A stretch of DNA of 64,000 nucleotides, from NCBI RefSeq assembly GCF_004365705.1, contig NZ_SOBN01000001.1, positions 248,001-312,000 on the forward strand. Reading direction: 5' to 3'. The stretch is from Streptomyces sp. 846.5 (GTDB lineage Bacteria > Actinomycetota > Actinomycetes > Streptomycetales > Streptomycetaceae). This document shows, piece after piece, positions 1 through 64,000 of this stretch. Below the pieces are notes generated by a model, which was not told the DNA's origin, ran no database searches, and saw only the letters and a list, made by a program, of their open reading frames with translations. Every line of letters starts with the position of its first letter. Within the stretch, counting starts at the first letter, position 1. A program made the position numbers and the translations under genes.

Positions 1-655
1 CCAACGGATTGCCGGCCGCGGCGGCCAACAGCCGCCCGCGGACGGCGTCAGGCAGATCCGGAGCCCAGTCCGCGAGCAGGAGCGTGGCCTGGTCCTCGGA
101 CAGCGGAGTCAGTGGCACCGTGATCAACTCGTCGGGGTTCAGACGTGACCGGTAGCCCTCGCGCGCGGCCCCCACCATGACCATCGCCTCCGTGCCCACC
201 CGCCGCGCCAGGAACGCCAGGATGCTGACGGTGGCATCGTCGAGCCACTGCAGATCGTCCGCCAGGACCAGCACCGGGGCGGTCGCCGCCGCGTCCGAGA
301 TGAGGTTGAGGGCCGCCAGACCCACCAGGAAGACGTCCGCGACCTCGGCTTCGGCATGCCCCATGGCGGCATCCCACGCTCGCCGGTGCGCCGCCGTCAG
401 ATCCGCCGCACCGGCTGCCAGCGGCTGCAGGAGCAACTGCAGTCCGGCGTAGGGGATGTCACTCTCGGCCTCCACGCCGCTGGTGCGCAGGACGTGGAAC
501 CCCGACGCCTGGGCAAGGACAGCGGCTTCCGCGAGCAGAGCCGTCTTCCCGATTCCGGCCGGCCCGTGGACCAGCACGGCGCTGCCGCGGCGCGGCGATT
601 CGGACAGAAGACGAGCCAGTAGATCCAGCTGCCCCTGCCGACCGATGAGATCCAC
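1..655 (-). CDS. LAL/LuxR-type AAA ATPase regulator, N-terminal part (cut by window edge)
   Basis: The 218 visible residues are the N-terminal ATPase module of a large LuxR-family (LAL) transcriptional activator. The reading frame shows an IGRQGQLDLL entry motif, a Walker A GPAGIGKT near residue 35 and a Walker B-like VLVLADDLQWLD near residue 130. The start is a GTG at 655, because an in-frame TGA lies a few codons upstream. The C-terminal part, where a LuxR helix-turn-helix would lie, is outside the window, so the LuxR label is inferred from the ATPase type. The 147 bp to the next gene show no further coding signal. Confidence 0.8.
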   Translation of the reverse strand, partial: MDLIGRQGQLDLLARLLSESPRRGSAVLVHGPAGIGKTALLAEAAVLAQASGFHVLRTSGVEAESDIPYAGLQLLLQPLAAGAADLTAAHRRAWDAAMGHAEAEVADVFLVGLAALNLISDAAATAPVLVLADDLQWLDDATVSILAFLARRVGTEAMVMVGAAREGYRSRLNPDELITVPLTPLSEDQATLLLADWAPDLPDAVRGRLLAAAAGNPL

Positions 656-802
656 GTACCCCCCTCGACCCGGTCACGGGCCAGCGCGCTCAAGGGCCAA
701 GACTAGTGTGTCCGCTCCATGACCACGGCCGTGCGCTGTCGCCCACGAGCGCGTCCTACCAGGGCTCCTGCGACGAGCCGTGGGGATGCAGATCACTTCC
801 GT

Positions 803-1447
803 TCAGGTCACCGTGAGCGTCGGGGCGGTACTCCACGGCTTTCCGAGGAGCTGGTGGACCAGGTTGTCGCCGAGCCAGGTCTCGTAGCGGTCGGGGCTCC
901 AGCCGCGGTCCAGGACGAGGCTGTGGTAGATCTCGGGGAGTACCAGGGTGATGTAGACGTCCAGGGCGTCGTCGACGGTCATCCCGGGAGCGAGGTGCGG
1001 GGTGATGGCCTCGATGTGGCGGCGGAACGCCCGCTCCCGGCTGGCCATGATCTGGCGCAGCATCTCGGCGATCTCGGGGTCGGTGCGGACGGCTTCCAGG
1101 GTGACGGTCATGACGTCGTACATGGCCTGGAACTGGTCCCGCTGCAACCCCGCCGCCCGGCGCAGGCCGCGGGCCGGATCCGGGTCGGCGCAGGCCTGTT
1201 CGTTCTGGCGGCTGACGTCCAGCGGCGCGATGACCCGCTGGGTGATGTCCTTCAGGATCGCGGCCTTGTTCCCGAACGCCGAGTAGATGGTCGGCACGGG
1301 GATGTCCGCCGCCTCGGCGATCGCGGTGATCGTGGTCGCGACGTATCCCCGTTCGGCGAACAGGGCTCGCCCGGCCGCGGCGATCTGCTCCTTGGTGGCC
1401 TGCGCCTGCCGCTGGCGATGGCTCGGGCCTTCTCTCTTGACAACCAC
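803..1447 (-). CDS. TetR/AcrR family transcriptional regulator
   Basis: This is a 214-residue repressor-like protein. An N-terminal helix-turn-helix (about residues 15-62, with TTITAIAEAADIPVPTIYSAFGNK) is followed by an all-helical ligand-binding domain. The start is a GTG at 1447; an in-frame TGA lies just upstream. It is divergent from a phosphotransferase gene. The short shared intergenic region carries a perfect 19-bp dyad (1471-1489), so it most likely represses itself and the phosphotransferase in response to an unknown ligand. Confidence 0.9.
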   Translation of the reverse strand: MVVKREGPSHRQRQAQATKEQIAAAGRALFAERGYVATTITAIAEAADIPVPTIYSAFGNKAAILKDITQRVIAPLDVSRQNEQACADPDPARGLRRAAGLQRDQFQAMYDVMTVTLEAVRTDPEIAEMLRQIMASRERAFRRHIEAITPHLAPGMTVDDALDVYITLVLPEIYHSLVLDRGWSPDRYETWLGDNLVHQLLGKPWSTAPTLTVT

Positions 1448-1470
1448 ATCGGCATGGTATCACTCTACAA

Positions 1471-1489
1471 ATCATAGTTACACTATGAT
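1471..1489. promoter_or_regulatory. TetR operator, perfect 8-3-8 inverted repeat
   Basis: Arms ATCATAGT and ACTATGAT are separated by TAC. The site lies 24 bp upstream of the TetR start and 16 bp upstream of the phosphotransferase start, in an AT-rich island where both promoters must lie. Assignment to the adjacent TetR is inferred from symmetry and position. Confidence 0.75.
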
Positions 1490-1504
1490 GAAAGAAGCGA
1501 GGCT

Positions 1505-2710
1505 ATGGAAACCGTGCCTGGGATCACCGTGACCGGCGGCGTGCACATCGGACGGGCCGCACCGGACGCCGGTCGGCTGGCCGCCATCGGCCGCGCCGTC
1601 GCCGGGCGCGACGATCTGAGCCTGCGGTCCGTGACGTACACGGCGGTGGACTACCCCACGCAGACCATCGCCACCGAAGCGCTGGTCCGGGCCGGTTTGG
1701 AGCTGGCCGCTCCGAACGGGGACCGGGTCCGGGCGCGGCTGTTCGTCAAGGTGCTCCGCTCGGCCGAGCACTGGCCGATGCTCGGTGTCGTTCCCCCGGA
1801 GCTGCGCGCCGACTTCGTGGACGGCTTCCCGTGGCGGCTGGAGATCGCCGCCTACACCGGTGCGCTGCGCGATCAGCTACCGCCCGGAATGCGCCTGCCC
1901 GAGTTGTACACCACCGACGAACTCGGCCCCGGCCGGGCGGCGATGTGGCTGGAAGACGTGGACCAGCCATGCGACCTGCAGTGGGACACCGCCCGGTTCG
2001 CCCGGGCCGCGCACCTGCTCGGCCGGATGTCCGCACGCCGGCGATACGGCGAGGTCGCGCCGATCCTCCGGGCGGCAACGCGTTTCACCGAACCGGGTTC
2101 CGCCTTGCGCTACATGATCGAGGGACGGATCAGGCACATGTTCGTCCCGGCGATCGTCGGCGACGACCTGTGGACGCACCCGGTGATCACCGCGGCGCTG
2201 GCCGCCGTCCAGGACCCCCGGCTCATCGCCGACCTGCGTGCCTGGACGACAAGGATCGACCGGCTGCTGGCGTACTCCGACACTCTGCCCATGACCTACG
2301 CGCACGGTGACGCCAGCCCCCAGAACCTGCTGGTACCCGCCCAGAACCCCGACCAGTTCGTCGCCATCGACTTCGGCCTGGACAGTCCGCTGCCGGTCGG
2401 CCACGACCTGGGCCAGCTGCTGGTAGGGCTCTGCCACGCCGGGAGCCTGCCCGCCGACCGGCTGCCGGAAATCTCCTCGACCATCCTCGACGCCCACGCC
2501 GACGCACTGGCCGCCGAAGGCCACCGGGCGACGATCGACCAGATCCGCGGCGGCTACCTGTCCGGACTCGTCCTACGCTCGGCCTTCAGCGCGATCCCGC
2601 TGGAAACGCTCTCCGAACCGCCCACCGACCAGCTGGTCGCGCTCTGGGCGCGCCGGCTGCGCATGACACGCGCACTCCTGGACCTGGCCGACAAAGGCAA
2701 CCTGCCATGA
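1505..2710 (+). CDS. Phosphotransferase-family (aminoglycoside phosphotransferase-like) kinase
   Basis: This 401-residue protein has the APH/choline-kinase-like catalytic core. It carries a YAHGDASPQNLL catalytic loop (Brenner motif, with Asp as catalytic base and Asn as metal ligand) near residue 265 and the metal-binding VAIDFGLDS about 20 residues later. Members of this superfamily phosphorylate small molecules such as aminoglycosides, macrolides or sugar alcohols; the substrate cannot be read from the sequence. It is divergent from a TetR gene with a shared operator, so it is probably inducible, possibly as detoxification. Its stop overlaps the ATG of a small frame (ATGA). Confidence 0.85.
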   Translation: METVPGITVTGGVHIGRAAPDAGRLAAIGRAVAGRDDLSLRSVTYTAVDYPTQTIATEALVRAGLELAAPNGDRVRARLFVKVLRSAEHWPMLGVVPPELRADFVDGFPWRLEIAAYTGALRDQLPPGMRLPELYTTDELGPGRAAMWLEDVDQPCDLQWDTARFARAAHLLGRMSARRRYGEVAPILRAATRFTEPGSALRYMIEGRIRHMFVPAIVGDDLWTHPVITAALAAVQDPRLIADLRAWTTRIDRLLAYSDTLPMTYAHGDASPQNLLVPAQNPDQFVAIDFGLDSPLPVGHDLGQLLVGLCHAGSLPADRLPEISSTILDAHADALAAEGHRATIDQIRGGYLSGLVLRSAFSAIPLETLSEPPTDQLVALWARRLRMTRALLDLADKGNLP

Positions 2711-2883
2711 ACCCGCAGCACGTTCCCGCCGGTCGGCGGCAGCAACCGGCGACGCAGACGCGCTCCGGACAATCCTCGACGGCGGCCAGACCGAGCCGCT
2801 CCAGGGACCTGACCGCAGCCAGGTGGATCCTCAACATCGAGCGCCACTTCCCCGACAGCGCAGTCCGTACCTCAAGGGCTTGA
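2707..2883 (+). CDS. Possible translationally coupled 58-residue small protein
   Basis: An ATG at 2707 overlaps the phosphotransferase stop in an ATGA arrangement and opens a 58-codon frame ending at TGA 2883. The product is basic and Arg/Ser/Thr-rich, with a C-terminal segment DLTAARWILNIERHFPDS that could form a helix. I recognise no family. The stop/start overlap is the main support; the frame could also be chance in GC-rich DNA or the remnant of a longer gene. Confidence 0.3.
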   Translation: MNPQHVPAGRRQQPATQTRSGQSSTAARPSRSRDLTAARWILNIERHFPDSAVRTSRA

Positions 2884-2923
2884 CCCCGTCGACCGCGACT
2901 CGACATGAAACACGCAGGCCAGT

Positions 2924-3937
2924 CTAGGAGCGGCTCGGCAGCGACCGTGGCAGCCCGAACCATGGCAGCACGCTGTTCTCGAAGCGGGTCATCGTGCGGA
3001 TCCGATCGCCTGAGAGCGTGAGGACGTAGAGGCCGACGCCGTGACTGACACCGGTCGGGTTGCGCAGGTAAGCCCCGAACGCCGGCTGGCCGTTGGCCCG
3101 GATGGGAACGAGTTCGAACCTGCGGCCCGCATCGAAGAGGGCGGCGCAGAAGCCGGCCACGACATCCCGGCCCTGGTATTCGAACGGCATCGGCGGCATC
3201 GCCATGAAGACGTCGTCGGTCAGCAGCGCGACGAGGGCATCGAGATCGGCGGACTCCCAAGCGCGGACGAACTTCGCCACGAGCGCGTCTTCGGCCCGCG
3301 ACGCGACAGCCGGCGCCGGCGCGAGGTCGGCGATGTCCCGGGGCTGTCGGCGGTGGAGCGCCGCGCGTGCCCGTTTGAGGGCGCTGTTGACCGACTCAAC
3401 CGTCGCGTCGAGCATCTCGGACACCTCGCTCGCCCGGAAACCGAGGACGTCGCGCAGGATCAGGACGGCGAGCTGGCGCGGCGGCAGGAGCTGCACCGCG
3501 GTGACGAAGGCCAGGGAGACGGCCTCGGTCTGCTCGTACCGGCTTTCGGGACCAGGCGTCGTCGCGATCGCGTTCTCCAGCAGAGCGTCAGGAAACGGCT
3601 GCAGCCAGACGACCTCGCCGAGCCGGGTCGGTTCGGGCATCTCGACCCCGGGCACGTCCCACTCCTTGCCCAGGCGCCGACCTGCGGCGCGGCGCGCGTC
3701 GAGGCACCGGTTGGTGGCGATCCGGTACAGCCAGACCCGGAGGGAGGCACGTCCCTGGTAGCCGCCCAGGCCTTGCCAGGCAGCCAGCAACGTGGCCTGG
3801 AGGGCGTCCTCGGCGTCCTGGAAGGAACCGAGCATCCGATAGCAGTGCACCTGCAGCTCTCGAAGGTACGGCTCGGTCAGTTCCCGGAACGCCTCGTCGT
3901 CCCCGGCCTGCGCCTTCTCGATCAGATTCGCCGCCAT
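2924..3937 (-). CDS. SigJ/SigX5-type ECF RNA polymerase sigma factor with SnoaL-like C-terminus
   Basis: This is an ECF-like sigma factor of about 337 residues. Region 2 (about 8-75, with ELQVHCYRMLGSFQDAEDAL) and region 4 (about 130-185, LPPRQLAVLILRDVLGFRASEV) are followed by a SnoaL/NTF2-like domain (about 205-330) typical of the SigJ/ECF41-like group, where the extension modulates activity. A GTG at 3943 with a GGAGAGG ribosome site 7 bp upstream is an equally good start. It is divergent from a dihydrofolate-reductase-like gene across a conserved 32-bp dyad (3996-4027) that also occurs before the paralogue at 20456-21514. Confidence 0.88.
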   Translation of the reverse strand: MAANLIEKAQAGDDEAFRELTEPYLRELQVHCYRMLGSFQDAEDALQATLLAAWQGLGGYQGRASLRVWLYRIATNRCLDARRAAGRRLGKEWDVPGVEMPEPTRLGEVVWLQPFPDALLENAIATTPGPESRYEQTEAVSLAFVTAVQLLPPRQLAVLILRDVLGFRASEVSEMLDATVESVNSALKRARAALHRRQPRDIADLAPAPAVASRAEDALVAKFVRAWESADLDALVALLTDDVFMAMPPMPFEYQGRDVVAGFCAALFDAGRRFELVPIRANGQPAFGAYLRNPTGVSHGVGLYVLTLSGDRIRTMTRFENSVLPWFGLPRSLPSRS

Positions 3938-3995
3938 CACCACGCGCCACCCTCTCCACATCTCGTCTCATCCTGTACAGACGTCGGCCGGGGGC

Positions 3996-4027
3996 CGAAC
4001 TGGGCGGCCGGTCGACGCCCGGTTTCG
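3996..4027. promoter_or_regulatory. Dyad shared by both SigJ-type sigma-factor loci (copy 1)
   Basis: Half-sites CGAACTGGGCG and CGCCCGGTTTCG form an imperfect inverted repeat about midway between the sigma gene (start 58 bp away) and the divergent reductase-like gene (62 bp away). Aligned without gaps to 21587-21618 in the other sigma locus, 25 of 32 bases are identical and differences cluster in the centre. It is a promoter or operator element by position; its function is inferred. Confidence 0.6.
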
Positions 4028-4089
4028 CGACTCTCCGGCGCCTTCATGAGCAGCGGTTGACAACGCCGCCACAGATGAAGGGAACCGCA

Positions 4090-4674
4090 ATGGGAAAGAT
4101 CGTGATGAGCGGCCCGCAGAACATGTCGCTCGACGGGGTGGTCCAGGATCCGGACGGCAAGGAGGGCTTCAGGGTCGGCGGCTGGTTCCTCGAGTACGGC
4201 GAGGGACTGGAGGCATGGAGCGAAATCGCCCTCGATGACGCGCTCGGCGCTGAGGCGTGGCTGCTGGGCCGCCACAGCTACACCTACTTCGGGGAGCGCT
4301 GGCGGCCCCGCACCGGCCGGCTCGCGGACAAGTTGAACAGCATGCCGAAGTACGTCGTGTCGTCGACCCTCACTGAGCCCGACTGGAACAACACGACGAT
4401 CCTCAAGGGTGACATCGTGACCGAGGTCTCGAAGCTGAAGGAGGAGTTGGACGGCGAGATCGTCATCCCCGCCAGCTATCAGCTCGGGCACACGCTGATC
4501 GAGCACGACCTCGTCGACGAGGTCCGGCTCGTCGTCTTCCCGGTGGTGCTCGGCGCCGGAAAGCGGTTCTTCGGCGAGACCACCGGCAAGAAGCCGCTGC
4601 GACTGGTCGACGTCAAGACCATCGGCGACGGCCTCGTCGCCCTGACCTACCAGTTCCTCCCAGGACGCGGCTGA
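4090..4674 (+). CDS. Dihydrofolate reductase family protein (RibD C-terminal domain type)
   Basis: This is a single-domain protein of 194 residues. The N-terminal IVMSGPQNMSLDGVVQDPDG is the family signature (MSLDGxxA/Q-type), and the C-terminal half carries the LGHTLIEHDLVDEVRLVVFPVVLGAGKRFF segment of RibD-C/DHFR-fold reductases. The start at 4090 has a GAAGGG ribosome site 7 bp upstream. These proteins are putative NADPH-dependent reductases and are usually not true folate enzymes. The divergent sigma factor and shared dyad suggest it is a target of that sigma factor. A strong terminator follows. Confidence 0.85.
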   Translation: MGKIVMSGPQNMSLDGVVQDPDGKEGFRVGGWFLEYGEGLEAWSEIALDDALGAEAWLLGRHSYTYFGERWRPRTGRLADKLNSMPKYVVSSTLTEPDWNNTTILKGDIVTEVSKLKEELDGEIVIPASYQLGHTLIEHDLVDEVRLVVFPVVLGAGKRFFGETTGKKPLRLVDVKTIGDGLVALTYQFLPGRG

Positions 4675-4681
4675 GTGCGGG

Positions 4682-4713
4682 GATCCGGCGCCGCCGATCG
4701 ACGGCGCCGGATC
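4682..4713 (+). terminator. Intrinsic terminator after the reductase-like gene
   Basis: A perfect 12-bp stem (GATCCGGCGCCG with its complement) and an 8-base loop start 7 bp after the stop codon. There is no long T tract, as is common in actinomycetes. Confidence 0.75.
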
Positions 4714-4852
4714 TTCGGTCAGGGCCCGAGCGGATCACGGTGCAGGATCTTTGGCACGCCGTGATGTGTTGTTGCCTGGCGGGAGGACATGAAGTGGCCC
4801 CGGTGGCCGCGTCGGCCGCCGGGGCTTGATGTTCATGGTGTCGGCGTGGTGC

Positions 4853-5461
4853 TCACGCTGTCGCCGAAGGGCGCTGCGGGGTGTCGTCGATCGGAGCGGG
4901 GAAGCCGAGGGCGTCCAGCAGGGCGGGGAAGAGGTTCTCCGCGAAGGTGTCGCGTGAGAGCAGAACCTCCTCGATCCTGTTCCGGGACGGGGGCGTGATC
5001 CCCGCTGTGGTGGCCCAGGCGAGGGCAGCTTCGGCGGATTGCGGGACTTCTTCCGCGAGTTCCGCCCGCTTGTGCTGCACCGCTTCGTTGAACGCGGGCG
5101 AGCCGACCCAAAGGCTCATATCGTCCATGTCCTCGGGCACTTCGGCCAGCAGTGACGCTGCAGCCTCCAGGTTCAGGCAGGCCTCCCACGCTCGTCCCGC
5201 AGGGTCGAGACCGGTGACCTGCGCCATGTCGCTGTCGTAGACGGCGGCCACGCAGGCTGGTGCGTTCGTCCAGGCGACCAGCTCGCGCAGGTAGTCGGAT
5301 TCCCAGAGCTCACTGTCGAGCTCCAACGTCTGCCACCCTCCTGGCCTGGGATCCCGGGATCGGATGGTGTCTTTGACCTCCGGATGGAGGTCATCGAAGA
5401 CGGGCGCGGACAGCAGTGGCTGGGTGCTGCGGCCGAAGACCAAGTGCCCTGAGAAGCCCAC
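4853..5461 (-). CDS. Conserved hypothetical protein, 202 residues
   Basis: I do not recognise a family. The protein is acidic, Glu/Ala-rich and soluble, with no signal peptide or membrane segment. It has conserved-looking helical stretches (EVLLSRDTFAENLFPALLDALG near the C-terminus). Codon use is typical of a real high-GC gene. It stands alone between two gaps and shows no operon partner. Confidence 0.6.
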   Translation of the reverse strand: MGFSGHLVFGRSTQPLLSAPVFDDLHPEVKDTIRSRDPRPGGWQTLELDSELWESDYLRELVAWTNAPACVAAVYDSDMAQVTGLDPAGRAWEACLNLEAAASLLAEVPEDMDDMSLWVGSPAFNEAVQHKRAELAEEVPQSAEAALAWATTAGITPPSRNRIEEVLLSRDTFAENLFPALLDALGFPAPIDDTPQRPSATA

Positions 5462-5598
5462 GGGCCACCTCCTTCATGATGTTGAGGGCACCCTACGGCC
5501 CGACGCTGACAGCCTGGTCCTGTCACTCGGTGGTGCGGTCACGGTGATGGCCCACCTGCACCGCGATCAGCGTCCTGGAGGGATTCGTCCACTGCCAC

Positions 5599-6024
5599 CT
5601 ATCGGGCCCGGCTCGCTGCTCGCGGCAGGCAGGGGATCAGGACGGCTGCGACGGTGAGGTGGATCAGGGTGAGCGCGGCCTTGGTCCCAGTGGTGGCGTG
5701 CTCGGCGAAGACCGGCGCAAGGGAGAGCAGCGCGACTGCGGTGGCCAGCCACCTCCAGCCCGTCGTGGCGTGCCGGGTCCAGCGCTCCAGAGTGGCGAGG
5801 GTGCCCCAGCCGAGCAGCCCGAAGATCAGGGTGAAGACGGCGACGACGGGCAGGCCGACGGTTGCAGTGCCCGTGTAGTCGGTGAGGATGAAGTCGGCAC
5901 CGAGAGCGTCGGCGACCAGCCAGATCACGCCCGTTGCGAGCACCGCGCCACCCACGACGGCGGCGCGGGTGCGGCGGCGCCTGGCCGAGAGAGCCCTTGG
6001 GGCGGCCTGTCGAATCTCATCCAT
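5599..6024 (-). CDS. DUF6069 family membrane protein
   Basis: This is a 141-residue integral membrane protein with four predicted helices: about 20-38, 50-72 (LPVVAVFTLIFGLLGWGTLA), 85-100, and 115-132 (ALTLIHLTVAAVLIPCL). The spacing and the HLTVAAVLIP ending match the DUF6069 family of actinobacterial membrane proteins of unknown function. The ATG at 6024 is preceded by an AGGAG ribosome site and was chosen over longer upstream starts. No operon partner is evident. Confidence 0.75.
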   Translation of the reverse strand: MDEIRQAAPRALSARRRRTRAAVVGGAVLATGVIWLVADALGADFILTDYTGTATVGLPVVAVFTLIFGLLGWGTLATLERWTRHATTGWRWLATAVALLSLAPVFAEHATTGTKAALTLIHLTVAAVLIPCLPRAASRAR

Positions 6025-6284
6025 GGCAGTTCTCCTGGTTCGTTGAGCGGTGCGGCGGACATCGAGGGGCACCCATGAGTCGAACGGGATCCGTCCGGAT
6101 CGACACGTCGGGCCGTCGGCACGACGACCAACCGGAGGACCACTGCGGAACCGGTGACTGTCGCGCGACGTCGACCACTTCACCTTCCACAGCGACAACG
6201 GCAGGCCGATGTCTTGCCGTCCCGTCCGCGCGACTGGAACCCTTTGAGGGACCGACAGCCGCAGCGCCGTGGGAGGCCCTCCGC

Positions 6285-6992
6285 ATGGATGCGCACCTGC
6301 ACCCCCACGTCAGTCCACGCCGCCGTGCGGCGCTCGGGGCCGCACTGCTGGCCGCCACGCTCGCCGTGCTCCCCGCCTGCGGCTCCTCGAAGGAGCTCGC
6401 CGCCGCGGTCTCCTCCGCGGGCTCATCAGCCGCCACCACCGCGCGTTCCAGCCAGACCGCCGGCACCTCCGCGAGCCCAAGCACCTCTGCGAGCGGGAGC
6501 CCGTCCGCAAGCCGGAGCGCCTCCGCGAGCACGAGCCCGTCCGCGAGCACGAGCCCGTCCGCCACCCGCGCAGCCGGCCTCACCGTCAAACCGGACCCGG
6601 CCCGCGCCGGGACCTCCCTCACCCTCACCGTCTCCGGGTGCAAGGGCACCGGCGGCATCGGCTCCTCCACCGCCTTCAGCGCCGACGCCCCGCTCTCCCC
6701 CGCGTCCGGCGGCGGCAACCTGCTGACCGGCAACGCCACCGTCAAACCGGCCGCCCTGCCCGGCACTTACTCCGTCAAAGCCACCTGCAGCGGCGGCGGC
6801 ACCGTGACCGGGACCCTCACCGTGATGGGCGCCCCACCCTCCAGCGGCCACATCGGTACCGGCGCCGGCGGCAGCGTCACCCACGGCACCGACCCAGCGC
6901 TCGCCGCCCTCGGCGCCCTGCTGCTTCTGGGCGGCGCCGCCGCCTGGTGGCGGGCGCGACCCCGCGCCGGTGGTCATGACCGCGCCCACTGA
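6285..6992 (+). CDS. Secreted lipoprotein with Ser/Thr-rich stalk and C-terminal membrane segment
   Basis: This is a 235-residue surface protein. The signal peptide ends in a lipobox (AVLPACG, Cys about residue 32). It is followed by a low-complexity Ser/Ala/Thr/Pro stalk (about 40-105), a beta-rich domain (TVKPDPARAGTSLTLTVSGC, about 110-190), a hydrophobic helix (ALAALGALLLLGGAAAWW) and an Arg-rich tail. The C-terminus resembles sortase substrates, but no LPXTG or LAXTG motif is visible. The next gene, a sortase, overlaps it by 17 bp, so it may be that enzyme's partner or substrate. Having both a lipobox and a C-terminal anchor is unusual. Confidence 0.75.
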   Translation: MDAHLHPHVSPRRRAALGAALLAATLAVLPACGSSKELAAAVSSAGSSAATTARSSQTAGTSASPSTSASGSPSASRSASASTSPSASTSPSATRAAGLTVKPDPARAGTSLTLTVSGCKGTGGIGSSTAFSADAPLSPASGGGNLLTGNATVKPAALPGTYSVKATCSGGGTVTGTLTVMGAPPSSGHIGTGAGGSVTHGTDPALAALGALLLLGGAAAWWRARPRAGGHDRAH

Positions 6993-7593
6993 CGATCCGA
7001 AGCGCCGCGAGCGCCGGAACGCGCTGCTCGTGGGCGCGGTGGGCGCACTACTCATCTGGATGGCGGCCCACGGCAGCCTCCAGACGGCCCCTCAGCCCCC
7101 TGCATCCGCGGCCCTCGCCCGCACCGTCGACGGACGCGGGCCGCTGCCCGCCTCGGCCCCCGAACGCGTCCGCATCCCCGCAATCGGCGTCGACGCCCCC
7201 ACCACCGTCCTCGGCCTGGCCGCGGACGGCCACATCGCCGTGCCGTCCTACCGTGAGGCCGACCACATCGGCTGGTACCGCTACTCACCCGTCCCGGGCG
7301 CGTCCGGCACCGCCGTCCTGGTCGGGCACGTCGACACCCCCACCGGCCGCGCCGTCCTCTACCGCCTCGGCGAACTCCGCCCCGGCGACCACATCCTGAT
7401 CAACCGCCACGACGGCAGCACCGCCGACTTCACCGTCACCCGCGTCGCGTCCTACGCCGACAGCGCCTTCCCCACCGGCCAGGTCTACTCCCTCGCCAGC
7501 CCCGCGCAGCTCAGCCTCATCACCTGCGGCCACGGCTACGACCCCGCCACCCACCGCTACCTCGGCAACCTCGTCGCCTTCGCTTCCCAATGA
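6976..7593 (+). CDS. Class E/F-type sortase
   Basis: This 205-residue membrane-anchored transpeptidase has one N-terminal helix (about 16-31). The sortase beta-barrel begins at RIPAIGVDAPT. Catalytic His118 lies in LVGHVD and Cys184 in LITCGH; Arg194 ten residues on may serve as the third residue. Sortases attach surface proteins covalently to the cell wall, and the overlapping lipoprotein gene upstream is the obvious candidate partner. A GTG six bases earlier is an alternative start. The stop codon coincides with the border of an IS110 element, so the natural C-terminus may have been longer. Confidence 0.85.
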   Translation: MTAPTDDPKRRERRNALLVGAVGALLIWMAAHGSLQTAPQPPASAALARTVDGRGPLPASAPERVRIPAIGVDAPTTVLGLAADGHIAVPSYREADHIGWYRYSPVPGASGTAVLVGHVDTPTGRAVLYRLGELRPGDHILINRHDGSTADFTVTRVASYADSAFPTGQVYSLASPAQLSLITCGHGYDPATHRYLGNLVAFASQ

Positions 7594-8877
7594 AGTTGTC
7601 AAGCAACTGCGGTGACTGGCGGTGCAACTTGGTAGCACCGTCGGTCACGGATCAGAGCCCAGAAGACGTTGACGCGTCGGCGGGCCAGGGCGATGACGGC
7701 CTGGGTATGGCGCTTGCCCTCTGCGCGCTTGCGGTCGTAGAAGCGGCGCGAGTTGGGGTCGCAGCGGATGCTGATGAGCGCGGAGGTGTAGAAGACGCGC
7801 TGCAGGCCGCGGTGGTACTGCTGAGGGCGGTGCAGGTTGCCGCTGGTCTTTCCGGAGTCGCGTGGTGCCGGTGCCAGGCCGGCGAACGCCGCGAGGCGGT
7901 CCGGGTTCGCGAAGGAGTCCATGTCACTGCCCACGGCGGCCAGAAACTCGGCTCCGAGAAGGGAACCGATGCCGGGCATGCTGGTGATCACCTCGGCGAG
8001 CTCGTGCTGGCGAAACCGGCCCTCGATGAGCTTGTCGATCTCCGCGATCTTCCCGTTGAGAGCCACCACCTCCTCTGTGAGCGTGCGCACCATCGCGGCG
8101 AGGGTCCCCTCGCCGGGAACCGCGGTGCGCTGGCGCTCAGCGGCCTCGACCGCGGCAGCGGCCAGGGCCTCGGCGCCGCGAACCTTGCGGGCACGCAACC
8201 ACTTCGCGAGCCGGGCCGCCCCCAGGCGCCGGATCGCGTCCGGGGTCTGATATCCGCTCAGCAGCACCAGCGGCCCCGTGTTGGTCAGCTCCAGAGCGCG
8301 CTCCAAACCGGGGAACATGCTGGTCAGCATGCCCCGCAGGCGGTTGACCGCGCGAGTTCGGTCGCAGACCAGGTCGGTGCGCCGATTGGTGAACAGGCGC
8401 AGTTCGATGCTCGCCTCGTCGCTGGGGCGCATCGGCTTCAGGTCCCGGCGGATGCGGGCCTGGTCCGCGATGACCAGCGCGTCGCGGGCATCGGTTTTGC
8501 CTTCGCCGCGGTAGCCGTCAGTGGCCCGGTTGACCGCCCGCCCGGGGATGTAGAGCAGCTCCTGTTCGTGGTTGACCAGCAGAGCGATCAGCAGGGCGGC
8601 CCCGCCGTCGGCCATGTCCACCGCCCAGGTGACCTGGTCTGCCAGGGCGAGGACGTCGGCGAGGAGTTGGAGGAGCTCCGGTTCGTCGTTGGCCACCCGT
8701 CGGGACAGCAGCTTGGCGCCGTCGGTGTCCAGCACCACGCAGTGGTGGTGGGTCTTGCCGCTGTCGATCCCGGCCCATATTCGGCTCATCGTGCTCCCAA
8801 GAGTCGTTCCTGCAGTGCGTACCACGGACGACCTCGCCGGCATTGCCTTACGCAGCGACTTGTTCGCACTTCCCAAT
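7592..8877 (-). mobile_element. IS110-family insertion sequence, about 1.29 kb
   Basis: A complete DEDD transposase gene fills almost the whole element. The nonamer CTTCCCAAT occurs at 7583-7591 on one side and again at 8869-8877 on the other, which gives the most likely borders. Only 7 bp separate the 3' border from the transposase stop, and about 88 bp of non-coding DNA lie upstream of its start. As expected for IS110, there are no long terminal inverted repeats; a short AGTTG/CAACT dyad lies at the 7594 end. Confidence 0.7.
7599..8789 (-). CDS. IS110 family transposase (DEDD recombinase)
   Basis: The protein has 396 residues and is full length. The N-terminal RuvC-like DEDD domain begins RIWAGIDSGKTHHHCVVLD and continues through AVDMADGGA and GKTDARDALVIAD (the paired Asp). 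The C-terminal transposase_20 domain contains ITSMPGIGSLLGAEFLAAVG and the serine-containing segment DSGKTSGNLHRP. The start at 8789 has a GGGAG ribosome site; the frame is open upstream to 8876. No frameshift is seen, so the element may be active. IS110 recombinases of this kind use an element-encoded bridge RNA. Confidence 0.95.
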   Translation of the reverse strand: MSRIWAGIDSGKTHHHCVVLDTDGAKLLSRRVANDEPELLQLLADVLALADQVTWAVDMADGGAALLIALLVNHEQELLYIPGRAVNRATDGYRGEGKTDARDALVIADQARIRRDLKPMRPSDEASIELRLFTNRRTDLVCDRTRAVNRLRGMLTSMFPGLERALELTNTGPLVLLSGYQTPDAIRRLGAARLAKWLRARKVRGAEALAAAAVEAAERQRTAVPGEGTLAAMVRTLTEEVVALNGKIAEIDKLIEGRFRQHELAEVITSMPGIGSLLGAEFLAAVGSDMDSFANPDRLAAFAGLAPAPRDSGKTSGNLHRPQQYHRGLQRVFYTSALISIRCDPNSRRFYDRKRAEGKRHTQAVIALARRRVNVFWALIRDRRCYQVAPPVTAVA

Positions 8878-9157
8878 CAGCGGCCCGGTCGTCGTGGGGT
8901 GCCGGGCGGCGAAGCGAAGTCAGCCATGGACGGCAGCCGCCTGAAAGCCACACCCGGCACCCCTGGGCGACCCAACCCTACGAATGGCTCGATCAACCCG
9001 TCCAACAACGTAAGGCCCGCCTGACCGCGTGACCGCCTCCGGAAAACGCAATATGGGGAGGCACAGCGTCACCACCGATTACGGAATAGGGCCGTTGGGG
9101 TGGTACACCCCGTGGGCGGTTCCAGAGTCGGCGCTGGTCTCCCCCGGTTGCCCTTCG
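8878..9157. other. Intergenic DNA right of the IS110 element
   Basis: No gene is supported here. If the IS110 element is removed at the CTTCCCAAT repeats, the sortase frame would continue into this DNA for another 50 or so codons to a TGA near 9030. This tail is Arg/Pro-rich and looks like ordinary out-of-frame sequence, so whether it was ever coding is open. Confidence 0.4.
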
Positions 9158-9670
9158 TCAGGTTGTGGTCTGCGATGATGGCGGTGCGAGTTCGGTTCCC
9201 TCATCAACGCTGAGCCAGTGGTAGTGGTGGGCGGTGTTGACGAGGATGTCCATCAGTTGCGGAGTGACGCCGAACCTTTCGCAGTTCATCTGCAGAGTGC
9301 GTGCCAGGTCGTCGTCCCGGCCGCGTTCGGTGGCTGCTTTCCAGTCCGCGAGCATCTCGATCAGGTCGACCAGCGTCATGCCGTTGACCCCGTCGGGAAA
9401 GTGCTCCGGATGGTGGCGGTTGTGCGCGTAGTGGTGGCGCAGCCCCGCGCCCATCGCTCCCACCAATGCCGCGTGTTCCGCGGTGCCGTAGGTGGCTTCA
9501 TTCAGCCTCGGAACGAATTGGTTGTAGACGGAAAGCTCGGGTTCGCGGGTCTTGCTCAGGTCGTGTCGCACGGACCGGTCGATCAGCTCCTTGATCGGCT
9601 CGCCCATGAGATCGGCGACGCGCAGGCTGTGTCGCAGGGTGTCGGCAGTGGAGTCGAACGGTATGTCCAT
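9158..9670 (-). CDS. DUF5662 family protein
   Basis: This 170-residue soluble protein carries the family pattern: TLRHSLRVADLM, a VRHDLSKTREPE motif, HYAHNRHHPEHFPDGVNGM and LVDLIEMLADWKAATERGRD. The spaced His/Asp residues resemble a metal-dependent, HD-like arrangement, but the biochemical role of the family is not known. It is a stand-alone gene. A perfect 33-bp palindrome lies 32 bp upstream of its start. Confidence 0.8.
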   Translation of the reverse strand: MDIPFDSTADTLRHSLRVADLMGEPIKELIDRSVRHDLSKTREPELSVYNQFVPRLNEATYGTAEHAALVGAMGAGLRHHYAHNRHHPEHFPDGVNGMTLVDLIEMLADWKAATERGRDDDLARTLQMNCERFGVTPQLMDILVNTAHHYHWLSVDEGTELAPPSSQTTT

Positions 9671-9702
9671 CGTGGTTCCCAGCTTGATCGACTATGGGGC
9701 TC

Positions 9703-9735
9703 TGGTGTTCATCGCGCGCTGCGCGATGAACACCA
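9703..9735. repeat. Perfect 15-3-15 palindrome upstream of the DUF5662 gene
   Basis: TGGTGTTCATCGCGC, loop GCT, then its exact complement. It is in the leader or promoter zone of the DUF5662 gene. No T tract follows on either strand, so an operator or a leader hairpin is more likely than a terminator. Confidence 0.6.
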
Positions 9736-9901
9736 CACTCTCATCGGATCAGCTACAACGGCCCTCCACCCAGTGGCAGTTGGTTCGAGAGATGGCCGAG
9801 GACGCCACTCCTGTACCGCGTCTTCCGCCTCGGCGAGCGAGACCAGCCCTGCAGCCGGTGGCCGAGATTGAGCAGGTGGCGGCGCTCTCACTGACGGCCG
9901 A

Positions 9902-10471
9902 TCAGCAGTCCGTGGCGTCCACAAGGTCGTCGACGCCAGTGACCTTCGTGCCGTTGAACTCCACCATCACGCCGAGTTCGGTCAGCCCGGGGACGTCGCA
10001 GTCGGCGAAGCGGAACGTCCAACGCTCGCCACTGCCGAAGGTCAACTCCGGGCCGCCCAGCGCCGTCTCGGTGGGCAGTGCAAGCCTGTCCACGACGGTG
10101 CTGCGCGCCAGCGCGCCGAGCTCGGCCCAGCGTCGCACTGTTCGGGCGACAAAGGAGAAGTCGGGCGGCAACTCACCCGAGGCCACCATCAGACTGACGG
10201 TCAACGACTCGTCGGCCTCGGTCGGTCGATAGCCGTTGATCGTCCAACAGCGGTACTGCTCGGGAGCCGGGACCTCAACGAACGTGCCCACCTTGGGGAC
10301 GACGAGTTCCGCGGGCATACCGGCGAGCATCTGGCCGAGCCGGCAGGCCACCTCGCTCTCTGTCCAACCCTTCACCATGCGTTCCGGGGTTGTGTGGTAG
10401 AGCTCGGCGAGCGCGAGCAATCCGCGCCAGGTGGCATCCTCCAGGCTGATCCGCAGGTCGGGTCGGCTCAT
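9902..10471 (-). CDS. Conserved hypothetical protein, 189 residues
   Basis: I do not recognise a family. An N-terminal helical region (LEDATWRGLLALAELYHTTP) is followed by a mixed alpha/beta body, and it has no signal or membrane segment. The start at 10471 matches the onset of protein-like sequence. A 283-bp non-coding gap follows toward the next gene. Confidence 0.5.
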   Translation of the reverse strand: MSRPDLRISLEDATWRGLLALAELYHTTPERMVKGWTESEVACRLGQMLAGMPAELVVPKVGTFVEVPAPEQYRCWTINGYRPTEADESLTVSLMVASGELPPDFSFVARTVRRWAELGALARSTVVDRLALPTETALGGPELTFGSGERWTFRFADCDVPGLTELGVMVEFNGTKVTGVDDLVDATDC

Positions 10472-10754
10472 CGCTCCATAGTGGCAGAGCGTTGCCGTCC
10501 ACGTCCTCGCGCTTGGTCGGGCCGAAGGCTCGAACACGGCGCCGGTCAGACGCGCGAGGCATGTCTGATACAACGTCAGGTACAGGCATCGTCCCGATGT
10601 GTCGTCCAGATCACCGAGCGCATCCGCTGGTCGGAGCGCGAGCACGCGCACACCGCGGCCAACCACCACGCCTTCGTGACAGCTCTGCGCTGACCACTAC
10701 GGCCTCGCACCCCGGGGCCATAGGCTGATAGCCATCAACCGGAGGAGCGCCACC

Positions 10755-11042
10755 ATGGAACCCAGCCTCGACAGGCCCGCCCCGCAGGTCACCGCGACAC
10801 ACCTTCGTACCCTGCTGGACTCCTCCGCCGAGCGCCCGGTCCTCTACATCAGCTTCGACGAGGACTCCGAAGCGGAGCTGGACGTGTGGGCCGCCGGGCT
10901 GGTCGACGAAGCCGACATCGTCCTGACCCGCGGGACCGCCGTCGACCTGCTCGGTGAGGAGCCCGACAGCGAGGCCATCGCAGCGTCCCTGCCGAAGCTC
11001 CAGGAAGCCGTGGACCAGATGATCTCGGTCCGAGGTTTGTGA
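10755..11042 (+). CDS. Small acidic conserved hypothetical protein, 95 residues
   Basis: This 95-residue acidic protein has no recognised domain. A beta-strand/turn element (RPVLYISFDEDSEAELDVW) and a C-terminal helix suggest a compact fold. The ATG is preceded by a CCGGAGGAG ribosome site. It is 111 bp upstream of the SecA2-like gene on the same strand and may be cotranscribed with it. Confidence 0.55.
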   Translation: MEPSLDRPAPQVTATHLRTLLDSSAERPVLYISFDEDSEAELDVWAAGLVDEADIVLTRGTAVDLLGEEPDSEAIAASLPKLQEAVDQMISVRGL

Positions 11043-11153
11043 AGGAAGCCCTCGGCGCCCGAGGAGACCTGGGACCGGCTGGTACTGAGCCCCGGAGCCC
11101 TGTCGGAGGCGCGTCCGGTCCAGTAGTCTCGCCTCCTGTCTCCGGAGGTGGAC

Positions 11154-13221
11154 ATGGCACGGCACAGCGGACTGAGGCACTACCGCCAGGTGCTCGCGGA
11201 AGCCGACGCGCGGGAACCGTCGGTACGGGCCCGCTCGGATGCGGAACTGCGGGCGGGCGCAGGAGCCGAGCAGTCGCTGGCGGAGTCCGTCGCCGTGGTG
11301 CGCGAGGCCGCCCGGCGCGCGCTGGGCCAGCGCATGGACGACGTCCAGATCCTCGGCGGACTCGCCCTGCACGATGGCGCGCTGGTGGAGATGAAGACCG
11401 GCGAGGGCAAGACCCTGACCATCACCCTGCCCGCCTACCTGGCGCACCGCTCCGGCGGCCCGGTGCATGTGATGACCGCCAACGACTACCTGGCGGAGCT
11501 GGACGAGTCCTGGATGCGGCCGGTCTACCGGGCCCTGGGACTGACCACGGGGCTGGTGCTGCACGACCCTGGCGGGACCAAGCCGGACGCCGCCCAGCGC
11601 CGCGCCGCCTACGCGGCCGACGTCACCTACGGCACGCCGGCCGAACTGGCCTACGACTACCTCCGCGACGACTTCGTCTGGAATCCGTCCGAACTGGTGC
11701 AGCGCGGACGGGGAACAGCGATCGTTGACGAGGCGGACCTCATCCTCCTCGACTCCGCCCGGACGTTTCCGACCATCTACGGATCGAGCCGCAGCGAGAC
11801 CCTCTGGTGGGAGAAGCTGACACAGCTCGCCGGCCGCCTCACGCCGGATCTGCACTACACCGTCGACCCCGCCCGCAACCAGGTCACGCTCACCGCGGCG
11901 GGCAGCAAGCGGATCGAGGACCTGCTCGGCGTCGACGACCTCAATGCCTCGGGCAGCGGCGACATCCCGCGCATCCTGGATGGGGTGCTGAGGGCGAAGG
12001 AGCTCTACCGGCGGGACCGGGACTACCTGGTCGAGGACGGCACGATCAAGGTGCTGAACCGCGCCACCGGGCGCGTCGGCGGCGGCACCGACTTCGAGGG
12101 TGGGGCGCACCAGGCCCCTTGCCAAGGAAGGGCTGGCGGTGCCGCCGGAGCCCATCGAGCTCGCCAAGATCGCCACCCACGCCCACCTGCGCGGCTACCA
12201 GCGGCTGGCCGCGGTCACCGGCGTGGTCGCCGAGGCCGAGCAGGACGCCTACCGGCAGATCTACGGACTGGACACGGTGCGCCTACCGACCCGGCTGCCC
12301 GTCGTGCGCGTCGACCACCCGGCCGTGGTCTACCGCACCGACCGGTCCCGGCTGGACGGGGTCGTCCGGGAGGCCGACTCGCGCCGGACCGCCGGGCAGC
12401 CGGTGCTGATCGGCACGGCCTCGATCGCCCAGGCCGAGGAGGTCGCCGCCGCCCTCGCCGCCGCGGGCATCCCCCGGCTGCTGCTGAGCGCGCACAACCA
12501 GGCCGAGGAGGCGCAGGTCATCTCCCAGGCCGGACGCCGGGGCGCGGTGACCGTGGTGACCCGGATGGTGGGGCGCGGCGTGGACATCCCGCTGGGCGGG
12601 GAGGGCCCGGCCGAGCGGGAGTTGGTGCTGCGGGTCGGCGGCCTCTGCGTCCTGGCCATGGACCTCTTCGAGTCCCGGCGGCTGGAGCTGCACATGCGCG
12701 GACGGGCCGGCCGCCGCGGTGATCCCGGGGAGTCCCTGCTGTTCCTCGCTCTCACCGACGAGTCCGTGCGCGCGCCGATCGGCGAACGCAACGTCCGGCG
12801 GATGAGCGTGGGTTCGGAGGACCCGGTGGACTCGGCCATGCGGCTGATCACCTTCGCCCTGGAGCGCGTCCTTGGCCGCCGGACCGAGCGTCAGATGCTC
12901 AGCCTGTGCGCTGCGGTGGACCACGACGGCGTCTTCGAGGGCCAGCGCAGGGAGGTCCACCAGCAGCGGCGCGGCTTCCTGGCGGGTACCGGTGTGCGGG
13001 AGTGGGTGCTCTCGGTGCTCGACCGCTGCTGGCGCGAGCAGATGTCGGCGCTCGACGAGCTGGACACGGCGGCGACCCTGTACTCACTCTCCGGCGGTGA
13101 CCGGACGGCACGGTACCGTCAGCAGGCCGCGGAACTGTTCAGCGCGCTCCGGGACCAGGTCGAACGGGAGTCCGTCGGCTACCTGTTCAACCTGGACGTG
13201 CAGATCGGGAGCGTGGATTAG
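11154..13221 (+). pseudogene. SecA2-like preprotein translocase ATPase, one frameshift
   Basis: Two frames together give a near-complete SecA-family ATPase of about 689 residues. Part one holds the Walker A KTGEGKT (81-87), VHVMTANDYLA, the GTPAELAYDYLRDD segment and the DEAD-type AIVDEADLILLDSA. Part two holds VLIGTASIAQAEEVAAAL, TRMVGRGVDIPLG and HMRGRAGRRGDPGESLLFLAL. The frames join at 12115-12118, where four C replace an expected three; deleting one C restores the expected FEGGAHQALAKEGL. It lacks the C-terminal zinc tail of housekeeping SecA. The ATG at 11154 has a GGAGG site that could pair with CCTCC at 11132-11136. It is either a recent pseudogene or a base-calling error. Confidence 0.75.
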
Positions 13222-13245
13222 TGGTCGAGTTTCGACGGACGCGAT

Positions 13246-13279
13246 CGGCCCGCCACCGGTGGTTCCCGGTGGCGGGCCG
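13246..13279. terminator. Bidirectional terminator between secA2-like gene and csoR-like gene
   Basis: A perfect 14-bp stem (CGGCCCGCCACCGG and complement) with a six-base loop lies between two convergent genes. Confidence 0.8.
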
Positions 13280-13306
13280 AACGGCCGACGATTCGGTGAT
13301 CGTGCG

Positions 13307-13639
<333 letters not shown>

Positions 13640-15820
13640 TCAGCCGTGGGAGAAGTGGATGTCGGGCAGCATCTTGCCCAGCCAGGCCGGGCACCTCCAG
13701 GCGGCGTGGCCGGTCAGGCGGAGCATGACCGGCAGCAGGACCAGGCGGACCAGGGCGGCGTCGAGGAGGACGGCGACGCCCAGGACAATGCCCATCTCCT
13801 TGGGGGGCAGCGGGCCGGAGAGGGCGAAGGTGAAGAAGACGGCGACCATGACGGCCGCGGCGGAGAAGATCACGCGCCCGGAGTGCGCCAGCGCCCCGAT
13901 CATGGCCTGCCTGGGGTCGCCGGTCCGCTCGTAGTGCTCTTTCGCCGAGGCCAGCAGGAAGACGGTGTAGTCCATGGCGATGGCGAAGATCATGGCGAAG
14001 AAGAAGACCGGCGCCCAGCCGTCCAGGAAGCCCTGCGAGGTGAAGCCGAGCAGTCCGGCGCCATGGCCGTCCTGGAAGACCAGGCGGGCCACGCCGAAGG
14101 CGGCTCCGGTGGACAGCAGGCTGGCGAGGGTGCCCAGGGCCGCGATCAGCGGGGCCCGCAGAGCCACCAGCAGCAGGCCGAAGCCCAGCACCAGGATGAC
14201 GCCGATGACCAGCGGCGTCTTGGCATTCAGTGCCTGCTGGAGGTCCAGATTCTCCACCGCCGCACCGCCGACCAGGGTGCCGTGGGGCAGTTCGGCGCGC
14301 AATCGGTCCACGGTGGCGGCGAGCTCGGGATTGGACGGGTCGACGGTGGGGACGGCCTGGACCAGGGACCAGGCGGAGCCGTCGGCGGCGTTCTGGACGG
14401 GCATGGTGAACGCGATTCCGGCCGTCCTGGCGACCTGCGCCTGGACGGCGGGGCCCTGGGCGGCGGGCGTGGCGATCTGCAGGGTGCCGGGGGCGCCGGG
14501 TCCAAAGGCCTTCTGGACGGCGGTGTAGCCGGTGCGGGCGGAGGCATCGGAGGGGATGACGGTGATGGAGGGCATCGCGGTACGCAGTCCGATCACCGGG
14601 GCGGCCAGAGCGAGCAGTGCGATCAGGGCCACGGCGCCATAGGCGACCGGACGCTTCCACAGGCGCTCGCCCCAGGCGGTGAACCGCGCCGAGCGGTGCT
14701 CGCCGGTGCGCACCCAGGGCAGCGCGAGGGCGTCCACGCGGTGGCCGAGCCTGCCCAGGACGGCGGGCAGCAGGGTCAGGGTGGCGGCCAGGACGAACAG
14801 CACGGCGAGCATGATGCCCCCGGCCATGGAGCGGAACGCCGGGGAGGGGACCAGCATGACGGCGGACAGCGCGACCAGGACGGTCGCGCCGGAGAGCAGC
14901 ACGGCCTTGCCTGCGGTGTCCATGGTCTCGGCCAGCGCCTGGGCGGTGCCCCGGTTGTCGCCCATCCTGGCGCCGCGGAAGCGGACCACCAGGAACAGGG
15001 CGTAGTCGATGCCCAGGGCCAGGGCGAACATCATGGCGAAGTTCATGGCCCAGACCGAGACCGGGAACAGATGGCTGATCAGCACCAGGGACCCGGCCGA
15101 GGCGGCCAGGCCGGCCATGGTCAGCAGGAGCGGGAGCCCAGCGGCGACCAGGGAACCGAACGCCAGCACCAGGATGCCCATGGTGACGGGCCAGGACAGG
15201 ATCTCGGAGTGCATCATCGCGTTGTGGTTGGCGGCGTTGAAGTCGCTCCACAGCACGGAGGCGCCGGTGGCGTGCACGGTGATGCCGCCGCTGGACAGGG
15301 CGGCCAGAGGGCCCTTGAGGACGTCGGCGGCGCGCACCATGTCATCCGGACCGGCCTTCGCTCCGGCCAGCAGGATCGCGGTGCGCCCGTCCTTGCTGAC
15401 GGTGGCCCCGGGCTGGGGGGCGACGACGGTGGAGATCCGCGGATCGGCCTTGAGCAGGCCGGTGGCCCGGGTGATGACCTGCTGGACGGCGGGGTCGCTC
15501 ACCGACCGGTCGGCGCTCACCACAATCTGCAGAGCGGTGGAGGCGTTCCCGGCGAAGTGCTGCTCGGCCAGGGCGCGCACCTTGACCGAGTCCGAGCCGT
15601 TGGCCTGCCAGCCCGCCCCGGACAGGGCTGTGGTCACCTGGGGCGCGAACGCGCCCAGCGCGATGACCAGCAGCAGCCAGACCGCCAGCACGGTCTTGAA
15701 GCGGCGGGCCGACCAGACCCCCAGCCGCCCCAGCACTCCGGGGCCCCGCCTCGGGCGCTCGGGAGCGGTAGGCGCACGGTGCGGGATGTCGGCCAGAGCG
15801 AGGGGGTCGGGGCTGCTCAT
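13640..15820 (-). CDS. MMPL/RND family exporter
   Basis: This 726-residue inner-membrane transporter has duplicated halves, each with a large extracytoplasmic loop and a block of helices. The first half has FNAANHNAMMHSEILSWPVT, ALGIDYALFLVVRFR and GKAVLLSGATV; the second has AIAMDYTVFLLASAKEHYERTG and FSAAAVMVAVFFTFAL. These Asp-Tyr motifs are the proton-relay signature of MMPL proteins, which export lipids or drugs. The two CsoR-type sites in its promoter region suggest metal- or sulfur-linked induction through the adjacent repressor. Confidence 0.93.
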   Translation of the reverse strand: MSSPDPLALADIPHRAPTAPERPRRGPGVLGRLGVWSARRFKTVLAVWLLLVIALGAFAPQVTTALSGAGWQANGSDSVKVRALAEQHFAGNASTALQIVVSADRSVSDPAVQQVITRATGLLKADPRISTVVAPQPGATVSKDGRTAILLAGAKAGPDDMVRAADVLKGPLAALSSGGITVHATGASVLWSDFNAANHNAMMHSEILSWPVTMGILVLAFGSLVAAGLPLLLTMAGLAASAGSLVLISHLFPVSVWAMNFAMMFALALGIDYALFLVVRFRGARMGDNRGTAQALAETMDTAGKAVLLSGATVLVALSAVMLVPSPAFRSMAGGIMLAVLFVLAATLTLLPAVLGRLGHRVDALALPWVRTGEHRSARFTAWGERLWKRPVAYGAVALIALLALAAPVIGLRTAMPSITVIPSDASARTGYTAVQKAFGPGAPGTLQIATPAAQGPAVQAQVARTAGIAFTMPVQNAADGSAWSLVQAVPTVDPSNPELAATVDRLRAELPHGTLVGGAAVENLDLQQALNAKTPLVIGVILVLGFGLLLVALRAPLIAALGTLASLLSTGAAFGVARLVFQDGHGAGLLGFTSQGFLDGWAPVFFFAMIFAIAMDYTVFLLASAKEHYERTGDPRQAMIGALAHSGRVIFSAAAVMVAVFFTFALSGPLPPKEMGIVLGVAVLLDAALVRLVLLPVMLRLTGHAAWRCPAWLGKMLPDIHFSHG

Positions 15821-15865
15821 GCGCGTTCCTTCAATACGGGGTGGGGTATCCGAACTGAAGCAACA

Positions 15866-15881
15866 ATACCCCAGTGGGTAT
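15866..15881. promoter_or_regulatory. CsoR-type operator before the MMPL exporter
   Basis: ATACCC-CAGT-GGGTAT is a perfect 6-4-6 inverted repeat, 45 bp upstream of the exporter start. A weaker copy of the same type, ATAC...GTAT with G-rich centre, lies at 15834-15849. Both resemble 13605-13618, giving one regulon of two genes. Confidence 0.7.
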
Positions 15882-16057
15882 CCACGACCAGAGTCCTGCT
15901 ACCCCCATACGAACCCGCGGCGCCGACCGAGAGGGGAACCTCCGCTCGGCGCTCCGCCGGAGCGGGGCGGGCCACCGCCTTCTCTGTTCAGGCTGGGGCC
16001 CGCCCCGGGACCGGCATTGCTCGGTGCTTCACGCCCTCGTGCGGCGGGCGCGAGGGG

Positions 16058-17164
16058 TCATACCTTGGCGGCTGCCCGGCGGCGCAGGAGGGCCAGGCCC
16101 GCGAGCAGGGCCGCACCGGTGAGGCCGGCTCCGAGCGCGAGTTCCCGGGTGTCGCCGGCCTTGACGCCGCCGCCCCGACCGGCGCCCACCGGTCCGCTGA
16201 CCGCGGAGAGTGCGACCACCTGGTGCATGCCCAGGAACGCGTGCGGGACGCCGGTCTTGTCGTCCGGGACGAAGCACTCGAGCGAGTAGCTGCCCGCCGG
16301 CGGGGAGAAGTGCAGCAGTTCGGTCCGTCCCGGCGAGATGCCCCCGGCGCCGCGCATGCCCTGCTCCGCGAAGGGGATACTGGTGGGCTTCTGGTTCTGT
16401 CCCACGGCGTTGAAGAACGTCTGGACGGCTGCATCGGTCACGCCCGGGTTGACGCGCTGGAAGACCGCCTCGTGGATCTCGTCCGCCTGATTGGAGATCA
16501 GGAAGGTGCCCGCGGTGTTCAGCGTGGACGGAGCGGTGAAGCGGGGCTTGCCGTTGACCGTGGTCTGGACGATCTCCTGGTCGTGGGCCGGAGTGTCGCT
16601 GTCGAAGGCCCCGGTGACCTGCAGGGTCTTCAGGGTCACCTGGTGGCCGGGAGTGAACAGCTGGGTGAAGTCCAGGAAGTAGTAGGTGCCTGCGGTGAGC
16701 GGGATGGTGACCTGGACCGGGGTGGCCGGGTCCACCGTGGCGCCGCCGACGGCGGTGATGTCCTTCGTGGCGGCGGTGATCCCGGCGGCCGAGAGCGACG
16801 GTGTGGTGGAGGTGGCCTGCTTCAGATCCTGGAGCGCCTTGGCCTGGGTCACGCCGGCGTTCAGCCGGAAGCCCTGCAGGGCGTGGCCGGTCGGGTCCGC
16901 GGTAGTGGTGGCGAAGGTGACGAACCCGGCGTTCACCTGCGCCGGGAGCGTGAATCCGGAGTTCGACATGGCGACGTTGACCGTCTGCGGCTGCCGGTCG
17001 TGCCGCGGGGTGTCCAGAGCGGGGGCACGCAGGGCGGTTGCGTGCGCCGCGCCGGGCGCGGCGGCCAGGGACAGTACCGGCAGTGCCGTCAGCGCCGCGA
17101 TGGCTGCGGCGGCGCGCAGGCGGGCTGAGCCCCGGCCGCTGGTGGAGAGGTGAGGAGGTGTCAC
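16058..17164 (-). CDS. Secreted membrane-anchored protein with C-terminal cupredoxin-like domain
   Basis: The protein has 368 residues. A signal peptide ends near AAPGAAHA and is followed by two related beta-sandwich-like domains (about 60-190 and 200-330). A hydrophobic anchor (LALGAGLTGAALLAGLALL) and RRR tail end the protein. The second domain has a type 1 copper pattern: His in DEIHEAVF, then Cys, His and Met in LECFVPDDKTGVPHAFLGM. The first domain lacks it. The start is a GTG with AAGGA six bases upstream. Its neighbours are an MMPL exporter and a CsoR-like regulator. Copper binding is inferred from the motif only. Confidence 0.6.
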   Translation of the reverse strand: MTPPHLSTSGRGSARLRAAAAIAALTALPVLSLAAAPGAAHATALRAPALDTPRHDRQPQTVNVAMSNSGFTLPAQVNAGFVTFATTTADPTGHALQGFRLNAGVTQAKALQDLKQATSTTPSLSAAGITAATKDITAVGGATVDPATPVQVTIPLTAGTYYFLDFTQLFTPGHQVTLKTLQVTGAFDSDTPAHDQEIVQTTVNGKPRFTAPSTLNTAGTFLISNQADEIHEAVFQRVNPGVTDAAVQTFFNAVGQNQKPTSIPFAEQGMRGAGGISPGRTELLHFSPPAGSYSLECFVPDDKTGVPHAFLGMHQVVALSAVSGPVGAGRGGGVKAGDTRELALGAGLTGAALLAGLALLRRRAAAKV

Positions 17165-17412
17165 AAGGAGTCCTTTCGAGGGCGGAGAGGTCCGCACGAC
17201 TCGAAACGTATGACGCAAATCACACTAACTGCTACTTATTGCCACCAAACGGTCATCCCTCTGCCGGCCGCGTGAGACGGACGTGGGCCCGCTCCGGCTC
17301 TGGCCGTCACCCGAACGCCCCGACCGCGTTGCCTGCGCACCGCCTCGGCCATCGCATGGGGTACAGGTCGCGGGGCCCGTCCGGGACTCGCCCGATCGCA
17401 GGAAAGGGTGCC

Positions 17413-18030
17413 ATGTACACACGCACGCTCTACGCAACCGGTGACCCCGCCAAGACGGACGGAGCCGTCGAAGTCCTCAGCACCGCCGGCCACAAACTGC
17501 TCGCCGACCAACCCGGCTTCCGCGGCCTCGGAGTCTTCGTCGATCGCGAGCTGGGGAAGGTCGCGGTGGGCACATGGTGGCAGGACGAGCAGTCCCGCGA
17601 CGCCAGCGACGCGCACCTGCGCGGGCAACGCACAGCCATGCTCACCCCGTACGTGACCACCCTGGCCACCGAGAACTGGGAAGCGGCCGTCTTCACCCGC
17701 CCGTCGCGACCGCTCGCGCCCGGTACCGGCTTCCGGATGGGCCGGCTGGAGTTCGAACCCTCCGACGGGGACCTACTGGTGGAGACGTTCAAGAACATGG
17801 TCGTACCCAAGTTCCAGGCCATCCCCGGGTTCGAGGGGACATCGCTGTTCATCGACCGCGCGAGAGGTCGGGCAACCGTGGGCGTGCTCTACACCGACCG
17901 CACGGCCCTGGCCGCATCCCGAGCCGCCCAGGCAGCGGTCCGCGGCGAGGCCATCACCAAGGCACGCTTCACCCTGCGGAGCGTGGAGGAGTTCGAGCTG
18001 GCCTTCATGGCGATGCCCGAAATGCCGTGA
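17413..18030 (+). CDS. Double dimeric alpha/beta-barrel (ABM-like) protein
   Basis: The protein has 205 residues and looks like two tandem ferredoxin-like barrels. Each has the pattern PGFRGLGVFVDRELGKVAVGTWW or PGFEGTSLFIDRARGRATVGVLY followed by a helix. This is the fold of antibiotic-biosynthesis monooxygenases and related small-molecule-binding proteins. No catalytic residues can be named. The GGAAAGGG ribosome site lies 5 bp before the ATG. It is convergent with the gltD-like gene. Confidence 0.6.
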   Translation: MYTRTLYATGDPAKTDGAVEVLSTAGHKLLADQPGFRGLGVFVDRELGKVAVGTWWQDEQSRDASDAHLRGQRTAMLTPYVTTLATENWEAAVFTRPSRPLAPGTGFRMGRLEFEPSDGDLLVETFKNMVVPKFQAIPGFEGTSLFIDRARGRATVGVLYTDRTALAASRAAQAAVRGEAITKARFTLRSVEEFELAFMAMPEMP

Positions 18031-18048
18031 ACCCCGTAAGGCGGTGCG

Positions 18049-19524
<1,476 letters not shown>

Positions 19525-19539
19525 GCCGGCCTCCTGGTG

Positions 19540-19836
19540 CTACATCTTCTGGTCGCGCACCACGTCCAGGTTCATGAATCTGGGGGCGCCGCTGCAGAGC
19601 TGCTGCATGCGGCCGGAGATCTGCTGGGTCTCAGGGAGTTCGCTGTTGCGCATCGCCTCCGCGTAGGAGGGGAACTCGACGATGTTGACGAGGTGGGTGG
19701 GGTTGTCGCGGTCCTTCGTCATCATGCCGTGGACGGCGGTGCGCTTGCCGTCCGTGGCCGCGAGCCACTCCTCCATGAGCTGGTCCATCTCGTCCGCATG
19801 GGTCGTCTCGAATTCGATGATCTGCACGAATGTCAT
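19540..19836 (-). CDS. Small dimeric alpha/beta-barrel protein, 98 residues
   Basis: This one-domain protein has strands MTFVQIIEFET and PTHLVNIVEFPSYAEAMRNSELPETQ, the layout of ABM-like and stress-responsive barrels. It is 15 bp upstream of the gltD-like gene on the same strand and probably cotranscribed. The start at 19836 is where family-like sequence begins. No active site is evident. Confidence 0.7.
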   Translation of the reverse strand: MTFVQIIEFETTHADEMDQLMEEWLAATDGKRTAVHGMMTKDRDNPTHLVNIVEFPSYAEAMRNSELPETQQISGRMQQLCSGAPRFMNLDVVRDQKM

Positions 19837-20019
19837 CGCATCCCGCCTTCTTTCCACGATCGAAGGGGTGCAGGCCGCGCCCGGGGCTGAGCCTGGTCGC
19901 GGGCCACTTCCAGAATGGCGCGCCGGACAATACATCACAAGACGGTCACAGGTGATCGAGGCAACCGGGCAGCCGGGCACGGCGTGGCCTACGGCGCTCT
20001 CGGCCGTCCCGGAACTGAT

Positions 20020-20298
20020 TCACCAGCCTCCAGGTCGCTCCCCCGCAGCCGAGGAATCAACTGTTCCCGCGCGCAGAAGCTGGCGCCCCAGGTCCAGAAG
20101 GGCGCGCCCCGCCGCGAAGTCGTCCCCGATCTCCGGGTTCGGCGCATCGTGCGGATTCCGTTGGGCCACCGTACGGCTCTCCAACGTGCCGGAGTCGCCA
20201 CGGAGAACGGCGTGGACCGTGGTGTCGTCGCCCTGTTCGAGGATGTCGAGATCGATGCTCCAGTGCTTGGTCCGGGCTGCTGCGATGTCATTCGTCAT
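20020..20298 (-). CDS. DUF1876 domain-containing protein
   Basis: The protein has 92 residues. KHWSIDLDILEQGDDTTVHAVL, RNPHDAPNPEIGDDFAAGRALLDLGRQLL is the DUF1876 pattern, a small alpha/beta domain widespread in actinomycetes and sometimes linked to stress. Its biochemical role is unknown. It is a single gene with no close operon partner. Confidence 0.85.
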   Translation of the reverse strand: MTNDIAAARTKHWSIDLDILEQGDDTTVHAVLRGDSGTLESRTVAQRNPHDAPNPEIGDDFAAGRALLDLGRQLLRAGTVDSSAAGERPGGW

Positions 20299-20455
20299 GG
20301 CGAGGCTTCCTTCCAGGGGTGGGCGGAACCCGGTCCTGAAGACCGGTCCTCTCCTCCAGGCTGTTGCCGTTCACGCCCTGACGCACATCGAGGGCGGCCC
20401 GCGCTCGGCCTTGATGAGGCTGCGCGAAATCCCCACGGCCGATCTCCGCCGTCCG

Positions 20456-21514
20456 TCAATCTGTCTCGGGGAGGGTTCGGGGCAGTCCGAAGCGCGTCAT
20501 GACGTTGGTGTTGAAGCTGGTGATGGCGGTGATGTGGTCGCCGTCGCCGGCGGTGGTGATGACCAGGAGGCAGTAGGCGCGGTGGACACTGGCGTGGGGG
20601 TCTGCCAGGTAGATGCCGAAGGCGGGCTGGCCGTTGGCGCGGGTGGGTACCACGCGGTAGCTGCGGCCGGGGCTGAAGGCGCCGGCGGCGAGGAGGCGCT
20701 GGGCTGATTCGATGCCGTGGTACTCGAGCATGGCCGGGGGCATGGAGAGTCTCACGTCGGTGACGAGCAGTTCGATCAGGGCGTCCAGGTCGGCTCGTTC
20801 CAGGGCGTCGGTGAACCGGGCGACGAGCCGGTGTTCGGCGGCGGTGTCGGGCTGGCGTGCAGGCCTGCGGCTGCCGGTGGGGCTGCTGCCGCTGGAATCG
20901 GCGAGGTGGTTGTCGACGGTGGCGCGGGCGCGTTTGAGCGCGCTGCTCACGGCTTCCTGGGTGGTGTCGAGCATCTGGGCGGCTTCGGCGGCGTGGTAGC
21001 CCAGGACGTCGCGCAGGACGAGCGCGGCGCGTTGGCGTGGGGGCAGCAGCTGCAGGGCGGTGATGAAGGCCAGGGAGATGGCCTCGGTGGTCTCGTAGCG
21101 GGCCTCCGGCCCGGGGCGCTGGTCGACGAGGTGGTCGAGCAGGACGTCCGGATAGGGCTCCAACCAGGGCGGGGCATCGCCGGCGCCGGTGGGTTCGGGC
21201 AGGGTGGCCTCGGACGGCGCGGGCGCGGTGCGGGGGCGTCGGCTGTTGGCGCGCAGCATGCTCAGGCACCGATTGGTCGCGATCTGGTACAGCCAGGTCC
21301 GCAGCGAGGACCGCTGGCCGAACTCGCCGAGGTTACGCCAGGCGGACACGAGAGTCTCCTGGAGTGCGTCCTCGGCGTCCTGCAGGGAACCCAGGATGCG
21401 GTAGCAGTGCACCTGCAACTCGTGGGCGTGGCCCTGGACCAGGTCGCGGAACGCGTTGTGGTCGCCGGCCCGAGCCCGAGCGATCAGGTCCGTCGTGTCC
21501 CTCTCCATCGGCAT
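20456..21514 (-). CDS. SigJ/SigX5-type ECF RNA polymerase sigma factor, second copy
   Basis: This 352-residue paralogue of the sigma factor at 2924-3937 has the same architecture: region 2 (HELQVHCYRILGSLQDAEDAL), region 4 (LPPRQRAALVLRDVLGYHAAEAAQML) and a SnoaL-like extension ending with VPTRANGQPAFGIYL and MTRFGLPRTLP. It is divergent from a YCII-like/MFS operon across a 182-bp region that carries the second copy of the 32-bp dyad. The pair therefore looks like two parallel sigma/target modules, with autoregulation likely. Confidence 0.9.
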   Translation of the reverse strand: MPMERDTTDLIARARAGDHNAFRDLVQGHAHELQVHCYRILGSLQDAEDALQETLVSAWRNLGEFGQRSSLRTWLYQIATNRCLSMLRANSRRPRTAPAPSEATLPEPTGAGDAPPWLEPYPDVLLDHLVDQRPGPEARYETTEAISLAFITALQLLPPRQRAALVLRDVLGYHAAEAAQMLDTTQEAVSSALKRARATVDNHLADSSGSSPTGSRRPARQPDTAAEHRLVARFTDALERADLDALIELLVTDVRLSMPPAMLEYHGIESAQRLLAAGAFSPGRSYRVVPTRANGQPAFGIYLADPHASVHRAYCLLVITTAGDGDHITAITSFNTNVMTRFGLPRTLPETD

Positions 21515-21586
21515 GCATCCTCGCCTTTCTGTTCTTTCCGCAGGGCGCGTTCGGCTCGCCCACCCATACCGACGCCGCCGGGCCCG

Positions 21587-21618
21587 CGAATTGGGCGGCG
21601 TTGCGCCGCCCGATTTCG
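21587..21618. promoter_or_regulatory. Dyad shared by both SigJ-type sigma-factor loci (copy 2)
   Basis: Half-sites CGAATTGGGCG and CGCCCGATTTCG flank a GCGTTGCGC-like centre. The site is 72 bp from the sigma gene start and 78 bp from the divergent YCII-like start, the same central placing as copy 1 at 3996-4027. Confidence 0.6.
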
Positions 21619-21696
21619 GGCGGACGGTGGCGTCTACCCGGTTGGAGGCGGTCCCAGTCCGGGACGCGCCCCGGAGACAGAACAGGACGACAGATC

Positions 21697-21996
21697 ATGG
21701 CCAGGTACGTTTTCTCCTTCCGTGTGCCCTCCGACTACAGGCCCGGCGCCGGGACGCCGGCCGAGTGGCAGGCCTGGTTCGCCGGGCTGGGCCCGGCCCT
21801 GGTGGACGTCGGCAACGCGGTGACCGCGTACGCCTCGCTCGGCGAGGTCGGCGGCAGCGGCTCCCGGATGGTCGCCTACTCGGTGGTCTCCGCCGAGGAC
21901 CTGGACTCCGCGCTGGCGCTGGCCAAGGACTGCCCCGTGATGCGGGTCGGCGGTGGCGTCGAGGTCGGCCCCGTGATGGAAGCCGCCGGGTCGTGA
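21697..21996 (+). CDS. YCII/DGPF-like small protein
   Basis: The protein has 99 residues. MARYVFSFRVPSDYRPG and a C-terminal SAEDLDSALALAKDCPVMRVGGGVEVGPVMEA are the layout of YCII-related dimeric barrel proteins, which commonly travel with SigJ-type sigma factors. The start at 21697 is the only ATG giving this domain. It overlaps the MFS gene by 4 bp (GTGA), so the two are translationally coupled. Confidence 0.8.
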   Translation: MARYVFSFRVPSDYRPGAGTPAEWQAWFAGLGPALVDVGNAVTAYASLGEVGGSGSRMVAYSVVSAEDLDSALALAKDCPVMRVGGGVEVGPVMEAAGS

Positions 21997-23486
21997 GCGA
22001 CGCCATGACCGCATCGACGGCGCCACCGGAGGGCTCGTTCCTGGCCACCGGGCGCGGCAGGGTCACGCTGGCGCTGCTGTGTGCGGTGACGTTCCTGGAC
22101 GTGATGGACGGCTCGATCGTGAACGTCGCGCTGCCGACCATCCGTACCCATCTGGGGTTCTCGGTGCAGAACCTGCAGTGGGTGGTCAGCGGCTATCTGA
22201 TCACCTATGGCGGGTTCCTGCTGCTGGGCGGTCGGGCCGCGGACCTGCTGGGGCGACGGCGGCTGCTGATCGCCGGGACCGCGCTGTTCGCGGCCTCCTC
22301 GCTGGCCTGCGGGTTGGCCGACGACCAGGGGCTGCTGGTCGGCGCCCGGCTCGCCCAGGGCTTCGGGGCCGCGATGATGTCCCCGGCCGCGCTGTCCATC
22401 CTGACCACCAGCTTCCAGAACTCCGACCGGCACAGGGCGCTGGGCGTGTGGGCCGGGATCAGCGGGCTGGCCTCGGCGGTCGGGCTGTTCTTCGGCGGGC
22501 TGCTCACCCAGGACCTCGGCTGGCGGTGGGTGTTCTTCGTGAACCTCCCGATGGCTGCGCTGGTGCTGTTCGGGGCGTTCCGGGTCCTGAAGGCGGACCA
22601 CGGCCGGTCCGTCCCGGGCGGATTCGACGTGGTCGGCGCGGTGCTGGTCACTGCTGGCATGCTGCTGCTGATCTTCACGTTGGTGAAGGCGCCGGACGAG
22701 GGCTGGGGTGCGGGCCGCACCATCGGCGGGCTGGCCGCTTCGGCCGTGCTGATGGCCGCGTTCGTGGTCAATGAGCAGCGACGCACCCGTCCGCTGGTCC
22801 CGTTGTCGATCTTCCGGATCAGGGGCCTGGCCGCGGCCGATGCCACCCAGGTGATCGCCTGGGCCGGGTTCTACTCGATGTTCTTCTTCGTCACCCTGTA
22901 CATGCAGAACGTCCTGGGCTACTCCCAGCTGCGGTCCGGACTCGCGTACGTGCCGGTGAGCGTCGGCATCGGGTTCGGCTCGACCGTGGCCACGAAGATG
23001 TTCGCCCGGACCGGTACCCGTCCGATCATCGTCTCCGGTGCGCTGCTCGCCGCCGGTGGCATCCTGTGGCTGTCCCGCATCCCGGTGGACGGCACCTATC
23101 TCGGCAACCTGCTCGCCCCGCTGGTGCTCATGGGGGCCGGGCTGGGGCTGCTGTACGCCGGTGTGCAGACAGCGGCGAACGCGGGCGTGCCGGAGGAGCA
23201 GGCCGGATTGGCCGCGGCCCTGATCACCGCCTCCTTCCAACTCGGGTCAGCGCTGGGCCTGGCGGTGTTCAGCGGGATCGCGACCAGCCGCACCAACCAC
23301 CTGCTGGCCGCCCACACCCCGCCCCCGGAGGCACTCACCGCCGGATTCCAGCGGGCCCTGCTCATCAGCGCTCTCTGCCTCGTGACAGCCGGAGCCATCG
23401 CGCTGCGCGCCTCCAACACCCGCGGCGAACCCGCCGCCACACCGGAAACCCAACAGAACCTGGAACCCTCCTACGACCCCGCCTGA
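21993..23486 (+). CDS. MFS transporter, DHA2/EmrB (14-helix) drug exporter type
   Basis: This is a 497-residue membrane transporter. DVMDGSIVNVALPTI in helix 1, LGRRRLLIAG after helix 2 and RLAQGFGAAMMSPAALSIL in helix 4-5 are DHA2 signatures, and fourteen hydrophobic segments are apparent. It exports small toxic compounds by proton antiport; the substrate is unknown. The GTG start overlaps the YCII-like stop. Expression is likely tied to the divergent sigma factor. A very strong bidirectional terminator follows. Confidence 0.92.
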   Translation: MSDAMTASTAPPEGSFLATGRGRVTLALLCAVTFLDVMDGSIVNVALPTIRTHLGFSVQNLQWVVSGYLITYGGFLLLGGRAADLLGRRRLLIAGTALFAASSLACGLADDQGLLVGARLAQGFGAAMMSPAALSILTTSFQNSDRHRALGVWAGISGLASAVGLFFGGLLTQDLGWRWVFFVNLPMAALVLFGAFRVLKADHGRSVPGGFDVVGAVLVTAGMLLLIFTLVKAPDEGWGAGRTIGGLAASAVLMAAFVVNEQRRTRPLVPLSIFRIRGLAAADATQVIAWAGFYSMFFFVTLYMQNVLGYSQLRSGLAYVPVSVGIGFGSTVATKMFARTGTRPIIVSGALLAAGGILWLSRIPVDGTYLGNLLAPLVLMGAGLGLLYAGVQTAANAGVPEEQAGLAAALITASFQLGSALGLAVFSGIATSRTNHLLAAHTPPPEALTAGFQRALLISALCLVTAGAIALRASNTRGEPAATPETQQNLEPSYDPA

Positions 23487-23495
23487 CACGACAGA

Positions 23496-23538
23496 ACGGA
23501 ATCCCGGGACGGCGTTCAACGCCGTCCCGGGATTCCGT
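23496..23538. terminator. Bidirectional terminator, near-perfect 21-bp stem
   Basis: The two arms (starting ACGGAATCCCGGG) are exact complements around a single central C. It serves the convergent MFS and TetR genes, and the TetR stop codon (23516-23518) lies inside it. Confidence 0.85.
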
Positions 23539-24157
23539 CCTGACCATGGTGCAGATCCTCGGACCGGTTCGCGGGAGCGGTCAGGGTGGAGAGGTAGTCG
23601 TCGAGGAGTGCGGTCTGCTGGTGCGGCGGGAACGCGGCCGGGTCCAGGAGTGCCTGGACCACCAGGCCGAGGACGAACGCGTGCGCCCCGGCGGCGATGC
23701 GGTCCGGGTCGCCCTGGGTCAGTTCGCCCAGTTCCTGTGCCGCGGCCACGCGTTGGCTCAGGGTGGCGCGGCTGCGGGCGTACTTGCCGGCGTAGTCGTC
23801 GGTCAGGTTCGGGTCGGCGAGCGCTGGGCCCCAGGAGGAGACCCAGATGCGGTTGCTGTCGGTGGCCGCCCGGGTCAGCGGAAGGATGTCCAGCAGTGCC
23901 GCGCGCAGACCCGCCAGGCCCGGTCCCGTCTCACGGCGCGGGCGCGCCGCGGTGCGCTGTTCGAGCAGGTCCAACGCGTATTGGACCAGAGCGTCCTTGT
24001 TGGGGAAGTAGTGGGTGAGCAGGCCGGTGGTCGCGCCGAGTTCGGCGGCGACGGCGCGCAGGGTCAGGCCGGTGAAGCCGCGGGCGGCCAGGACGTGCCA
24101 CACCGCTTCGGAGACGTCGCGCCGGCGGCTCTCGTGATCTCCCTTGGTACGTGGCAT
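23516..24157 (-). CDS. TetR family transcriptional regulator
   Basis: The protein has 213 residues. The HTH is at about 14-58 (GLTLRAVAAELGATTGLLTHYFPNKDAL), with a TetR_C-type ligand domain after it. Its last seven codons and stop form one half of the terminator stem. It is divergent from a GNAT gene, with a 28-bp dyad in the 51-bp gap, so it probably represses the GNAT gene and itself. Confidence 0.9.
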   Translation of the reverse strand: MPRTKGDHESRRRDVSEAVWHVLAARGFTGLTLRAVAAELGATTGLLTHYFPNKDALVQYALDLLEQRTAARPRRETGPGLAGLRAALLDILPLTRAATDSNRIWVSSWGPALADPNLTDDYAGKYARSRATLSQRVAAAQELGELTQGDPDRIAAGAHAFVLGLVVQALLDPAAFPPHQQTALLDDYLSTLTAPANRSEDLHHGQDGIPGRR

Positions 24158-24169
24158 GCACGTAGGCTA

Positions 24170-24197
24170 CATTCACACAACATCTGTTATGTGAATG
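24170..24197. promoter_or_regulatory. TetR operator between TetR and GNAT genes
   Basis: CATTCACA and TGTGAATG are perfect 8-bp outer arms with a further inner AAC/GTT match. The site is 12 bp from both gene starts, so binding would block both promoters. Confidence 0.75.
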
Positions 24198-24208
24198 GGG
24201 AGGCTCTC

Positions 24209-24775
24209 ATGTTTTCGTTGGCGCTGCGCGACGATGCTCTTCTGGCCCCGCTGGAGGTCTGGCACGCCGAGGAGTTCGCCGACCACATGGAGCGGGCTCG
24301 TGAGCACATCCGTCCCTGGGTGGGCGCCGCGTTCGTCACCACTGACGTCGACGGGGCTCGGGCCACTCTCGCCAGGTACGCCGAGCGCCAGGCCCGCGAC
24401 GGCGCCCGGCTCTTCGGCATCTGGCACAGCGGGGTGCTGGTGGGCGGTGTGATGTTCACCGACTTCCAGACCACCGCCGGCTGGTGTGAGATCGGCTGCT
24501 GGCTGGAGCCCGGGGCCGAGGGACAGGGTCTGATCACCCCCGCCTGCAGCGCACTGGTGGACTGGGCGTTCACCCGACGCGGACTCCACCGGGCCGAATG
24601 GCACTGCCGCGCCGACAACCACCGCAGCGCCGCAGTCGCCAAGCGCCTGGGCATGACCCTGGAGGGAGTGCGGCGCCAGGCATGGTCCTACCGGGGAACG
24701 CGGTACGACAAGCAGGTGTGGGCCGTCCTGGCCCCGGAATGGACATCGTCGAAGCCCTGCCCCGGACCGGCGTGA
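24209..24775 (+). CDS. GNAT N-acetyltransferase (RimJ/RimL-like)
   Basis: This 188-residue enzyme is of the ribosomal-protein or small-molecule acetyltransferase type. GVLVGGVMFTDF, EIGCWLEPGAEGQGLITPA (acetyl-CoA loop) and HRAEWHCRADNHRSAAVAKRLGMTLEG (AxNxxSxxVxxKLGF-type motif) are the RimJ/L hallmarks. It starts at an ATG with GGGGAGG upstream. It is divergent from and likely controlled by the TetR gene, consistent with a resistance or self-protection role, which is inference. Confidence 0.85.
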   Translation: MFSLALRDDALLAPLEVWHAEEFADHMERAREHIRPWVGAAFVTTDVDGARATLARYAERQARDGARLFGIWHSGVLVGGVMFTDFQTTAGWCEIGCWLEPGAEGQGLITPACSALVDWAFTRRGLHRAEWHCRADNHRSAAVAKRLGMTLEGVRRQAWSYRGTRYDKQVWAVLAPEWTSSKPCPGPA

Positions 24776-24819
24776 GGCCCCCTGCCACGTGGTGCCCGTG
24801 GCACGGCAAGCCGAGGACC

Positions 24820-26031
24820 TCAGAAGCGCACCGGCAGCGAACGCAGTCCGCGGGCGCGCATCGAGGGACGCCATTGCAGTTCCTCCGGCCGCACGTCCAG
24901 GGCCAGCCGCGGGAAGCGGGAGAGCAGCGCGGTCAGCGCGACCTCGCTCTCCAGCCGGGCCAGTGGCGCCCCGAGGCAGTAGTGGATGCCGTGGCCCAGC
25001 CCGAGCTGCCCGGTGGCGTCGCGGGCGAGGTCCAGCCGGTCGGGGTCCACGAAGCGGGCCGGGTCGCGGTTGGCCGAAGCCAGTGACAGCAGCACGGTCT
25101 CACCGGCGGGTACGGTGACGCCGCCGATGGCCACCTCGCGTGTCGGAAAGCGACGGATCGCCAGCGGCGCGGGCCCGTCGAAGCGGGTCAGTTCCTGCAC
25201 CGCGCCGGGCATCAGGCCGGGATCGGCACGCAGCGCCGCGAGTTGGTCGGGGTTGGTGAGCAGCGCGACGACGGCGTTGCCGAGCAGTTGCACGGTGTTC
25301 TCGTAGCCGGCGAACAGGATCAGGAACGCGAGCGAGAGCAGTTCGTCCTCGCTGAGCCGGTCGTCTTCGTCGCGGGCGGCGGTCATCGCGGACAGCAGGT
25401 CGTCGGCAGGGTTCGCCCGCTTGTGGGCGATCAGGTCGGTGAGGTAGCCGAGCATGCCGCCGATCGCGGCCCTGGCCCGGCCCGGTCGGTCGGGATCGGG
25501 GGCGGTCAGGGTGTCGGTCCAGGCACGGAAGTCGTGGCGGTCGGGTGCGGGGACGCCGAGGAGGTCGCAGATGACGGTGATCGGCAGCGGCCCGGTGTAG
25601 GCGGCGACCAGATCGGCCCGGCCGTCGTCGGCGATCGCGTCCAGCAGTGCCTCGGCGGTGTGCCGCACCGGTTCGCGCAGTTGCTCGATCCGGCGCGGGG
25701 TGAACGCCTGCGCCACCAGTCGCCGGATCCGGGTGTGATCCGGCGGGTCCATGTTCAGCAGGTTGGCGTCCAGCGCCGGCGGCAGCGCAAGGCCCTGGTA
25801 GTTGCCGGGAAGTGCCCGTCGCTTGTCGAGGGAGAACACGGGATCGCCGAGCACCCGTCGCACGTCCTCGTAGCGGGTGACCAGCCAGGCAGGACGGCCG
25901 TCGGTGCCGACCGTCCGGTGCACCGGACCCGAGGCGCGCAACCGTGCGTACTCGGCGTGCGGATCGCGCGCCAGCGCGTCCGAGTCGACGTCAGAAGGTG
26001 GCGGTGGCACACCTGGCAGGGAGGTCGGCAT
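24820..26031 (-). CDS. Cytochrome P450
   Basis: The protein has 403 residues, a full-length bacterial class I P450. The I-helix segment is LILFAGYENTVQLL, the ExxR helix is in AVQELTRFDG (unusual) and the heme loop GLGHGIHYCLG has Cys352 as thiolate ligand. The residue normally Phe at the start of the heme loop is Leu. No ferredoxin or reductase gene is adjacent, and no biosynthetic cluster surrounds it, so the substrate and electron partner are unknown. Confidence 0.93.
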   Translation of the reverse strand: MPTSLPGVPPPPSDVDSDALARDPHAEYARLRASGPVHRTVGTDGRPAWLVTRYEDVRRVLGDPVFSLDKRRALPGNYQGLALPPALDANLLNMDPPDHTRIRRLVAQAFTPRRIEQLREPVRHTAEALLDAIADDGRADLVAAYTGPLPITVICDLLGVPAPDRHDFRAWTDTLTAPDPDRPGRARAAIGGMLGYLTDLIAHKRANPADDLLSAMTAARDEDDRLSEDELLSLAFLILFAGYENTVQLLGNAVVALLTNPDQLAALRADPGLMPGAVQELTRFDGPAPLAIRRFPTREVAIGGVTVPAGETVLLSLASANRDPARFVDPDRLDLARDATGQLGLGHGIHYCLGAPLARLESEVALTALLSRFPRLALDVRPEELQWRPSMRARGLRSLPVRF

Positions 26032-26100
26032 GGCCAAGACCCTATGGGCTGTCGGCGCCGCTGCGATCAGCGGGTGGTGCGCGTGCACCCCGACCAGCGC

Positions 26101-26649
26101 CTACGTCGGATTGTCGGGCGAGCCGACATCGCCTGACGCGGGCTGGTTCAGTGTTCCGATCCTGCGTTGGAGGTACCAGGAGAAGTGGCCGCGATACCTC
26201 TCCTGCAGGTCGGCGCGCCTCCAGTCCTGGCCGTCGATCACGCCCCGGCACCGCGCGGCGGCACACTGACAGGTCATTTGGCCGTCGTAGTCGTCGAACA
26301 GTGCGTAGTCGGTGGTCAGTTCCTGCCCAGGGTCGATGTCGCTCATGGCCACCAGCACCACGTTGCCCGCGAACCCGACGTTGGGCTCGCAACAGTGGTT
26401 GATGAACAACATCACCGGCTCGTACTCCTCCGGCGAGAGCGCCACGAGGTGCAGCCCGTCGGCGATCTGGATCTCAGAGTTCGGCAGCGGGTCGGCAAGC
26501 GCGCGCAGGGCCTGCGTAGTCACGATATGGCCGCCCTTGACGGCAACGATCTCACCGGCGCTGATCGACTCGGTGGCGAACAGCCCGCGTCCGGCAATCG
26601 TACTGCTGAGGCCCTTGCAGGCTTTCGGGGTGATCCAGGATGAGATCAT
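26101..26649 (-). CDS. SET-domain protein (putative protein lysine methyltransferase)
   Basis: The protein has 182 residues. AGRGLFATESISAGEIVAVKGG is the SET N-terminal motif, FINHCCEPNVGF is the NHSCxPN AdoMet/Lys site, and GQELTTDYALFDDYDGQMTCQC is the GEELTxDY Tyr motif followed by a post-SET-like Cys cluster (CQC...RCRG). In eukaryotes such domains methylate lysines. Free-standing bacterial copies are sporadic and mostly uncharacterised. It is a single gene on the same strand as a downstream P450 (69 bp) and an upstream arylamine N-acetyltransferase. Confidence 0.85.
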   Translation of the reverse strand: MISSWITPKACKGLSSTIAGRGLFATESISAGEIVAVKGGHIVTTQALRALADPLPNSEIQIADGLHLVALSPEEYEPVMLFINHCCEPNVGFAGNVVLVAMSDIDPGQELTTDYALFDDYDGQMTCQCAAARCRGVIDGQDWRRADLQERYRGHFSWYLQRRIGTLNQPASGDVGSPDNPT

Positions 26650-26689
26650 GCCGACACGCTAACGCCTCATATGCGCGAGTGCCGCGCGC

Positions 26690-27523
26690 CTATTTCTCGG
26701 CCGACTGAAGCTTCGCTCGCCACTCCGCGCCCGCGCGCTGGATGCGGTCCCACAGGGCAGCGCGGTCGGCGTCGTCGATGCGTGTCGTGCGCCGTCCGGC
26801 CCCTTCGTCGCGCGTGAACTCGTCGTCCAGCACAAACTCGGCGCCGCCCGCGTCGCGGCGGAAGAGCTCGAACCACCTGACGTAGGGAGACTGCGGCGAC
26901 GTCGACAACTCGGTGTGGTAGCTCCTGAAGTCCTCCCACCTGGCCGGCGCCAGCGTGAAGTCCATGCTGTGGAAGGTCGTCTGCGCCGGATCGGTGAAGA
27001 ACCGCCAGGCGTCCGGGCCGATCTCCGGCAGGGGCCACAGTTCGAAGCGGAAGGGACCCTGGACGTGGACGCCCTCCCGAAGCGGGATGGGCTCGTGGTG
27101 CGAGTTGGCCAGGCCGACGTCGACCGACCAGCGTTCGCCGTCGATGACGACGGTGAGGGCCATGTGCGTGGCGTACTCGTCGGCGGTCGCCTTGGCGGTC
27201 GCGGCGGAGCCGTTGATCTGGCCGCGATGCATGGTGACGTCGTACCCGAGGACGGTCAGCAGCTCGCAGAAGGCGTTGTTCAGGTTGAAGCAGTAGCCGC
27301 CCCGGCCGGCCAGGATACGGGCTATGGACTCGGCCGGGTCGATGCCCTGCGGGCGTCCGAGCTGGATGTCGAAGTTCTCGAAGGCGATGAGCTCGACGTG
27401 CGCGCGGTGAAGCCTCCGCAGGGTGTCGAGCGACGGAGCGCCGAGGGACTCCGGATCGTCGACGCCGAGCCTGGCCAGATAGGCCGCGGTCCAGGCGGAA
27501 TGATCGTTCGCCTTCGAGGTCAT
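26690..27523 (-). CDS. nat: Arylamine N-acetyltransferase
   Basis: This 277-residue enzyme has the catalytic triad Cys78 (GRGGYCFNLN), His121 (YATHMAL) and Asp136 (SVDVGLAN) in canonical spacing. It transfers acetyl from acetyl-CoA to arylamines or hydrazines; in actinomycete clusters relatives close macrolactam rings, but no cluster is seen here. The start at 27523 was chosen because homologous sequence begins there. It is upstream of the SET gene on the same strand. Confidence 0.92.
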   Translation of the reverse strand: MTSKANDHSAWTAAYLARLGVDDPESLGAPSLDTLRRLHRAHVELIAFENFDIQLGRPQGIDPAESIARILAGRGGYCFNLNNAFCELLTVLGYDVTMHRGQINGSAATAKATADEYATHMALTVVIDGERWSVDVGLANSHHEPIPLREGVHVQGPFRFELWPLPEIGPDAWRFFTDPAQTTFHSMDFTLAPARWEDFRSYHTELSTSPQSPYVRWFELFRRDAGGAEFVLDDEFTRDEGAGRRTTRIDDADRAALWDRIQRAGAEWRAKLQSAEK

Positions 27524-27597
27524 GGCGCCAAACACTAGAGCCTGTCCGGTCGATCGTGTGCCTTTCGGTAGTCCTGCTGTCCGAGGAACGCTTGCCT

Positions 27598-28545
27598 TTA
27601 CAGGCGAGTTACGATCTCTTCGTCTATCAGGGCTGTTATAGAGGTTCGCTGGGAGCTGTTCCTTTCCACGTGGGCGGTTACGGTTACCACCGCTTCCTTG
27701 TCCGGGGAGATGATGCAGAGCTGGCCGTAGAGGCCTGCCATTTTGTACGTTTTCTCCCCGGGGGTGCACCAGACGCCGAGGCCGTAACTGTCCGAGAGGC
27801 GGAAGCCTTCGTCTGTTGGGTCCTGCACGGTCGGGACGGTTTCAGTCGCGATTCGTGCGCAGTATTCGGCGGGGACCAGCTGGCGGCCTTCGTGGCGGCC
27901 CTCGTCGAGCAGGACGCGGCCGAAGCGGGCCAGTTCGGACGTCCTCAGGTGGAGGGCGCTCTCCGCTACCGGATGGCCGAGGGGGCAGGTGTGCCACTGG
28001 GGGTTGTGGATGGCCAGCGGGGTGAAGAGGCGGGGCAGCAGGTAGTCGCGGACGTTGGCGCCGGTCGCGGCGCGCAGGGCGCGGGCCGCTATGTACGGGC
28101 CGATGCCCGCGTACCTGAAATACGTGCCGGGCTCGTGCGCCAGCGGGGTCGCGAAGAAGTCAGCGGCTAGGTCCGGGACCACGACGGGGTCGTAGGCGGA
28201 CCAGAAGTACGGGCTGCCGGACGTCATCATGAGCAAGTGCCGGAGCGTGACCTGGTCCAGGCCGGGCGCGGCAGAGCCGGCCAGCTCGGGGTAGTACGTG
28301 AGTGCGGGGTCGTCCAGGGTGAGGCGGCCTTCGGCTTCGGCGATGCCAAGCGCTACGGATGTAAAGGTCTTCGAGACCGACCGCACGTCGACTCGGTCGT
28401 CCGAGCGGAGCCTGCGTTCGACCGGCTCGGCACCGCGGCGGTAGACGTGCACTCCGTAGAGTTCCATGCCCTCTCGTTCGGCGGACCGGACGAGGGCGTC
28501 AATGAGTTCTCGCATGGCGGGGAGCCTAATAGCGGGGTCTGACAT
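27598..28545 (-). CDS. Serine hydrolase (beta-lactamase/class C family)
   Basis: This is a soluble enzyme of about 315 residues. The SxxK nucleophile is SVSK (Ser56, Lys59); the Tyr motif follows in YFRYAGIG. LMMTSGSPYFWSAYD and LYGQLCIISPDKEAVVTVTAH are typical of class C-type esterases and peptidases. There is no signal peptide, so it is probably cytoplasmic. The ATG at 28515 is an alternative start. Confidence 0.85.
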   Translation of the reverse strand: MSDPAIRLPAMRELIDALVRSAEREGMELYGVHVYRRGAEPVERRLRSDDRVDVRSVSKTFTSVALGIAEAEGRLTLDDPALTYYPELAGSAAPGLDQVTLRHLLMMTSGSPYFWSAYDPVVVPDLAADFFATPLAHEPGTYFRYAGIGPYIAARALRAATGANVRDYLLPRLFTPLAIHNPQWHTCPLGHPVAESALHLRTSELARFGRVLLDEGRHEGRQLVPAEYCARIATETVPTVQDPTDEGFRLSDSYGLGVWCTPGEKTYKMAGLYGQLCIISPDKEAVVTVTAHVERNSSQRTSITALIDEEIVTRL

Positions 28546-28611
28546 TCGCGGCTGTCTGCGCCGCGTCACTATGGCCCTGCACGTCGGTCCTGGCCCCACA
28601 AACGCGGCGCC

Positions 28612-29007
28612 CTAGTCCTGCGGTGCCAGGGTGCGCAGGACGCAGAATTCGTTGCCCTCGGGGTCTGCCATGACCACCCAGCTCCGTTCCGAACCCTGGC
28701 CCACATCCGTCCGGGCAGCGCCGAGCTCCAGCAATCTGGTCACCTCGTCCTCGGTGCGGCCGTCGATCGGGCTGACGTCGAGGTGCAGCCGGTTCTTCAC
28801 GGTCTTGCCCTCGGGCACCGGGATGAACAGCAGGGTGGGCGGCATCTGGCGGGCCCGGACGTCCTCGACGGTCGGCACCCACGAGCCGATCTCGACCATG
28901 GACCCGCTCCGGTCGATCACCTTGAAGTCCAGGACCTCGCACCAGAACGCCGCGAGCCGCTCCGGATCGTGGCAGTCGACGACCAACTCGGTGAACCTGC
29001 TTGCCAT
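28612..29007 (-). CDS. Glyoxalase/VOC superfamily protein
   Basis: The protein has 131 residues in two beta-alpha-beta-beta-beta modules. FTELVVDCHDPERLAAFWCEVLDF is the N-terminal VOC signature; KNRLHLDVSPIDGRTEDEV and DPEGNEFCVL match the metal-binding and C-terminal strands. Such proteins are small-molecule binding or resistance proteins; the ligand is unknown. It is a single gene. Confidence 0.88.
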   Translation of the reverse strand: MASRFTELVVDCHDPERLAAFWCEVLDFKVIDRSGSMVEIGSWVPTVEDVRARQMPPTLLFIPVPEGKTVKNRLHLDVSPIDGRTEDEVTRLLELGAARTDVGQGSERSWVVMADPEGNEFCVLRTLAPQD

Positions 29008-29104
29008 GACTCTCCCAGATCGTGCGGACGGGGCTCATCGTATTGGCCGCCCGAGCCGGGGGTCTGCCGCGCCCGCCGAGTGAACCCAGACTCACGGCGA
29101 ACCC

Positions 29105-29482
29105 TCACTGGTCGACGTACTCGTACAGGGTCACGATCGAGTCCACAGTGGTCGCGGTACAGATCGACTCGTCGCCGTCCGCGTCCTTGTAGTAGAGCAG
29201 GCCGATCCTGGGATCGGGCCCCGCGTGTGCTCCGCTCGACGCCGGGCCGCGCAGCACCGGGGCCCGCCCGGCCACCCGGAACGGCTCCCCCGCCGGACGC
29301 AAGTGCGGCACGGACGAGGGGCCGCCGACGGGCGCCTGCGCGTCGGCGGCGGACACCGGTTGGGCGGCTCCGCAATCCGGCACGGGGGCGGCAGCGAGAA
29401 GGGCGGCGACAGCCGTGACGGCAGCGGCGGCGAGCGTCCCGCGTCGGAGCGTCGCCCGTCCGGGCATGTGAAACATCGACAT
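29105..29482 (-). pseudogene. Truncated secreted serine-peptidase-like N-terminus
   Basis: The protein has 125 residues. A signal peptide (RRGTLAAAAVTAVAALLAAAPV) and linker lead into IGLLYYKDADGDESICTATTVDS, which resembles the opening strands of trypsin-like secreted peptidases just before the catalytic-His segment. Translation ends 11 residues later, before any catalytic residue. I infer a 3'-truncated remnant; a short secreted protein in its own right cannot be excluded. Confidence 0.45.
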
Positions 29483-29906
29483 CGTTCAACACAAACAGTC
29501 CGTCCTGTCCGGGGCCCACCCGGACTCGACATGTCGACCGAGCGCCACCCGCACGGCGCAACGGACGTGTCGGCAGGCAGGCTGATGTCAGGAACCTGCA
29601 GGTCGGTACTCTTCGGCCATGAGTGATCGATTCAGCGCCGACGGGGACGGCACAGGCCAGGCCAGGGGAACCGCTGGGTATCCGCGGGCCAGTGTCCGGT
29701 GGAGTTCTCTCGTGCTCCAGGCGCAGGACGCCCGCAATGCACTCAACTGAGCGCGAAGTGTCTGAAGCTGGCCGGGCACGGCTGGGGCGAGCTCGGCCCG
29801 CGACCGGCCGATGGGCTGGCCGCACTGCTCGCCGCCGCCGACCCGACCCGGTGACACGCCTGGTCCGTCCCCAGCCCATCCACAGTTCCGCCGGAGTGAT
29901 CAGAAC
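29483..29906. other. 424-bp region without a supported gene
   Basis: A 43-codon frame on the + strand (ATG 29619) and an 89-codon frame on the - strand overlap here. Neither shows a recognisable family or a convincing ribosome site. The region may be decayed coding DNA flanking the truncated peptidase. Confidence 0.4.
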
Positions 29907-30683
29907 ATGCCTGAAGAAGTGAGATTCAAGAGCGTCGTCGGCCCCGAACTGGCCGGTTCGATCGACCTGCCGGAGGGCGAGGTCCGGGGCTGGGGCGTCT
30001 TCGTGCACGGATTCACGCTCGGCAGGAACTCGCCGGCCGCCTCGCGTGTCAGCAAGCAGCTGGCCCGCGAGGGGATCGGCATGCTGCGCTACGACAACCT
30101 CGGGATCGGGGACTCCGACGGCGACTGGGGCGACGGGTCCTTCACCGTCAAGGTCCAGGACACCGTCCGTGCGGCGGCTCTGATGGCGGAGCGAGGAACG
30201 CCTGCGGACCTGCTGGTGGGGCACTCCTGGGGCGGCGCCGCCGCCATCGCCGCGGCCGCCGAGGCGGTCGGCGTGCGCGCGGTCGCCACGATCGGGGCAC
30301 CCGCCGACCCCAGCCACGTCGAGCGACAGTACGACGCGGTCGTGGACCGCGTTCTCAGCGACGGGTCGCACGAGTGGTTCGTCGGCGGCAGGACCCTGGT
30401 CCTCAAGCGTGCCTTCGTCGACGACGTCCGCCAAGCCCGTCTTCGCGACCGGATCCGGGAGCTGGGCCTGCCGCTGATCGTCCTGCACTCGCCGACCGAC
30501 GACACGGTCGACATCGCCAACGCCGGGGAGATCTTCCGCGAGGCACGCCACCCGCGGAGCTTCGTCTCGCTCGAAGGGGCCGACCACCTGCTGACCGCGC
30601 GAGGACAGGCACAACGGGCCGCCCACATCATCAGTGCCTGGGCCGACCAGTACATCAGCACCTCGGAACGGCCCGGCGCGTAG
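29907..30683 (+). CDS. Alpha/beta hydrolase
   Basis: The protein has 258 residues. HGFTLGRNSPAASRVSKQLA (oxyanion strand), Ser107 in VGHSWGG, Asp in HSPTDDTVD and His in EGADHLL complete the triad. The layout resembles OsmC-associated or bile-acid-CoA-type hydrolases that act on small esters or thioesters; the substrate is unknown. The ATG at 29907 is the first in-frame start consistent with the fold. A short membrane-protein gene converges from the other side. Confidence 0.85.
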   Translation: MPEEVRFKSVVGPELAGSIDLPEGEVRGWGVFVHGFTLGRNSPAASRVSKQLAREGIGMLRYDNLGIGDSDGDWGDGSFTVKVQDTVRAAALMAERGTPADLLVGHSWGGAAAIAAAAEAVGVRAVATIGAPADPSHVERQYDAVVDRVLSDGSHEWFVGGRTLVLKRAFVDDVRQARLRDRIRELGLPLIVLHSPTDDTVDIANAGEIFREARHPRSFVSLEGADHLLTARGQAQRAAHIISAWADQYISTSERPGA

Positions 30684-30718
30684 GCCCGGCGCGTAGGCTC
30701 GGCCCGGCCGGCGCAACG

Positions 30719-30973
30719 TCAGGATCGGCGCCGCCAGGGCCCGCTGCCGACGATCAGCACGACGGAGGCCACGGCCATACCGATGGCGATCCCGGTATGG
30801 CGGACATACCTCACGTCCGGACAGGACCGAACGGATCGGCCCGCCCCGGTCATCCTGATCGCGAGGCAGTGCATACCTGGGACCGGCTCCGCCACATGCA
30901 CGAGCGCGACCAGCGCCGCGCCCAGGAGAAGAACGGTGCCCAGGCAGAGGAGGAACACACGGAAGGCCGACAT
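30719..30973 (-). CDS. Small membrane protein, 84 residues
   Basis: This protein has two hydrophobic helices (FLLCLGTVLLLGAALVALVHV and GIAIGMAVASVVLIV) separated by an external-looking loop with two Cys. I recognise no family. The frame continues further upstream, but the ATG at 30973 begins the membrane domain. It is convergent with the hydrolase. Confidence 0.5.
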   Translation of the reverse strand: MSAFRVFLLCLGTVLLLGAALVALVHVAEPVPGMHCLAIRMTGAGRSVRSCPDVRYVRHTGIAIGMAVASVVLIVGSGPWRRRS

Positions 30974-31095
30974 ACCGCTTGGACGGCCGACCCGCGCAAA
31001 CCGTTCCCGCCAGGGCGTCGTGTCGGGGGCGTCGGTGCCCCGACGCCGAAAGGTCTCGCGGCGGGAACAGCGGCCGCAGTCGTAGGCTTCCAGGT

Positions 31096-32001
31096 ATGCG
31101 TACCCGTCCCATGGTCGACCGGCCCCTCGTCGGCCCACCCGCTCCCGCCGGCGCGCCCGCCGAGGGCCTGGCCCAGATCGGCGACCTGCTCGTACGGGGC
31201 GGTGTGGCGGTGCTGAGCGGGGCCGGGCTGTCCACCGAGTCCGGCATCCCGGACTACCGCGGAGCCTCCGGCAGCCTGCGTCGCCACACGCCGATGACCT
31301 ACCAGGAGTTCGTGTCCGACGAGGCGGGTCGCCGTCGCTACTGGGCGCGCAGCCACGTCGGCTGGCGGACCATCGCCCGGGCACAGCCGAACGCCGGCCA
31401 CCGCGCGGTACAGGCGCTGCGCGCTTCCGGCCGGGTCAGCGCGGTGATCACGCAGAACGTGGACGGCCTGCACCACGCGGCCGGCACCACCGACGCGGTC
31501 GAGCTGCACGGCGGCCTGGACCGGGTGATCTGCCTGGGCTGCCGGCAGCTCTCCCCTCGCGAGGAACTGGACCGGCGCCTGCACGCGGCCAACGGCCGAC
31601 TTGAGGCGGCCGGCGCCGTGGCCAATCCCGACGGCGACGTGGAACTCGCACCGGAACTGGTGGACGCCTTCCGCGTGCTCCCCTGCCTGGCCTGCGGCGG
31701 GGTACTCAAGCCGGACGTCGTCTTCTTCGGCGAGAACGTACCCCGGGCCCGGGTCGACCACTGCTTCGAACTGGTCGACACGGCGAGTGCGTTGCTGGTG
31801 CTGGGCTCCTCCCTGACCGTCATGTCCGGCCTGCGCTTCGTCCGCCGCGCCGCCAAAGCCGGCCTGCCGGTGGCGATCGTGAACCACGGCCCGACCCGCG
31901 GCGACGAACACGCAAGCATCCGCGTGGACCTGCCCCTCGGCCACGCACTGACCGCCCTGGCCCGGGACCTGGGCGCCAACCCGATAACCCTCACCGCGTG
32001 A
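31096..32001 (+). CDS. Sir2-family NAD-dependent protein deacetylase (sirtuin)
   Basis: This 301-residue enzyme has the NAD site [25 protein letters not shown] and catalytic His in VELHGG. Zinc ligands are CLGC and CLAC, and VVFFGENVP and [14 protein letters not shown] complete the Rossmann domain. It removes acyl groups from lysines using NAD. The long insert between the Cys pairs ([20 protein letters not shown]) is typical of actinomycete homologues. Its last 11 bp overlap the 3' end of the broken esterase gene. Confidence 0.93.
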
Positions 32002-32719
32002 ACACCGTTGCCAGCGCGAGGGCCGCCTCACACCGGGCTTTTGCGCTGTCGTCGAACGGGTGGCGGACGAACTCGTGGATCATCCCCGGATACCGGGACA
32101 CCGTCACCGGGACGCCCGCCTTCTCCAGGCGCCGCCCGTATTCCTCGCCCTCGTCGCGCAGCGCGTCGAACTCGGCGGTGACGATCAGCGCCGGCGGTAG
32201 ACCGGTCAGGTCGGACGCCAGCAGCGGGGAGACGCGGGGGTCCAGCTTGTCCTGCTTGTCAGTGAGGTAGTTGTCCATGAACCAGTGCTGGGCGGCGCGG
32301 CTGACATTGCCGAATTTCCCTGCGAAGGCCCGGATGCTGTGGTTGGCCCTGCGGAAGTCGACGTCCGGATAGATCAGCAGTTGGAACACCAGTGCCGGTC
32401 CGCCGAGGTCGCGTGCGAGCCGTGCGACGACGGCCGCCAGGTTCCCGCCCGCGCTGTCGCCGCCGACCGCGATCCGTGCAGGGTCTCCTCCGACGTCGCC
32501 CGCGTGCTCGGCGACCCAGACCGTGGCGGCGAGGCAGGCCTCGGGTGCGGCGGGGAACTTGTGCTCGGGAGCCAGCGGGTATTCCACCGAGACCACGACA
32601 CAGGTCGCGCCGTTGGCCAGGCTGCGGCACAGGCCGTCATGGGTGTCCAGGTCGCCCACGACGAAACCGCCGCCGTGGAAGTACACCAGCACAGGGAACG
32701 GGCCGGTGCCGCTGGGAGT
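31991..32719 (-). pseudogene. HSL-family esterase, C-terminal piece (gene split by IS200/IS605)
   Basis: This fragment carries the oxyanion HGGGFV, the nucleophile GGDSAGGN, Asp in [10 protein letters not shown] and His in GMIHEF, so it has the whole catalytic core of a hormone-sensitive-lipase-type esterase. Its N-terminal 75 residues are at 34527-34751. Joining CGTATCTAC from that part to ACTCCCAGC here restores [19 protein letters not shown] in frame. A start inside this piece (Met at 32692) might give a shortened product, without the cap. Confidence 0.85.
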
Positions 32720-32870
32720 TTGACATCCTCTCCGCCCTAAAGGGTGGAGACTCCCGCCTGGTCCGCCGTTGTCCGGCGTCCCTTCGGGTGGGTTCCTGCT
32801 TCGCCGCGCTGTGCCGGGACAAGTCCCGGTCTTACCCTCGCTCCACAGGCTGAGACCGCAAGTCCTGCGG
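32720..32870 (-). ncRNA. Candidate omega (right-end) RNA of the TnpB system
   Basis: TnpB guide RNAs come from the 3' end of tnpB plus the right end of the element, with the guide read from flanking DNA. Here the RNA would run off the tnpB 3' end and its guide would start at 32719 in esterase sequence (ACTCCCAGCGGC...). Position is by analogy with characterised TnpB elements; the 5' end is not known. Confidence 0.35.
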
Positions 32871-33972
32871 CCTTGGCGACGTTGACCGCCGCGTTCACGT
32901 CCCGGTCAAGGACTGCCCCGCACGCTCCGCACGTCCATTCCCGGACGTTGAGGGGCTTGCGGCCGTCCTTGACCCCGCACTGCGAGCACACCTGAGAGGT
33001 CGGCTCGAACCGTCCGATCCGTTTGAAGGTGCGGCCCATCTTGATGGCCTTGTACTCCAGCATGGTGACGAAGGCCGACCATCCGGCGTCGTGAACGGAC
33101 TTGGCCATACGCGTACGGGCGAGGCCCTTGACCGCCAGATCCTCAACGGCGACCGCTTGGTTCTCGCGGATCACCTTCGTTGAGAGCTGGTGGTGGAACT
33201 CGCGCCGCGCGTCGGCCACCCGGGCGTGCTGCCGGGCGACCTTCAAGCGGGCCTTGTCGCGGTTGCTGCTGCCCTTCGCCTTGCGACTGAGGGACTGCTG
33301 CGCGCGCTTCAACTTCTTCTCGGCGCGGCGCAGGAACTTGGGGCTGTCGATCTTCGTGCCGTCGGAGAGGATCGCGAAGCGCGTCAGGCCGAGGTCGATT
33401 CCGACGGCGCCGGTCCTCTGTGGCAACAGGTCGGCTGCCGGGTCGGTCTCCACGACGAAGCTCGCGAAGTACCTCCCGGAAGCGTCCTTGACCACGGTGA
33501 CGGTGGACGGCGTGGACGGGAGCGCCCGGGACCACTTCACCGACACGTCACCGACCTTCGGCAGGCGCAGTTTTCCGCCCATGGTGATCTTCCATCCTGC
33601 GTTCGCGGTGAACCGGATCGACTGCCGGTTGTCGCGTCGGGACTTGAACCGGGGAGCGCCCATCTTCGGACGCTTGCCCTTGAGGCCGTCGAAGAAGTTC
33701 CGGTAGGAGGTCTCCAGGTCCCGGAGGGACTGTTGCAGCACCACCGATGACACTTCCCCGAGCCAAGCGCGATCCGGGGTCTTCTTCGCCGCCGTCAGCC
33801 GCTTCGACAGATCAGCGGCGGTGACGAACGGCAGCCCAGCCGCGCGGGCTTCCTCGCGGACGCGAAGCGCGTCGTTGAAGACAACCCGGGCGCACCCGAA
33901 CGCGCGGGCCAGCGACGAACACTGACTGGCGGTCGGGTACACGCGGAACGAGTACCTGAGCTGCATACCCAT
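32737..33972 (-). CDS. tnpB: TnpB RNA-guided endonuclease (IS200/IS605)
   Basis: This 411-residue protein is full length. RuvC catalytic residues are Asp193 (GAVGIDLGL), Glu277 ([11 protein letters not shown]) and Asp358 (DRDVNAAVN). The zinc finger is C329-x2-C332 and C348-x2-C351. The N-terminal helix-turn-helix begins [15 protein letters not shown]. TnpB is a Cas12 ancestor that cuts DNA at element-adjacent motifs with an omega RNA and helps element retention. Only 20 bp separate its start from tnpA, so the two genes share a compact divergent promoter. Confidence 0.95.
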
Positions 33973-33992
33973 GATCGTACTACAGTTGGCTT

Positions 33993-34424
33993 ATGTCACC
34001 ACGATGGAACCCAAATCCCGATGTACGCACCGGACGCCATGTCGTCTACAACCTGCACGTCCACTTGGTTTTCGTCACCAAGTACCGGCGGAAAGCGTTC
34101 ACCGACGCCATGCTGACGCGCTGCGAGGGGATCATGCGTGAGGTCTGCGCAGACTTCGAAGCCGAGTTGAAGCAGTTCAACGGCGAGCAGGATCACGTAC
34201 ACCTACTGGTCCACTACCCGCCGAAGGTCCAGCTGTCCAAGCTGGTCAACAGCTTGAAGGGCGTCAGCTCACGCCGCCTTCGCCAGGAGTACGACAGCCA
34301 CGTCCGCCGGTACCTGTGGGGCGGACACTTCTGGTCCGGTTCCTACTTCGCTGGTTCCTGCGGCGGCGCACCGCTCACCGTCGTCCGCCAGTACATCGAG
34401 AACCAGCAGCGCCCCACGTCGTGA
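33993..34424 (+). CDS. tnpA: IS200/IS605 TnpA, Y1 HUH transposase
   Basis: This is a 143-residue single-strand transposase. The HUH motif is His68-Val-His70 (DHVHLL) and the nucleophile is Tyr134 (VVRQYIENQ). HLVFVTKYRRKAF is the usual N-terminal motif. It cuts and joins the element ends as single strands using the subterminal hairpins. With intact TnpB this element appears mobile. Confidence 0.95.
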   Translation: MSPRWNPNPDVRTGRHVVYNLHVHLVFVTKYRRKAFTDAMLTRCEGIMREVCADFEAELKQFNGEQDHVHLLVHYPPKVQLSKLVNSLKGVSSRRLRQEYDSHVRRYLWGGHFWSGSYFAGSCGGAPLTVVRQYIENQQRPTS

Positions 34425-34526
34425 TCCTCACCCCGGAGCCGCAGAGAACTCCGCCGCTTCGCGGCTCCGGGTCAAGGATGCGCTTCACCCCCAGCCTAAA
34501 GGCCGGAGCACTACGCAAGATCAGAG

Positions 34527-34751
34527 GTAGATACGCACCGGGATCGGACCGGCCTTGGTGACGATCCGTCGGTCCTGGACCGCCGCAATGGGTTCCGGCT
34601 CGCCCAGGAGGGCGATCTGCCGACGCCAGCCCTGTCGCGCCTGCTCAGGGGTGAAGGTGTGCAACTCGCCGACGTTCGCGGCGGCCAGGCGGTCCAGGTA
34701 GGCCTGGACCTGCGGATGCGGGGAGCCGAGTGCTGCTGTCGTGTCAGTCAT
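34527..34751 (-). pseudogene. HSL-family esterase, N-terminal piece
   Basis: The first 75 residues of the esterase (VQAYLDRLAAANVGELHTF through GPIPVRIY) are the helical cap of an HSL-type enzyme. The frame runs 2 codons into the IS200/IS605 element and stops. The gene is divergent from a MerR regulator with a perfect operator between them, so the promoter region is intact but the product is not. Confidence 0.85.
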
Positions 34752-34764
34752 GGGCTTATGCTCC

Positions 34765-34786
34765 GACTTGAAGCGAAGTTCAAGTC
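34765..34786. promoter_or_regulatory. MerR operator, perfect 8-6-8 inverted repeat
   Basis: GACTTGAA and TTCAAGTC are separated by GCGAAG, 13 bp from each start codon of the MerR and esterase genes. This is the normal place for a MerR activator site. Confidence 0.8.
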
Positions 34787-34799
34787 AAGGAGGGGTTTC

Positions 34800-35192
34800 A
34801 TGACCCTGCTCGATATTGCCGAGGTGGCCGAACGGTCCGGACTGGCGCCGTCGGCGCTGCGTTACTACGAACGGCGGGGCCTCATCGCCTCCGAGGGCCG
34901 CAACGGACTGCGCCGCACCTTCCGCTCCGAGGTCCTGGCCCGCCTGTCCCTGGTCTCGTGTGCCCGTGCCTCGGGTTTCACCCTCGCCGAGATCGCCCGG
35001 TTCGTGACCGCAACCCCCGACGACACCGAACTACGCGTCCACTTGGCGGCCAAGGCTGAGCAGTTGGACCTTGAGATCGACCGGCTCACCCGCATGCGCG
35101 ACAGTCTCCGCCACGCCGCCGTCTGCACCCGTTCCCCCCTGGTCGAATGCCCCGACTTCAAGCAGGTCATCTCCGACGACCCGGCCGGCTGA
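34800..35192 (+). CDS. MerR family transcriptional regulator
   Basis: The protein has 130 residues. The winged HTH is DIAEVAERSGLAPSALRYYERRGLI (about 4-30), followed by FTLAEIARFV and a dimerisation helix. A C-terminal pair of Cys (VCTRSPLVECPDF) could be a redox or metal site, but the SoxR iron-sulfur spacing is absent. AAGGAGGGG precedes the ATG. Its likely target, the divergent esterase, is broken by an IS, so the regulator may now control only itself. Confidence 0.9.
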   Translation: MTLLDIAEVAERSGLAPSALRYYERRGLIASEGRNGLRRTFRSEVLARLSLVSCARASGFTLAEIARFVTATPDDTELRVHLAAKAEQLDLEIDRLTRMRDSLRHAAVCTRSPLVECPDFKQVISDDPAG

Positions 35193-35219
35193 CACCAACT
35201 CCATCACCATCCCGGACGG

Positions 35220-35831
35220 CTATTCGTCGAGGAGCTGTTGGCGGAAACCGGGGTTCTGGCCGGCGGCGAAGGCGACGTAGCGGGCGATTTCCTCGCGTGC
35301 GCGGTCCATGCTGCCCTCTCGGTATCCGTAGCGCTGCTCCCATGGTCCGCCCGCGGCCAGGAAGCGTCCGGCCTTGTCGGTGCCGTGCACCTGGTCGAGA
35401 TAGAGCAGTGCCCCCATCGCACTGCCCTCGCAGTGGCCTTCCCCGTCGTCGTCCGCCTCGTCGACCCCGTCCGTCCGGAGCAGCGCCAGATCCAGGTAGG
35501 AGCACAGCAGTTCGGCGTCGCGCTCGGTCCCCAGACGGGCCAGGGCCACGCAGTAGTCCCATCCGTATCCGCACGGCTCGGTGCCCAGGAGGTCGAATTC
35601 GATGCGCTCGCGCATGTCCTCCCGCCGTCCGGTGGCGATGAGCCAGGAGACTGCGAGGTGCTCGCGCCAGCCGCCCTTGTCCAGCAGCTGCGTCAGGTCC
35701 TCGGTCGACGCCCGTCGGGCCGACCGGCGCAGCCGCCACTGGAACAGCTTCTGTCGGGGGCGCGGCCATATGTAGACCGTGCCGAGCAGGTGCAGGTAGC
35801 GCCCACCCTGGCCCACGTAACGCCTGATCAT
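35220..35831 (-). CDS. DUF6000-like protein
   Basis: The protein has 203 residues. RRYVGQGGRYLHLLG, LTQLLDKGGWREHLAVSWLIA, YGWDYCVALARLGTERDAELLCSYLD and MGALLYLDQVHGTDKAGRFLA follow the order of DUF6000 family proteins. The family has no known activity. It lies divergent from a GNAT gene. Confidence 0.6.
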   Translation of the reverse strand: MIRRYVGQGGRYLHLLGTVYIWPRPRQKLFQWRLRRSARRASTEDLTQLLDKGGWREHLAVSWLIATGRREDMRERIEFDLLGTEPCGYGWDYCVALARLGTERDAELLCSYLDLALLRTDGVDEADDDGEGHCEGSAMGALLYLDQVHGTDKAGRFLAAGGPWEQRYGYREGSMDRAREEIARYVAFAAGQNPGFRQQLLDE

Positions 35832-35911
35832 GCGGGCATGATGCACGGTCAACGTACGAACGGCTACGGTGACGCGGTTACGACCACCGACTCGGAAACG
35901 GGGACCGCTCG

Positions 35912-36961
35912 ATGGGTTCTGCACTGTTCGCGCTGTTCGATCCGGCGCGGGCCGGCGACGCGGAGTTCCGCGCCGGTTACGACCTGCTGATGGCGAGCCA
36001 CGCTGTGGACCGGTCGGAGATCCAGCCGCCGACCTCCCTCGCTGCCTACATCGGAAGGCTCCGGGCCATGGGAGGGGGTCCGGAACCCGGAGTCCTGTGG
36101 TTCGGCACGGAGAACGGAACCGTCGTCGCGTCCGCGATCCTCGAGATATCGCTCGAGGAGAACACGCACATAGCGACGATCGACATCACCGTTCACCCCG
36201 ATCGGCGACGCGGGGGGATCGGGACCGATTTCCTGAAGGTGATGCTGGCCCAGGCTCGCGCCGCCGGCCGGACCAGCGTCATAGGGCCGTTTGTCCGGTT
36301 CGGACACGCCGGAGAATTCTGGACCGCGCGAGTCGGCTTCAAGTCCGGCCTGTCCTACGTCCTGCAGCAGCTCGACTTCGCCGCCGTCGACCGGTCGCTG
36401 TGGGAGGTGCCGACGCCCGCCGGGTACCAGCTCGTGGCCTGGTCCGGCCCGGCCCCGGAGGACATCGTCGCTGCCTACGCCTGGGCCCGGCAGGCCATGA
36501 AGGACTCGATCACCGACGGCCTCTCGTGGGAGGCCCCCGACTGGACGCCGGAACGGGTCCGCACGGACGAGGCGCACGTCTCCGCCGAAGGCGCGGAACT
36601 GCAGGTCGTCGTAGCGGTGCATGAGGCCTCGGGAGAGGTGGTCGCCCTGACAGTGGTGTACATCCGGGACTCCCAGCCGGCCAAGGGCTTCCAGTTGGAC
36701 ACGGCAGTGGTCCGCGAGCACCGCGGCCACGGCCTGGGCCGGGTGATCAAGGCCGCGATGCTGCGCCGTCTGGCTGCCGACCGCCCCGAGTTGGAGAAGA
36801 TCGCCACTCAGACCGCCGACGCCGTCAACATGGCCCGGATCAACCGCGAAGTCGGATACCGGGATCTGTTCTCGCAGGCCTACGTCGAGGCCAGGATCTC
36901 CGATGTGGAGGCGGCGATCGCCGGCCTCCACCGGGCGAAGTCCAACGATCCCGAACAATGA
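35912..36961 (+). CDS. GNAT-type acetyltransferase, tandem-domain
   Basis: This 349-residue protein appears to be two tandem GNAT folds, like MshD. The N-terminal domain has the acetyl-CoA loop VHPDRRRGGIGTDFLKVMLAQAR; the C-terminal domain has VVREHRGHGLGRVIKAAMLRRL followed by NMARINREVGYRD. The substrate is unknown. A strong terminator follows. Confidence 0.85.
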   Translation: MGSALFALFDPARAGDAEFRAGYDLLMASHAVDRSEIQPPTSLAAYIGRLRAMGGGPEPGVLWFGTENGTVVASAILEISLEENTHIATIDITVHPDRRRGGIGTDFLKVMLAQARAAGRTSVIGPFVRFGHAGEFWTARVGFKSGLSYVLQQLDFAAVDRSLWEVPTPAGYQLVAWSGPAPEDIVAAYAWARQAMKDSITDGLSWEAPDWTPERVRTDEAHVSAEGAELQVVVAVHEASGEVVALTVVYIRDSQPAKGFQLDTAVVREHRGHGLGRVIKAAMLRRLAADRPELEKIATQTADAVNMARINREVGYRDLFSQAYVEARISDVEAAIAGLHRAKSNDPEQ

Positions 36962-36965
36962 CGAC

Positions 36966-36993
36966 TGGCCCCGGCTCAGCCGAGCCGGGGCCA
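36966..36993 (+). terminator. Intrinsic terminator, shared by GNAT and chitinase genes
   Basis: A perfect 12-bp stem (TGGCCCCGGCTC and complement) with a 4-base loop starts 5 bp after the GNAT stop. The chitinase gene converges from the other side. Confidence 0.85.
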
Positions 36994-37020
36994 CCATCCT
37001 CACACCCGCGCCAAGGAGCC

Positions 37021-38229
37021 CTAGCAGGTGAGGTTGGAGCCCGGCGAGACGCCGAGGATCGCCGCGAAGGCCTGGTAGTCGTTGACCCGGTCCTGCATCT
37101 CGGCGGTGTTTCCGCCGTTGCACTCGATGCTGCCGTTGATGGCCCAGATGGTCTGGCCGAAGCCCGCGCCGTTGACCATCGCGTTGTGCCCGGTCATGGT
37201 GCCGGGGCCGGTGTCGGTCATCCAGTACCACAGCGCGGTCTCCCAGGAGACGGCCGCGTTGGTGGAGACCAGACCGGGGTTGTCGAGCAGGTCGACGCCG
37301 AGGGCGTCACCGGCCGCCTTGTAGTTGAAGTTCCAGCTGATCTGCAGCGGGCCGCGACCGTAGTAGGCGTACGTGCCGGCCGGGCAGCCGTAGGACTCGG
37401 CGGCGCAGTAGTTGCCCGACTGGTCGACCTCGTTGATGTAGACCAGACCGCCGGTCTCGTGGTCGACGTTGGCCAGGAAGGCCGCGGCCTCCTGCTTCTG
37501 CACGGTGGCACTGCCGGTGGTGGCGAAGCCCGGGTAGGAACTGAGCGCCGTGACCAGCCCGGCATAGGTGTAGAAGGAGTTCCGGCTCGGGAACATCTGG
37601 TTGAACTGGGCCTGGCTGACCACGAAGCTGCCGGGCGGGGTGGTCGAACCTCCGCCGGAGAGGTTGAAGGACTGGGCCGCGGTGCCGTTGCAGGTGTACT
37701 GCTGCAGTTGGACGCTGTCCGCCGTGGAGGCGGAAGGGACGTCCAGGCACTTGCCGCTGAAGCGGTTGACGAAGTGGTAGGTGCTGCCGGACTCCAGCAC
37801 CGGCAGCCACTGCTGGTTGTTGCCGCCGCCGTAGGTCCACAGCTGGATCAGCGAACCGTCGGCGCCGGAGACGTTGGAGTCGTCCCAGACCTGGGCGGTG
37901 CCGGCCGCGCTGCCGACCTGGAAGTAGCCGCCGCTGGTCGCCGTGAACACCCAGTTCTGGGCGTTGGTGCCGTTGCAGGCGTACTGCTGGACGGCGGTGG
38001 CGTTGGCGGTGCCCGCCGCTCTGGCGTCCACGCACTTGCCGCTGTTGACGTTGGTGACGGTGTAGCTGGTGCCCGAGGTGACCGCCGCCGAGGCGGCGGG
38101 CGCGAGAGCGAGGGTGAGGCCGCTCGCGGCCAGCACGGCCGCACCGGTGAGCGCCACCGCGGAGGTCAGCCGACGCAGCGGCCGGGGCCGGCGTTGGGGC
38201 CGGTGTCGGGGCAGGGGAAAGGCACGCAT
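37021..38229 (-). CDS. Secreted GH19 chitinase with ricin-type (RICIN/CBM13) domain
   Basis: The protein has 402 residues. A signal peptide (about 1-49, ending APAASAA) is followed by a beta-trefoil RICIN domain (about 50-190, with CVDARAAGTANATAVQQYACNG and CLDVPSASTADSVQLQQYTCNG) and a GH19 domain (about 200-402). Catalytic Glu is in VDHETGG; YYGRGPLQISWNFNY and the second acid are typical. It degrades chitin outside the cell. The DasR-type site at 38430-38441 in its promoter links it to N-acetylglucosamine control. Confidence 0.93.
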   Translation of the reverse strand: MRAFPLPRHRPQRRPRPLRRLTSAVALTGAAVLAASGLTLALAPAASAAVTSGTSYTVTNVNSGKCVDARAAGTANATAVQQYACNGTNAQNWVFTATSGGYFQVGSAAGTAQVWDDSNVSGADGSLIQLWTYGGGNNQQWLPVLESGSTYHFVNRFSGKCLDVPSASTADSVQLQQYTCNGTAAQSFNLSGGGSTTPPGSFVVSQAQFNQMFPSRNSFYTYAGLVTALSSYPGFATTGSATVQKQEAAAFLANVDHETGGLVYINEVDQSGNYCAAESYGCPAGTYAYYGRGPLQISWNFNYKAAGDALGVDLLDNPGLVSTNAAVSWETALWYWMTDTGPGTMTGHNAMVNGAGFGQTIWAINGSIECNGGNTAEMQDRVNDYQAFAAILGVSPGSNLTC

Positions 38230-38429
38230 GGGGGTACTCCCTTGCTGTGGAGAGGGAGAAGGTGCGACGGGCAGGCGTCCTCACCGATGTGGGGGCAGGG
38301 CAGGACGGATGCCACCCGGGACGGGCGAGAGTCAGTGGTGGCCCGACTGGGCTGCAAGCAAGCAGTATTGACGGGCCATCAGTACCTTCTTCGGGACATG
38401 ATTGAACTTCACATCGCATGTCCCCGTCA

Positions 38430-38441
38430 AGGTCTAGACCT
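38430..38441. promoter_or_regulatory. DasR-responsive element (dre) upstream of the chitinase
   Basis: AGGTCTAGACCT contains the invariant core GGTCTAGACC of Streptomyces dre sites. A -35-like TTGACG on the minus strand overlaps its edge, about 200 bp from the chitinase start. The divergent LLM gene lies on the other side. Confidence 0.7.
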
Positions 38442-38529
38442 GTCAGGCGGGCATAACAGCGCACCCTCCTGTGTTTGACACGTCAACTACATGCATAATG
38501 GATACGTCAACCATTTGGAGCGCGGTGTC

Positions 38530-39561
38530 ATGACTGATCTCGTACTGGGCCTCGACACCTTCGGTGACGTGCCGAAGGACGACTCCGGGGCGCCCGTCTC
38601 CCATGCCGCCTCGATCCGGCGGGTCATCGAGGAGGCCGTCCTCGCCGACGAGCTCGGCGTCGACGTCATCGCGCTCGGCGAGCACCACCGACCGGAGTAC
38701 TCGATCTCCACCCCGGAGACCGTTCTCGCCGCGATCGCGGCCCGCACCTCCCGCATCAGGCTCGCCTCCGGCGTGACCGTGCTGAGCTCCGACGACCCGG
38801 TCCGTGTCTTCCAGCGCTTCGCGACCGTGGACGCGATCTCGCACGGCCGCGCCGAGGTGATCCTGGGACGCGGCTCGTTCACCGAGTCCTTTCCCCTGTT
38901 CGGCTACGACATGAGCGACTACGACGTGCTGTTCGAGGAGAAGGTCGAACTCTTCGTGAAGCTGCTCGACGAGCAGCCGGTCAGCTGGAGCGGCACCACC
39001 CGCGCCGCGCTGGACCATGCCGACGTGTTCCCCAAGACCGAGTCCGGGCGCCTGAACACCTGGATCGGCGTCGGCGGCTCCCCGCAGTCGGTGGTGCGCA
39101 CCGCACGCTACGGGCTGCCGCTCATGCTCGCCATCATCGGCGGCTCCCCGGAGCGCTTCGCCCCGTACGTCGACCTCTACCGCCGGGCCGCCGACCAGCT
39201 GGGCACGGTCGCGCACCCGGTCGGCATGCACTCGCCGGGCTTCATCGCCGACACGGACGAGGAGGCCAAGGAGCTCTATTACCCCACCTACAAGGTGATG
39301 CGGGACCGGATCGGCGCGCAGCGCGGCTGGCCCCCGCTGCGCCGGGCTGACTTCGAGTCCGAGGTCGCGCACGGCTCGCTCTACATCGGTTCACCGGAGA
39401 CCGTCGCCCGCAGGATCGCCGGTGCCGTCGCTGCACTGGACGTGGGCCGGTTCGACCTCATCTACACCGCCGGAGCCCAGCCGATCAGCGCCAGGATGCG
39501 CACCGTCGAGCTCTTCGGCTCCAAGGTGATGCCCATGGTCCGCGACATGCTGGAGGGCTGA
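38530..39561 (+). CDS. LLM class flavin-dependent oxidoreductase
   Basis: The protein has 343 residues, with a bacterial luciferase-like barrel. [21 protein letters not shown] and [40 protein letters not shown] are the family motifs for FMN or F420 binding. ATG 38530 with GGAG nine bases upstream was chosen over an earlier ATG at 38491. It is 4 bp from an NADP/F420-type reductase gene, so the two form an operon. Confidence 0.92.
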
Positions 39562-39565
39562 GGCG

Positions 39566-40249
39566 ATGACCACCACGATCGGCATACTCGGCGCCGGCAA
39601 GGTCGGCACCGTGCTGGCCCGACTCGCCGTGGCGGCCGGCTACCGCGTCCTCATCGCCGGCTCCGGCGATCCGTCGAAGATCGCGCTCATCGTCGAGGTG
39701 ATCACGCCGGGCGCGGTCGCGGTGACCCCGGCCGAGGCCGCCGAGCGGGCGGACATCGTCATCCTCGCCCTCCCGCTGGGCAAGTACCGGGCCATCCCCG
39801 CGGAGGCGCTGCGCGGCAAGCTCGTCGTCGACGCCATGAACTACTGGTGGGAGGTCGACGGCATCCGCGACGACCTCACCGACCCGCGGACCTCCTCCAG
39901 CGAGATCGTCCAGGCGTTCCTTCCGGAATCCCGCGTCGTCAAGGCGTTCAACCACATGGGATACCACGACCTCGAGGACGGGACCCGGCCCGCCGGCACA
40001 CCCGGGCGCAAGGCGATCGCGGTCGCCGGTGACGATGCGGGCGATGTCGATGCGGTCGCAGCCCTCGTCGACTCCCTCGGCTTTGACCCCGTCCTTGCCG
40101 GGCCACTCGCCGAAGGCGCGCGCCTGGAGCCCGGCACCGAGTTGTTCGGCGCGAACGTCGACGCCATCGAGGTCCGGGCGATGCTCGACCGCTTCCCCGC
40201 CTCGGAACGGGGCCGCGCCCTCGCCGAGGCCCGCGCCGTGCACCGCTGA
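39566..40249 (+). CDS. NADPH-dependent F420 reductase-like protein
   Basis: The protein has 227 residues. An N-terminal Rossmann fold ([22 protein letters not shown]) is followed by [13 protein letters not shown] and [16 protein letters not shown], the pattern of F420H2:NADP oxidoreductase and related enzymes. It may supply reduced cofactor to the LLM enzyme upstream; that pairing is inferred from adjacency (gap 4 bp). Confidence 0.85.
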
Positions 40250-40356
40250 GGCCCGCGGGACAACTGCACGGGGCCGGCGTGCGAGCAGCCGGGGTTGCGC
40301 GGCCGGTGCCGTGACGGAATCGGACAATGCTCTCCGCATATTGCTACGCTGGGGTC

Positions 40357-41049
40357 ATGGCAGGTGTGCAGAGCAGTCGGACGAGTGGGCGGGTACTGCG
40401 GGCCGACGCGGTGCAGAACCGGGAGCGCATCGCTCGAGCCGCTCGCGAGGTCTTCGAGGAGCGGGGCCTGGACGCCCCGCTCGACGAGATCGCAGGGCGG
40501 GCAGGGGTCGGCGCCGGCACTCTGTACCGCCGCTTCCCCACCCGCGAGGACCTGGTGGAGGCTGCCTTCGAGGACGAGCTGGAGAAATGGGCGGCAGTCG
40601 CCGAAGAGGCACTGCAGTGCGAGGACCCCTGGGTCGGCTTCACGACGTTCGTCGAGCGGATCTGCGGCGCCATGGCCACGGACCGTGGCTTCAGCGACCT
40701 GATGATCAGCAGGCTTCCCACGTCCGAGACGACCGAGTCGTTCTGCCGACGCTGGACGCACGTCCTGGGTTCGGTCGTCCGGCGGGCCCAGGACGCCGGC
40801 GCGTTGCGGGAGGACCTCGTCGTCGAGGATGTCCTGCTGTTCTTCATGGCCAACGCCGGAGTGGTGCAGGTCACCCACTGCGCGGCCCCTCATGCCTGGC
40901 GCCGTCTGGTCGCCCTCCTGCTGGAATCATGCCGGGCCGAGAACAGCGGGCCGCTCCCGGCCGCGCCGACTCCGTTGCAGACGGAACGCGCGATGCGCGG
41001 ACACGCCACGGTGATGGGCGTCTGCCCCCGTCGGCAGACCGACAGCTGA
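40357..41049 (+). CDS. TetR family transcriptional regulator
   Basis: The protein has 230 residues. The HTH lies at about 20-62 (APLDEIAGRAGVGAGTLYRRFPTREDLVEAAF), followed by a TetR_C-type domain with FMANAGVVQVTHCAAPHAWRRLVALLLE. ATG 40357 was chosen over the ATG at 40327. It is convergent with a patatin-like gene and downstream of the LLM operon; its target is not established. The promoter contains ATGC-TCTCC-GCAT. Confidence 0.9.
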   Translation: MAGVQSSRTSGRVLRADAVQNRERIARAAREVFEERGLDAPLDEIAGRAGVGAGTLYRRFPTREDLVEAAFEDELEKWAAVAEEALQCEDPWVGFTTFVERICGAMATDRGFSDLMISRLPTSETTESFCRRWTHVLGSVVRRAQDAGALREDLVVEDVLLFFMANAGVVQVTHCAAPHAWRRLVALLLESCRAENSGPLPAAPTPLQTERAMRGHATVMGVCPRRQTDS

Positions 41050-41064
41050 ATATCTTGTAGCGCG

Positions 41065-41880
41065 TCAGGCGGCCGCGGGTACCACGGCCCTGTCGTCGAG
41101 CCAGGTCCGCGTGTTGTCGTAGCCGAGCCGGATGAGCTCGGCACTGTGCCGGAAGTTCAGCGGGTTCAGTCCCCGCATCCTGGGCGCCGGCAGTATGCGC
41201 ACCTCTCCGCGGGCCGTGGCGAGGTCGCGTTGGGTGGCGCGGTCGAGCACCAGGGTCAACGTCCGCGCGAGGATCGGCAGGACGCCACTGGCATGGTCCT
41301 GCAGCGTCCCCACAGGCACGGACGGAAGCACATAGCTGGTGGTCGCCCCCAACTCCTCCGCCTGCAGGATCGGGATGTCCGCCGACACGCTGCCGTCGAC
41401 CAGCTGCCTGCCCTGCCAGACCACAGGCGGGAGGATGCCCGGGATCGACGTGCTGGCGAGCAGCGCTCCGGCGGCCGGACCGGCGGAGAGAACCACCGGG
41501 GCTCCGGTTGCGGCGTCCGTGGCGATCACGTGAACCGGAATGGCGGCCCCGCCCAGTTCCTCGGTGCGCAGGGCGCGCTCGATGAGTGCGAGCAGCCGGT
41601 GCGGGGTGGCCAGGCCGCTGCCGTGGCCGGTGACGCCGGCCAGGAGGGAGCTGAGCCTCAGCGGGAACACGTCGCTGCGACGGGTGCCGGTCCAGAGGCG
41701 CTCCATGGCGTCGAGTCCGCGCTCCGTTGGGTCCTGCGCGTAGGCCACAGCATTGAGGGCCCCTGCTGAGGAGCCCACGAGGAGGTCGGGCCGGATACCG
41801 GCTTCGCTGAGCGCGCGCACCATGCCGACCTGCGCTGCCGACAGGCTCGCACCGCCTTGGAAGACGAAGGCGACAGTCAT
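41065..41880 (-). CDS. Patatin-like phospholipase
   Basis: The protein has 271 residues. An oxyanion loop (FQGGASLSAAQVGM) is followed by nucleophile elbow LVGSSAGALNAVAYA and the second dyad residue Asp in LVDGSVSADIPI. The Ser-Asp dyad acts on lipid acyl chains. No signal peptide is seen. The gene is convergent with a TetR gene 15 bp away. Confidence 0.92.
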   Translation of the reverse strand: MTVAFVFQGGASLSAAQVGMVRALSEAGIRPDLLVGSSAGALNAVAYAQDPTERGLDAMERLWTGTRRSDVFPLRLSSLLAGVTGHGSGLATPHRLLALIERALRTEELGGAAIPVHVIATDAATGAPVVLSAGPAAGALLASTSIPGILPPVVWQGRQLVDGSVSADIPILQAEELGATTSYVLPSVPVGTLQDHASGVLPILARTLTLVLDRATQRDLATARGEVRILPAPRMRGLNPLNFRHSAELIRLGYDNTRTWLDDRAVVPAAA

Positions 41881-42160
41881 GGTTCGCCCTTTCCGTGCGG
41901 GAGTGGCAACCACCCACTGAACCGTATAACCGGAGTATGCTCTCCACTCTTTCCGGTTGGCAATGCGACACAGGCCCAGTGGATCGGCCGGAACTGTGCT
42001 CTTCCTCACCCTTCGACTCTGGAATATCTGGAGATGCTGTTCCGGTTGGCTTCGGCATCGGACGGGATTCTCCGGAGGCCAACATGCACGACCATGATGC
42101 GGGACACGGGCAGGGACGGCACCTTCGGCGCATGGGCCCCGGCGCGCGGGGGCGGCTTCG
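41881..42160. other. Intergenic region with inverted repeat, divergent promoters
   Basis: AACCGGA (41928-41934) and TCCGGTT (41952-41958) form an inverted repeat with a 17-bp spacer, containing ATGCTCTCC, a sequence also found at the TetR promoter at 40327. The rest shows no gene. Confidence 0.4.
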
Positions 42161-42427
42161 ATGAGCCTCCTGTCAGGCGGATCCTCATGGGGGCGCTTCG
42201 AGGCTCCCCTCGTGACGCGTCCCGGACGGCAGGCTTTGCGGCGCCTGCCGGGAGTGGTCCTCGCGGTGGCCCTGGATGCGGGTGCTCTGCTGCTGCTGGT
42301 GAGCCAGGGCCTGACGGGGGCGTGGGTGGGTGTCGCCCTGGCGGCCCTCGGTTGGGTGGCGACGGGACGTCTCGCCGCCCGGAATCCGCGGGAGCGTTCG
42401 AGGGGTCACCATGGGCCCGATCACTGA
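42161..42427 (+). CDS. Small membrane protein, 88 residues
   Basis: This protein has two hydrophobic helices (LPGVVLAVALDAGALLLLVS and WVGVALAALGWVATGRLAA). It has no recognised family. The next gene starts inside it (17-bp overlap), so it is coupled to a second membrane protein and likely to the kinase operon that follows. Confidence 0.6.
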   Translation: MSLLSGGSSWGRFEAPLVTRPGRQALRRLPGVVLAVALDAGALLLLVSQGLTGAWVGVALAALGWVATGRLAARNPRERSRGHHGPDH

Positions 42428-42953
42428 GTCGCCGGACTCCCGTGCCACCGCACGCGCGCACACGGCGTCGCCGGCCCGTTCGGCTGCCTCGCGCCCACAG
42501 GTTGAGGGCCGGCACACCGTCGAGCTTCTGGCCGTCTCCGCGCTCGGCCTGGTCCCCTGGACGGTCGTGCTGGGGCTGACTCTGCCCACCGACTACCGTG
42601 TGCACGACTGGAGCACCACCTGGGTCGGCTTCGACGCGATGCTGCTGGCGGCCATGGCGGCGACCGCCGTGCTGGGCCGGCGCCGCAGCCCCAGTGTCGT
42701 GATTCCGGCCCTGGTGACCGCTGTGCTGCTGGTCTGTGACGCATGGTTCGACGTCTCCCTCGACCTCGGCACCTCAGGCGTGTGGACGTCCGTCGCCCTG
42801 GCCCTGTTCGTCGAACTGCCGATGGCCGCCTTCCTCTTTCACCGGGCGCACGGGCTGCTCCGCCTGCAGTGGACGTCGTCCGCGGTCCGGATGACGGGCG
42901 AGGACGAACCCGGTGCGGTGACGCCCATCCGAAGCGCACGCCGGCCGGGGTGA
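42411..42953 (+). CDS. Four-helix membrane protein upstream of the kinase genes
   Basis: The protein has 180 residues with four hydrophobic segments (LLAVSALGLVPWTVVLGLTL, WVGFDAMLLAAMAATAVLG, VVIPALVTAVLLVCDAWFDV, SVALALFVELPMAAFLFHRA). I recognise no family. It overlaps the small membrane gene by 17 bp and precedes the histidine kinase by 93 bp, which suggests a sensor accessory; this is inference from context. Confidence 0.6.
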   Translation: MGPITESPDSRATARAHTASPARSAASRPQVEGRHTVELLAVSALGLVPWTVVLGLTLPTDYRVHDWSTTWVGFDAMLLAAMAATAVLGRRRSPSVVIPALVTAVLLVCDAWFDVSLDLGTSGVWTSVALALFVELPMAAFLFHRAHGLLRLQWTSSAVRMTGEDEPGAVTPIRSARRPG

Positions 42954-43046
42954 ACCGCGACCGGCCTCGGTGACGTCTCCACCCCAGAGTGGTGATGCGC
43001 ACGACCGTGTCGTGCGCCGCGGAGGTGCCGAAAGGGGGGAACCGCC

Positions 43047-45341
43047 TTGAGCTACCCCGACCTGGCCGGCCCACTCGCCGGCACAGCCGCCGGCCGGGGT
43101 CTGCGCTTCGATCGACGCGCGCTGTCCCGGGCCGCACTGCGGACAGCCGCTGCCGTTTACCTCTGCGGGCTGCTGCTATGGCTCGTCCTGGGCCTGCTGC
43201 CGTACCTGGTCGGTATGGGCACGGGCATGGGGAACATGGCAGGCGCGACCGGCGCCTCCGCCGCACCGAGCATCGCGAGCGTCGCCTTCCAGTACCTGTT
43301 CAGTCTGGTCAACCTCGCCATGGGTGCGCTGCTGCTGGCCCGGCGCTTCGACGACCTGGTGGCCCGGCTCATGGCCCTGGCCCTGCTCGGCACCGCTGCC
43401 ACCTTCAACGGCCCCAGCCACGCCGTGTTCCACGAGATCAGCTCCAACGGCCTGGTGACGGTGGTTCACTTCACCTTCCACATCGTCAGCGGCACCGCCT
43501 ACCTCTGGGCGGTCGTCCTGTTCCCCGACGGCGAGTTCCCCCGGCCGCTGCGCTCCGTGCCCCTGCGCAGGGCCTTCGTCACCGTCGTCACCGTGGCCGT
43601 CACCGTGGTCTGCTGGCAGAGCAGCTTCGTCGCGCACCCGCCGTTCTTCGTCGTGTTCTTCGGCATCCTCGTCCCCCTTGCCGGGATGGCCGCCCAGACC
43701 GACCGGCTGCATCGCCCCGGCACCCCCGAGCAACAGCAGCAGGCACGTCTGCTGCGCTCCGCGCTGCTCCCCGCCCTGCTCACCGCCGCCCTCTGGCTCG
43801 CGGTGCGGACCGCGGTCCTGGCCGGAGGAACGACCGCGGCCACGGCCCGCGACTGGGACCTGCGCATCGAAGGCTGGTTCCCTGCCGTGTTCGTCCTCGT
43901 CCCGGTGGTGCTGTTCGCCGGCATCCTGCGGTACCGGCTCTGGGACCTGGACGTGCTTCTGGGCCGCACCCTCGTGTACGGCGCGCTGACGGCCGCGGTC
44001 AGCGGCGTCTACGTGGCCGGGATCGTCCTGGCCGGGCGGACGGCGGGCGCCGGGACGGTCGGGGTCGTCCTGGTCATGGCGGCGGTCGGCCTGGCCGTCG
44101 CACCCGTGCGGTCCGTCCTGCAGGTCCTCGCCAACCGCGTCGTTTTCGGCCAGGCACTGAGCCCGACCGAGGCGATGCGGCGAATGGCCGAAGGCCTGTC
44201 GCACCTCTCCCCTGCGCAGGAGATGCAGGAGCTCGCCCGCGTCGTCGTCGAAGCGACCCGCGCGGTCACCTCGGCCCGGATCTGGCTCGTCGTCGACGAC
44301 CGCCTGCTCGCGGTCACCCACTGGCCACCGGACTCCCGGGACGTGCGACAGGAACTGCCCCTGCACGGTGCGGAGCGTGACGAGGACATCCTGGCGGCCG
44401 TGGAGGCAGCCGAGGGGCACCGGGCCATCGCCCTGCGCCACCAGGACCGGCTGCTGGCGCTGCTCGACACCACCGTGCGCAAGGACGTTCCGCTGAACCC
44501 CGACGAGGAGCGCCTCCTGCGCGACCTCGCCGGACACGCCGGGCTGCTGGTGCACAACGCCCGGCTGACCGCCGAGTTGGCCCGCCATGTGGAGCGGCTC
44601 GCCGAGCAGGCGGCCGAACTCCGCCTCTCCCGCAGCCGGGTGGTCGCCGCCCAGGACGGGGAACGGCGCAGCCTGGAGCGCGATCTTCACGACGGGGCGC
44701 AACAGGACCTTCTCAGCCTGATCGTCGCACTGAGCACCATGCGCACCCTGCGCGCCGCGGAAACTGCCCCGGACCGGGTCGGCCGACTCGAACTCGCCCG
44801 GCGGCTGGCCGAGTTGAGCGCCGGACTCGGATCGACCGGGCAGATCCTGGGAGACCTGTGCGGCACCGGTCTCCCCCGGGCTCTGCTGGACGGCGGCCTG
44901 CTCGGCGCGCTGGAGGCGGTGGCGACAGCAACTCGCCGCAATGGTCTTGACGTTGACGTCTCCGTGGAGGCGCCCGCCTGGATGCCTCACCGGCTTGAGG
45001 CCGCCGTCTACTTCTGCTGCGCCGAAGCCCTGCAGAACGCGACCAAGCACGCCCGTGCGACGCGCGTCGTGGTGAGCGTCTCCGTCGACGCCCCGGCGGC
45101 GGAGCCCGGAGCCGCACCGGTCCTGGAGTTCGCAGTGATCGACGACGGAGTGGGATATGACCCGCAACAGGCCGCCCGCAGCAGCGGACTGGCCAATATG
45201 GAGGACCGGCTGTCCCCGTTCGAGGGGAGCCTGACCGTGCTCTCCGGTCCGGGGCGGGGCACGTGCGTGCGGGGCAGCGTTCCGCTCGGCCCGCCGAGCG
45301 GGTCCGCCGGGTCCGGACTTCCGCGGCAGGCAGTGCAGTGA
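43047..45341 (+). CDS. Membrane sensor histidine kinase (NarL-type, HisKA_3)
   Basis: The protein has 764 residues. The N-terminal half has up to eight hydrophobic helices (about 30-360). It is followed by a GAF-like domain (about 385-505), a coiled-coil, HisKA_3 with phospho-acceptor His548 (LERDLHDGAQQD), and a HATPase domain with the N box (FCCAEALQNATKHA) and G box (VIDDGVGYDPQQAARSSGLANMEDRL). The start is a TTG with a G-rich ribosome site. Its stop overlaps a second, degenerate kinase. Confidence 0.92.
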   Translation: MSYPDLAGPLAGTAAGRGLRFDRRALSRAALRTAAAVYLCGLLLWLVLGLLPYLVGMGTGMGNMAGATGASAAPSIASVAFQYLFSLVNLAMGALLLARRFDDLVARLMALALLGTAATFNGPSHAVFHEISSNGLVTVVHFTFHIVSGTAYLWAVVLFPDGEFPRPLRSVPLRRAFVTVVTVAVTVVCWQSSFVAHPPFFVVFFGILVPLAGMAAQTDRLHRPGTPEQQQQARLLRSALLPALLTAALWLAVRTAVLAGGTTAATARDWDLRIEGWFPAVFVLVPVVLFAGILRYRLWDLDVLLGRTLVYGALTAAVSGVYVAGIVLAGRTAGAGTVGVVLVMAAVGLAVAPVRSVLQVLANRVVFGQALSPTEAMRRMAEGLSHLSPAQEMQELARVVVEATRAVTSARIWLVVDDRLLAVTHWPPDSRDVRQELPLHGAERDEDILAAVEAAEGHRAIALRHQDRLLALLDTTVRKDVPLNPDEERLLRDLAGHAGLLVHNARLTAELARHVERLAEQAAELRLSRSRVVAAQDGERRSLERDLHDGAQQDLLSLIVALSTMRTLRAAETAPDRVGRLELARRLAELSAGLGSTGQILGDLCGTGLPRALLDGGLLGALEAVATATRRNGLDVDVSVEAPAWMPHRLEAAVYFCCAEALQNATKHARATRVVVSVSVDAPAAEPGAAPVLEFAVIDDGVGYDPQQAARSSGLANMEDRLSPFEGSLTVLSGPGRGTCVRGSVPLGPPSGSAGSGLPRQAVQ

Positions 45342-46654
45342 CCCGCGCGGCCTGCCTGCGAGGCGCTGTCGTGGGTGCGGCGCTTGCCGTGACCGCGCTG
45401 GCAGTCGACTCCGCAGCCGCGCTGGCCTGGCGGGCCTTCGCCGGCGGCCATCGCGCGCCGCCGGTGTGGGTGCTGCTGCTCGCCACCGTCGCCGTCGCCG
45501 TCGCGCTCCCCGCGGTCCAGCGCCTGACCTGGCGGCTCGCCAGTCGGCTGGTGTACGGCGACCGGGCCGACGGCTACGCCGTGATGAGCGAGTTCGTCGG
45601 CCGACTGGCCGGCAGCATGTCCGTCGACGACGTACTGCCCCGCCTCGCCGAGACGGCCGCCAGGTCCGCGCACAGCCGCCGCGGCGAGGTCCGCCTCTGG
45701 CTGGCCGACGGAAGCGAGCAGCGCCAGGTGTGGCCGCCCGAGGCCGCGCAGGGCGCGGCCGAGGTGACCGTGGCGGTCCGCCACGGCGGCTCCTCGGTCG
45801 GGGAACTCGCCGTGGAGAGCACACCGGACGGCTCCACGGGCCGGGACGACTCCCGGGCTCCCGGGCTGGCGAAGATCGCGGGACCGGCCGGTCTGGCGTT
45901 GTCCACCGTGCGGCTCACCCATGACCTGCGCCGACGGCTCGCCGAGGTCACCGATCTCCATGCGCAGCTGGAGGCGTCGCACCACCGCGTCCTCGACGCG
46001 AGGAGGGCGCAGCGCCGACAGGTACGGCACGAGGTGGGACGCACGGTCACACCGCTACTCGTCCAGGCCGGGACCGCGCTCGAACGCGCCGGGACCGCGC
46101 TGGCCGAGCCCGTGGCCTGGGAGCGCTGCCGCGAGGAACTGGCCGGCGCGGACGAGGCGGCCCGTGCCGCGTTGGAGGCGCTGCGCGGGCTGTCGCACGG
46201 CGTCTTCCCTCCGCTGCTGGGACAGGCCGGGCCAGGGTCGGCGATACGGGCCTGGGCGGAGCGCGCGCAGCTGGCCGTCCAGCTGCGCGACGAGGAACCG
46301 GCGGGCGGGATACTCGACGGCGCCCGCCTCTCCGCCGAGACGGAGGCGTGCCTCTACTTCTGCTGCGTCACCGCCCTGTCCGGGCTGCGGGCGGAGCCGG
46401 CGGCCCCTGTCACGCTGTCGTTCGGCCTCGCCGACGACGGGCCGCGGTTCCGGCTGAGCTGGTCCGGGGCCGCGGGAACGTTGCCCGAGAGCGTGGTCCT
46501 CGACCTGCAGGACCGGCTGGAATCGATGGGCGGCGGACTGTCCATGCCCTCCATGCCCTCCATGCCTTCCGCGTCTTCCGCGCAGGCCGGGCGGGTCCAG
46601 GTCGAGGGCCGGCTGCCGGCCCGGTGTGCCGCGAAGGGAGAAGGATCCGGTTGA
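45338..46654 (+). CDS. Degenerate histidine kinase (pseudokinase) of the same operon
   Basis: The protein has 438 residues. Two helices (about 8-32, 44-60) precede a GAF-like region and a HisKA_3-like region in which the phospho-acceptor position is Gly234 (RRQVRHEVGRT aligned to RRSLERDLHDG; a His231 lies nearby). The N box lacks Asn (CLYFCCVTALSGL) and the G boxes are eroded. A tandem MPS repeat lies near the C-terminus. The GTG start overlaps the upstream stop (GTGA) and its own stop overlaps the regulator start (TTGA), so expression is coupled. Confidence 0.85.
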   Translation: MTRAACLRGAVVGAALAVTALAVDSAAALAWRAFAGGHRAPPVWVLLLATVAVAVALPAVQRLTWRLASRLVYGDRADGYAVMSEFVGRLAGSMSVDDVLPRLAETAARSAHSRRGEVRLWLADGSEQRQVWPPEAAQGAAEVTVAVRHGGSSVGELAVESTPDGSTGRDDSRAPGLAKIAGPAGLALSTVRLTHDLRRRLAEVTDLHAQLEASHHRVLDARRAQRRQVRHEVGRTVTPLLVQAGTALERAGTALAEPVAWERCREELAGADEAARAALEALRGLSHGVFPPLLGQAGPGSAIRAWAERAQLAVQLRDEEPAGGILDGARLSAETEACLYFCCVTALSGLRAEPAAPVTLSFGLADDGPRFRLSWSGAAGTLPESVVLDLQDRLESMGGGLSMPSMPSMPSASSAQAGRVQVEGRLPARCAAKGEGSG

Positions 46655-47319
46655 CCATCCGCGTCGTCCTCGCCGAGGACCACTTCCTGCTGCGCGAAGG
46701 CATGGTCCAGCTGCTGCGGACCGCGCCCGGCCTGGAGCTGGTGCAGGCGTGCTCGGATCTGCCGGAGCTGCTCGCGGCCCTCGACCGGCACCGCCCGGAC
46801 GCCGTGCTCACCGACATCCGGATGCCGCCCGGCCACAACGACGAGGGCATCAGGGCCGCCGAGTACTGTCGCAAGCACCTGCCGGCGACCGGGGTCGTCC
46901 TGCTGAGCCAGTACGTCGAACCGGCGTACGTGCGCCTGCTGCTCTCCCACGGCGGTGAGGGGCGGGGCTATCTGCTGAAGGAGCGGGTCACCGAGGTCGA
47001 CGATCTGGCCGGCGCCCTGCACAGCGTGGCGACGGGCGGCTCGGCGATCGACCCGAAGGTCGTGGAGGCGCTGGTCCGCCATCGCGGGGGCACCGGCGGC
47101 GGCGACCTGTCGGCGCTCACCCCCCGCGAACGGGAGGTGCTGCAGGTCATGGCCCAGGGCCGCACCAACGCGGGCGTGGCAGCGACTCTGGTCCTGAGCC
47201 AGAAGGCGGTGGAGAAGCACATCAACTCGATCTTCTCCAAGCTGGGACTGACCAGCAGCCAGGACGGCCACCCGCGGGTGCGCGCGGTGCTGCGCTACCT
47301 CGCCGAGGACTCCGCCTGA
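46651..47319 (+). CDS. NarL/LuxR-family response regulator
   Basis: The protein has 222 residues. The receiver domain (about 3-120) has Asp55 (VLTDIRMP) as phosphorylation site and Lys in YLLKERV. The LuxR HTH (about 150-215) is LTPREREVLQVMAQGRTNAGVAATLVLSQKAVEKHINSIFSKL. It is the output of the two-kinase operon, with TTG start overlapping the pseudokinase stop. A terminator follows and the convergent neighbour is a secreted HAF/CHRD lipoprotein. Confidence 0.95.
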   Translation: MTIRVVLAEDHFLLREGMVQLLRTAPGLELVQACSDLPELLAALDRHRPDAVLTDIRMPPGHNDEGIRAAEYCRKHLPATGVVLLSQYVEPAYVRLLLSHGGEGRGYLLKERVTEVDDLAGALHSVATGGSAIDPKVVEALVRHRGGTGGGDLSALTPREREVLQVMAQGRTNAGVAATLVLSQKAVEKHINSIFSKLGLTSSQDGHPRVRAVLRYLAEDSA

Positions 47320-47330
47320 CAGGCACGACC

Positions 47331-47368
47331 GAGGCCCCGGCCAGTGGGGATCCCGTGGCCGGGGCCTC
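47331..47368. terminator. Bidirectional terminator
   Basis: A perfect 13-bp stem (GAGGCCCCGGCCA and complement) with a 12-base loop lies between convergent genes. Confidence 0.85.
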
Positions 47369-47381
47369 GCTCGGGAGCGGT

Positions 47382-49151
47382 TCAGATGTTCGCGCAGAGC
47401 AGCGGACGGAAGGCGAGGGTCGGGCTGCCGTTCGCCAGGATGGTGTTGCTGTCGCCCTGGTGGAGGTTCAGGTACCAGCCCTTCGCCGGAGGCGCGGAGG
47501 TGACACCGGTGATCACACGGGTCTGGTCGACGATGTTCCCCTGGGCGTCCGCCTGCAGGTCCGTCAGCATGTACTGCACCGGCCCCTGGACCTGGCAGCT
47601 GCCCAGGTGGATGTGGGCGGCGTGGGCGCCGGGTGTGAGGCCGGTCGCGTTGACGGTGACCGTGAGGGTCTTCGCCGAGGCGTCGTAGGCGACGGCGGCC
47701 CGGCCGCTGAGCCTGCCCGCGCTCGCACCGTCGGGGGCGACGTCGACGGCGGAGAGGCCGAAGTCGTCCCCGTGGGGCCACGCGGGCAGGGTCTGCGTCC
47801 GGGCGATCGGCTCGGCAGCGACCTGACCGCCGGTGGTGCCGAGGCGGACGACGAGGCGGCTCCCCCAGGGCAGGCCGCCGCTGAGACCGGTGGCGGTGAG
47901 GGTGGCGTCGGCCTGACCGGTGGTGTCGGCGGTGAGCACCCCGAAGGAGGCGACGACGCTCGATCCGGGACCGTCGATCTCGACCTGGTGCGCCGAGCCG
48001 GGGGTCAGCCCGTAGACGTGCATCCGGGCCTGCAGGGAACCCTGGCTGTCGCGGCTGAAGTCCACCGATCCGGCGGGCATGGGGTGCAGGGTGAGGTGCC
48101 GTACGGCCACGCCGCCGAACTGCGGGGTGGCCAGCATCCCGTCGGTGTTGCCGGCCGCGTCGGTGTAGAAGCCGACCAGGTCCCCGGCGTCGTTCACACC
48201 GTTGACCGTGGTGGCCCCGACACCCGAGGGGTCGTCGACGGTGCTGAATCCGTCCCGGGAGGTCCAGGTGAAGCCGTGCGTCTGGGCGTTGCCGCCGGTG
48301 CCGGTCTGGTAGACGCCGACGACCTCGTCGCTGTCGTTGACGCCGAGCGCCTGGGTCATCGAGGCGCCGGGGAACGCCAGCGTGGTGAAGCGGCCGTGCC
48401 GCAGCAGGAACCCGTCCGTGGTCCCGGCCGCGCCGGTGCTGAATCCGGCGATGTCGCCAGGGCCGTTGATCGCCGTCGCCGTGGTGCTGGTGGCGCCGCT
48501 GCGCGTCACCCGGTGGAAGACGTGGTCGTCGATGCTGTAGGTGTAGCCGTGGTTGTTGCCGGCGGCGTCGGTGTAGAACCCGACGGTGGTGCCGTCGTTG
48601 TTCACCCCGAGCAGCTGGTTGACGGGCGGCGCGGCGTTGTCGGCGGTCGGGAACGCCACGGAGTGGAAGCGTCCGTCGACGGCGTAGAAGCCGGTGTTGT
48701 CGTTGACCATGTTGGCGTTGTTCATGGTCGACGAGAAGCCGACGGTGACACCGCGGTCGTTCAGCCCGGTGACCTGGGTCTGTACGGTGCCCGGGACGTT
48801 GTCGGCCTGGAAGGTCCAGCTGCGCGGGGACAGCAGGTAACCCTGGTTGGGGTGGCCCTGCGCGCCGGAGCCGAAGTAACCGGCGATTGTGCCACGGGAG
48901 TTGATGCCCAGCAGCTGGTTGAACGTGAGGTCGGCAGGGTCGTTGTGGGTGCTGAACGCGTATCCGGTCGGCTGCCGGGACGCGGACGTCGCCGCGTCGG
49001 CGGGCAGCACCTTCCCCGTCGTGCCGTCCGCGACACCGTGGCCGCCCCCCGAGGCGCCGACAGACGCGGTCCTCGCGGTGGGCGCGCACCCGCTCACTGC
49101 CGCGCCCACGACTGCCAGCACCGCCATCGCACCGACGAGTGTCTTGTTCAT
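47382..49151 (-). CDS. Secreted lipoprotein with HAF repeats and CHRD-like domain
   Basis: The protein has 589 residues. The lipobox is VSGCAP (Cys about 21). Six or more HAF-like repeats follow (for example VNNDGTTVGFYTDAAGNNHGYTY and INGPGDIAGFSTGAAGTTDGF, about residues 75-340), then an immunoglobulin-like stretch and a C-terminal CHRD-type domain (VTVNATGLTPGAHAAHIHLGSC...KGWYLNLHQGDSN). These are extracytoplasmic beta domains of unknown target. The start at 49151 fits a lipoprotein signal peptide. Confidence 0.8.
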   Translation of the reverse strand: MNKTLVGAMAVLAVVGAAVSGCAPTARTASVGASGGGHGVADGTTGKVLPADAATSASRQPTGYAFSTHNDPADLTFNQLLGINSRGTIAGYFGSGAQGHPNQGYLLSPRSWTFQADNVPGTVQTQVTGLNDRGVTVGFSSTMNNANMVNDNTGFYAVDGRFHSVAFPTADNAAPPVNQLLGVNNDGTTVGFYTDAAGNNHGYTYSIDDHVFHRVTRSGATSTTATAINGPGDIAGFSTGAAGTTDGFLLRHGRFTTLAFPGASMTQALGVNDSDEVVGVYQTGTGGNAQTHGFTWTSRDGFSTVDDPSGVGATTVNGVNDAGDLVGFYTDAAGNTDGMLATPQFGGVAVRHLTLHPMPAGSVDFSRDSQGSLQARMHVYGLTPGSAHQVEIDGPGSSVVASFGVLTADTTGQADATLTATGLSGGLPWGSRLVVRLGTTGGQVAAEPIARTQTLPAWPHGDDFGLSAVDVAPDGASAGRLSGRAAVAYDASAKTLTVTVNATGLTPGAHAAHIHLGSCQVQGPVQYMLTDLQADAQGNIVDQTRVITGVTSAPPAKGWYLNLHQGDSNTILANGSPTLAFRPLLCANI

Positions 49152-49358
49152 GGTCTGGTTCCTCCCCGATTTCGCTGTCGTCCCCGGTCCGCTCCCGGAG
49201 CCCCCCGACAGGGTCGGCCTGCGCCGACATACACAGGTTCTCCGCTCCGCGACGCGCGAACGAGGGCGCGGGCACCCCAGTGCCGACGGGGGTGCAGGCA
49301 CCCCCAGGGCGATGGCGAACAGCGCCAGGAAGAGGACTGTGCCGAGGGAGTGGCAGAG

Positions 49359-50180
49359 TCAGGGCTTGCGGGCCACCGCGGCGTACAGGGGAATCGGCAC
49401 GTCCGGGGCGGCGTCGTAGCTGGGTTGGTCGGGTTCGGGCCGCCAGTCCGTTGCCACCACGACACCGGGGTCCACGAGTTCGAGACCGTCGAAGAAGGGG
49501 AGGATCTCCTTGAGGGAGCGTGCCTGCGCGGGGATACCGCTGGTGCGGTAGAACGCCACGATCTTCCCCCAGGTGTCCGGGTCGAAGTCCCCGGTGACGT
49601 GCGACAGCACGAGGTAGCTGCCCGAGGGCAGTTCTGCGACCAGCTGCCGGACGAGGTCGTAGGGTCCGAACTCATCAGGAACGAAGTGCAGGAGCGCGTT
49701 CAAGCTCAGAGCGACGGGCCGGCTGAGGTCCAGCGTGTCGCGCAGCTGGGGAGCGGCGAAGATCTTCCCGGGTTCCCTGACGTCGGCCTGGATGTAGGCG
49801 GTGCGCCCCTGGGGGGTGCTGCGCAGCAGGGCTTGGGCGTGGGCCAGGACGATGGGGTCGTTGTCGGTGTAGACGATGCGGGCGTCCGGGGCGACGGCCT
49901 GGGCGACCTGGTGGAGATTGGGCTGGGTGGGGATGCCGGCGCCGATGTCGAGGAACTGTCGGATGCCGGCCTGGTCCGCGAGCCAGCGGGTGGCCCGGTG
50001 CATGAAGGCGCGGTTGAGCTGGGCGCCGGACTTCATGGTGGGGAAGATCGCGAGGACTTGCTCGGCGAGTGCCCAGTCGACCGGGTAGTTGTCCTTGCCG
50101 CCGAGGTAGAAGTCGTAGACGCGGGCCGGGTGGGGTCGGCTGGTGTCTATCTGGTCCGCCGGGACGCCGTGTTCGGTCAT
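49359..50180 (-). CDS. SAM-dependent methyltransferase (DUF574 type)
   Basis: The protein has 273 residues. DTSRPHPARVYDFYLGGKDNYPVDWALAEQVL is the DUF574 N-terminal hallmark; FLDIGAGIPTQPNLH is the AdoMet loop and VYTDNDPIVLAHAQALL the second motif. Substrates in this large actinomycete family are not known. It is just downstream (73 bp) of the DUF397 gene on the same strand. Confidence 0.92.
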   Translation of the reverse strand: MTEHGVPADQIDTSRPHPARVYDFYLGGKDNYPVDWALAEQVLAIFPTMKSGAQLNRAFMHRATRWLADQAGIRQFLDIGAGIPTQPNLHQVAQAVAPDARIVYTDNDPIVLAHAQALLRSTPQGRTAYIQADVREPGKIFAAPQLRDTLDLSRPVALSLNALLHFVPDEFGPYDLVRQLVAELPSGSYLVLSHVTGDFDPDTWGKIVAFYRTSGIPAQARSLKEILPFFDGLELVDPGVVVATDWRPEPDQPSYDAAPDVPIPLYAAVARKP

Positions 50181-50253
50181 TCCGCTCTCCTGGGCTGGGT
50201 TGTACGGGTGCGGGGCTGGTTCGCGGGGCAGTGCCCCGGTCGTGCGGTCAGGT

Positions 50254-50499
50254 TCAGGTGAGCAGGAAGTCGGCTTCGCCGGCTTTCGCGCCCCGGATGA
50301 ACGCGGCGATCTCGGGGGTGGTGTAGATCAGGGCAGGGCCGTCCGGGTCGGTGGACTGGCGCAGCGCGACCCGGCCGTCCTGGAGCTTCTTGACCTCGAC
50401 GCAGGCGCCGCCGTTGGAGCCGCTCCACGGCTTGTGCCAGCCTTCGTCGCCGAGCTGGGCTGCGGGCATGCCGTTGAACACGGTGGATATGCGGTCCAT
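50254..50499 (-). CDS. DUF397 domain protein
   Basis: The protein has 81 residues. WSGSNGGACVEVKKLQDGRVALRQSTDPDGPALIYTTPEIAAFIRGAKAGEADFL is the complete family pattern. DUF397 proteins are small partners of XRE/DUF5753 regulators in development-linked loci (WhiJ- or AbaA-like). The gene lies one base downstream of the XRE gene, in the same operon. Confidence 0.95.
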   Translation of the reverse strand: MDRISTVFNGMPAAQLGDEGWHKPWSGSNGGACVEVKKLQDGRVALRQSTDPDGPALIYTTPEIAAFIRGAKAGEADFLLT

Positions 50500-50500
50500 G

Positions 50501-51355
50501 TCAGATCTCCTTGCGAATGCCGCCGAGGAATGCTGCGGTGGCGTCTGCGGGTACTGCTTGTGCTCCCAACCGGTCCAGTGCCTCGCGGTGGGCCGCGACG
50601 TCGACGGGATCGTCGAGGTAGACGGCGCCGGTGAGGTTCTCCCCGTAGACGATGTCCGGCAGTTCCGGCTCCTGGAATCGGAAGAGGTGGAAGGGGCCGA
50701 ACGCGGCGGAGTGCAGTCCGGCGGCGAACGGCATGACCTGGAGGGTGACGTTGGGGATCCGGGTCGCCTCGATGAGGCGGTCGACCTGGGCGCGCATCAC
50801 GTCCGCGGATCCGGCGGGCCGGCGCAGGGCGGTCTCGTCCATCACCACCCACACGTGCGGGGCGTTGGGGCGGGTCAGCAGGGACTGGCGCTCCAGGCGT
50901 AGGGCCACGTGGCGTTCGAGTTCGTCGGGGACGTGGGCGAAGCCGAGGCGGAGCACGGCGCGGGCGTAGTCCTCGGTCTGCAGCAGGCCGGGGACGTGGT
51001 GCGGCTCGTAGGCGCGGATCACCGTGGCCGCGCCTTCGAGGCTCACGTAGAGGCTGAACCACTCGGGCAGGACGTCGCGGTACTGGTGCCACCAGCCGGG
51101 CTGGTTGGCGTCCTTGGCGAGTTCGATGAAGGCGCGGCTCTCGTCCGCGCCGACTCCGTAGGTCTGCAGGAGGGTGCGGACGTACAGGAGTTTGAAGCCG
51201 ACCTCGGCCTTCTCCATCCGCCGGACGGTGGCCGCGTTGACGTCGAGCGCCGCGGCTGCCTGATTGAGCGTCAGTCCGGCGGTCTCGCGGAGGTGCTGGA
51301 GCCGTCGGCCCAGCACGATCTGACCCACGGTAGGACCCGACCGGGGTTCCCTCAC
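50501..51355 (-). CDS. XRE-family regulator with DUF5753 domain (WhiJ-like)
   Basis: The protein has 284 residues. The HTH is at about 15-70 (RLQHLRETAGLTLNQAAAALDVNAATVRRMEKAEVG). The DUF5753 domain (about 90-275) has AYEPHHVPGLLQTEDYARAVL and the C-terminal VYLDDPVDVAAHREALDRL. It forms a gene pair with DUF397 immediately downstream. The HATPase gene diverges on the other side across a 203-bp gap. This group regulates development and secondary metabolism in Streptomyces; the targets here are unknown. Confidence 0.93.
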   Translation of the reverse strand: MREPRSGPTVGQIVLGRRLQHLRETAGLTLNQAAAALDVNAATVRRMEKAEVGFKLLYVRTLLQTYGVGADESRAFIELAKDANQPGWWHQYRDVLPEWFSLYVSLEGAATVIRAYEPHHVPGLLQTEDYARAVLRLGFAHVPDELERHVALRLERQSLLTRPNAPHVWVVMDETALRRPAGSADVMRAQVDRLIEATRIPNVTLQVMPFAAGLHSAAFGPFHLFRFQEPELPDIVYGENLTGAVYLDDPVDVAAHREALDRLGAQAVPADATAAFLGGIRKEI

Positions 51356-51558
51356 CTGCTGCCTCCCTGACGGACTGCCATGTCAGCAGTGTGCCATGGG
51401 TGCTGGTGGAGTCCACACACTGCGGCTTCAATTCTGCAATCTGCAGATTGGCCCTTGCCATCTGGTGGTTGCATTGAGCATAGTGACATGGTGATCCAGA
51501 CCCCCGGGTCCGTCCGTGCCAGCCCGACCCCGCACAGGCCGATGGAAGGCGAGACACG

Positions 51559-52017
51559 GTGGCCCTTATGCATGACATGACCACGCCCATCCCTGCACGC
51601 TGGGACGACGCCAAGCGAGCGCCGTCCCACGCGACGGAGTTCCGGCTTCCCGCGCACGCCTCCTCGGTCGCCGTCGCCCGCCGCCGGCTTCGACAGTGGC
51701 TCGGGACGCGTCAGTGCGACGCCGAGGCCGTGGACATGGCGGTGCTGGTGATGTCCGAGCTGTTCACCAATGCCGTCACCCACACCGACAGTACGGAAAT
51801 CACCTGCGTCCTGCGCACCGACGAGGACTCGGTGCATGTCGAGGTGCGCGACCAGGGCCGCAAGCCGGGGCAGCCCCGCGTACGCCAGGCCACGGCCGAC
51901 CAGGAGAACGGGCGCGGCCTGCAGATCGTCTCGACCGTGACCGACCGGTGGGGCGTGGCCCGCGACGAGCACGGCACCGGCCGGATCATCTGGGCAACCC
52001 TCCCCACCGCCGTCTGA
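51559..52017 (+). CDS. ATP-binding (HATPase_c) anti-sigma-like protein
   Basis: This protein of about 152 residues has FRLPAHASSVAVARRRLRQWL, VLVMSELFTNAVTHTDS (N box) and ENGRGLQIVSTVTDRWGV (G box), the RsbW/SpoIIAB-like fold. Such proteins bind ATP and often act on anti-anti-sigma factors. GTG 51559, ATG 51568 or ATG 51577 may be the start. With the XRE/DUF397 pair it completes an AbaA-like regulatory group. Confidence 0.88.
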   Translation: MALMHDMTTPIPARWDDAKRAPSHATEFRLPAHASSVAVARRRLRQWLGTRQCDAEAVDMAVLVMSELFTNAVTHTDSTEITCVLRTDEDSVHVEVRDQGRKPGQPRVRQATADQENGRGLQIVSTVTDRWGVARDEHGTGRIIWATLPTAV

Positions 52018-52059
52018 CCAGCCCCTCCTGAACGCGGACCTGGACGATCGAGGTGGAGC

Positions 52060-53271
52060 TCACAGCGGACCGGGGCGGCGTGCCTGCAGGGTCCGGACGA
52101 CCTTGGGACCGAGCCACTTCCGGAACTTCCGCAGGGCTGCGAACTCCTCAACGGCCTGGTTGGCCAGGTGGTACATCTGGGGCGGCACGTACGGGAGAAG
52201 CGGCGAGTGCCGTTGGCCGAGCAGCGCGAAGAGGCGTGCGGGCTTCAGGTGGATGTAGCGCGGGATGTTCTCGTACCACTGGGCGCTGTAGCGCGCCGCG
52301 GCCTGAGTGGAGAGGAGGGCGCGTTTGCGCTCCTGTTCGTAGGCTGCCAGGGCCGGTTGGAGGTCGCGGTGCTGATGCAGCGCTCCGGCGAGGCCGATGG
52401 AGTCTTCGAGCGCCAACGTGGTTCCGGCGCCGATGGAGTAGTGCGTCGTGTGGGCGGCGTCGCCCAGCAGCACGATATTGTCGTGGCGCCAGGTTGCGTT
52501 CGTCATGGTCCGGAAGTTGAGCCAGGGGGCGCGGCCTCCCCCGTCCGCCCGGTTGATCAGCGGTTGACCGTCGAGCTGCTTCGCGAAGATGCTCTCGAGC
52601 AGCGCCAGTGTCGCGCTCTCATCCAGCTTGTCGAAGCCTAGCCCGGCCCAGGTCTCGGGCGAGCACTCGACGATGCAGGTACTGAGATCGCTGGTGAACC
52701 GGTAGGCGTAGAACCAGATCCAGCCGCTTGGGGTCTCGACGAAGGCGAACGTGAAGGACTCGAACACCTTTCCGGTTCCCAGCCAGATGAACTTGTTCCG
52801 CCCAGCCGTCACCTCGGTCCCGAAGTGATCCGAATGAAGCTGGCGCAGGCGGCTGTTGACGCCGTCACCGGCGACGATCAGCTCTGCGTCGGGGAGTTGG
52901 GAGGGTTTCTCGATCTCGTGACCGAACTCGACGCGCACACCGAGGTCGGTCGCCCGCTCGGCCAGGAGGTCGAGCAGGCGCTGTCGGCCGATGCCGAACC
53001 CCTCGTCGCCGGAGTGGGTCGTCACCTCGCCGCGGATGTGCGCCTCGCCGCCTCCCCAGCGGACGGAGTGCTCGCTGATGGCTCGCGCGGTCGGGGCGTC
53101 GCCCTCCCGTAGTTTGTCGAGCAGGTCACCCCAGTAGGTCACCCCCCAGCCGTACGTGGATCCAACCGGGTTGCGTTCGAGGACCGTGATGCTGTGGTCC
53201 TGGTCGTACTTCTTCATCAAGATCGAAAAGTAGAGGCTGGCCGGCCCTCCACCAACGCACACGATGCGCAT
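52060..53271 (-). CDS. FAD-dependent monooxygenase (VioD/salicylyl-CoA hydroxylase-like)
   Basis: The protein has 403 residues. The FAD loop is VCVGGGPASLYFSILMKKY (about 3-20), LIVAGDGVNSRLRQLH is the DG motif and NIVLLGDAAHTTHYSIGAGTTLALEDSIGLAGAL is the GD motif. GWGVTYWGDLLDKL after the FAD strand resembles VioD and anthraniloyl/salicylyl-CoA hydroxylases. It hydroxylates aromatic compounds; the substrate is unknown and no pathway genes surround it. Confidence 0.9.
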   Translation of the reverse strand: MRIVCVGGGPASLYFSILMKKYDQDHSITVLERNPVGSTYGWGVTYWGDLLDKLREGDAPTARAISEHSVRWGGGEAHIRGEVTTHSGDEGFGIGRQRLLDLLAERATDLGVRVEFGHEIEKPSQLPDAELIVAGDGVNSRLRQLHSDHFGTEVTAGRNKFIWLGTGKVFESFTFAFVETPSGWIWFYAYRFTSDLSTCIVECSPETWAGLGFDKLDESATLALLESIFAKQLDGQPLINRADGGGRAPWLNFRTMTNATWRHDNIVLLGDAAHTTHYSIGAGTTLALEDSIGLAGALHQHRDLQPALAAYEQERKRALLSTQAAARYSAQWYENIPRYIHLKPARLFALLGQRHSPLLPYVPPQMYHLANQAVEEFAALRKFRKWLGPKVVRTLQARRPGPL

Positions 53272-53407
53272 GTATCCCCATGATCAAAGCAGCTCACAGT
53301 AGTTGTTTTGTGGCACACCGTAGCATTCGGGCCGGTGGCCGGGTCGCTCTCCCACAACGCGTGAATTCGCTGGAGTCCTGACCCCGGTCGTCCGTAGCCT
53401 CGTCCGT

Positions 53408-53935
53408 ATGACCGGAGTCCCGGAACGAAGCGTGCCCGAATGGACCTGTCCGCCGCCCATGGTCGGCGGTCATGTGACCGGTCCTGTCGTCGTCACGCGT
53501 TCGGAGCGCGCGATCCTCATCGTCCGTCAGGTGCTCGCCTACGCCAATGGCCTGGCCATCGACGTCGAGGCCTACGGCAGGGGCACCTACCACGCCAGAC
53601 AGGAGTGGGGCCCGGATTACGACCTCGGGCTGCGCTTCTCGCTGCTGACCGCGGACGGCCGCCTCGCCCGGATGGATGACGAGGCGGGGCTGCGTGACGG
53701 CCGCGGGCCGGTCATGACCAGCAACGGCGGGTCGGCCGGCGGCGGGTTCGACGGCAGCGAGGACGTTTCGCTGCGCCTGTGGGTGTGGCCGCTGCCCCCT
53801 CCCGGACCGGTGGTGCTGACCTGCTCCTGGGAACGCACCGGTCTCGGCGAGGCGGAGCTCACGCTCGACGCGGACGCGATCCGGACGGCCGCCGCCGCGT
53901 CCGAGCCCTACTGGAGCACGGACCGGCCGCAGTAG
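53408..53935 (+). CDS. Conserved hypothetical protein, 175 residues
   Basis: A beta-rich soluble protein with no named family. It opens with VPEWTCPPPMVGGHVTGPVVV; later LRLWVWPLPPPGPVVLTCSWERTGLGEAELTLDADAI fits the pattern of a small conserved actinomycete protein. No signal or membrane segment is present. It is convergent with the truncated monooxygenase. Confidence 0.6.
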   Translation: MTGVPERSVPEWTCPPPMVGGHVTGPVVVTRSERAILIVRQVLAYANGLAIDVEAYGRGTYHARQEWGPDYDLGLRFSLLTADGRLARMDDEAGLRDGRGPVMTSNGGSAGGGFDGSEDVSLRLWVWPLPPPGPVVLTCSWERTGLGEAELTLDADAIRTAAAASEPYWSTDRPQ

Positions 53936-53966
53936 TCCGGCTGCACGCGAGCACGAGGGCGGCCCG

Positions 53967-54941
53967 CTACCCCGCGGCGCCTGTCAGCTCCTGGTAGGCC
54001 GTGATCGGCGCGTCGTCGTCCCCCTCGGCGATCGCGCCGATGTAGCCGTCGGGCCGGACCATGATGCGGCCCGAGGCCAGTCCGAAGCGGGCTGCCGCAC
54101 GCCGGTCCGGGTCCGCCAGCACGACGTCGAACCCGGCGACCGCGGCGTCGGTGTCCGTCAGCAGGATCTGCCGGACGCCGGGGAGTTCGGCAGGTGCCCG
54201 GTCGGGGCCGATGGTCACCAGTACATGTCCGGTTTCCGCGGACAGCACCTTGCGCAGTTCCGTGCCCGCCACGTCGGGCAGATGGTCCCCGCTGCGGACC
54301 TTCGCGTGTGTCGCCGACCCCACGACCGCCGGGCTGCCGTGGTACGACAGCGTCGTCTCCTCGGTCTCGTCGGCCAGGGCCTGGCGGGCCGGGCCGATGC
54401 CGGTGGCCGTGTGCAGCACGGTGTTGCGCAGCGCTTGCGCGACCGGGTTCGTCAGCGTGCTCAGGTGGGTGAGCCGAGTGCTGAACTCGATGACGCGCGC
54501 CGCGACCGGGTGGCGTTCGGCGTGGTAGCTGTCGATCAGCGTTTCCGATGCCGTCCCCCGGTAGGCGGCGGCGAGCTTCCAGCCCAGGTTGAAGGCGTCC
54601 TGGATGCCGGTGTTCATGCCCTGCCCGCCGGCCGGGCTGTGGATGTGCGCCGCGTCGCCGGCCAAGAAGACCCGCCCGACCCGGTACTGCGGCACCTGGG
54701 CGTGGTGGATCTCGAAGCAGGTCAGCCACAGCGAGCCATGGATCCGGATCCGTCCTGCGGCCCGCTCGTCGGCGACGCGCTGCAGCCACTCCTGGCTCGC
54801 CGCGTCCGTGGACGCGGTGGGGACCTGGGCGATCAGCCGCATCCGGTCGCCCTTCATCGGAAAGACCATCAGCGGGCCGTCGTGCGCGGAGAAGAAGGTG
54901 TACATCGAGCGCGGATCGAAGTTCCCCCTGGCGTAAAGCAT
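53967..54941 (-). pseudogene. FAD-dependent aromatic monooxygenase, 5'-truncated
   Basis: The remaining ~325 codons start mid-domain (HDGPLMVFPMKGDRMRLI) and include the FAD GD motif VFLAGDAAHIHSPAGGQGMNTGIQDAFNLGWKLA and a thioredoxin-like C-terminal domain. The N-terminal FAD-binding half with its GxGxxG is missing: upstream lies the toxin-antitoxin pair on the other strand. Family members are about 500-550 residues. The break near 54941 coincides with the antitoxin promoter. Confidence 0.75.
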
Positions 54942-54959
54942 GTGCTGTACAGTCGTGGC

Positions 54960-55208
54960 ATGTCGAAGACCGTGAGCATCCGTGTTCCAGAGGAAGTCCA
55001 CGCCAGGCTGCAGGAGCGAGCCAGCCGCGAGGGTACGACGGTGACCGCCCTGCTCACCGAGGCGGCCTTGCGGGACCCGCGCCTGTCGGATCCCGCTTCG
55101 CTCGTGCGCGCCGCACGCTGGGTCGACGGCCACGCGGACGAGTTCGCCGCTGCCTTCCCCGAACAGGAGCCCACGGCACGCCCGGCGGGGACGCGGGACG
55201 CCGCCTGA
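54960..55208 (+). CDS. Ribbon-helix-helix antitoxin-like protein
   Basis: The protein has 82 residues. KTVSIRVPEEVHARLQERASREGTTVTALLTEAAL is a RHH DNA-binding domain. It precedes and overlaps a Fic/Doc-like toxin gene by 1 bp (TGATG), as in a type II toxin-antitoxin operon. The palindrome CTGTACAG (54945-54952) overlaps a TACAGT -10-like box 6 bp before the ATG, so the message may be leaderless and autoregulated. Confidence 0.8.
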   Translation: MSKTVSIRVPEEVHARLQERASREGTTVTALLTEAALRDPRLSDPASLVRAARWVDGHADEFAAAFPEQEPTARPAGTRDAA

Positions 55209-55579
55209 TGGAGCTCAGTGTCGACCTGGCGTGGATCCTCGAACGCCAGGCGCTCGTCATGCCCAAAGAGCCCGACGTGCACGACTACTCCGCCCTGGCG
55301 GCCGCCGTGCAACGACACAGGGTCAACACGCCGCGCATCGGCTACGAACCGGACAACGCATGGCGCGCCGCCGCGCTCCTGGTGACGATCGCCCGTGAGG
55401 AACCCCTTCCGGCCCGGAACGCGTTCTTCGCGGCGCTCCTCGCGGTCGAGTACATGGCCGCATCCGACGAGGGCATCGACGCGCCGTACGGGCACCTCCC
55501 CGACCTGGTGGCCAAGGTGCGCGCCTACGAGGTCGACGTGTACGCGTGCGCGGAGCAACTCAGAGCATGGCGGCTGTAA
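55208..55579 (+). CDS. Fic/Doc-like toxin component
   Basis: The protein has 123 residues. LSVDLAWILERQALVMPKEPDVHDYSALAAAVQRHRVNTPRIGYEPDNAWRAAALLVTI matches toxin components of actinomycete Fic-type type II systems. The central RNAFFAALLAVEYMAASD sits where NxxFAxAxAxxYL-type helices lie, but the canonical HxFx(D/E)GN AMP-transfer motif is absent. It is either a minimal Doc relative or an inactive one. Confidence 0.7.
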   Translation: MELSVDLAWILERQALVMPKEPDVHDYSALAAAVQRHRVNTPRIGYEPDNAWRAAALLVTIAREEPLPARNAFFAALLAVEYMAASDEGIDAPYGHLPDLVAKVRAYEVDVYACAEQLRAWRL

Positions 55580-55616
55580 CCGCGCAGGTGCGAGGAACAG
55601 TCGCACGCCGCAGCGT

Positions 55617-56990
55617 TCATCCAGGGAGCAGATCGACGTTGCCGTCGAACTGCCAGAGCGGGTTCGGTACCGCCTCTCCCCCGCTGACGATCAGGAAGTA
55701 GCCGTTCACCTGCACCGGGCCGTCCCCGTCGGCGGTGTACCGCCCGTTCGCGGTGACATTGAGCTGGTAGATGGCTTGGGCGGTGGCGTTGTAGCCGGGG
55801 ACGTTCCAGGAGACGGTGCAGCGCCAGTCGTTGCCCGGTCCCTCCTGTGCGCCGAGCCCTGCGCTCTTGTCGCAGGCCGCGGAGGTCTGCAACTGCGCCT
55901 CGGTGACCGGTGGCCGGCGCATCTGCGCCTGTTGGATCCGGTAGAGGTGGGCGAACGCGGTGGCCACCGACCGTTGCACCTTGGCCTGGTCGATGCCGGA
56001 ACCGCCCTCCCCGGTCGTCACCGCGACAACGCCGACCGTCGCGGCCAGCGCGCCGACCAGTGGGAGGACACCCAAGGTCAGCGCCCTGCGCCCGGTGCCG
56101 TCGTTGGTGAGATTGGTGAAGTCCCGGCGGAGGAAGATCAGGTAGGCCAGCGCCGTGGCGACGACCGCCCACACCAGACTGGCTCCGACGCCGATCAGCA
56201 GCGGCCCGAGTTGCTGGGGATCGGCGAAAAGGCCGTTCCAGGAGATGAAGGCGTAACCGGGCAGCGCCAGCCGCACCGGGACCGGCAGCGGCAGCAACTG
56301 CGCCACCTGCATCCCCAGGGCGGTGAGCATGGGCAGCAGCAGGCCCATCGGGGAACGGCCCAGGGCGACGGAGCCGAGCAGCCCGACGGCTGCCAGGGCC
56401 AGCGTCGGCGCCAGCACGCAGACCCAGGCCAGCAGGACGTTTCCGGCCGCGTCCGCGCCGGGGAGCAGGTGGCCGTCCAATCCGACCAGCGGCCGGCTCC
56501 CCTCCGCGAGCAGTCCGCCGAACACGCTGGAGACGGCCAGACCTGTCACCAGCAGCCCGATCACGACGGCGCTGGCGATCGCCTTCGCGGCGAAGATACG
56601 CCGGTGCGAACGGACCACGATGAGCAGATGGCGCCAGGTGCCCAGCCGGTCCTCGGAGGCGAACACGTCGCCGGCGACCAAGGATGTGAGCAGCGGCAGC
56701 ACCCACGTGCCGGCGAAGGCGAGCACCACCAGTGACCCGGCCCAGCCGGTGGCGTGCATCCACCGGCCGAACAGGGTGTCCGACGGCAGAGTGCTCTGCT
56801 GGTCGATCGCGAAGACCAGCAGGCCCGGACCGAGCCAGCACAGCCCGATCAGCAGGCGCACCCGCCAGGTGGAGAACTGTTTGAGCAACTCGAAGCGGAG
56901 GATGCGGGCCACCCGGACCGGGCGCGCGCCCGCTTTCCCGGCCCCGGCGGCGGGGGCCGGGGCGGGTGCGTCAGTGACGGTCGTGGTCAT
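55617..56990 (-). CDS. ABC transporter permease (ABC-2 type)
   Basis: The protein has 457 residues. Six hydrophobic segments in the first 330 residues (for example LLIGLCWLGPGLLVFAI, WAGSLVVLAFAGTWVLPLLTSLVAGDVFA) are followed by a long extracytoplasmic C-terminal domain of about 130 residues with two Cys (SAACDKSA, WRCTVSWNV). The start codon overlaps the ATPase stop (ATGA), so the two subunits are coupled. Confidence 0.85.
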   Translation of the reverse strand: MTTTVTDAPAPAPAAGAGKAGARPVRVARILRFELLKQFSTWRVRLLIGLCWLGPGLLVFAIDQQSTLPSDTLFGRWMHATGWAGSLVVLAFAGTWVLPLLTSLVAGDVFASEDRLGTWRHLLIVVRSHRRIFAAKAIASAVVIGLLVTGLAVSSVFGGLLAEGSRPLVGLDGHLLPGADAAGNVLLAWVCVLAPTLALAAVGLLGSVALGRSPMGLLLPMLTALGMQVAQLLPLPVPVRLALPGYAFISWNGLFADPQQLGPLLIGVGASLVWAVVATALAYLIFLRRDFTNLTNDGTGRRALTLGVLPLVGALAATVGVVAVTTGEGGSGIDQAKVQRSVATAFAHLYRIQQAQMRRPPVTEAQLQTSAACDKSAGLGAQEGPGNDWRCTVSWNVPGYNATAQAIYQLNVTANGRYTADGDGPVQVNGYFLIVSGGEAVPNPLWQFDGNVDLLPG

Positions 56991-57943
56991 CGGTCGGCCT
57001 CCTGCTCGGTGAGGGCGAGGAACGCGGCTTCCAGCGGTGGGACGACGTGCGCCAACTCGCGCACCGCGATGTCGTCGCGGACCAGGCGGGCCACGAGCTC
57101 GTCCACGGCTGCCACCCGTGCGCGGACGACGATCACGTCGGTGTCCGGTCGCACCGGGGCGTCGTGGCCGTCGATGATGCTCACACCGGGCGTTCCGGCC
57201 GCGACCGCGCGCGCGGCGGACGGATCCGACGCGCGCAGCCTGTAGTCGAGTTCACGGCTGTCGTCGGAGAGCTTTGACAGCGGTCCGGAGAAGACCACGC
57301 GCCCGGTGGCCAGGATGGTGACCTCGGAACACAGCGCCGCCAGATCGTCCATCCGATGGCTGGACATCACCACCGTGACGCCTTCGGCGGCCAGCCGGCT
57401 GAGCACGGTGTGCATGTGCCTCTTGCCGACCGGGTCCAGGCCGTTGGACGGCTCGTCGAGCACCAGCAGCCGCGGCCCGGTCAGCAGCGCCGCGGCCAGC
57501 CCCAGCCGCTGGCGCATGCCCAGGGAGAAGCCGCGGACCCTGGCGTCGGCGACGTCGGCGAGCCCGACCTGCTCCAGTGCCTCCTCGACACCCGTGGCCG
57601 GCGCGTCATCAGGGCGCAGCGCGAGGAGTGTTGCAAGGTTCTGCCTCGCGGTGAGCGTGGGGTAGAGGCCCGGCGCGTCGACGAACCCGGAGACACCGTC
57701 GGGCGCGGCCGACCCGCGTCCCACCGGAGTGCCGAGGATCTCCAGACTCCCTTCGTCCGCGGCGGACAGGCCCAGCAGCAGGCCGAGGAGCGTGGTCTTG
57801 CCGGCGCCGTTCGGGCCGACCAGGCCGTGGATCTGACCCTGCGTCATGCTCACATCGATGTGGTCGAGGGCGACGACATCACCGAAGACCTTGGTGATGC
57901 CGCGGCCTCTCACCGCGACGGGTGTGTCCATCTGTCCATCCAT
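56987..57943 (-). CDS. ABC transporter ATP-binding protein
   Basis: The protein has about 318 residues. Walker A is GLVGPNGAGKTTLL, the signature is RGFSLGMRQRLGLAAALL, Walker B is LLVLDEPSNGLDPVG and the H loop is VVMSSHRMDDL. It powers the permease encoded just downstream. The class is drug/lantibiotic-type export or immunity (CcmA/BcrA-like). ATG 57931 is an alternative start. A hairpin lies 28 bp upstream. Confidence 0.93.
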   Translation of the reverse strand: MDGQMDTPVAVRGRGITKVFGDVVALDHIDVSMTQGQIHGLVGPNGAGKTTLLGLLLGLSAADEGSLEILGTPVGRGSAAPDGVSGFVDAPGLYPTLTARQNLATLLALRPDDAPATGVEEALEQVGLADVADARVRGFSLGMRQRLGLAAALLTGPRLLVLDEPSNGLDPVGKRHMHTVLSRLAAEGVTVVMSSHRMDDLAALCSEVTILATGRVVFSGPLSKLSDDSRELDYRLRASDPSAARAVAAGTPGVSIIDGHDAPVRPDTDVIVVRARVAAVDELVARLVRDDIAVRELAHVVPPLEAAFLALTEQEADR

Positions 57944-57970
57944 CCCTCGGCTGATCCTTACGAACGCGGC

Positions 57971-58002
57971 GCCGGGTGGTGCACCGAAGTGCACCACCCG
58001 GC
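57971..58002 (-). terminator. Terminator of the phosphoesterase gene, in the ABC operon leader
   Basis: A perfect 14-bp stem (GCCGGGTGGTGCAC and complement) with a CGAA tetraloop is located 19 bp after the phosphoesterase stop and 28 bp before the ATPase start, on the same strand as both. Confidence 0.8.
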
Positions 58003-58020
58003 ACCCCTTTCCTGTCCGAC

Positions 58021-60744
58021 TCAGCCGACGTTCAGCGCGCTGTCGTCGAGGACGAACGAGGTCTGCTTCTGGTAGTCCTCAGCCCCGGTGAACTTCAGTG
58101 TGACGTTCTGCCCCGCGTAGGCCGCCAGGCTGAAACTGTGCTGCGCGTAACCGGTGTTGTGGTTGAGGTTGGAGTAGGTGACCAGGGTGGACAGCACCGT
58201 GCCGGAGCTGTTGAGCACCTGCACCTTCAGGGTGTCGTACGCCGTCGTCGTCGTGGTCTCCGCCGTGTCGACGTGGAGCCAGAAGGTGAAGTTGTACGTG
58301 GAGCACCCGGACGGCAGCGTGACCGCCTGCGAGAGCGTGTCAGTGTGGGTGGTGCCGTAGCCGTCCAGCCAGGCGTCCCAACTCCCGGAGTGCGGCGGCT
58401 CGGAGGAGCTGTTGTTGAGCACTCCGCTGCTCGTCGTCCACGGCGAGGCGGTACCGGTCTCAAAGCCGGGGTTGCCCAGCAGTTGCTGTGCCTGGCAGCC
58501 CGAGCCGGTGGGGGTGGCGGACGCCTCGTTGCTCTGCGCCCCCTCGCCCACGCCGTTCACTGCGCTGACCTTGTAGTAGTAGGTCTGACCGGCAGTCAGC
58601 CCCGTGTCCGTGCACGAGGTCACCGCGCCCAGGCCGCTGCAGCCGCCGCTGGTCAGCAGGGTCTCGCCGCCGCTGGTGGTGCCGCGGTACACCTTGTACG
58701 AGGTGACGTTCTCGCCGCCGGTGCTGGACGGCGGGGTCCAGCTCAGTGCGGCCTGACCGGTTCCGGCTGTCGCCGTCAGACCGGTGGGCGCGCCCGGCAC
58801 CGTCGCGGCGATCGGCGAGGCCGTGATGGTCACCGTCGAGGATGCGGTGTTGGCCGGCGAGGCGCTGTCGGTGACGGTGAGTGTCGCGGTGTAGGTGCCC
58901 GCGGTGCTGTAGGTGTGGCTCGGGTTCTGCGCCGTGCTGCTGGTCCCGTCACCGAAGTTCCAGCCGTAGCTGTACGCCGGGGTGCCGCCGGTGCCGGTGC
59001 CGGTGAAGGCCACGCTCAGCGGCACCTGACCGGAGGTCGGGGTGGCCGAGGCGCTGGCCGCCAGCGGATTGCCGACGGCGCTGACCGTGGTCGTCACCTG
59101 CGACGTCGCGGTATTGGCCGGCGAGGCGCTGTCGGTGACGGTGAGTGTCGCGGTGTAGGTGCCCGCGGTGCTGTAGATGTGGCTCGGGTTCTGCGCCGTG
59201 CTGCTGCTCCCGTCACCGAAGTTCCAGCCGTACGTGTACGGGGCCGTGCCGCCGGTGGCCGAGCCGGAGAAGGTCTCGGTCAGCGGCGCGTTGCCGGTGG
59301 TCGGGGACCCCTTCGCGCTCGCGGACAGGGGAGTCGAGCCCTGGACCCAGAAGTCCTCGAGCGGGTCGCCGAGCGCGGACTGGTCCGCGGTCGTCATCGG
59401 GAAGGTGGACGAGCCCAGGCTGTCGTTCGGATCGATGACGCCGGAGTGCACGTTCTGCATCGTGCGTTCCATCGCCGCGATCACGTTGGCCGTGGTGTAA
59501 CCCACGTGCGAGACATAGCTCTGCTTGACGTAGGTCGGCGACCCGATGACGAGCAGCGGCACGCGGTAGGTGTTGCTGACGTGGTCCGGGCCGTTGCTGC
59601 CGTTCTGGGTGTCGTCCTCGGTGACGACGATCAGGGTGTTGTTCTTGTACGTCGGGTTGCCCATGATGGAGTTGACGATGTTGTTCGTCGCGGTGTCGTT
59701 GCCGGAGATGTCCTGGTAGGTGCCGGGGTGGTCGTTGAAGAGCTCCACGTAGTTGTAGGCCGGCATCCCGTTGGTGTTGATGAAGTTGATGTAGTCGTTG
59801 GCCACCGTGCTGTCGGGGATGCTCTGGTTCTGGCAGGTGTACTCGTTGGTGTGCAGCTCTTCGGGGATGGACGTGCCCGGACGGTTGGGCGGCAGGACCT
59901 CGACCTTGCCGTCGGCCGGGTTCTTCCAGTAGCCGCTGCCACTGCTGACCATCCAGTAGATGTCGCCGTTCATGATGAACGTGTACGGGCTGGTGCCGCT
60001 ACTGGTGCCGGAGGGGGTGGTGCAGGCGCTGGTGCCCTCGTCGGTGGGACCCGAGTCGCTCTGCAGGAAGCGGTCGAACTGGGTGCCGTTCGAAGGGTAC
60101 GACTGCTGCTGGCTGCTGGACGAGGACTGCCCCGAGAACATGAACCAGTGGTTGGGGCCGGACGGCGGCTGAACGCCGGTGCTGTACGAGTCGGACAGCG
60201 CGTAGGTCTTGGCCAGCTGGTGCAGGTTCGGCACCGAGCTGATGTGGTTGGTGCTCTGCACCTTGCCGTTGCAGCCCGAGTTGACCGTGGTCGCGCAATC
60301 GCCCAGATAGTCGTCGAAGGTGTGGTTCTCCCGGTAGATGACCACGAAGTGCTGGAACGGCGGGAAGTACGGCGCCAGCGGGTTCACCGAGGCGGTGGGC
60401 ACTCCCACGACCGCCTGACGGCCACCGGTCGTCCGCTGCACACTCCTATCGGTGATCTTGAAGTTCTTCGGCTGCGGGAACTTCGCGAACTCCACACCGG
60501 GCGCGGCGAACACCGCGCCGGTGCAGTCGAAGTCGTCCGGCTTGTAGGTCTGCGGACGCTGACCGACCGGTAAGGCCTTGGCGTTCTTCGGGCTCGTCGC
60601 CGGGTTCCACCCCTTCAGCGTGCACGAGCCGACGCCGGTCGCAGGATGCTTTCCGGCCCCCTCGGCCGTGGCCAGCGAGGCCCCCGCCAAGGTGGCGACG
60701 GCGAGCAGGGCCACACTCGCCGATCTCTTGTTCCACTTCATCAT
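58021..60744 (-). CDS. Large secreted phosphoesterase with PKD, FN3 and C-terminal jelly-roll domains
   Basis: The protein has 907 residues. A signal peptide (about 1-28) is followed by a phosphoesterase (acid phosphatase/phospholipase C-like) domain about 110-440 with FVVIYRENHTFDDYLGDC, GPNHWFMFSGQ and VTEDDTQNGSNGPDHVSNTYRVPLLVIG metal-ligand motifs. Two PKD repeats (about 460-630, YGWNFGDGSSSTAQNPSH), an FN3 domain (about 640-730) and a C-terminal carbohydrate-binding-like domain (LLGNPGFETGTASPW) follow. ATG 60744 has GGAGGGG five bases before. It degrades phosphorylated polymers or lipids outside the cell. Confidence 0.88.
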   Translation of the reverse strand: MMKWNKRSASVALLAVATLAGASLATAEGAGKHPATGVGSCTLKGWNPATSPKNAKALPVGQRPQTYKPDDFDCTGAVFAAPGVEFAKFPQPKNFKITDRSVQRTTGGRQAVVGVPTASVNPLAPYFPPFQHFVVIYRENHTFDDYLGDCATTVNSGCNGKVQSTNHISSVPNLHQLAKTYALSDSYSTGVQPPSGPNHWFMFSGQSSSSSQQQSYPSNGTQFDRFLQSDSGPTDEGTSACTTPSGTSSGTSPYTFIMNGDIYWMVSSGSGYWKNPADGKVEVLPPNRPGTSIPEELHTNEYTCQNQSIPDSTVANDYINFINTNGMPAYNYVELFNDHPGTYQDISGNDTATNNIVNSIMGNPTYKNNTLIVVTEDDTQNGSNGPDHVSNTYRVPLLVIGSPTYVKQSYVSHVGYTTANVIAAMERTMQNVHSGVIDPNDSLGSSTFPMTTADQSALGDPLEDFWVQGSTPLSASAKGSPTTGNAPLTETFSGSATGGTAPYTYGWNFGDGSSSTAQNPSHIYSTAGTYTATLTVTDSASPANTATSQVTTTVSAVGNPLAASASATPTSGQVPLSVAFTGTGTGGTPAYSYGWNFGDGTSSTAQNPSHTYSTAGTYTATLTVTDSASPANTASSTVTITASPIAATVPGAPTGLTATAGTGQAALSWTPPSSTGGENVTSYKVYRGTTSGGETLLTSGGCSGLGAVTSCTDTGLTAGQTYYYKVSAVNGVGEGAQSNEASATPTGSGCQAQQLLGNPGFETGTASPWTTSSGVLNNSSSEPPHSGSWDAWLDGYGTTHTDTLSQAVTLPSGCSTYNFTFWLHVDTAETTTTTAYDTLKVQVLNSSGTVLSTLVTYSNLNHNTGYAQHSFSLAAYAGQNVTLKFTGAEDYQKQTSFVLDDSALNVG
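58844..59239 (-). repeat. Near-identical PKD-domain duplication
   Basis: DNA at 58844-58975 and 59108-59239 (about 130 bp each) is almost identical, with only a few changes, at a 264-bp (88-codon) spacing. These are the two PKD modules of the phosphoesterase. Confidence 0.8.
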
Positions 60745-60967
60745 CGACACCCCTCCGCACATGACCGTGCATGGTCATGTGGCTACGGTCCGAATCGTCA
60801 CCGCGAAACGGACGCCGGACAAGTAGATGCGCGTAGAATTCTCAGGAAACTCTAATTTTCCCGTCCTCGAAGGCCTCGCCGGCCACGTACTCCGACTCTC
60901 GTCACCCATTGAGTGTGTTCATACAGCCATATTGCGAACAGCAATCGTGGTCGGTATGTTCGCAGGC

Positions 60968-62203
60968 ATGGAAAGATCTCTGCGTGCAGGTCGGACGGCG
61001 ACGTTCGCGTACTTCGTCCTCGACGGCTTCCTGATGGGGACCTGGGTCGTCCACATCCCCTCGATCGAGCAGCGCGTCGGGATCAGCCACGCGACGCTGG
61101 GCTGGCTTCTGCTGCTGCTGGGCGGGGGCGCCTTCGCGGGCATGCGGCTGGTGGGGCCGCTGACCGACCGCTTCGGGGCGCGCAGGACCGTCCCGGCGAG
61201 CGCCGTCGCGTGCAGCGCGGCGCTGGTGCTGCCGGGCCTGGCGGCCGGCGCATGGACCCTGGGGGCGGCGCTGGTACTGCTCGGGTTCGCCAACGGCTGC
61301 CTGGACGTGAGCATGAACACCCACGCCGTGCAGGTCGAGCGCGGCTACCGACGACCCATCATGTCCGCCTTCCATGCGCTGTTCTCCGTCGGTGGGGTGG
61401 CCGCCTCGCTGGTCGGGGCGGCCACGCTGAGCTGGGGCTGGAGCACCGTCGCCACTCTGGGGGGTACCGGGGCGTTCGGTGTGGCCGCCGCGCTGCTTGC
61501 AGCTCCGGCGCTCCTGCGTGCCGAGACCGCCCCCGTCGGCGACAGTGGGGCCGCCTCGGCCTCGCGCGGCCGGGCGCCTCGGGCGACGCCGCGGCTGATC
61601 TGGATGCTGGCGGTGCTCGCGTTCATGCTCATGCTGTGCGAGGGGGTCGCCAACGACTGGAGCACGCTGCAGTTGAAGACCGTCCTGGGCGCGCCGGCCG
61701 CCACCGCCGCGCTGGCCTACGGCGCCTTCGCCACGACCATGACGGTGGGCCGCCTGCTCACCGACCGGGTCGCCACGCGGATCGGGGCGGTCGCAGTCCT
61801 GCGCTACGGCGCGGCCGTGGCCGCGGCCGGCCTGGCCCTGGCCGCACTGTCCCCCGTGGTGCCGCTGGCGCTCGTCGGCTGGGCCGTGTTCGGCGCGGGC
61901 ATGTCCGGCTGCATCCCGCAGCTCTTCAGCGCCGCGGGCCACGCCGATCCCGACAGCGCGGGGGCGAACGTCTCCCGCGTGGCCGGTCTCGGCTACGTGG
62001 GCATGCTCGCCGGGCCCGCGGTGATCGGGCCGATGACCCGCCTCATGCCGCTCAACATCGCCTTCCTCCTGCCCGTCGCGCTGTGCGTCGTCGCGAGCCT
62101 CACCTCCCGGATCCTCAAGGACGGGAACGCGGTACCCGCCGGGCACCAGGCGGACCCGGAGCCCGCTGCGGCCGGATCAGGTACAAGCGGTCGCACACCG
62201 TAG
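60968..62203 (+). CDS. MFS transporter (12-helix)
   Basis: The protein has 411 residues. ATFAYFVLDGFLMGTWVVHIPSIEQRVGIS (helix 1), LTDRFGARRTVPASA (A-motif) and LGFANGCLDVSMNTHAVQVERG resemble sugar/fucose-type or YbjJ-like MFS permeases. It is 71 bp upstream of a DeoR/GlpR-type repressor, which often controls sugar uptake. ATG 60956 is an alternative start. ATTGC-GAACA-GCAAT is in the upstream region. Confidence 0.88.
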   Translation: MERSLRAGRTATFAYFVLDGFLMGTWVVHIPSIEQRVGISHATLGWLLLLLGGGAFAGMRLVGPLTDRFGARRTVPASAVACSAALVLPGLAAGAWTLGAALVLLGFANGCLDVSMNTHAVQVERGYRRPIMSAFHALFSVGGVAASLVGAATLSWGWSTVATLGGTGAFGVAAALLAAPALLRAETAPVGDSGAASASRGRAPRATPRLIWMLAVLAFMLMLCEGVANDWSTLQLKTVLGAPAATAALAYGAFATTMTVGRLLTDRVATRIGAVAVLRYGAAVAAAGLALAALSPVVPLALVGWAVFGAGMSGCIPQLFSAAGHADPDSAGANVSRVAGLGYVGMLAGPAVIGPMTRLMPLNIAFLLPVALCVVASLTSRILKDGNAVPAGHQADPEPAAAGSGTSGRTP

Positions 62204-62210
62204 CTTCGAA

Positions 62211-62248
62211 CAAAGGGAACATCAATGGTGTTTGTTAAGTTGCCTTTG
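62211..62248. promoter_or_regulatory. Putative operator of the DeoR regulator
   Basis: CAAAGGGAAC and GTTGCCTTTG (9 of 10 bases paired) lie between the MFS stop and the DeoR start, with an 18-bp spacer. Confidence 0.55.
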
Positions 62249-62274
62249 GATCAGGACTGGTGTTTAGTTTGACC

Positions 62275-63033
62275 ATGGCCGGTACCGACCGCATGAGACA
62301 GATCACCGACGCGCTGCGCGAGGGCGCCGAACGGAGCGTGTCCGAGCTGGCCGCCCTGACCGGCGCCTCGGAGATGACGATCCGCCGCGACCTGGAGGTC
62401 CTGGCCGACCAGGGAGTCCTGGAGCGTTACCGCGGCGGCGCCAGGGGCCTGCTTCTGCGCGGCCAGGAACCCCCGTTCGCCCTGCGGGCCCAGGACGCAC
62501 TGGAGGCCAAGCGCCGGATCGCCGCTGAGGTCAGCGCCCTGATCGCCGACGGCGAGTCCGTCGTCCTCGACAGCGGCACCACCTGCCTGGAAGTAGCCCG
62601 GGCGCTCCGCGACCGCCGCCTGACCGTGATGCCCCTGTCGCTGCACGCCGCCAACGAGCTCACCGGCGCGCCACAGCTCACCCTGCTGCTGCCCGGCGGC
62701 CAGCCACGCCCGGGTGAACTGGCCCTGACCGGCCCCCTGACCGAGGTCTCACTGGCCGCACTGCGCTTCGACACGGCCGTCATCGGCTGCTGCGGCCTGA
62801 CCGCCGCCGACGGCCTGACCGCGTACGACCTCGCCGACGCCGCCGTGAAACGCGCAGCCATCGCCTCCTCGCGCCGCGTCATCGCCGTCGCCGACGGCAG
62901 CAAGCTCACCGGCAGCGCCCTCGCCCTGGTCGCCCCCGCGACCGCCCTGCACTGCGTGGTGACCGACCAGGACGCACCCGAGGGCCCCGTCCGCGAACTG
63001 ATCGCAACCGGCGTCACCGTCCACAGGGCCTGA
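62275..63033 (+). CDS. DeoR/GlpR family transcriptional regulator
   Basis: The protein has 252 residues. The HTH is SVSELAALTGASEMTIRRDLEVLADQGVLERYRGGAR; the sensor domain has VVLDSGTTCLEVARAL and DTAVIGCCGLTAADGLT. These proteins bind phosphorylated sugars. With the upstream MFS gene and its own operator it is probably a sugar-uptake regulator. GTG 62260 is an alternative start. Confidence 0.93.
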   Translation: MAGTDRMRQITDALREGAERSVSELAALTGASEMTIRRDLEVLADQGVLERYRGGARGLLLRGQEPPFALRAQDALEAKRRIAAEVSALIADGESVVLDSGTTCLEVARALRDRRLTVMPLSLHAANELTGAPQLTLLLPGGQPRPGELALTGPLTEVSLAALRFDTAVIGCCGLTAADGLTAYDLADAAVKRAAIASSRRVIAVADGSKLTGSALALVAPATALHCVVTDQDAPEGPVRELIATGVTVHRA

Positions 63034-63054
63034 GCCGCCGGGGCCCCAACGGGG

Positions 63055-63519
63055 TCAGTGGCCCAGGGTCGAGCCGGGCCGAACAATCATGATGACGGTG
63101 ACAGCTGCCCAGAGCAGGTTGAAGATCCCGACGAACATCGCCAACTGCTTGGTGTCCTTCACGGACGCCCCCGCACCGTCGGGGCCGCCCTCGATCAGCC
63201 GGGCCTGACGCGGCAGCACCAGTGCGCCCAGCACCACGGCTGCGAGCAGGGTGAGCACGATGGAGACGATCACCCAGGTCTGGCCGGTCACCTTCATCAC
63301 CCCGGCCGCGGCGAAGCCGAACAGCGGCACGGCGATCCCGACCAGCGCGTAGATCCTGCAGATGCGGTACAGCACGCCCATGGTCGCCTCGGCGTCGCCG
63401 GTGCCCGGTGAGGCCAGCGCCCGTCGGGCGACCGGCGGGAACATGCTGGCCGCCACAGCGACCGGGCCGATGGCGACGATGGCGGCGAGGATGTGCAGCG
63501 CCAGGAAGAATTTAGTCAC
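63055..63519 (-). CDS. DUF2269-like membrane protein
   Basis: The protein has 154 residues with four hydrophobic helices (FFLALHILAAIVAIGPVAVAASMF, RIYALVGIAVPLFGFAAAGVM, WVIVSIVLTLLAAVVLGALVL, LAMFVGIFNLLWAAVTVIMI). An early LHILAAIVAIGP motif is typical of DUF2269 and related cytochrome-b-like membrane families. It is convergent with the DeoR gene (22 bp) and divergent from a DedA gene. Confidence 0.7.
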   Translation of the reverse strand: MTKFFLALHILAAIVAIGPVAVAASMFPPVARRALASPGTGDAEATMGVLYRICRIYALVGIAVPLFGFAAAGVMKVTGQTWVIVSIVLTLLAAVVLGALVLPRQARLIEGGPDGAGASVKDTKQLAMFVGIFNLLWAAVTVIMIVRPGSTLGH

Positions 63520-63622
63520 CCGGGGAGTCTAGGAAACCGCTGACGACGGTCCTCCAGCGGCCCACCGGTGCACCCCGGGGCCCGGACTGTTGTTAACGTT
63601 GTCGCGTGATCGAGAACCTGCC

Positions 63623-64000
63623 GTGAGCGCGGCTCTGCTCGCGGTGAACCCCACCAGCGGGTCCTCTCTGCTGTCGTCCTTCGGGGCCCTGGCCGTGGTG
63701 GTCGTGACCTTCGCCGAGGCCGGGCTGCTGGTCGTCGGCTTCTTCGTGCCCGGGGACACCCTGCTGTTCCCGGCCGGGGTGCTCTGCGCCACCGGGGCCG
63801 GCAACGGGCCGCACCTGACGCTCTGGCAGGTCCTGCTGGGAGCCGCGGCGGGCTCGATCGCCGGCACCCAGTTCGGCTACTACCTGGGCCGTCACGGCGG
63901 CCGCCCCGCCCTGGAACGCATCGACAGCCGCAGGCTGAAGTCGGTGCTGGAGCGCAGCGAGGCCCTGCTGTCCCACTACGGCCGGCGCAAGGCCATCGTC
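63623..64000 (+). CDS. DedA family membrane protein, N-terminal part (cut by window edge)
   Basis: The 126 visible residues begin at GTG 63623 (an earlier GTG at 63606 runs into a stop). FAEAGLLVVGFFVPGDTLLFPAG and LLGAAAGSIAGTQFGYYLGRHGG are the DedA/SNARE-associated family signatures. DedA proteins are flippase-like membrane proteins for lipid carriers. The C-terminus lies outside the window. Confidence 0.88.
   Translation, partial: MSAALLAVNPTSGSSLLSSFGALAVVVVTFAEAGLLVVGFFVPGDTLLFPAGVLCATGAGNGPHLTLWQVLLGAAAGSIAGTQFGYYLGRHGGRPALERIDSRRLKSVLERSEALLSHYGRRKAIV

Follow-up and report, generated by a model that had tools for sequence, protein, structure and literature searches.

The ECF41 (SigJ-type) sigma factors carry a SnoaL-type C-terminal extension, and their target promoter, TGTCACA-N16-CGTC, precedes both the sigma gene and a small neighbouring enzyme gene that is the sole detectable target; fewer than 20% of ECF41 loci are divergent (PMC3426412). 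For Mycobacterium tuberculosis SigG the promoter CGATGA-N18-GTCNNTA has been proposed, the targets are unlinked glyoxalase-like genes of detoxification type, and SigG's own promoter is not activated (PMC3776920). SigG1 of Streptomyces tsukubaensis (ECF56) carries a SnoaL_2 domain and is broadly similar to the ECF sigmas described below; its motif is CCG-N17-CCCTCC, its anti-sigma RsfG is co-transcribed, and its own promoter gave no ChIP peak (PMC7730460). In M. tuberculosis SigH and S. coelicolor SigR the reading of promoter bases by individual residues, at a 17-bp spacer, has been shown by structure and mutants (PMC6411747).

The DNA analysed here (the window) is a 64,000-nucleotide stretch of the Streptomyces sp. 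846.5 genome, in which two sigma genes of this kind each stand divergent from a small gene across an intergenic region that holds the same 32-bp dyad. Comparative sequence analysis makes it very probable that the dyad forms the centre of a symmetric, divergent promoter, of a type seen in numerous soil bacteria, that is used by the adjacently encoded sigma factor; this sigma would fire both ways and amplify its own synthesis. The -35 arms have the form GCCC[A/C]NTT, whereas the TGTCACA element of ECF41/SigJ promoters is absent from these loci, and unlike ECF41 loci they are usually divergent, with inverted -35s in one dyad. The -10 is the one proposed for SigG, at a compatible spacing, but the -35 core is different. 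We take SigG to belong to the same broad group as the window sigmas. Autoregulation by ECF sigma factors is already known; what appears to be new is the dyad architecture and a residue code that goes with it, rather than the discovery of an ECF promoter.

Sigma factors, partner genes and the shared dyad

The two window sigmas are 53% identical to one another and match the TIGR02960/SigX5 model over its full length at 321.0 and 317.8 bits, above the NCBI curated cut-off of 264.75, whereas both fall below the cut-off of 271 for the SigJ family model PRK09636 (84.5 and 91.1 bits), so that of the "SigJ/SigX5-type" label in the preliminary description only the SigX5 half stands. The SnoaL_2 domain scores 36.2 bits in sigma 1 (cut-off 27) and, below that cut-off, 23.8 bits in sigma 2. 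Sigma2-sigma4 regions followed by a C-terminal SnoaL_2 domain, the arrangement by which ECF56 is recognized, are present here, and the group is a candidate for ECF56 or a neighbour among the SnoaL-bearing ECFs (ECF205/294/295 share SnoaL-like domains). By analogy with ECF41 the extension is likely a sensor or activity regulator.

Sigma 1 has a RibD_C protein as its partner, in agreement with its earlier description as DHFR-like (Table 1), whereas a "YCII-like" assignment for the 99 amino acid partner of sigma 2 finds no support from Pfam or NCBIfam. Relatives of this 99 amino acid protein stand divergent from such sigmas in other genomes. Among 161 non-redundant sigma loci (see below) the divergent partners are RibD_C/DHFR-like in 63, SDR in 28, MFS and/or the 99 amino acid family in 21, and presumably DUF899-like in 2, with 47 unassigned.

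The two dyad copies agree at 25 of 32 positions by direct count, five of the seven mismatches lie at central positions 14-20, and the dyad centres are at most 3 bp from the midpoints of the intergenic regions (3938-4089 and 21515-21696), all much as had been claimed. Copy 2 is near-perfectly symmetric, GGGCGGCG-TTG-CGCCGCCC. Both copies match the degenerate pattern proposed earlier exactly, and allowing up to 3 mismatches no match occurs in the shuffled window. At the same stringency the 9.03-Mb genome holds three matches, against zero for the reversed pattern, so the element is above random frequency; the third match, C1:54096-54127, lies inside a duplicate of window positions 2924-4725.

Table 1. 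Genes and predicted promoter elements in the window
Feature	Position	Strand	Remarks
ECF sigma factor 1 (TIGR02960/SigX5, SnoaL_2 extension)	2924..3937	-	code residues N184, D80
Sigma-1 promoter, putative -10 element GTCTGTA	3976..3982	-	C precedes it, in line with D80; predicted +1 near 3971
32-bp dyad, copy 1 (two putative back-to-back -35 arms, 11 bp apart)	3996..4027	.	
Sigma-1 promoter, putative -35 arm GCCCAGTT (dyad left arm)	3998..4005	-	
RibD_C/DHFR-like gene promoter, putative -35 arm GCCCGGTT (dyad right arm)	4017..4024	+	
RibD_C-gene promoter, putative -10 element GCCTTCA, degenerate	4040..4046	+	predicted +1 near 4051
RibD_C (DHFR-like reductase) partner gene	4090..4674	+	PF01872, 1.3e-19
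ECF sigma factor 2 (TIGR02960)	20456..21514	-	code residues S184, S80
Sigma-2 promoter, putative -10 element GTCGGTA	21567..21573	-	predicted +1 near 21562
32-bp dyad, copy 2	21587..21618	.	
Sigma-2 promoter, putative -35 arm GCCCAATT	21589..21596	-	
Sigma-2 partner promoter, putative -35 arm GCCCGATT	21608..21615	+	
Sigma-2 partner promoter, putative -10 element GTCTACC, spacing 22	21632..21638	+	
Small partner protein, 99 aa	21697..21996	+	without Pfam, NCBIfam or PHROG match
MFS drug-efflux-type transporter (DHA2/EmrB)	21993..23486	+	4-bp overlap with small gene

An ~80-bp unit with near-constant arm-to-box spacing

When 150 genomes of the same family were searched with the dyad pattern, it matched the promoters of such sigma genes in four others (L008, L012, L013 and L015), and the remaining matches lay at places without sigma and partner homologues. 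Alignment of these promoters revealed conserved boxes outside the dyad, which is only the core of a longer unit: across 161 non-redundant sigma loci, conservation covers about 80 bp and comprises two inverted GCCC[A/C]NTT arms and two outward-facing G[T/C]GTCNNTA boxes. The eighty named loci from which a consensus was drawn, with sigmas 68-80% identical, span Actinobacteria, Mesorhizobium, Lysobacter and Rhodanobacter, and give GTAGACACCGC-n8-GGAAACTGGGCGCC-n5-ACCGCCCAGTTCGCCCCTCGGCCGGTGTCTATACAGGATG; read outward on either side, this is a GCCC[A/C]NTT arm, 13 nt, and G[T/C]GTCNNTA. The arm consensus in the family is CCGCCC[A/C]NTTC, and the window arms read GCCC[A/G]NTT. In 80 of 84 homologue regions a leave-one-out matrix built on the sigma-side half scores this half higher than the 99% shuffled null, and it was found in 80 of 100 new non-redundant homologues, so that the expectation of a dedicated promoter, conserved upstream of homologous sigma genes, is supported. 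The view that the DNA surrounding the dyads is not similar has to be given up, since GTCNNTA-type boxes face outward 21-22 nt from each arm and the flanks are conserved there. In L026-L105 conservation extends past the -10 boxes into both 5' leaders, with ...TACAGGATGGAAGTGCGACAAGG... on the side of the sigma gene and GTCTACATCAGTGGTAGCCGACAAC... on that of the partner, and exceeds what a promoter needs.

Both halves are present in 120 of the 161 loci that have a sigma-side half. On the partner side the distance from arm to box is 21 in 103 of these 120, 22 in 10 and 20 in 7; a spacing of 21 places 17 bp between GCCCNN and GTC, a near-constant distance of the kind expected in ECF promoters, and in SigH numbering puts the GCCCNN arm at -34 to -29 and GTC at -11 to -9, with the 17-bp spacer that is optimal for SigH (PMC6411747). 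The predicted +1 of the sigma-1 promoter follows from the same numbering (PMC6411747). The arm-to-arm gap, in contrast, takes twelve values between -20 and +20; it is 11 in 93 of 120, and the others seen are -20, 0, 2, 3, 4, 5, 8, 9, 10, 12 and 20. This combination of a near-fixed arm-to-box and a variable arm-to-arm distance argues for two predicted back-to-back ECF promoters, with the -35 arms inside and the -10 boxes outside, rather than one rigid operator. An operator had been offered earlier as the other possibility. If bound by a dimeric, TetR/MarR-like and possibly unlinked repressor or activator, with the promoters elsewhere, it would account for the near-perfect dyad symmetry and for the frequent gap of 11, but the half-sites show no fixed centre-to-centre distance, 20-22 nt is kept from each arm to its own outward GTC box whatever the gap, and L042, L073 and L098 have a single half only; together with the residue code described below, this makes an operator very improbable. 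The common gap of 11 leaves room for an additional constraint on the paired promoters.

A few loci have unusual geometry. The unit is compact in L077 (Mycobacterium colombiense), where the overlap of the two divergent promoters is deep enough to reverse the order of the -35 arms, giving the gap of -20; L095 and L104 look similar, and were left out of the scoring as their sigma start is uncertain. In L074 (Mesorhizobium silamurunense) one -35 arm segment is tandemly duplicated (GCAGCGTAAAACTGGGC), which yields the gap of 20.

A dyad that serves as a single -35/-10 promoter of the older M. tuberculosis SigG type was also considered, and was dropped because the older SigG consensus has been judged unlikely to be correct (PMC3776920) and the conserved -10 boxes lie outside the dyad.

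The partner-side half scores below the sigma-side half, and at window site 1 its -10 is GCCTTCA, so that perhaps only the sigma gene depends on the sigma factor, the enzyme being transcribed from another promoter and the half that faces it being a decaying or non-functional relic. We regard this as unlikely, as 73 of 84 partner halves are above the 99% shuffled null with spacing kept at 20-22, and the partner half changes in step with the sigma-side half, hence also with the sigma itself (next section). On the preferred reading as a working two-way promoter, the RibD_C side of window site 1 is predicted to be the weaker because its -10 begins with GCC, not GTC.

A two-residue code linking sigma factor and promoter

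The two halves share arm base 5 at 65 of 76 loci (31 +- 4 by permutation) and the base before GTC at 72 of 76 (37 +- 4); in the enlarged set these figures are 106 of 120 and, somewhat lower, 105 of 120. Such agreement indicates that both halves are read by something with one specificity. When all columns of the sigma alignment were ranked, residue 184 (region 4.2) came top for arm base 5 and residue 80 (region 2.4) for the -12 base, that is, the base before GTC, and the same was found with 161 sequences. Among the first 81 loci K184 always occurs with C and N, T, S, D or H184 always with either A or G; but for two exceptions, T accompanies N80 and C accompanies D or S80. A held-out set of 100 new sigmas, none more than 95% identical to any earlier one, contained 80 with a promoter, and here K184 predicted C in 6/6 and N/T/Q184 predicted A/G in 64/65, while N80 predicted T in 68/71 and D/S80 predicted C in 8/8. 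A rare T to C change in the -10 accompanies N76 to H in two of three cases; for arm base 6, the spacer, -8 and -7 the residue links are weak or clade effects. The sigma factor itself is thus the likely reader of both halves, and an arm base that follows a region 4.2 residue of that sigma again speaks against an operator bound by another protein.

Could shared ancestry produce this pattern, the unit being functionless intergenic DNA inherited alongside the sigma gene? The loci are homologous and the window copies belong to paralogous genes, and cross-pair correlations of -0.49 and -0.51 do reveal some shared ancestry signal, and the independent evolutionary pairs with strong support are few, 2 and 4, almost all of them concordant. 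When the DNA base was evolved on the sigma tree with both code residues masked, however, the observed phi values of 0.954 and 0.905 exceeded the simulated maxima of 0.72 and 0.77 (3000 draws). Conservation is moreover focused on arms, boxes and start regions; it holds for sigmas as little as about 50% identical, and it crosses phyla (Actinobacteria, Mesorhizobium, Lysobacter, Rhodanobacter). Common descent alone is almost certainly not the explanation, and recognition by the sigma remains the preferred one.

In an alignment with M. tuberculosis SigH, residues 184, 80 and 76 correspond to M181, N92 and N88. In the SigH structure M181 contacts -31/-30, where the M181A change loosens stringency, N92 makes contact with the -11 pair and N88 is the reader of -10, and these residues set base preference at the same positions (PMC6411747). 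The code derived from sequence comparison therefore falls on known DNA-reading residues of a homologue, although each matched base lies one position away from the SigH contact that is best defined (-30 against -31, -12 against -11), which leaves residual uncertainty. Nine held-out sigmas have A184, and their arm base 5 is mixed (A, C, G or T); these natural variants behave as M181A does. In SigH/SigR the reading rests on structure and mutants, whereas here it appears as a natural two-position code from co-evolution, and it uses other residues and bases.

We propose the following course of events. Region 4.2 of the sigma would read the GCCC[A/C]NTT-type arm as -35 and region 2 the outward G[T/C]GTCNNTA box, whose start lies 21-22 nt from the arm start, as -10; since arms and boxes face both ways, polymerase loaded with this sigma could fire left and right. 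Leftward firing would yield more sigma (positive autoregulation), and rightward firing either the adjacent reductase or the small protein together with the exporter. Transcription, the strengths of the two directions and autoregulation are here inferred from the DNA.

Related loci and the reach of the proposed switch

The genome has nine TIGR02960 genes, four of which carry the element: the two window sigmas, the duplicate of sigma 1, and a paralogue at C1:358 kb. The "two-module" circuit first proposed was thus too narrow, as the two distinct window loci are joined by the duplicate and by the locus with an SDR partner. The duplicated sigma-1/RibD_C cassette is 1,802 bp long, 99.6% identical to window 2924-4725, and inverted. 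The copies are about 200 kb apart, the second at about 53.4-55.2 kb of G000:C1 (L001 803-2604), and one duplication boundary is exactly the sigma stop codon; an ORF at window 7599-8876 (-), about 3 kb from the cassette, resembles an IS110-type transposase by ORF reading alone. The C1:358-kb sigma, a 54% identical paralogue, is divergent from an SDR gene; its arms, GACCAGTT and GACCAGAA, are separated by 10 bp, and each side has GTGTC (GGTGTC). All four loci obey the code, with N184/D80 in sigma 1, S184/S80 in sigma 2 and T184/N80 in the SDR-linked sigma. The element was not found at the more distant TIGR02960 paralogues L106-L109 and L114, nor was a sigma-side promoter found for the K184-type sigmas L183-L190, L275 and L277 (about 50% identical). 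L183, L184 and L189 have a good half-promoter, but solely on the opposite strand.

A strict half-promoter pattern, GMCCRNTT-N14-16-GTCNNTA, matches only the four sigma promoters in the 9-Mb genome; its reversed control gives 6 matches, so its value lies in every forward match being a sigma promoter. A looser pattern gives 25 matches against 19 reversed, without a clear excess beyond the sigma loci that would mark further regulon members. The detectable regulon is therefore local, which is also the case in ECF41 (PMC3426412). By the code, sigmas 1 and 2 belong to one reading class (184 = N/S, 80 = D/S), and cross-activation of their modules is predicted for that reason; the SDR-linked promoter differs from theirs at arm base 2 and -12, and that paralogue should be insulated from both. 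As SigG1 has no ChIP peak at its own promoter (PMC7730460), autoregulation is not general across the wider group, and we limit the claim to the subfamily at least about 50% identical to the window sigmas.

These observations give a SnoaL-type sigma group a concrete promoter and predicted targets, itself and its neighbour, and an evolved base-reading code consistent with the crystal structure of SigH. With this code, single-residue swaps can directly test the promoter specificity of ECF sigmas, and cross-talk between paralogues in a genome (sigma 1 with sigma 2), or its absence, can be predicted. We lean, by a small degree, towards a broader picture in which these are widespread, self-contained two-way sigma switches that move between phyla with their own promoter, and in which the two-residue code (184 to arm base 5, 80 to the base before GTC) governs the joint diversification of promoter and sigma, so that a single genome can hold families of mutually insulated switches. 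For actinomycete genetics, the code suggests a ready supply of two-way switches that are insulated from one another.
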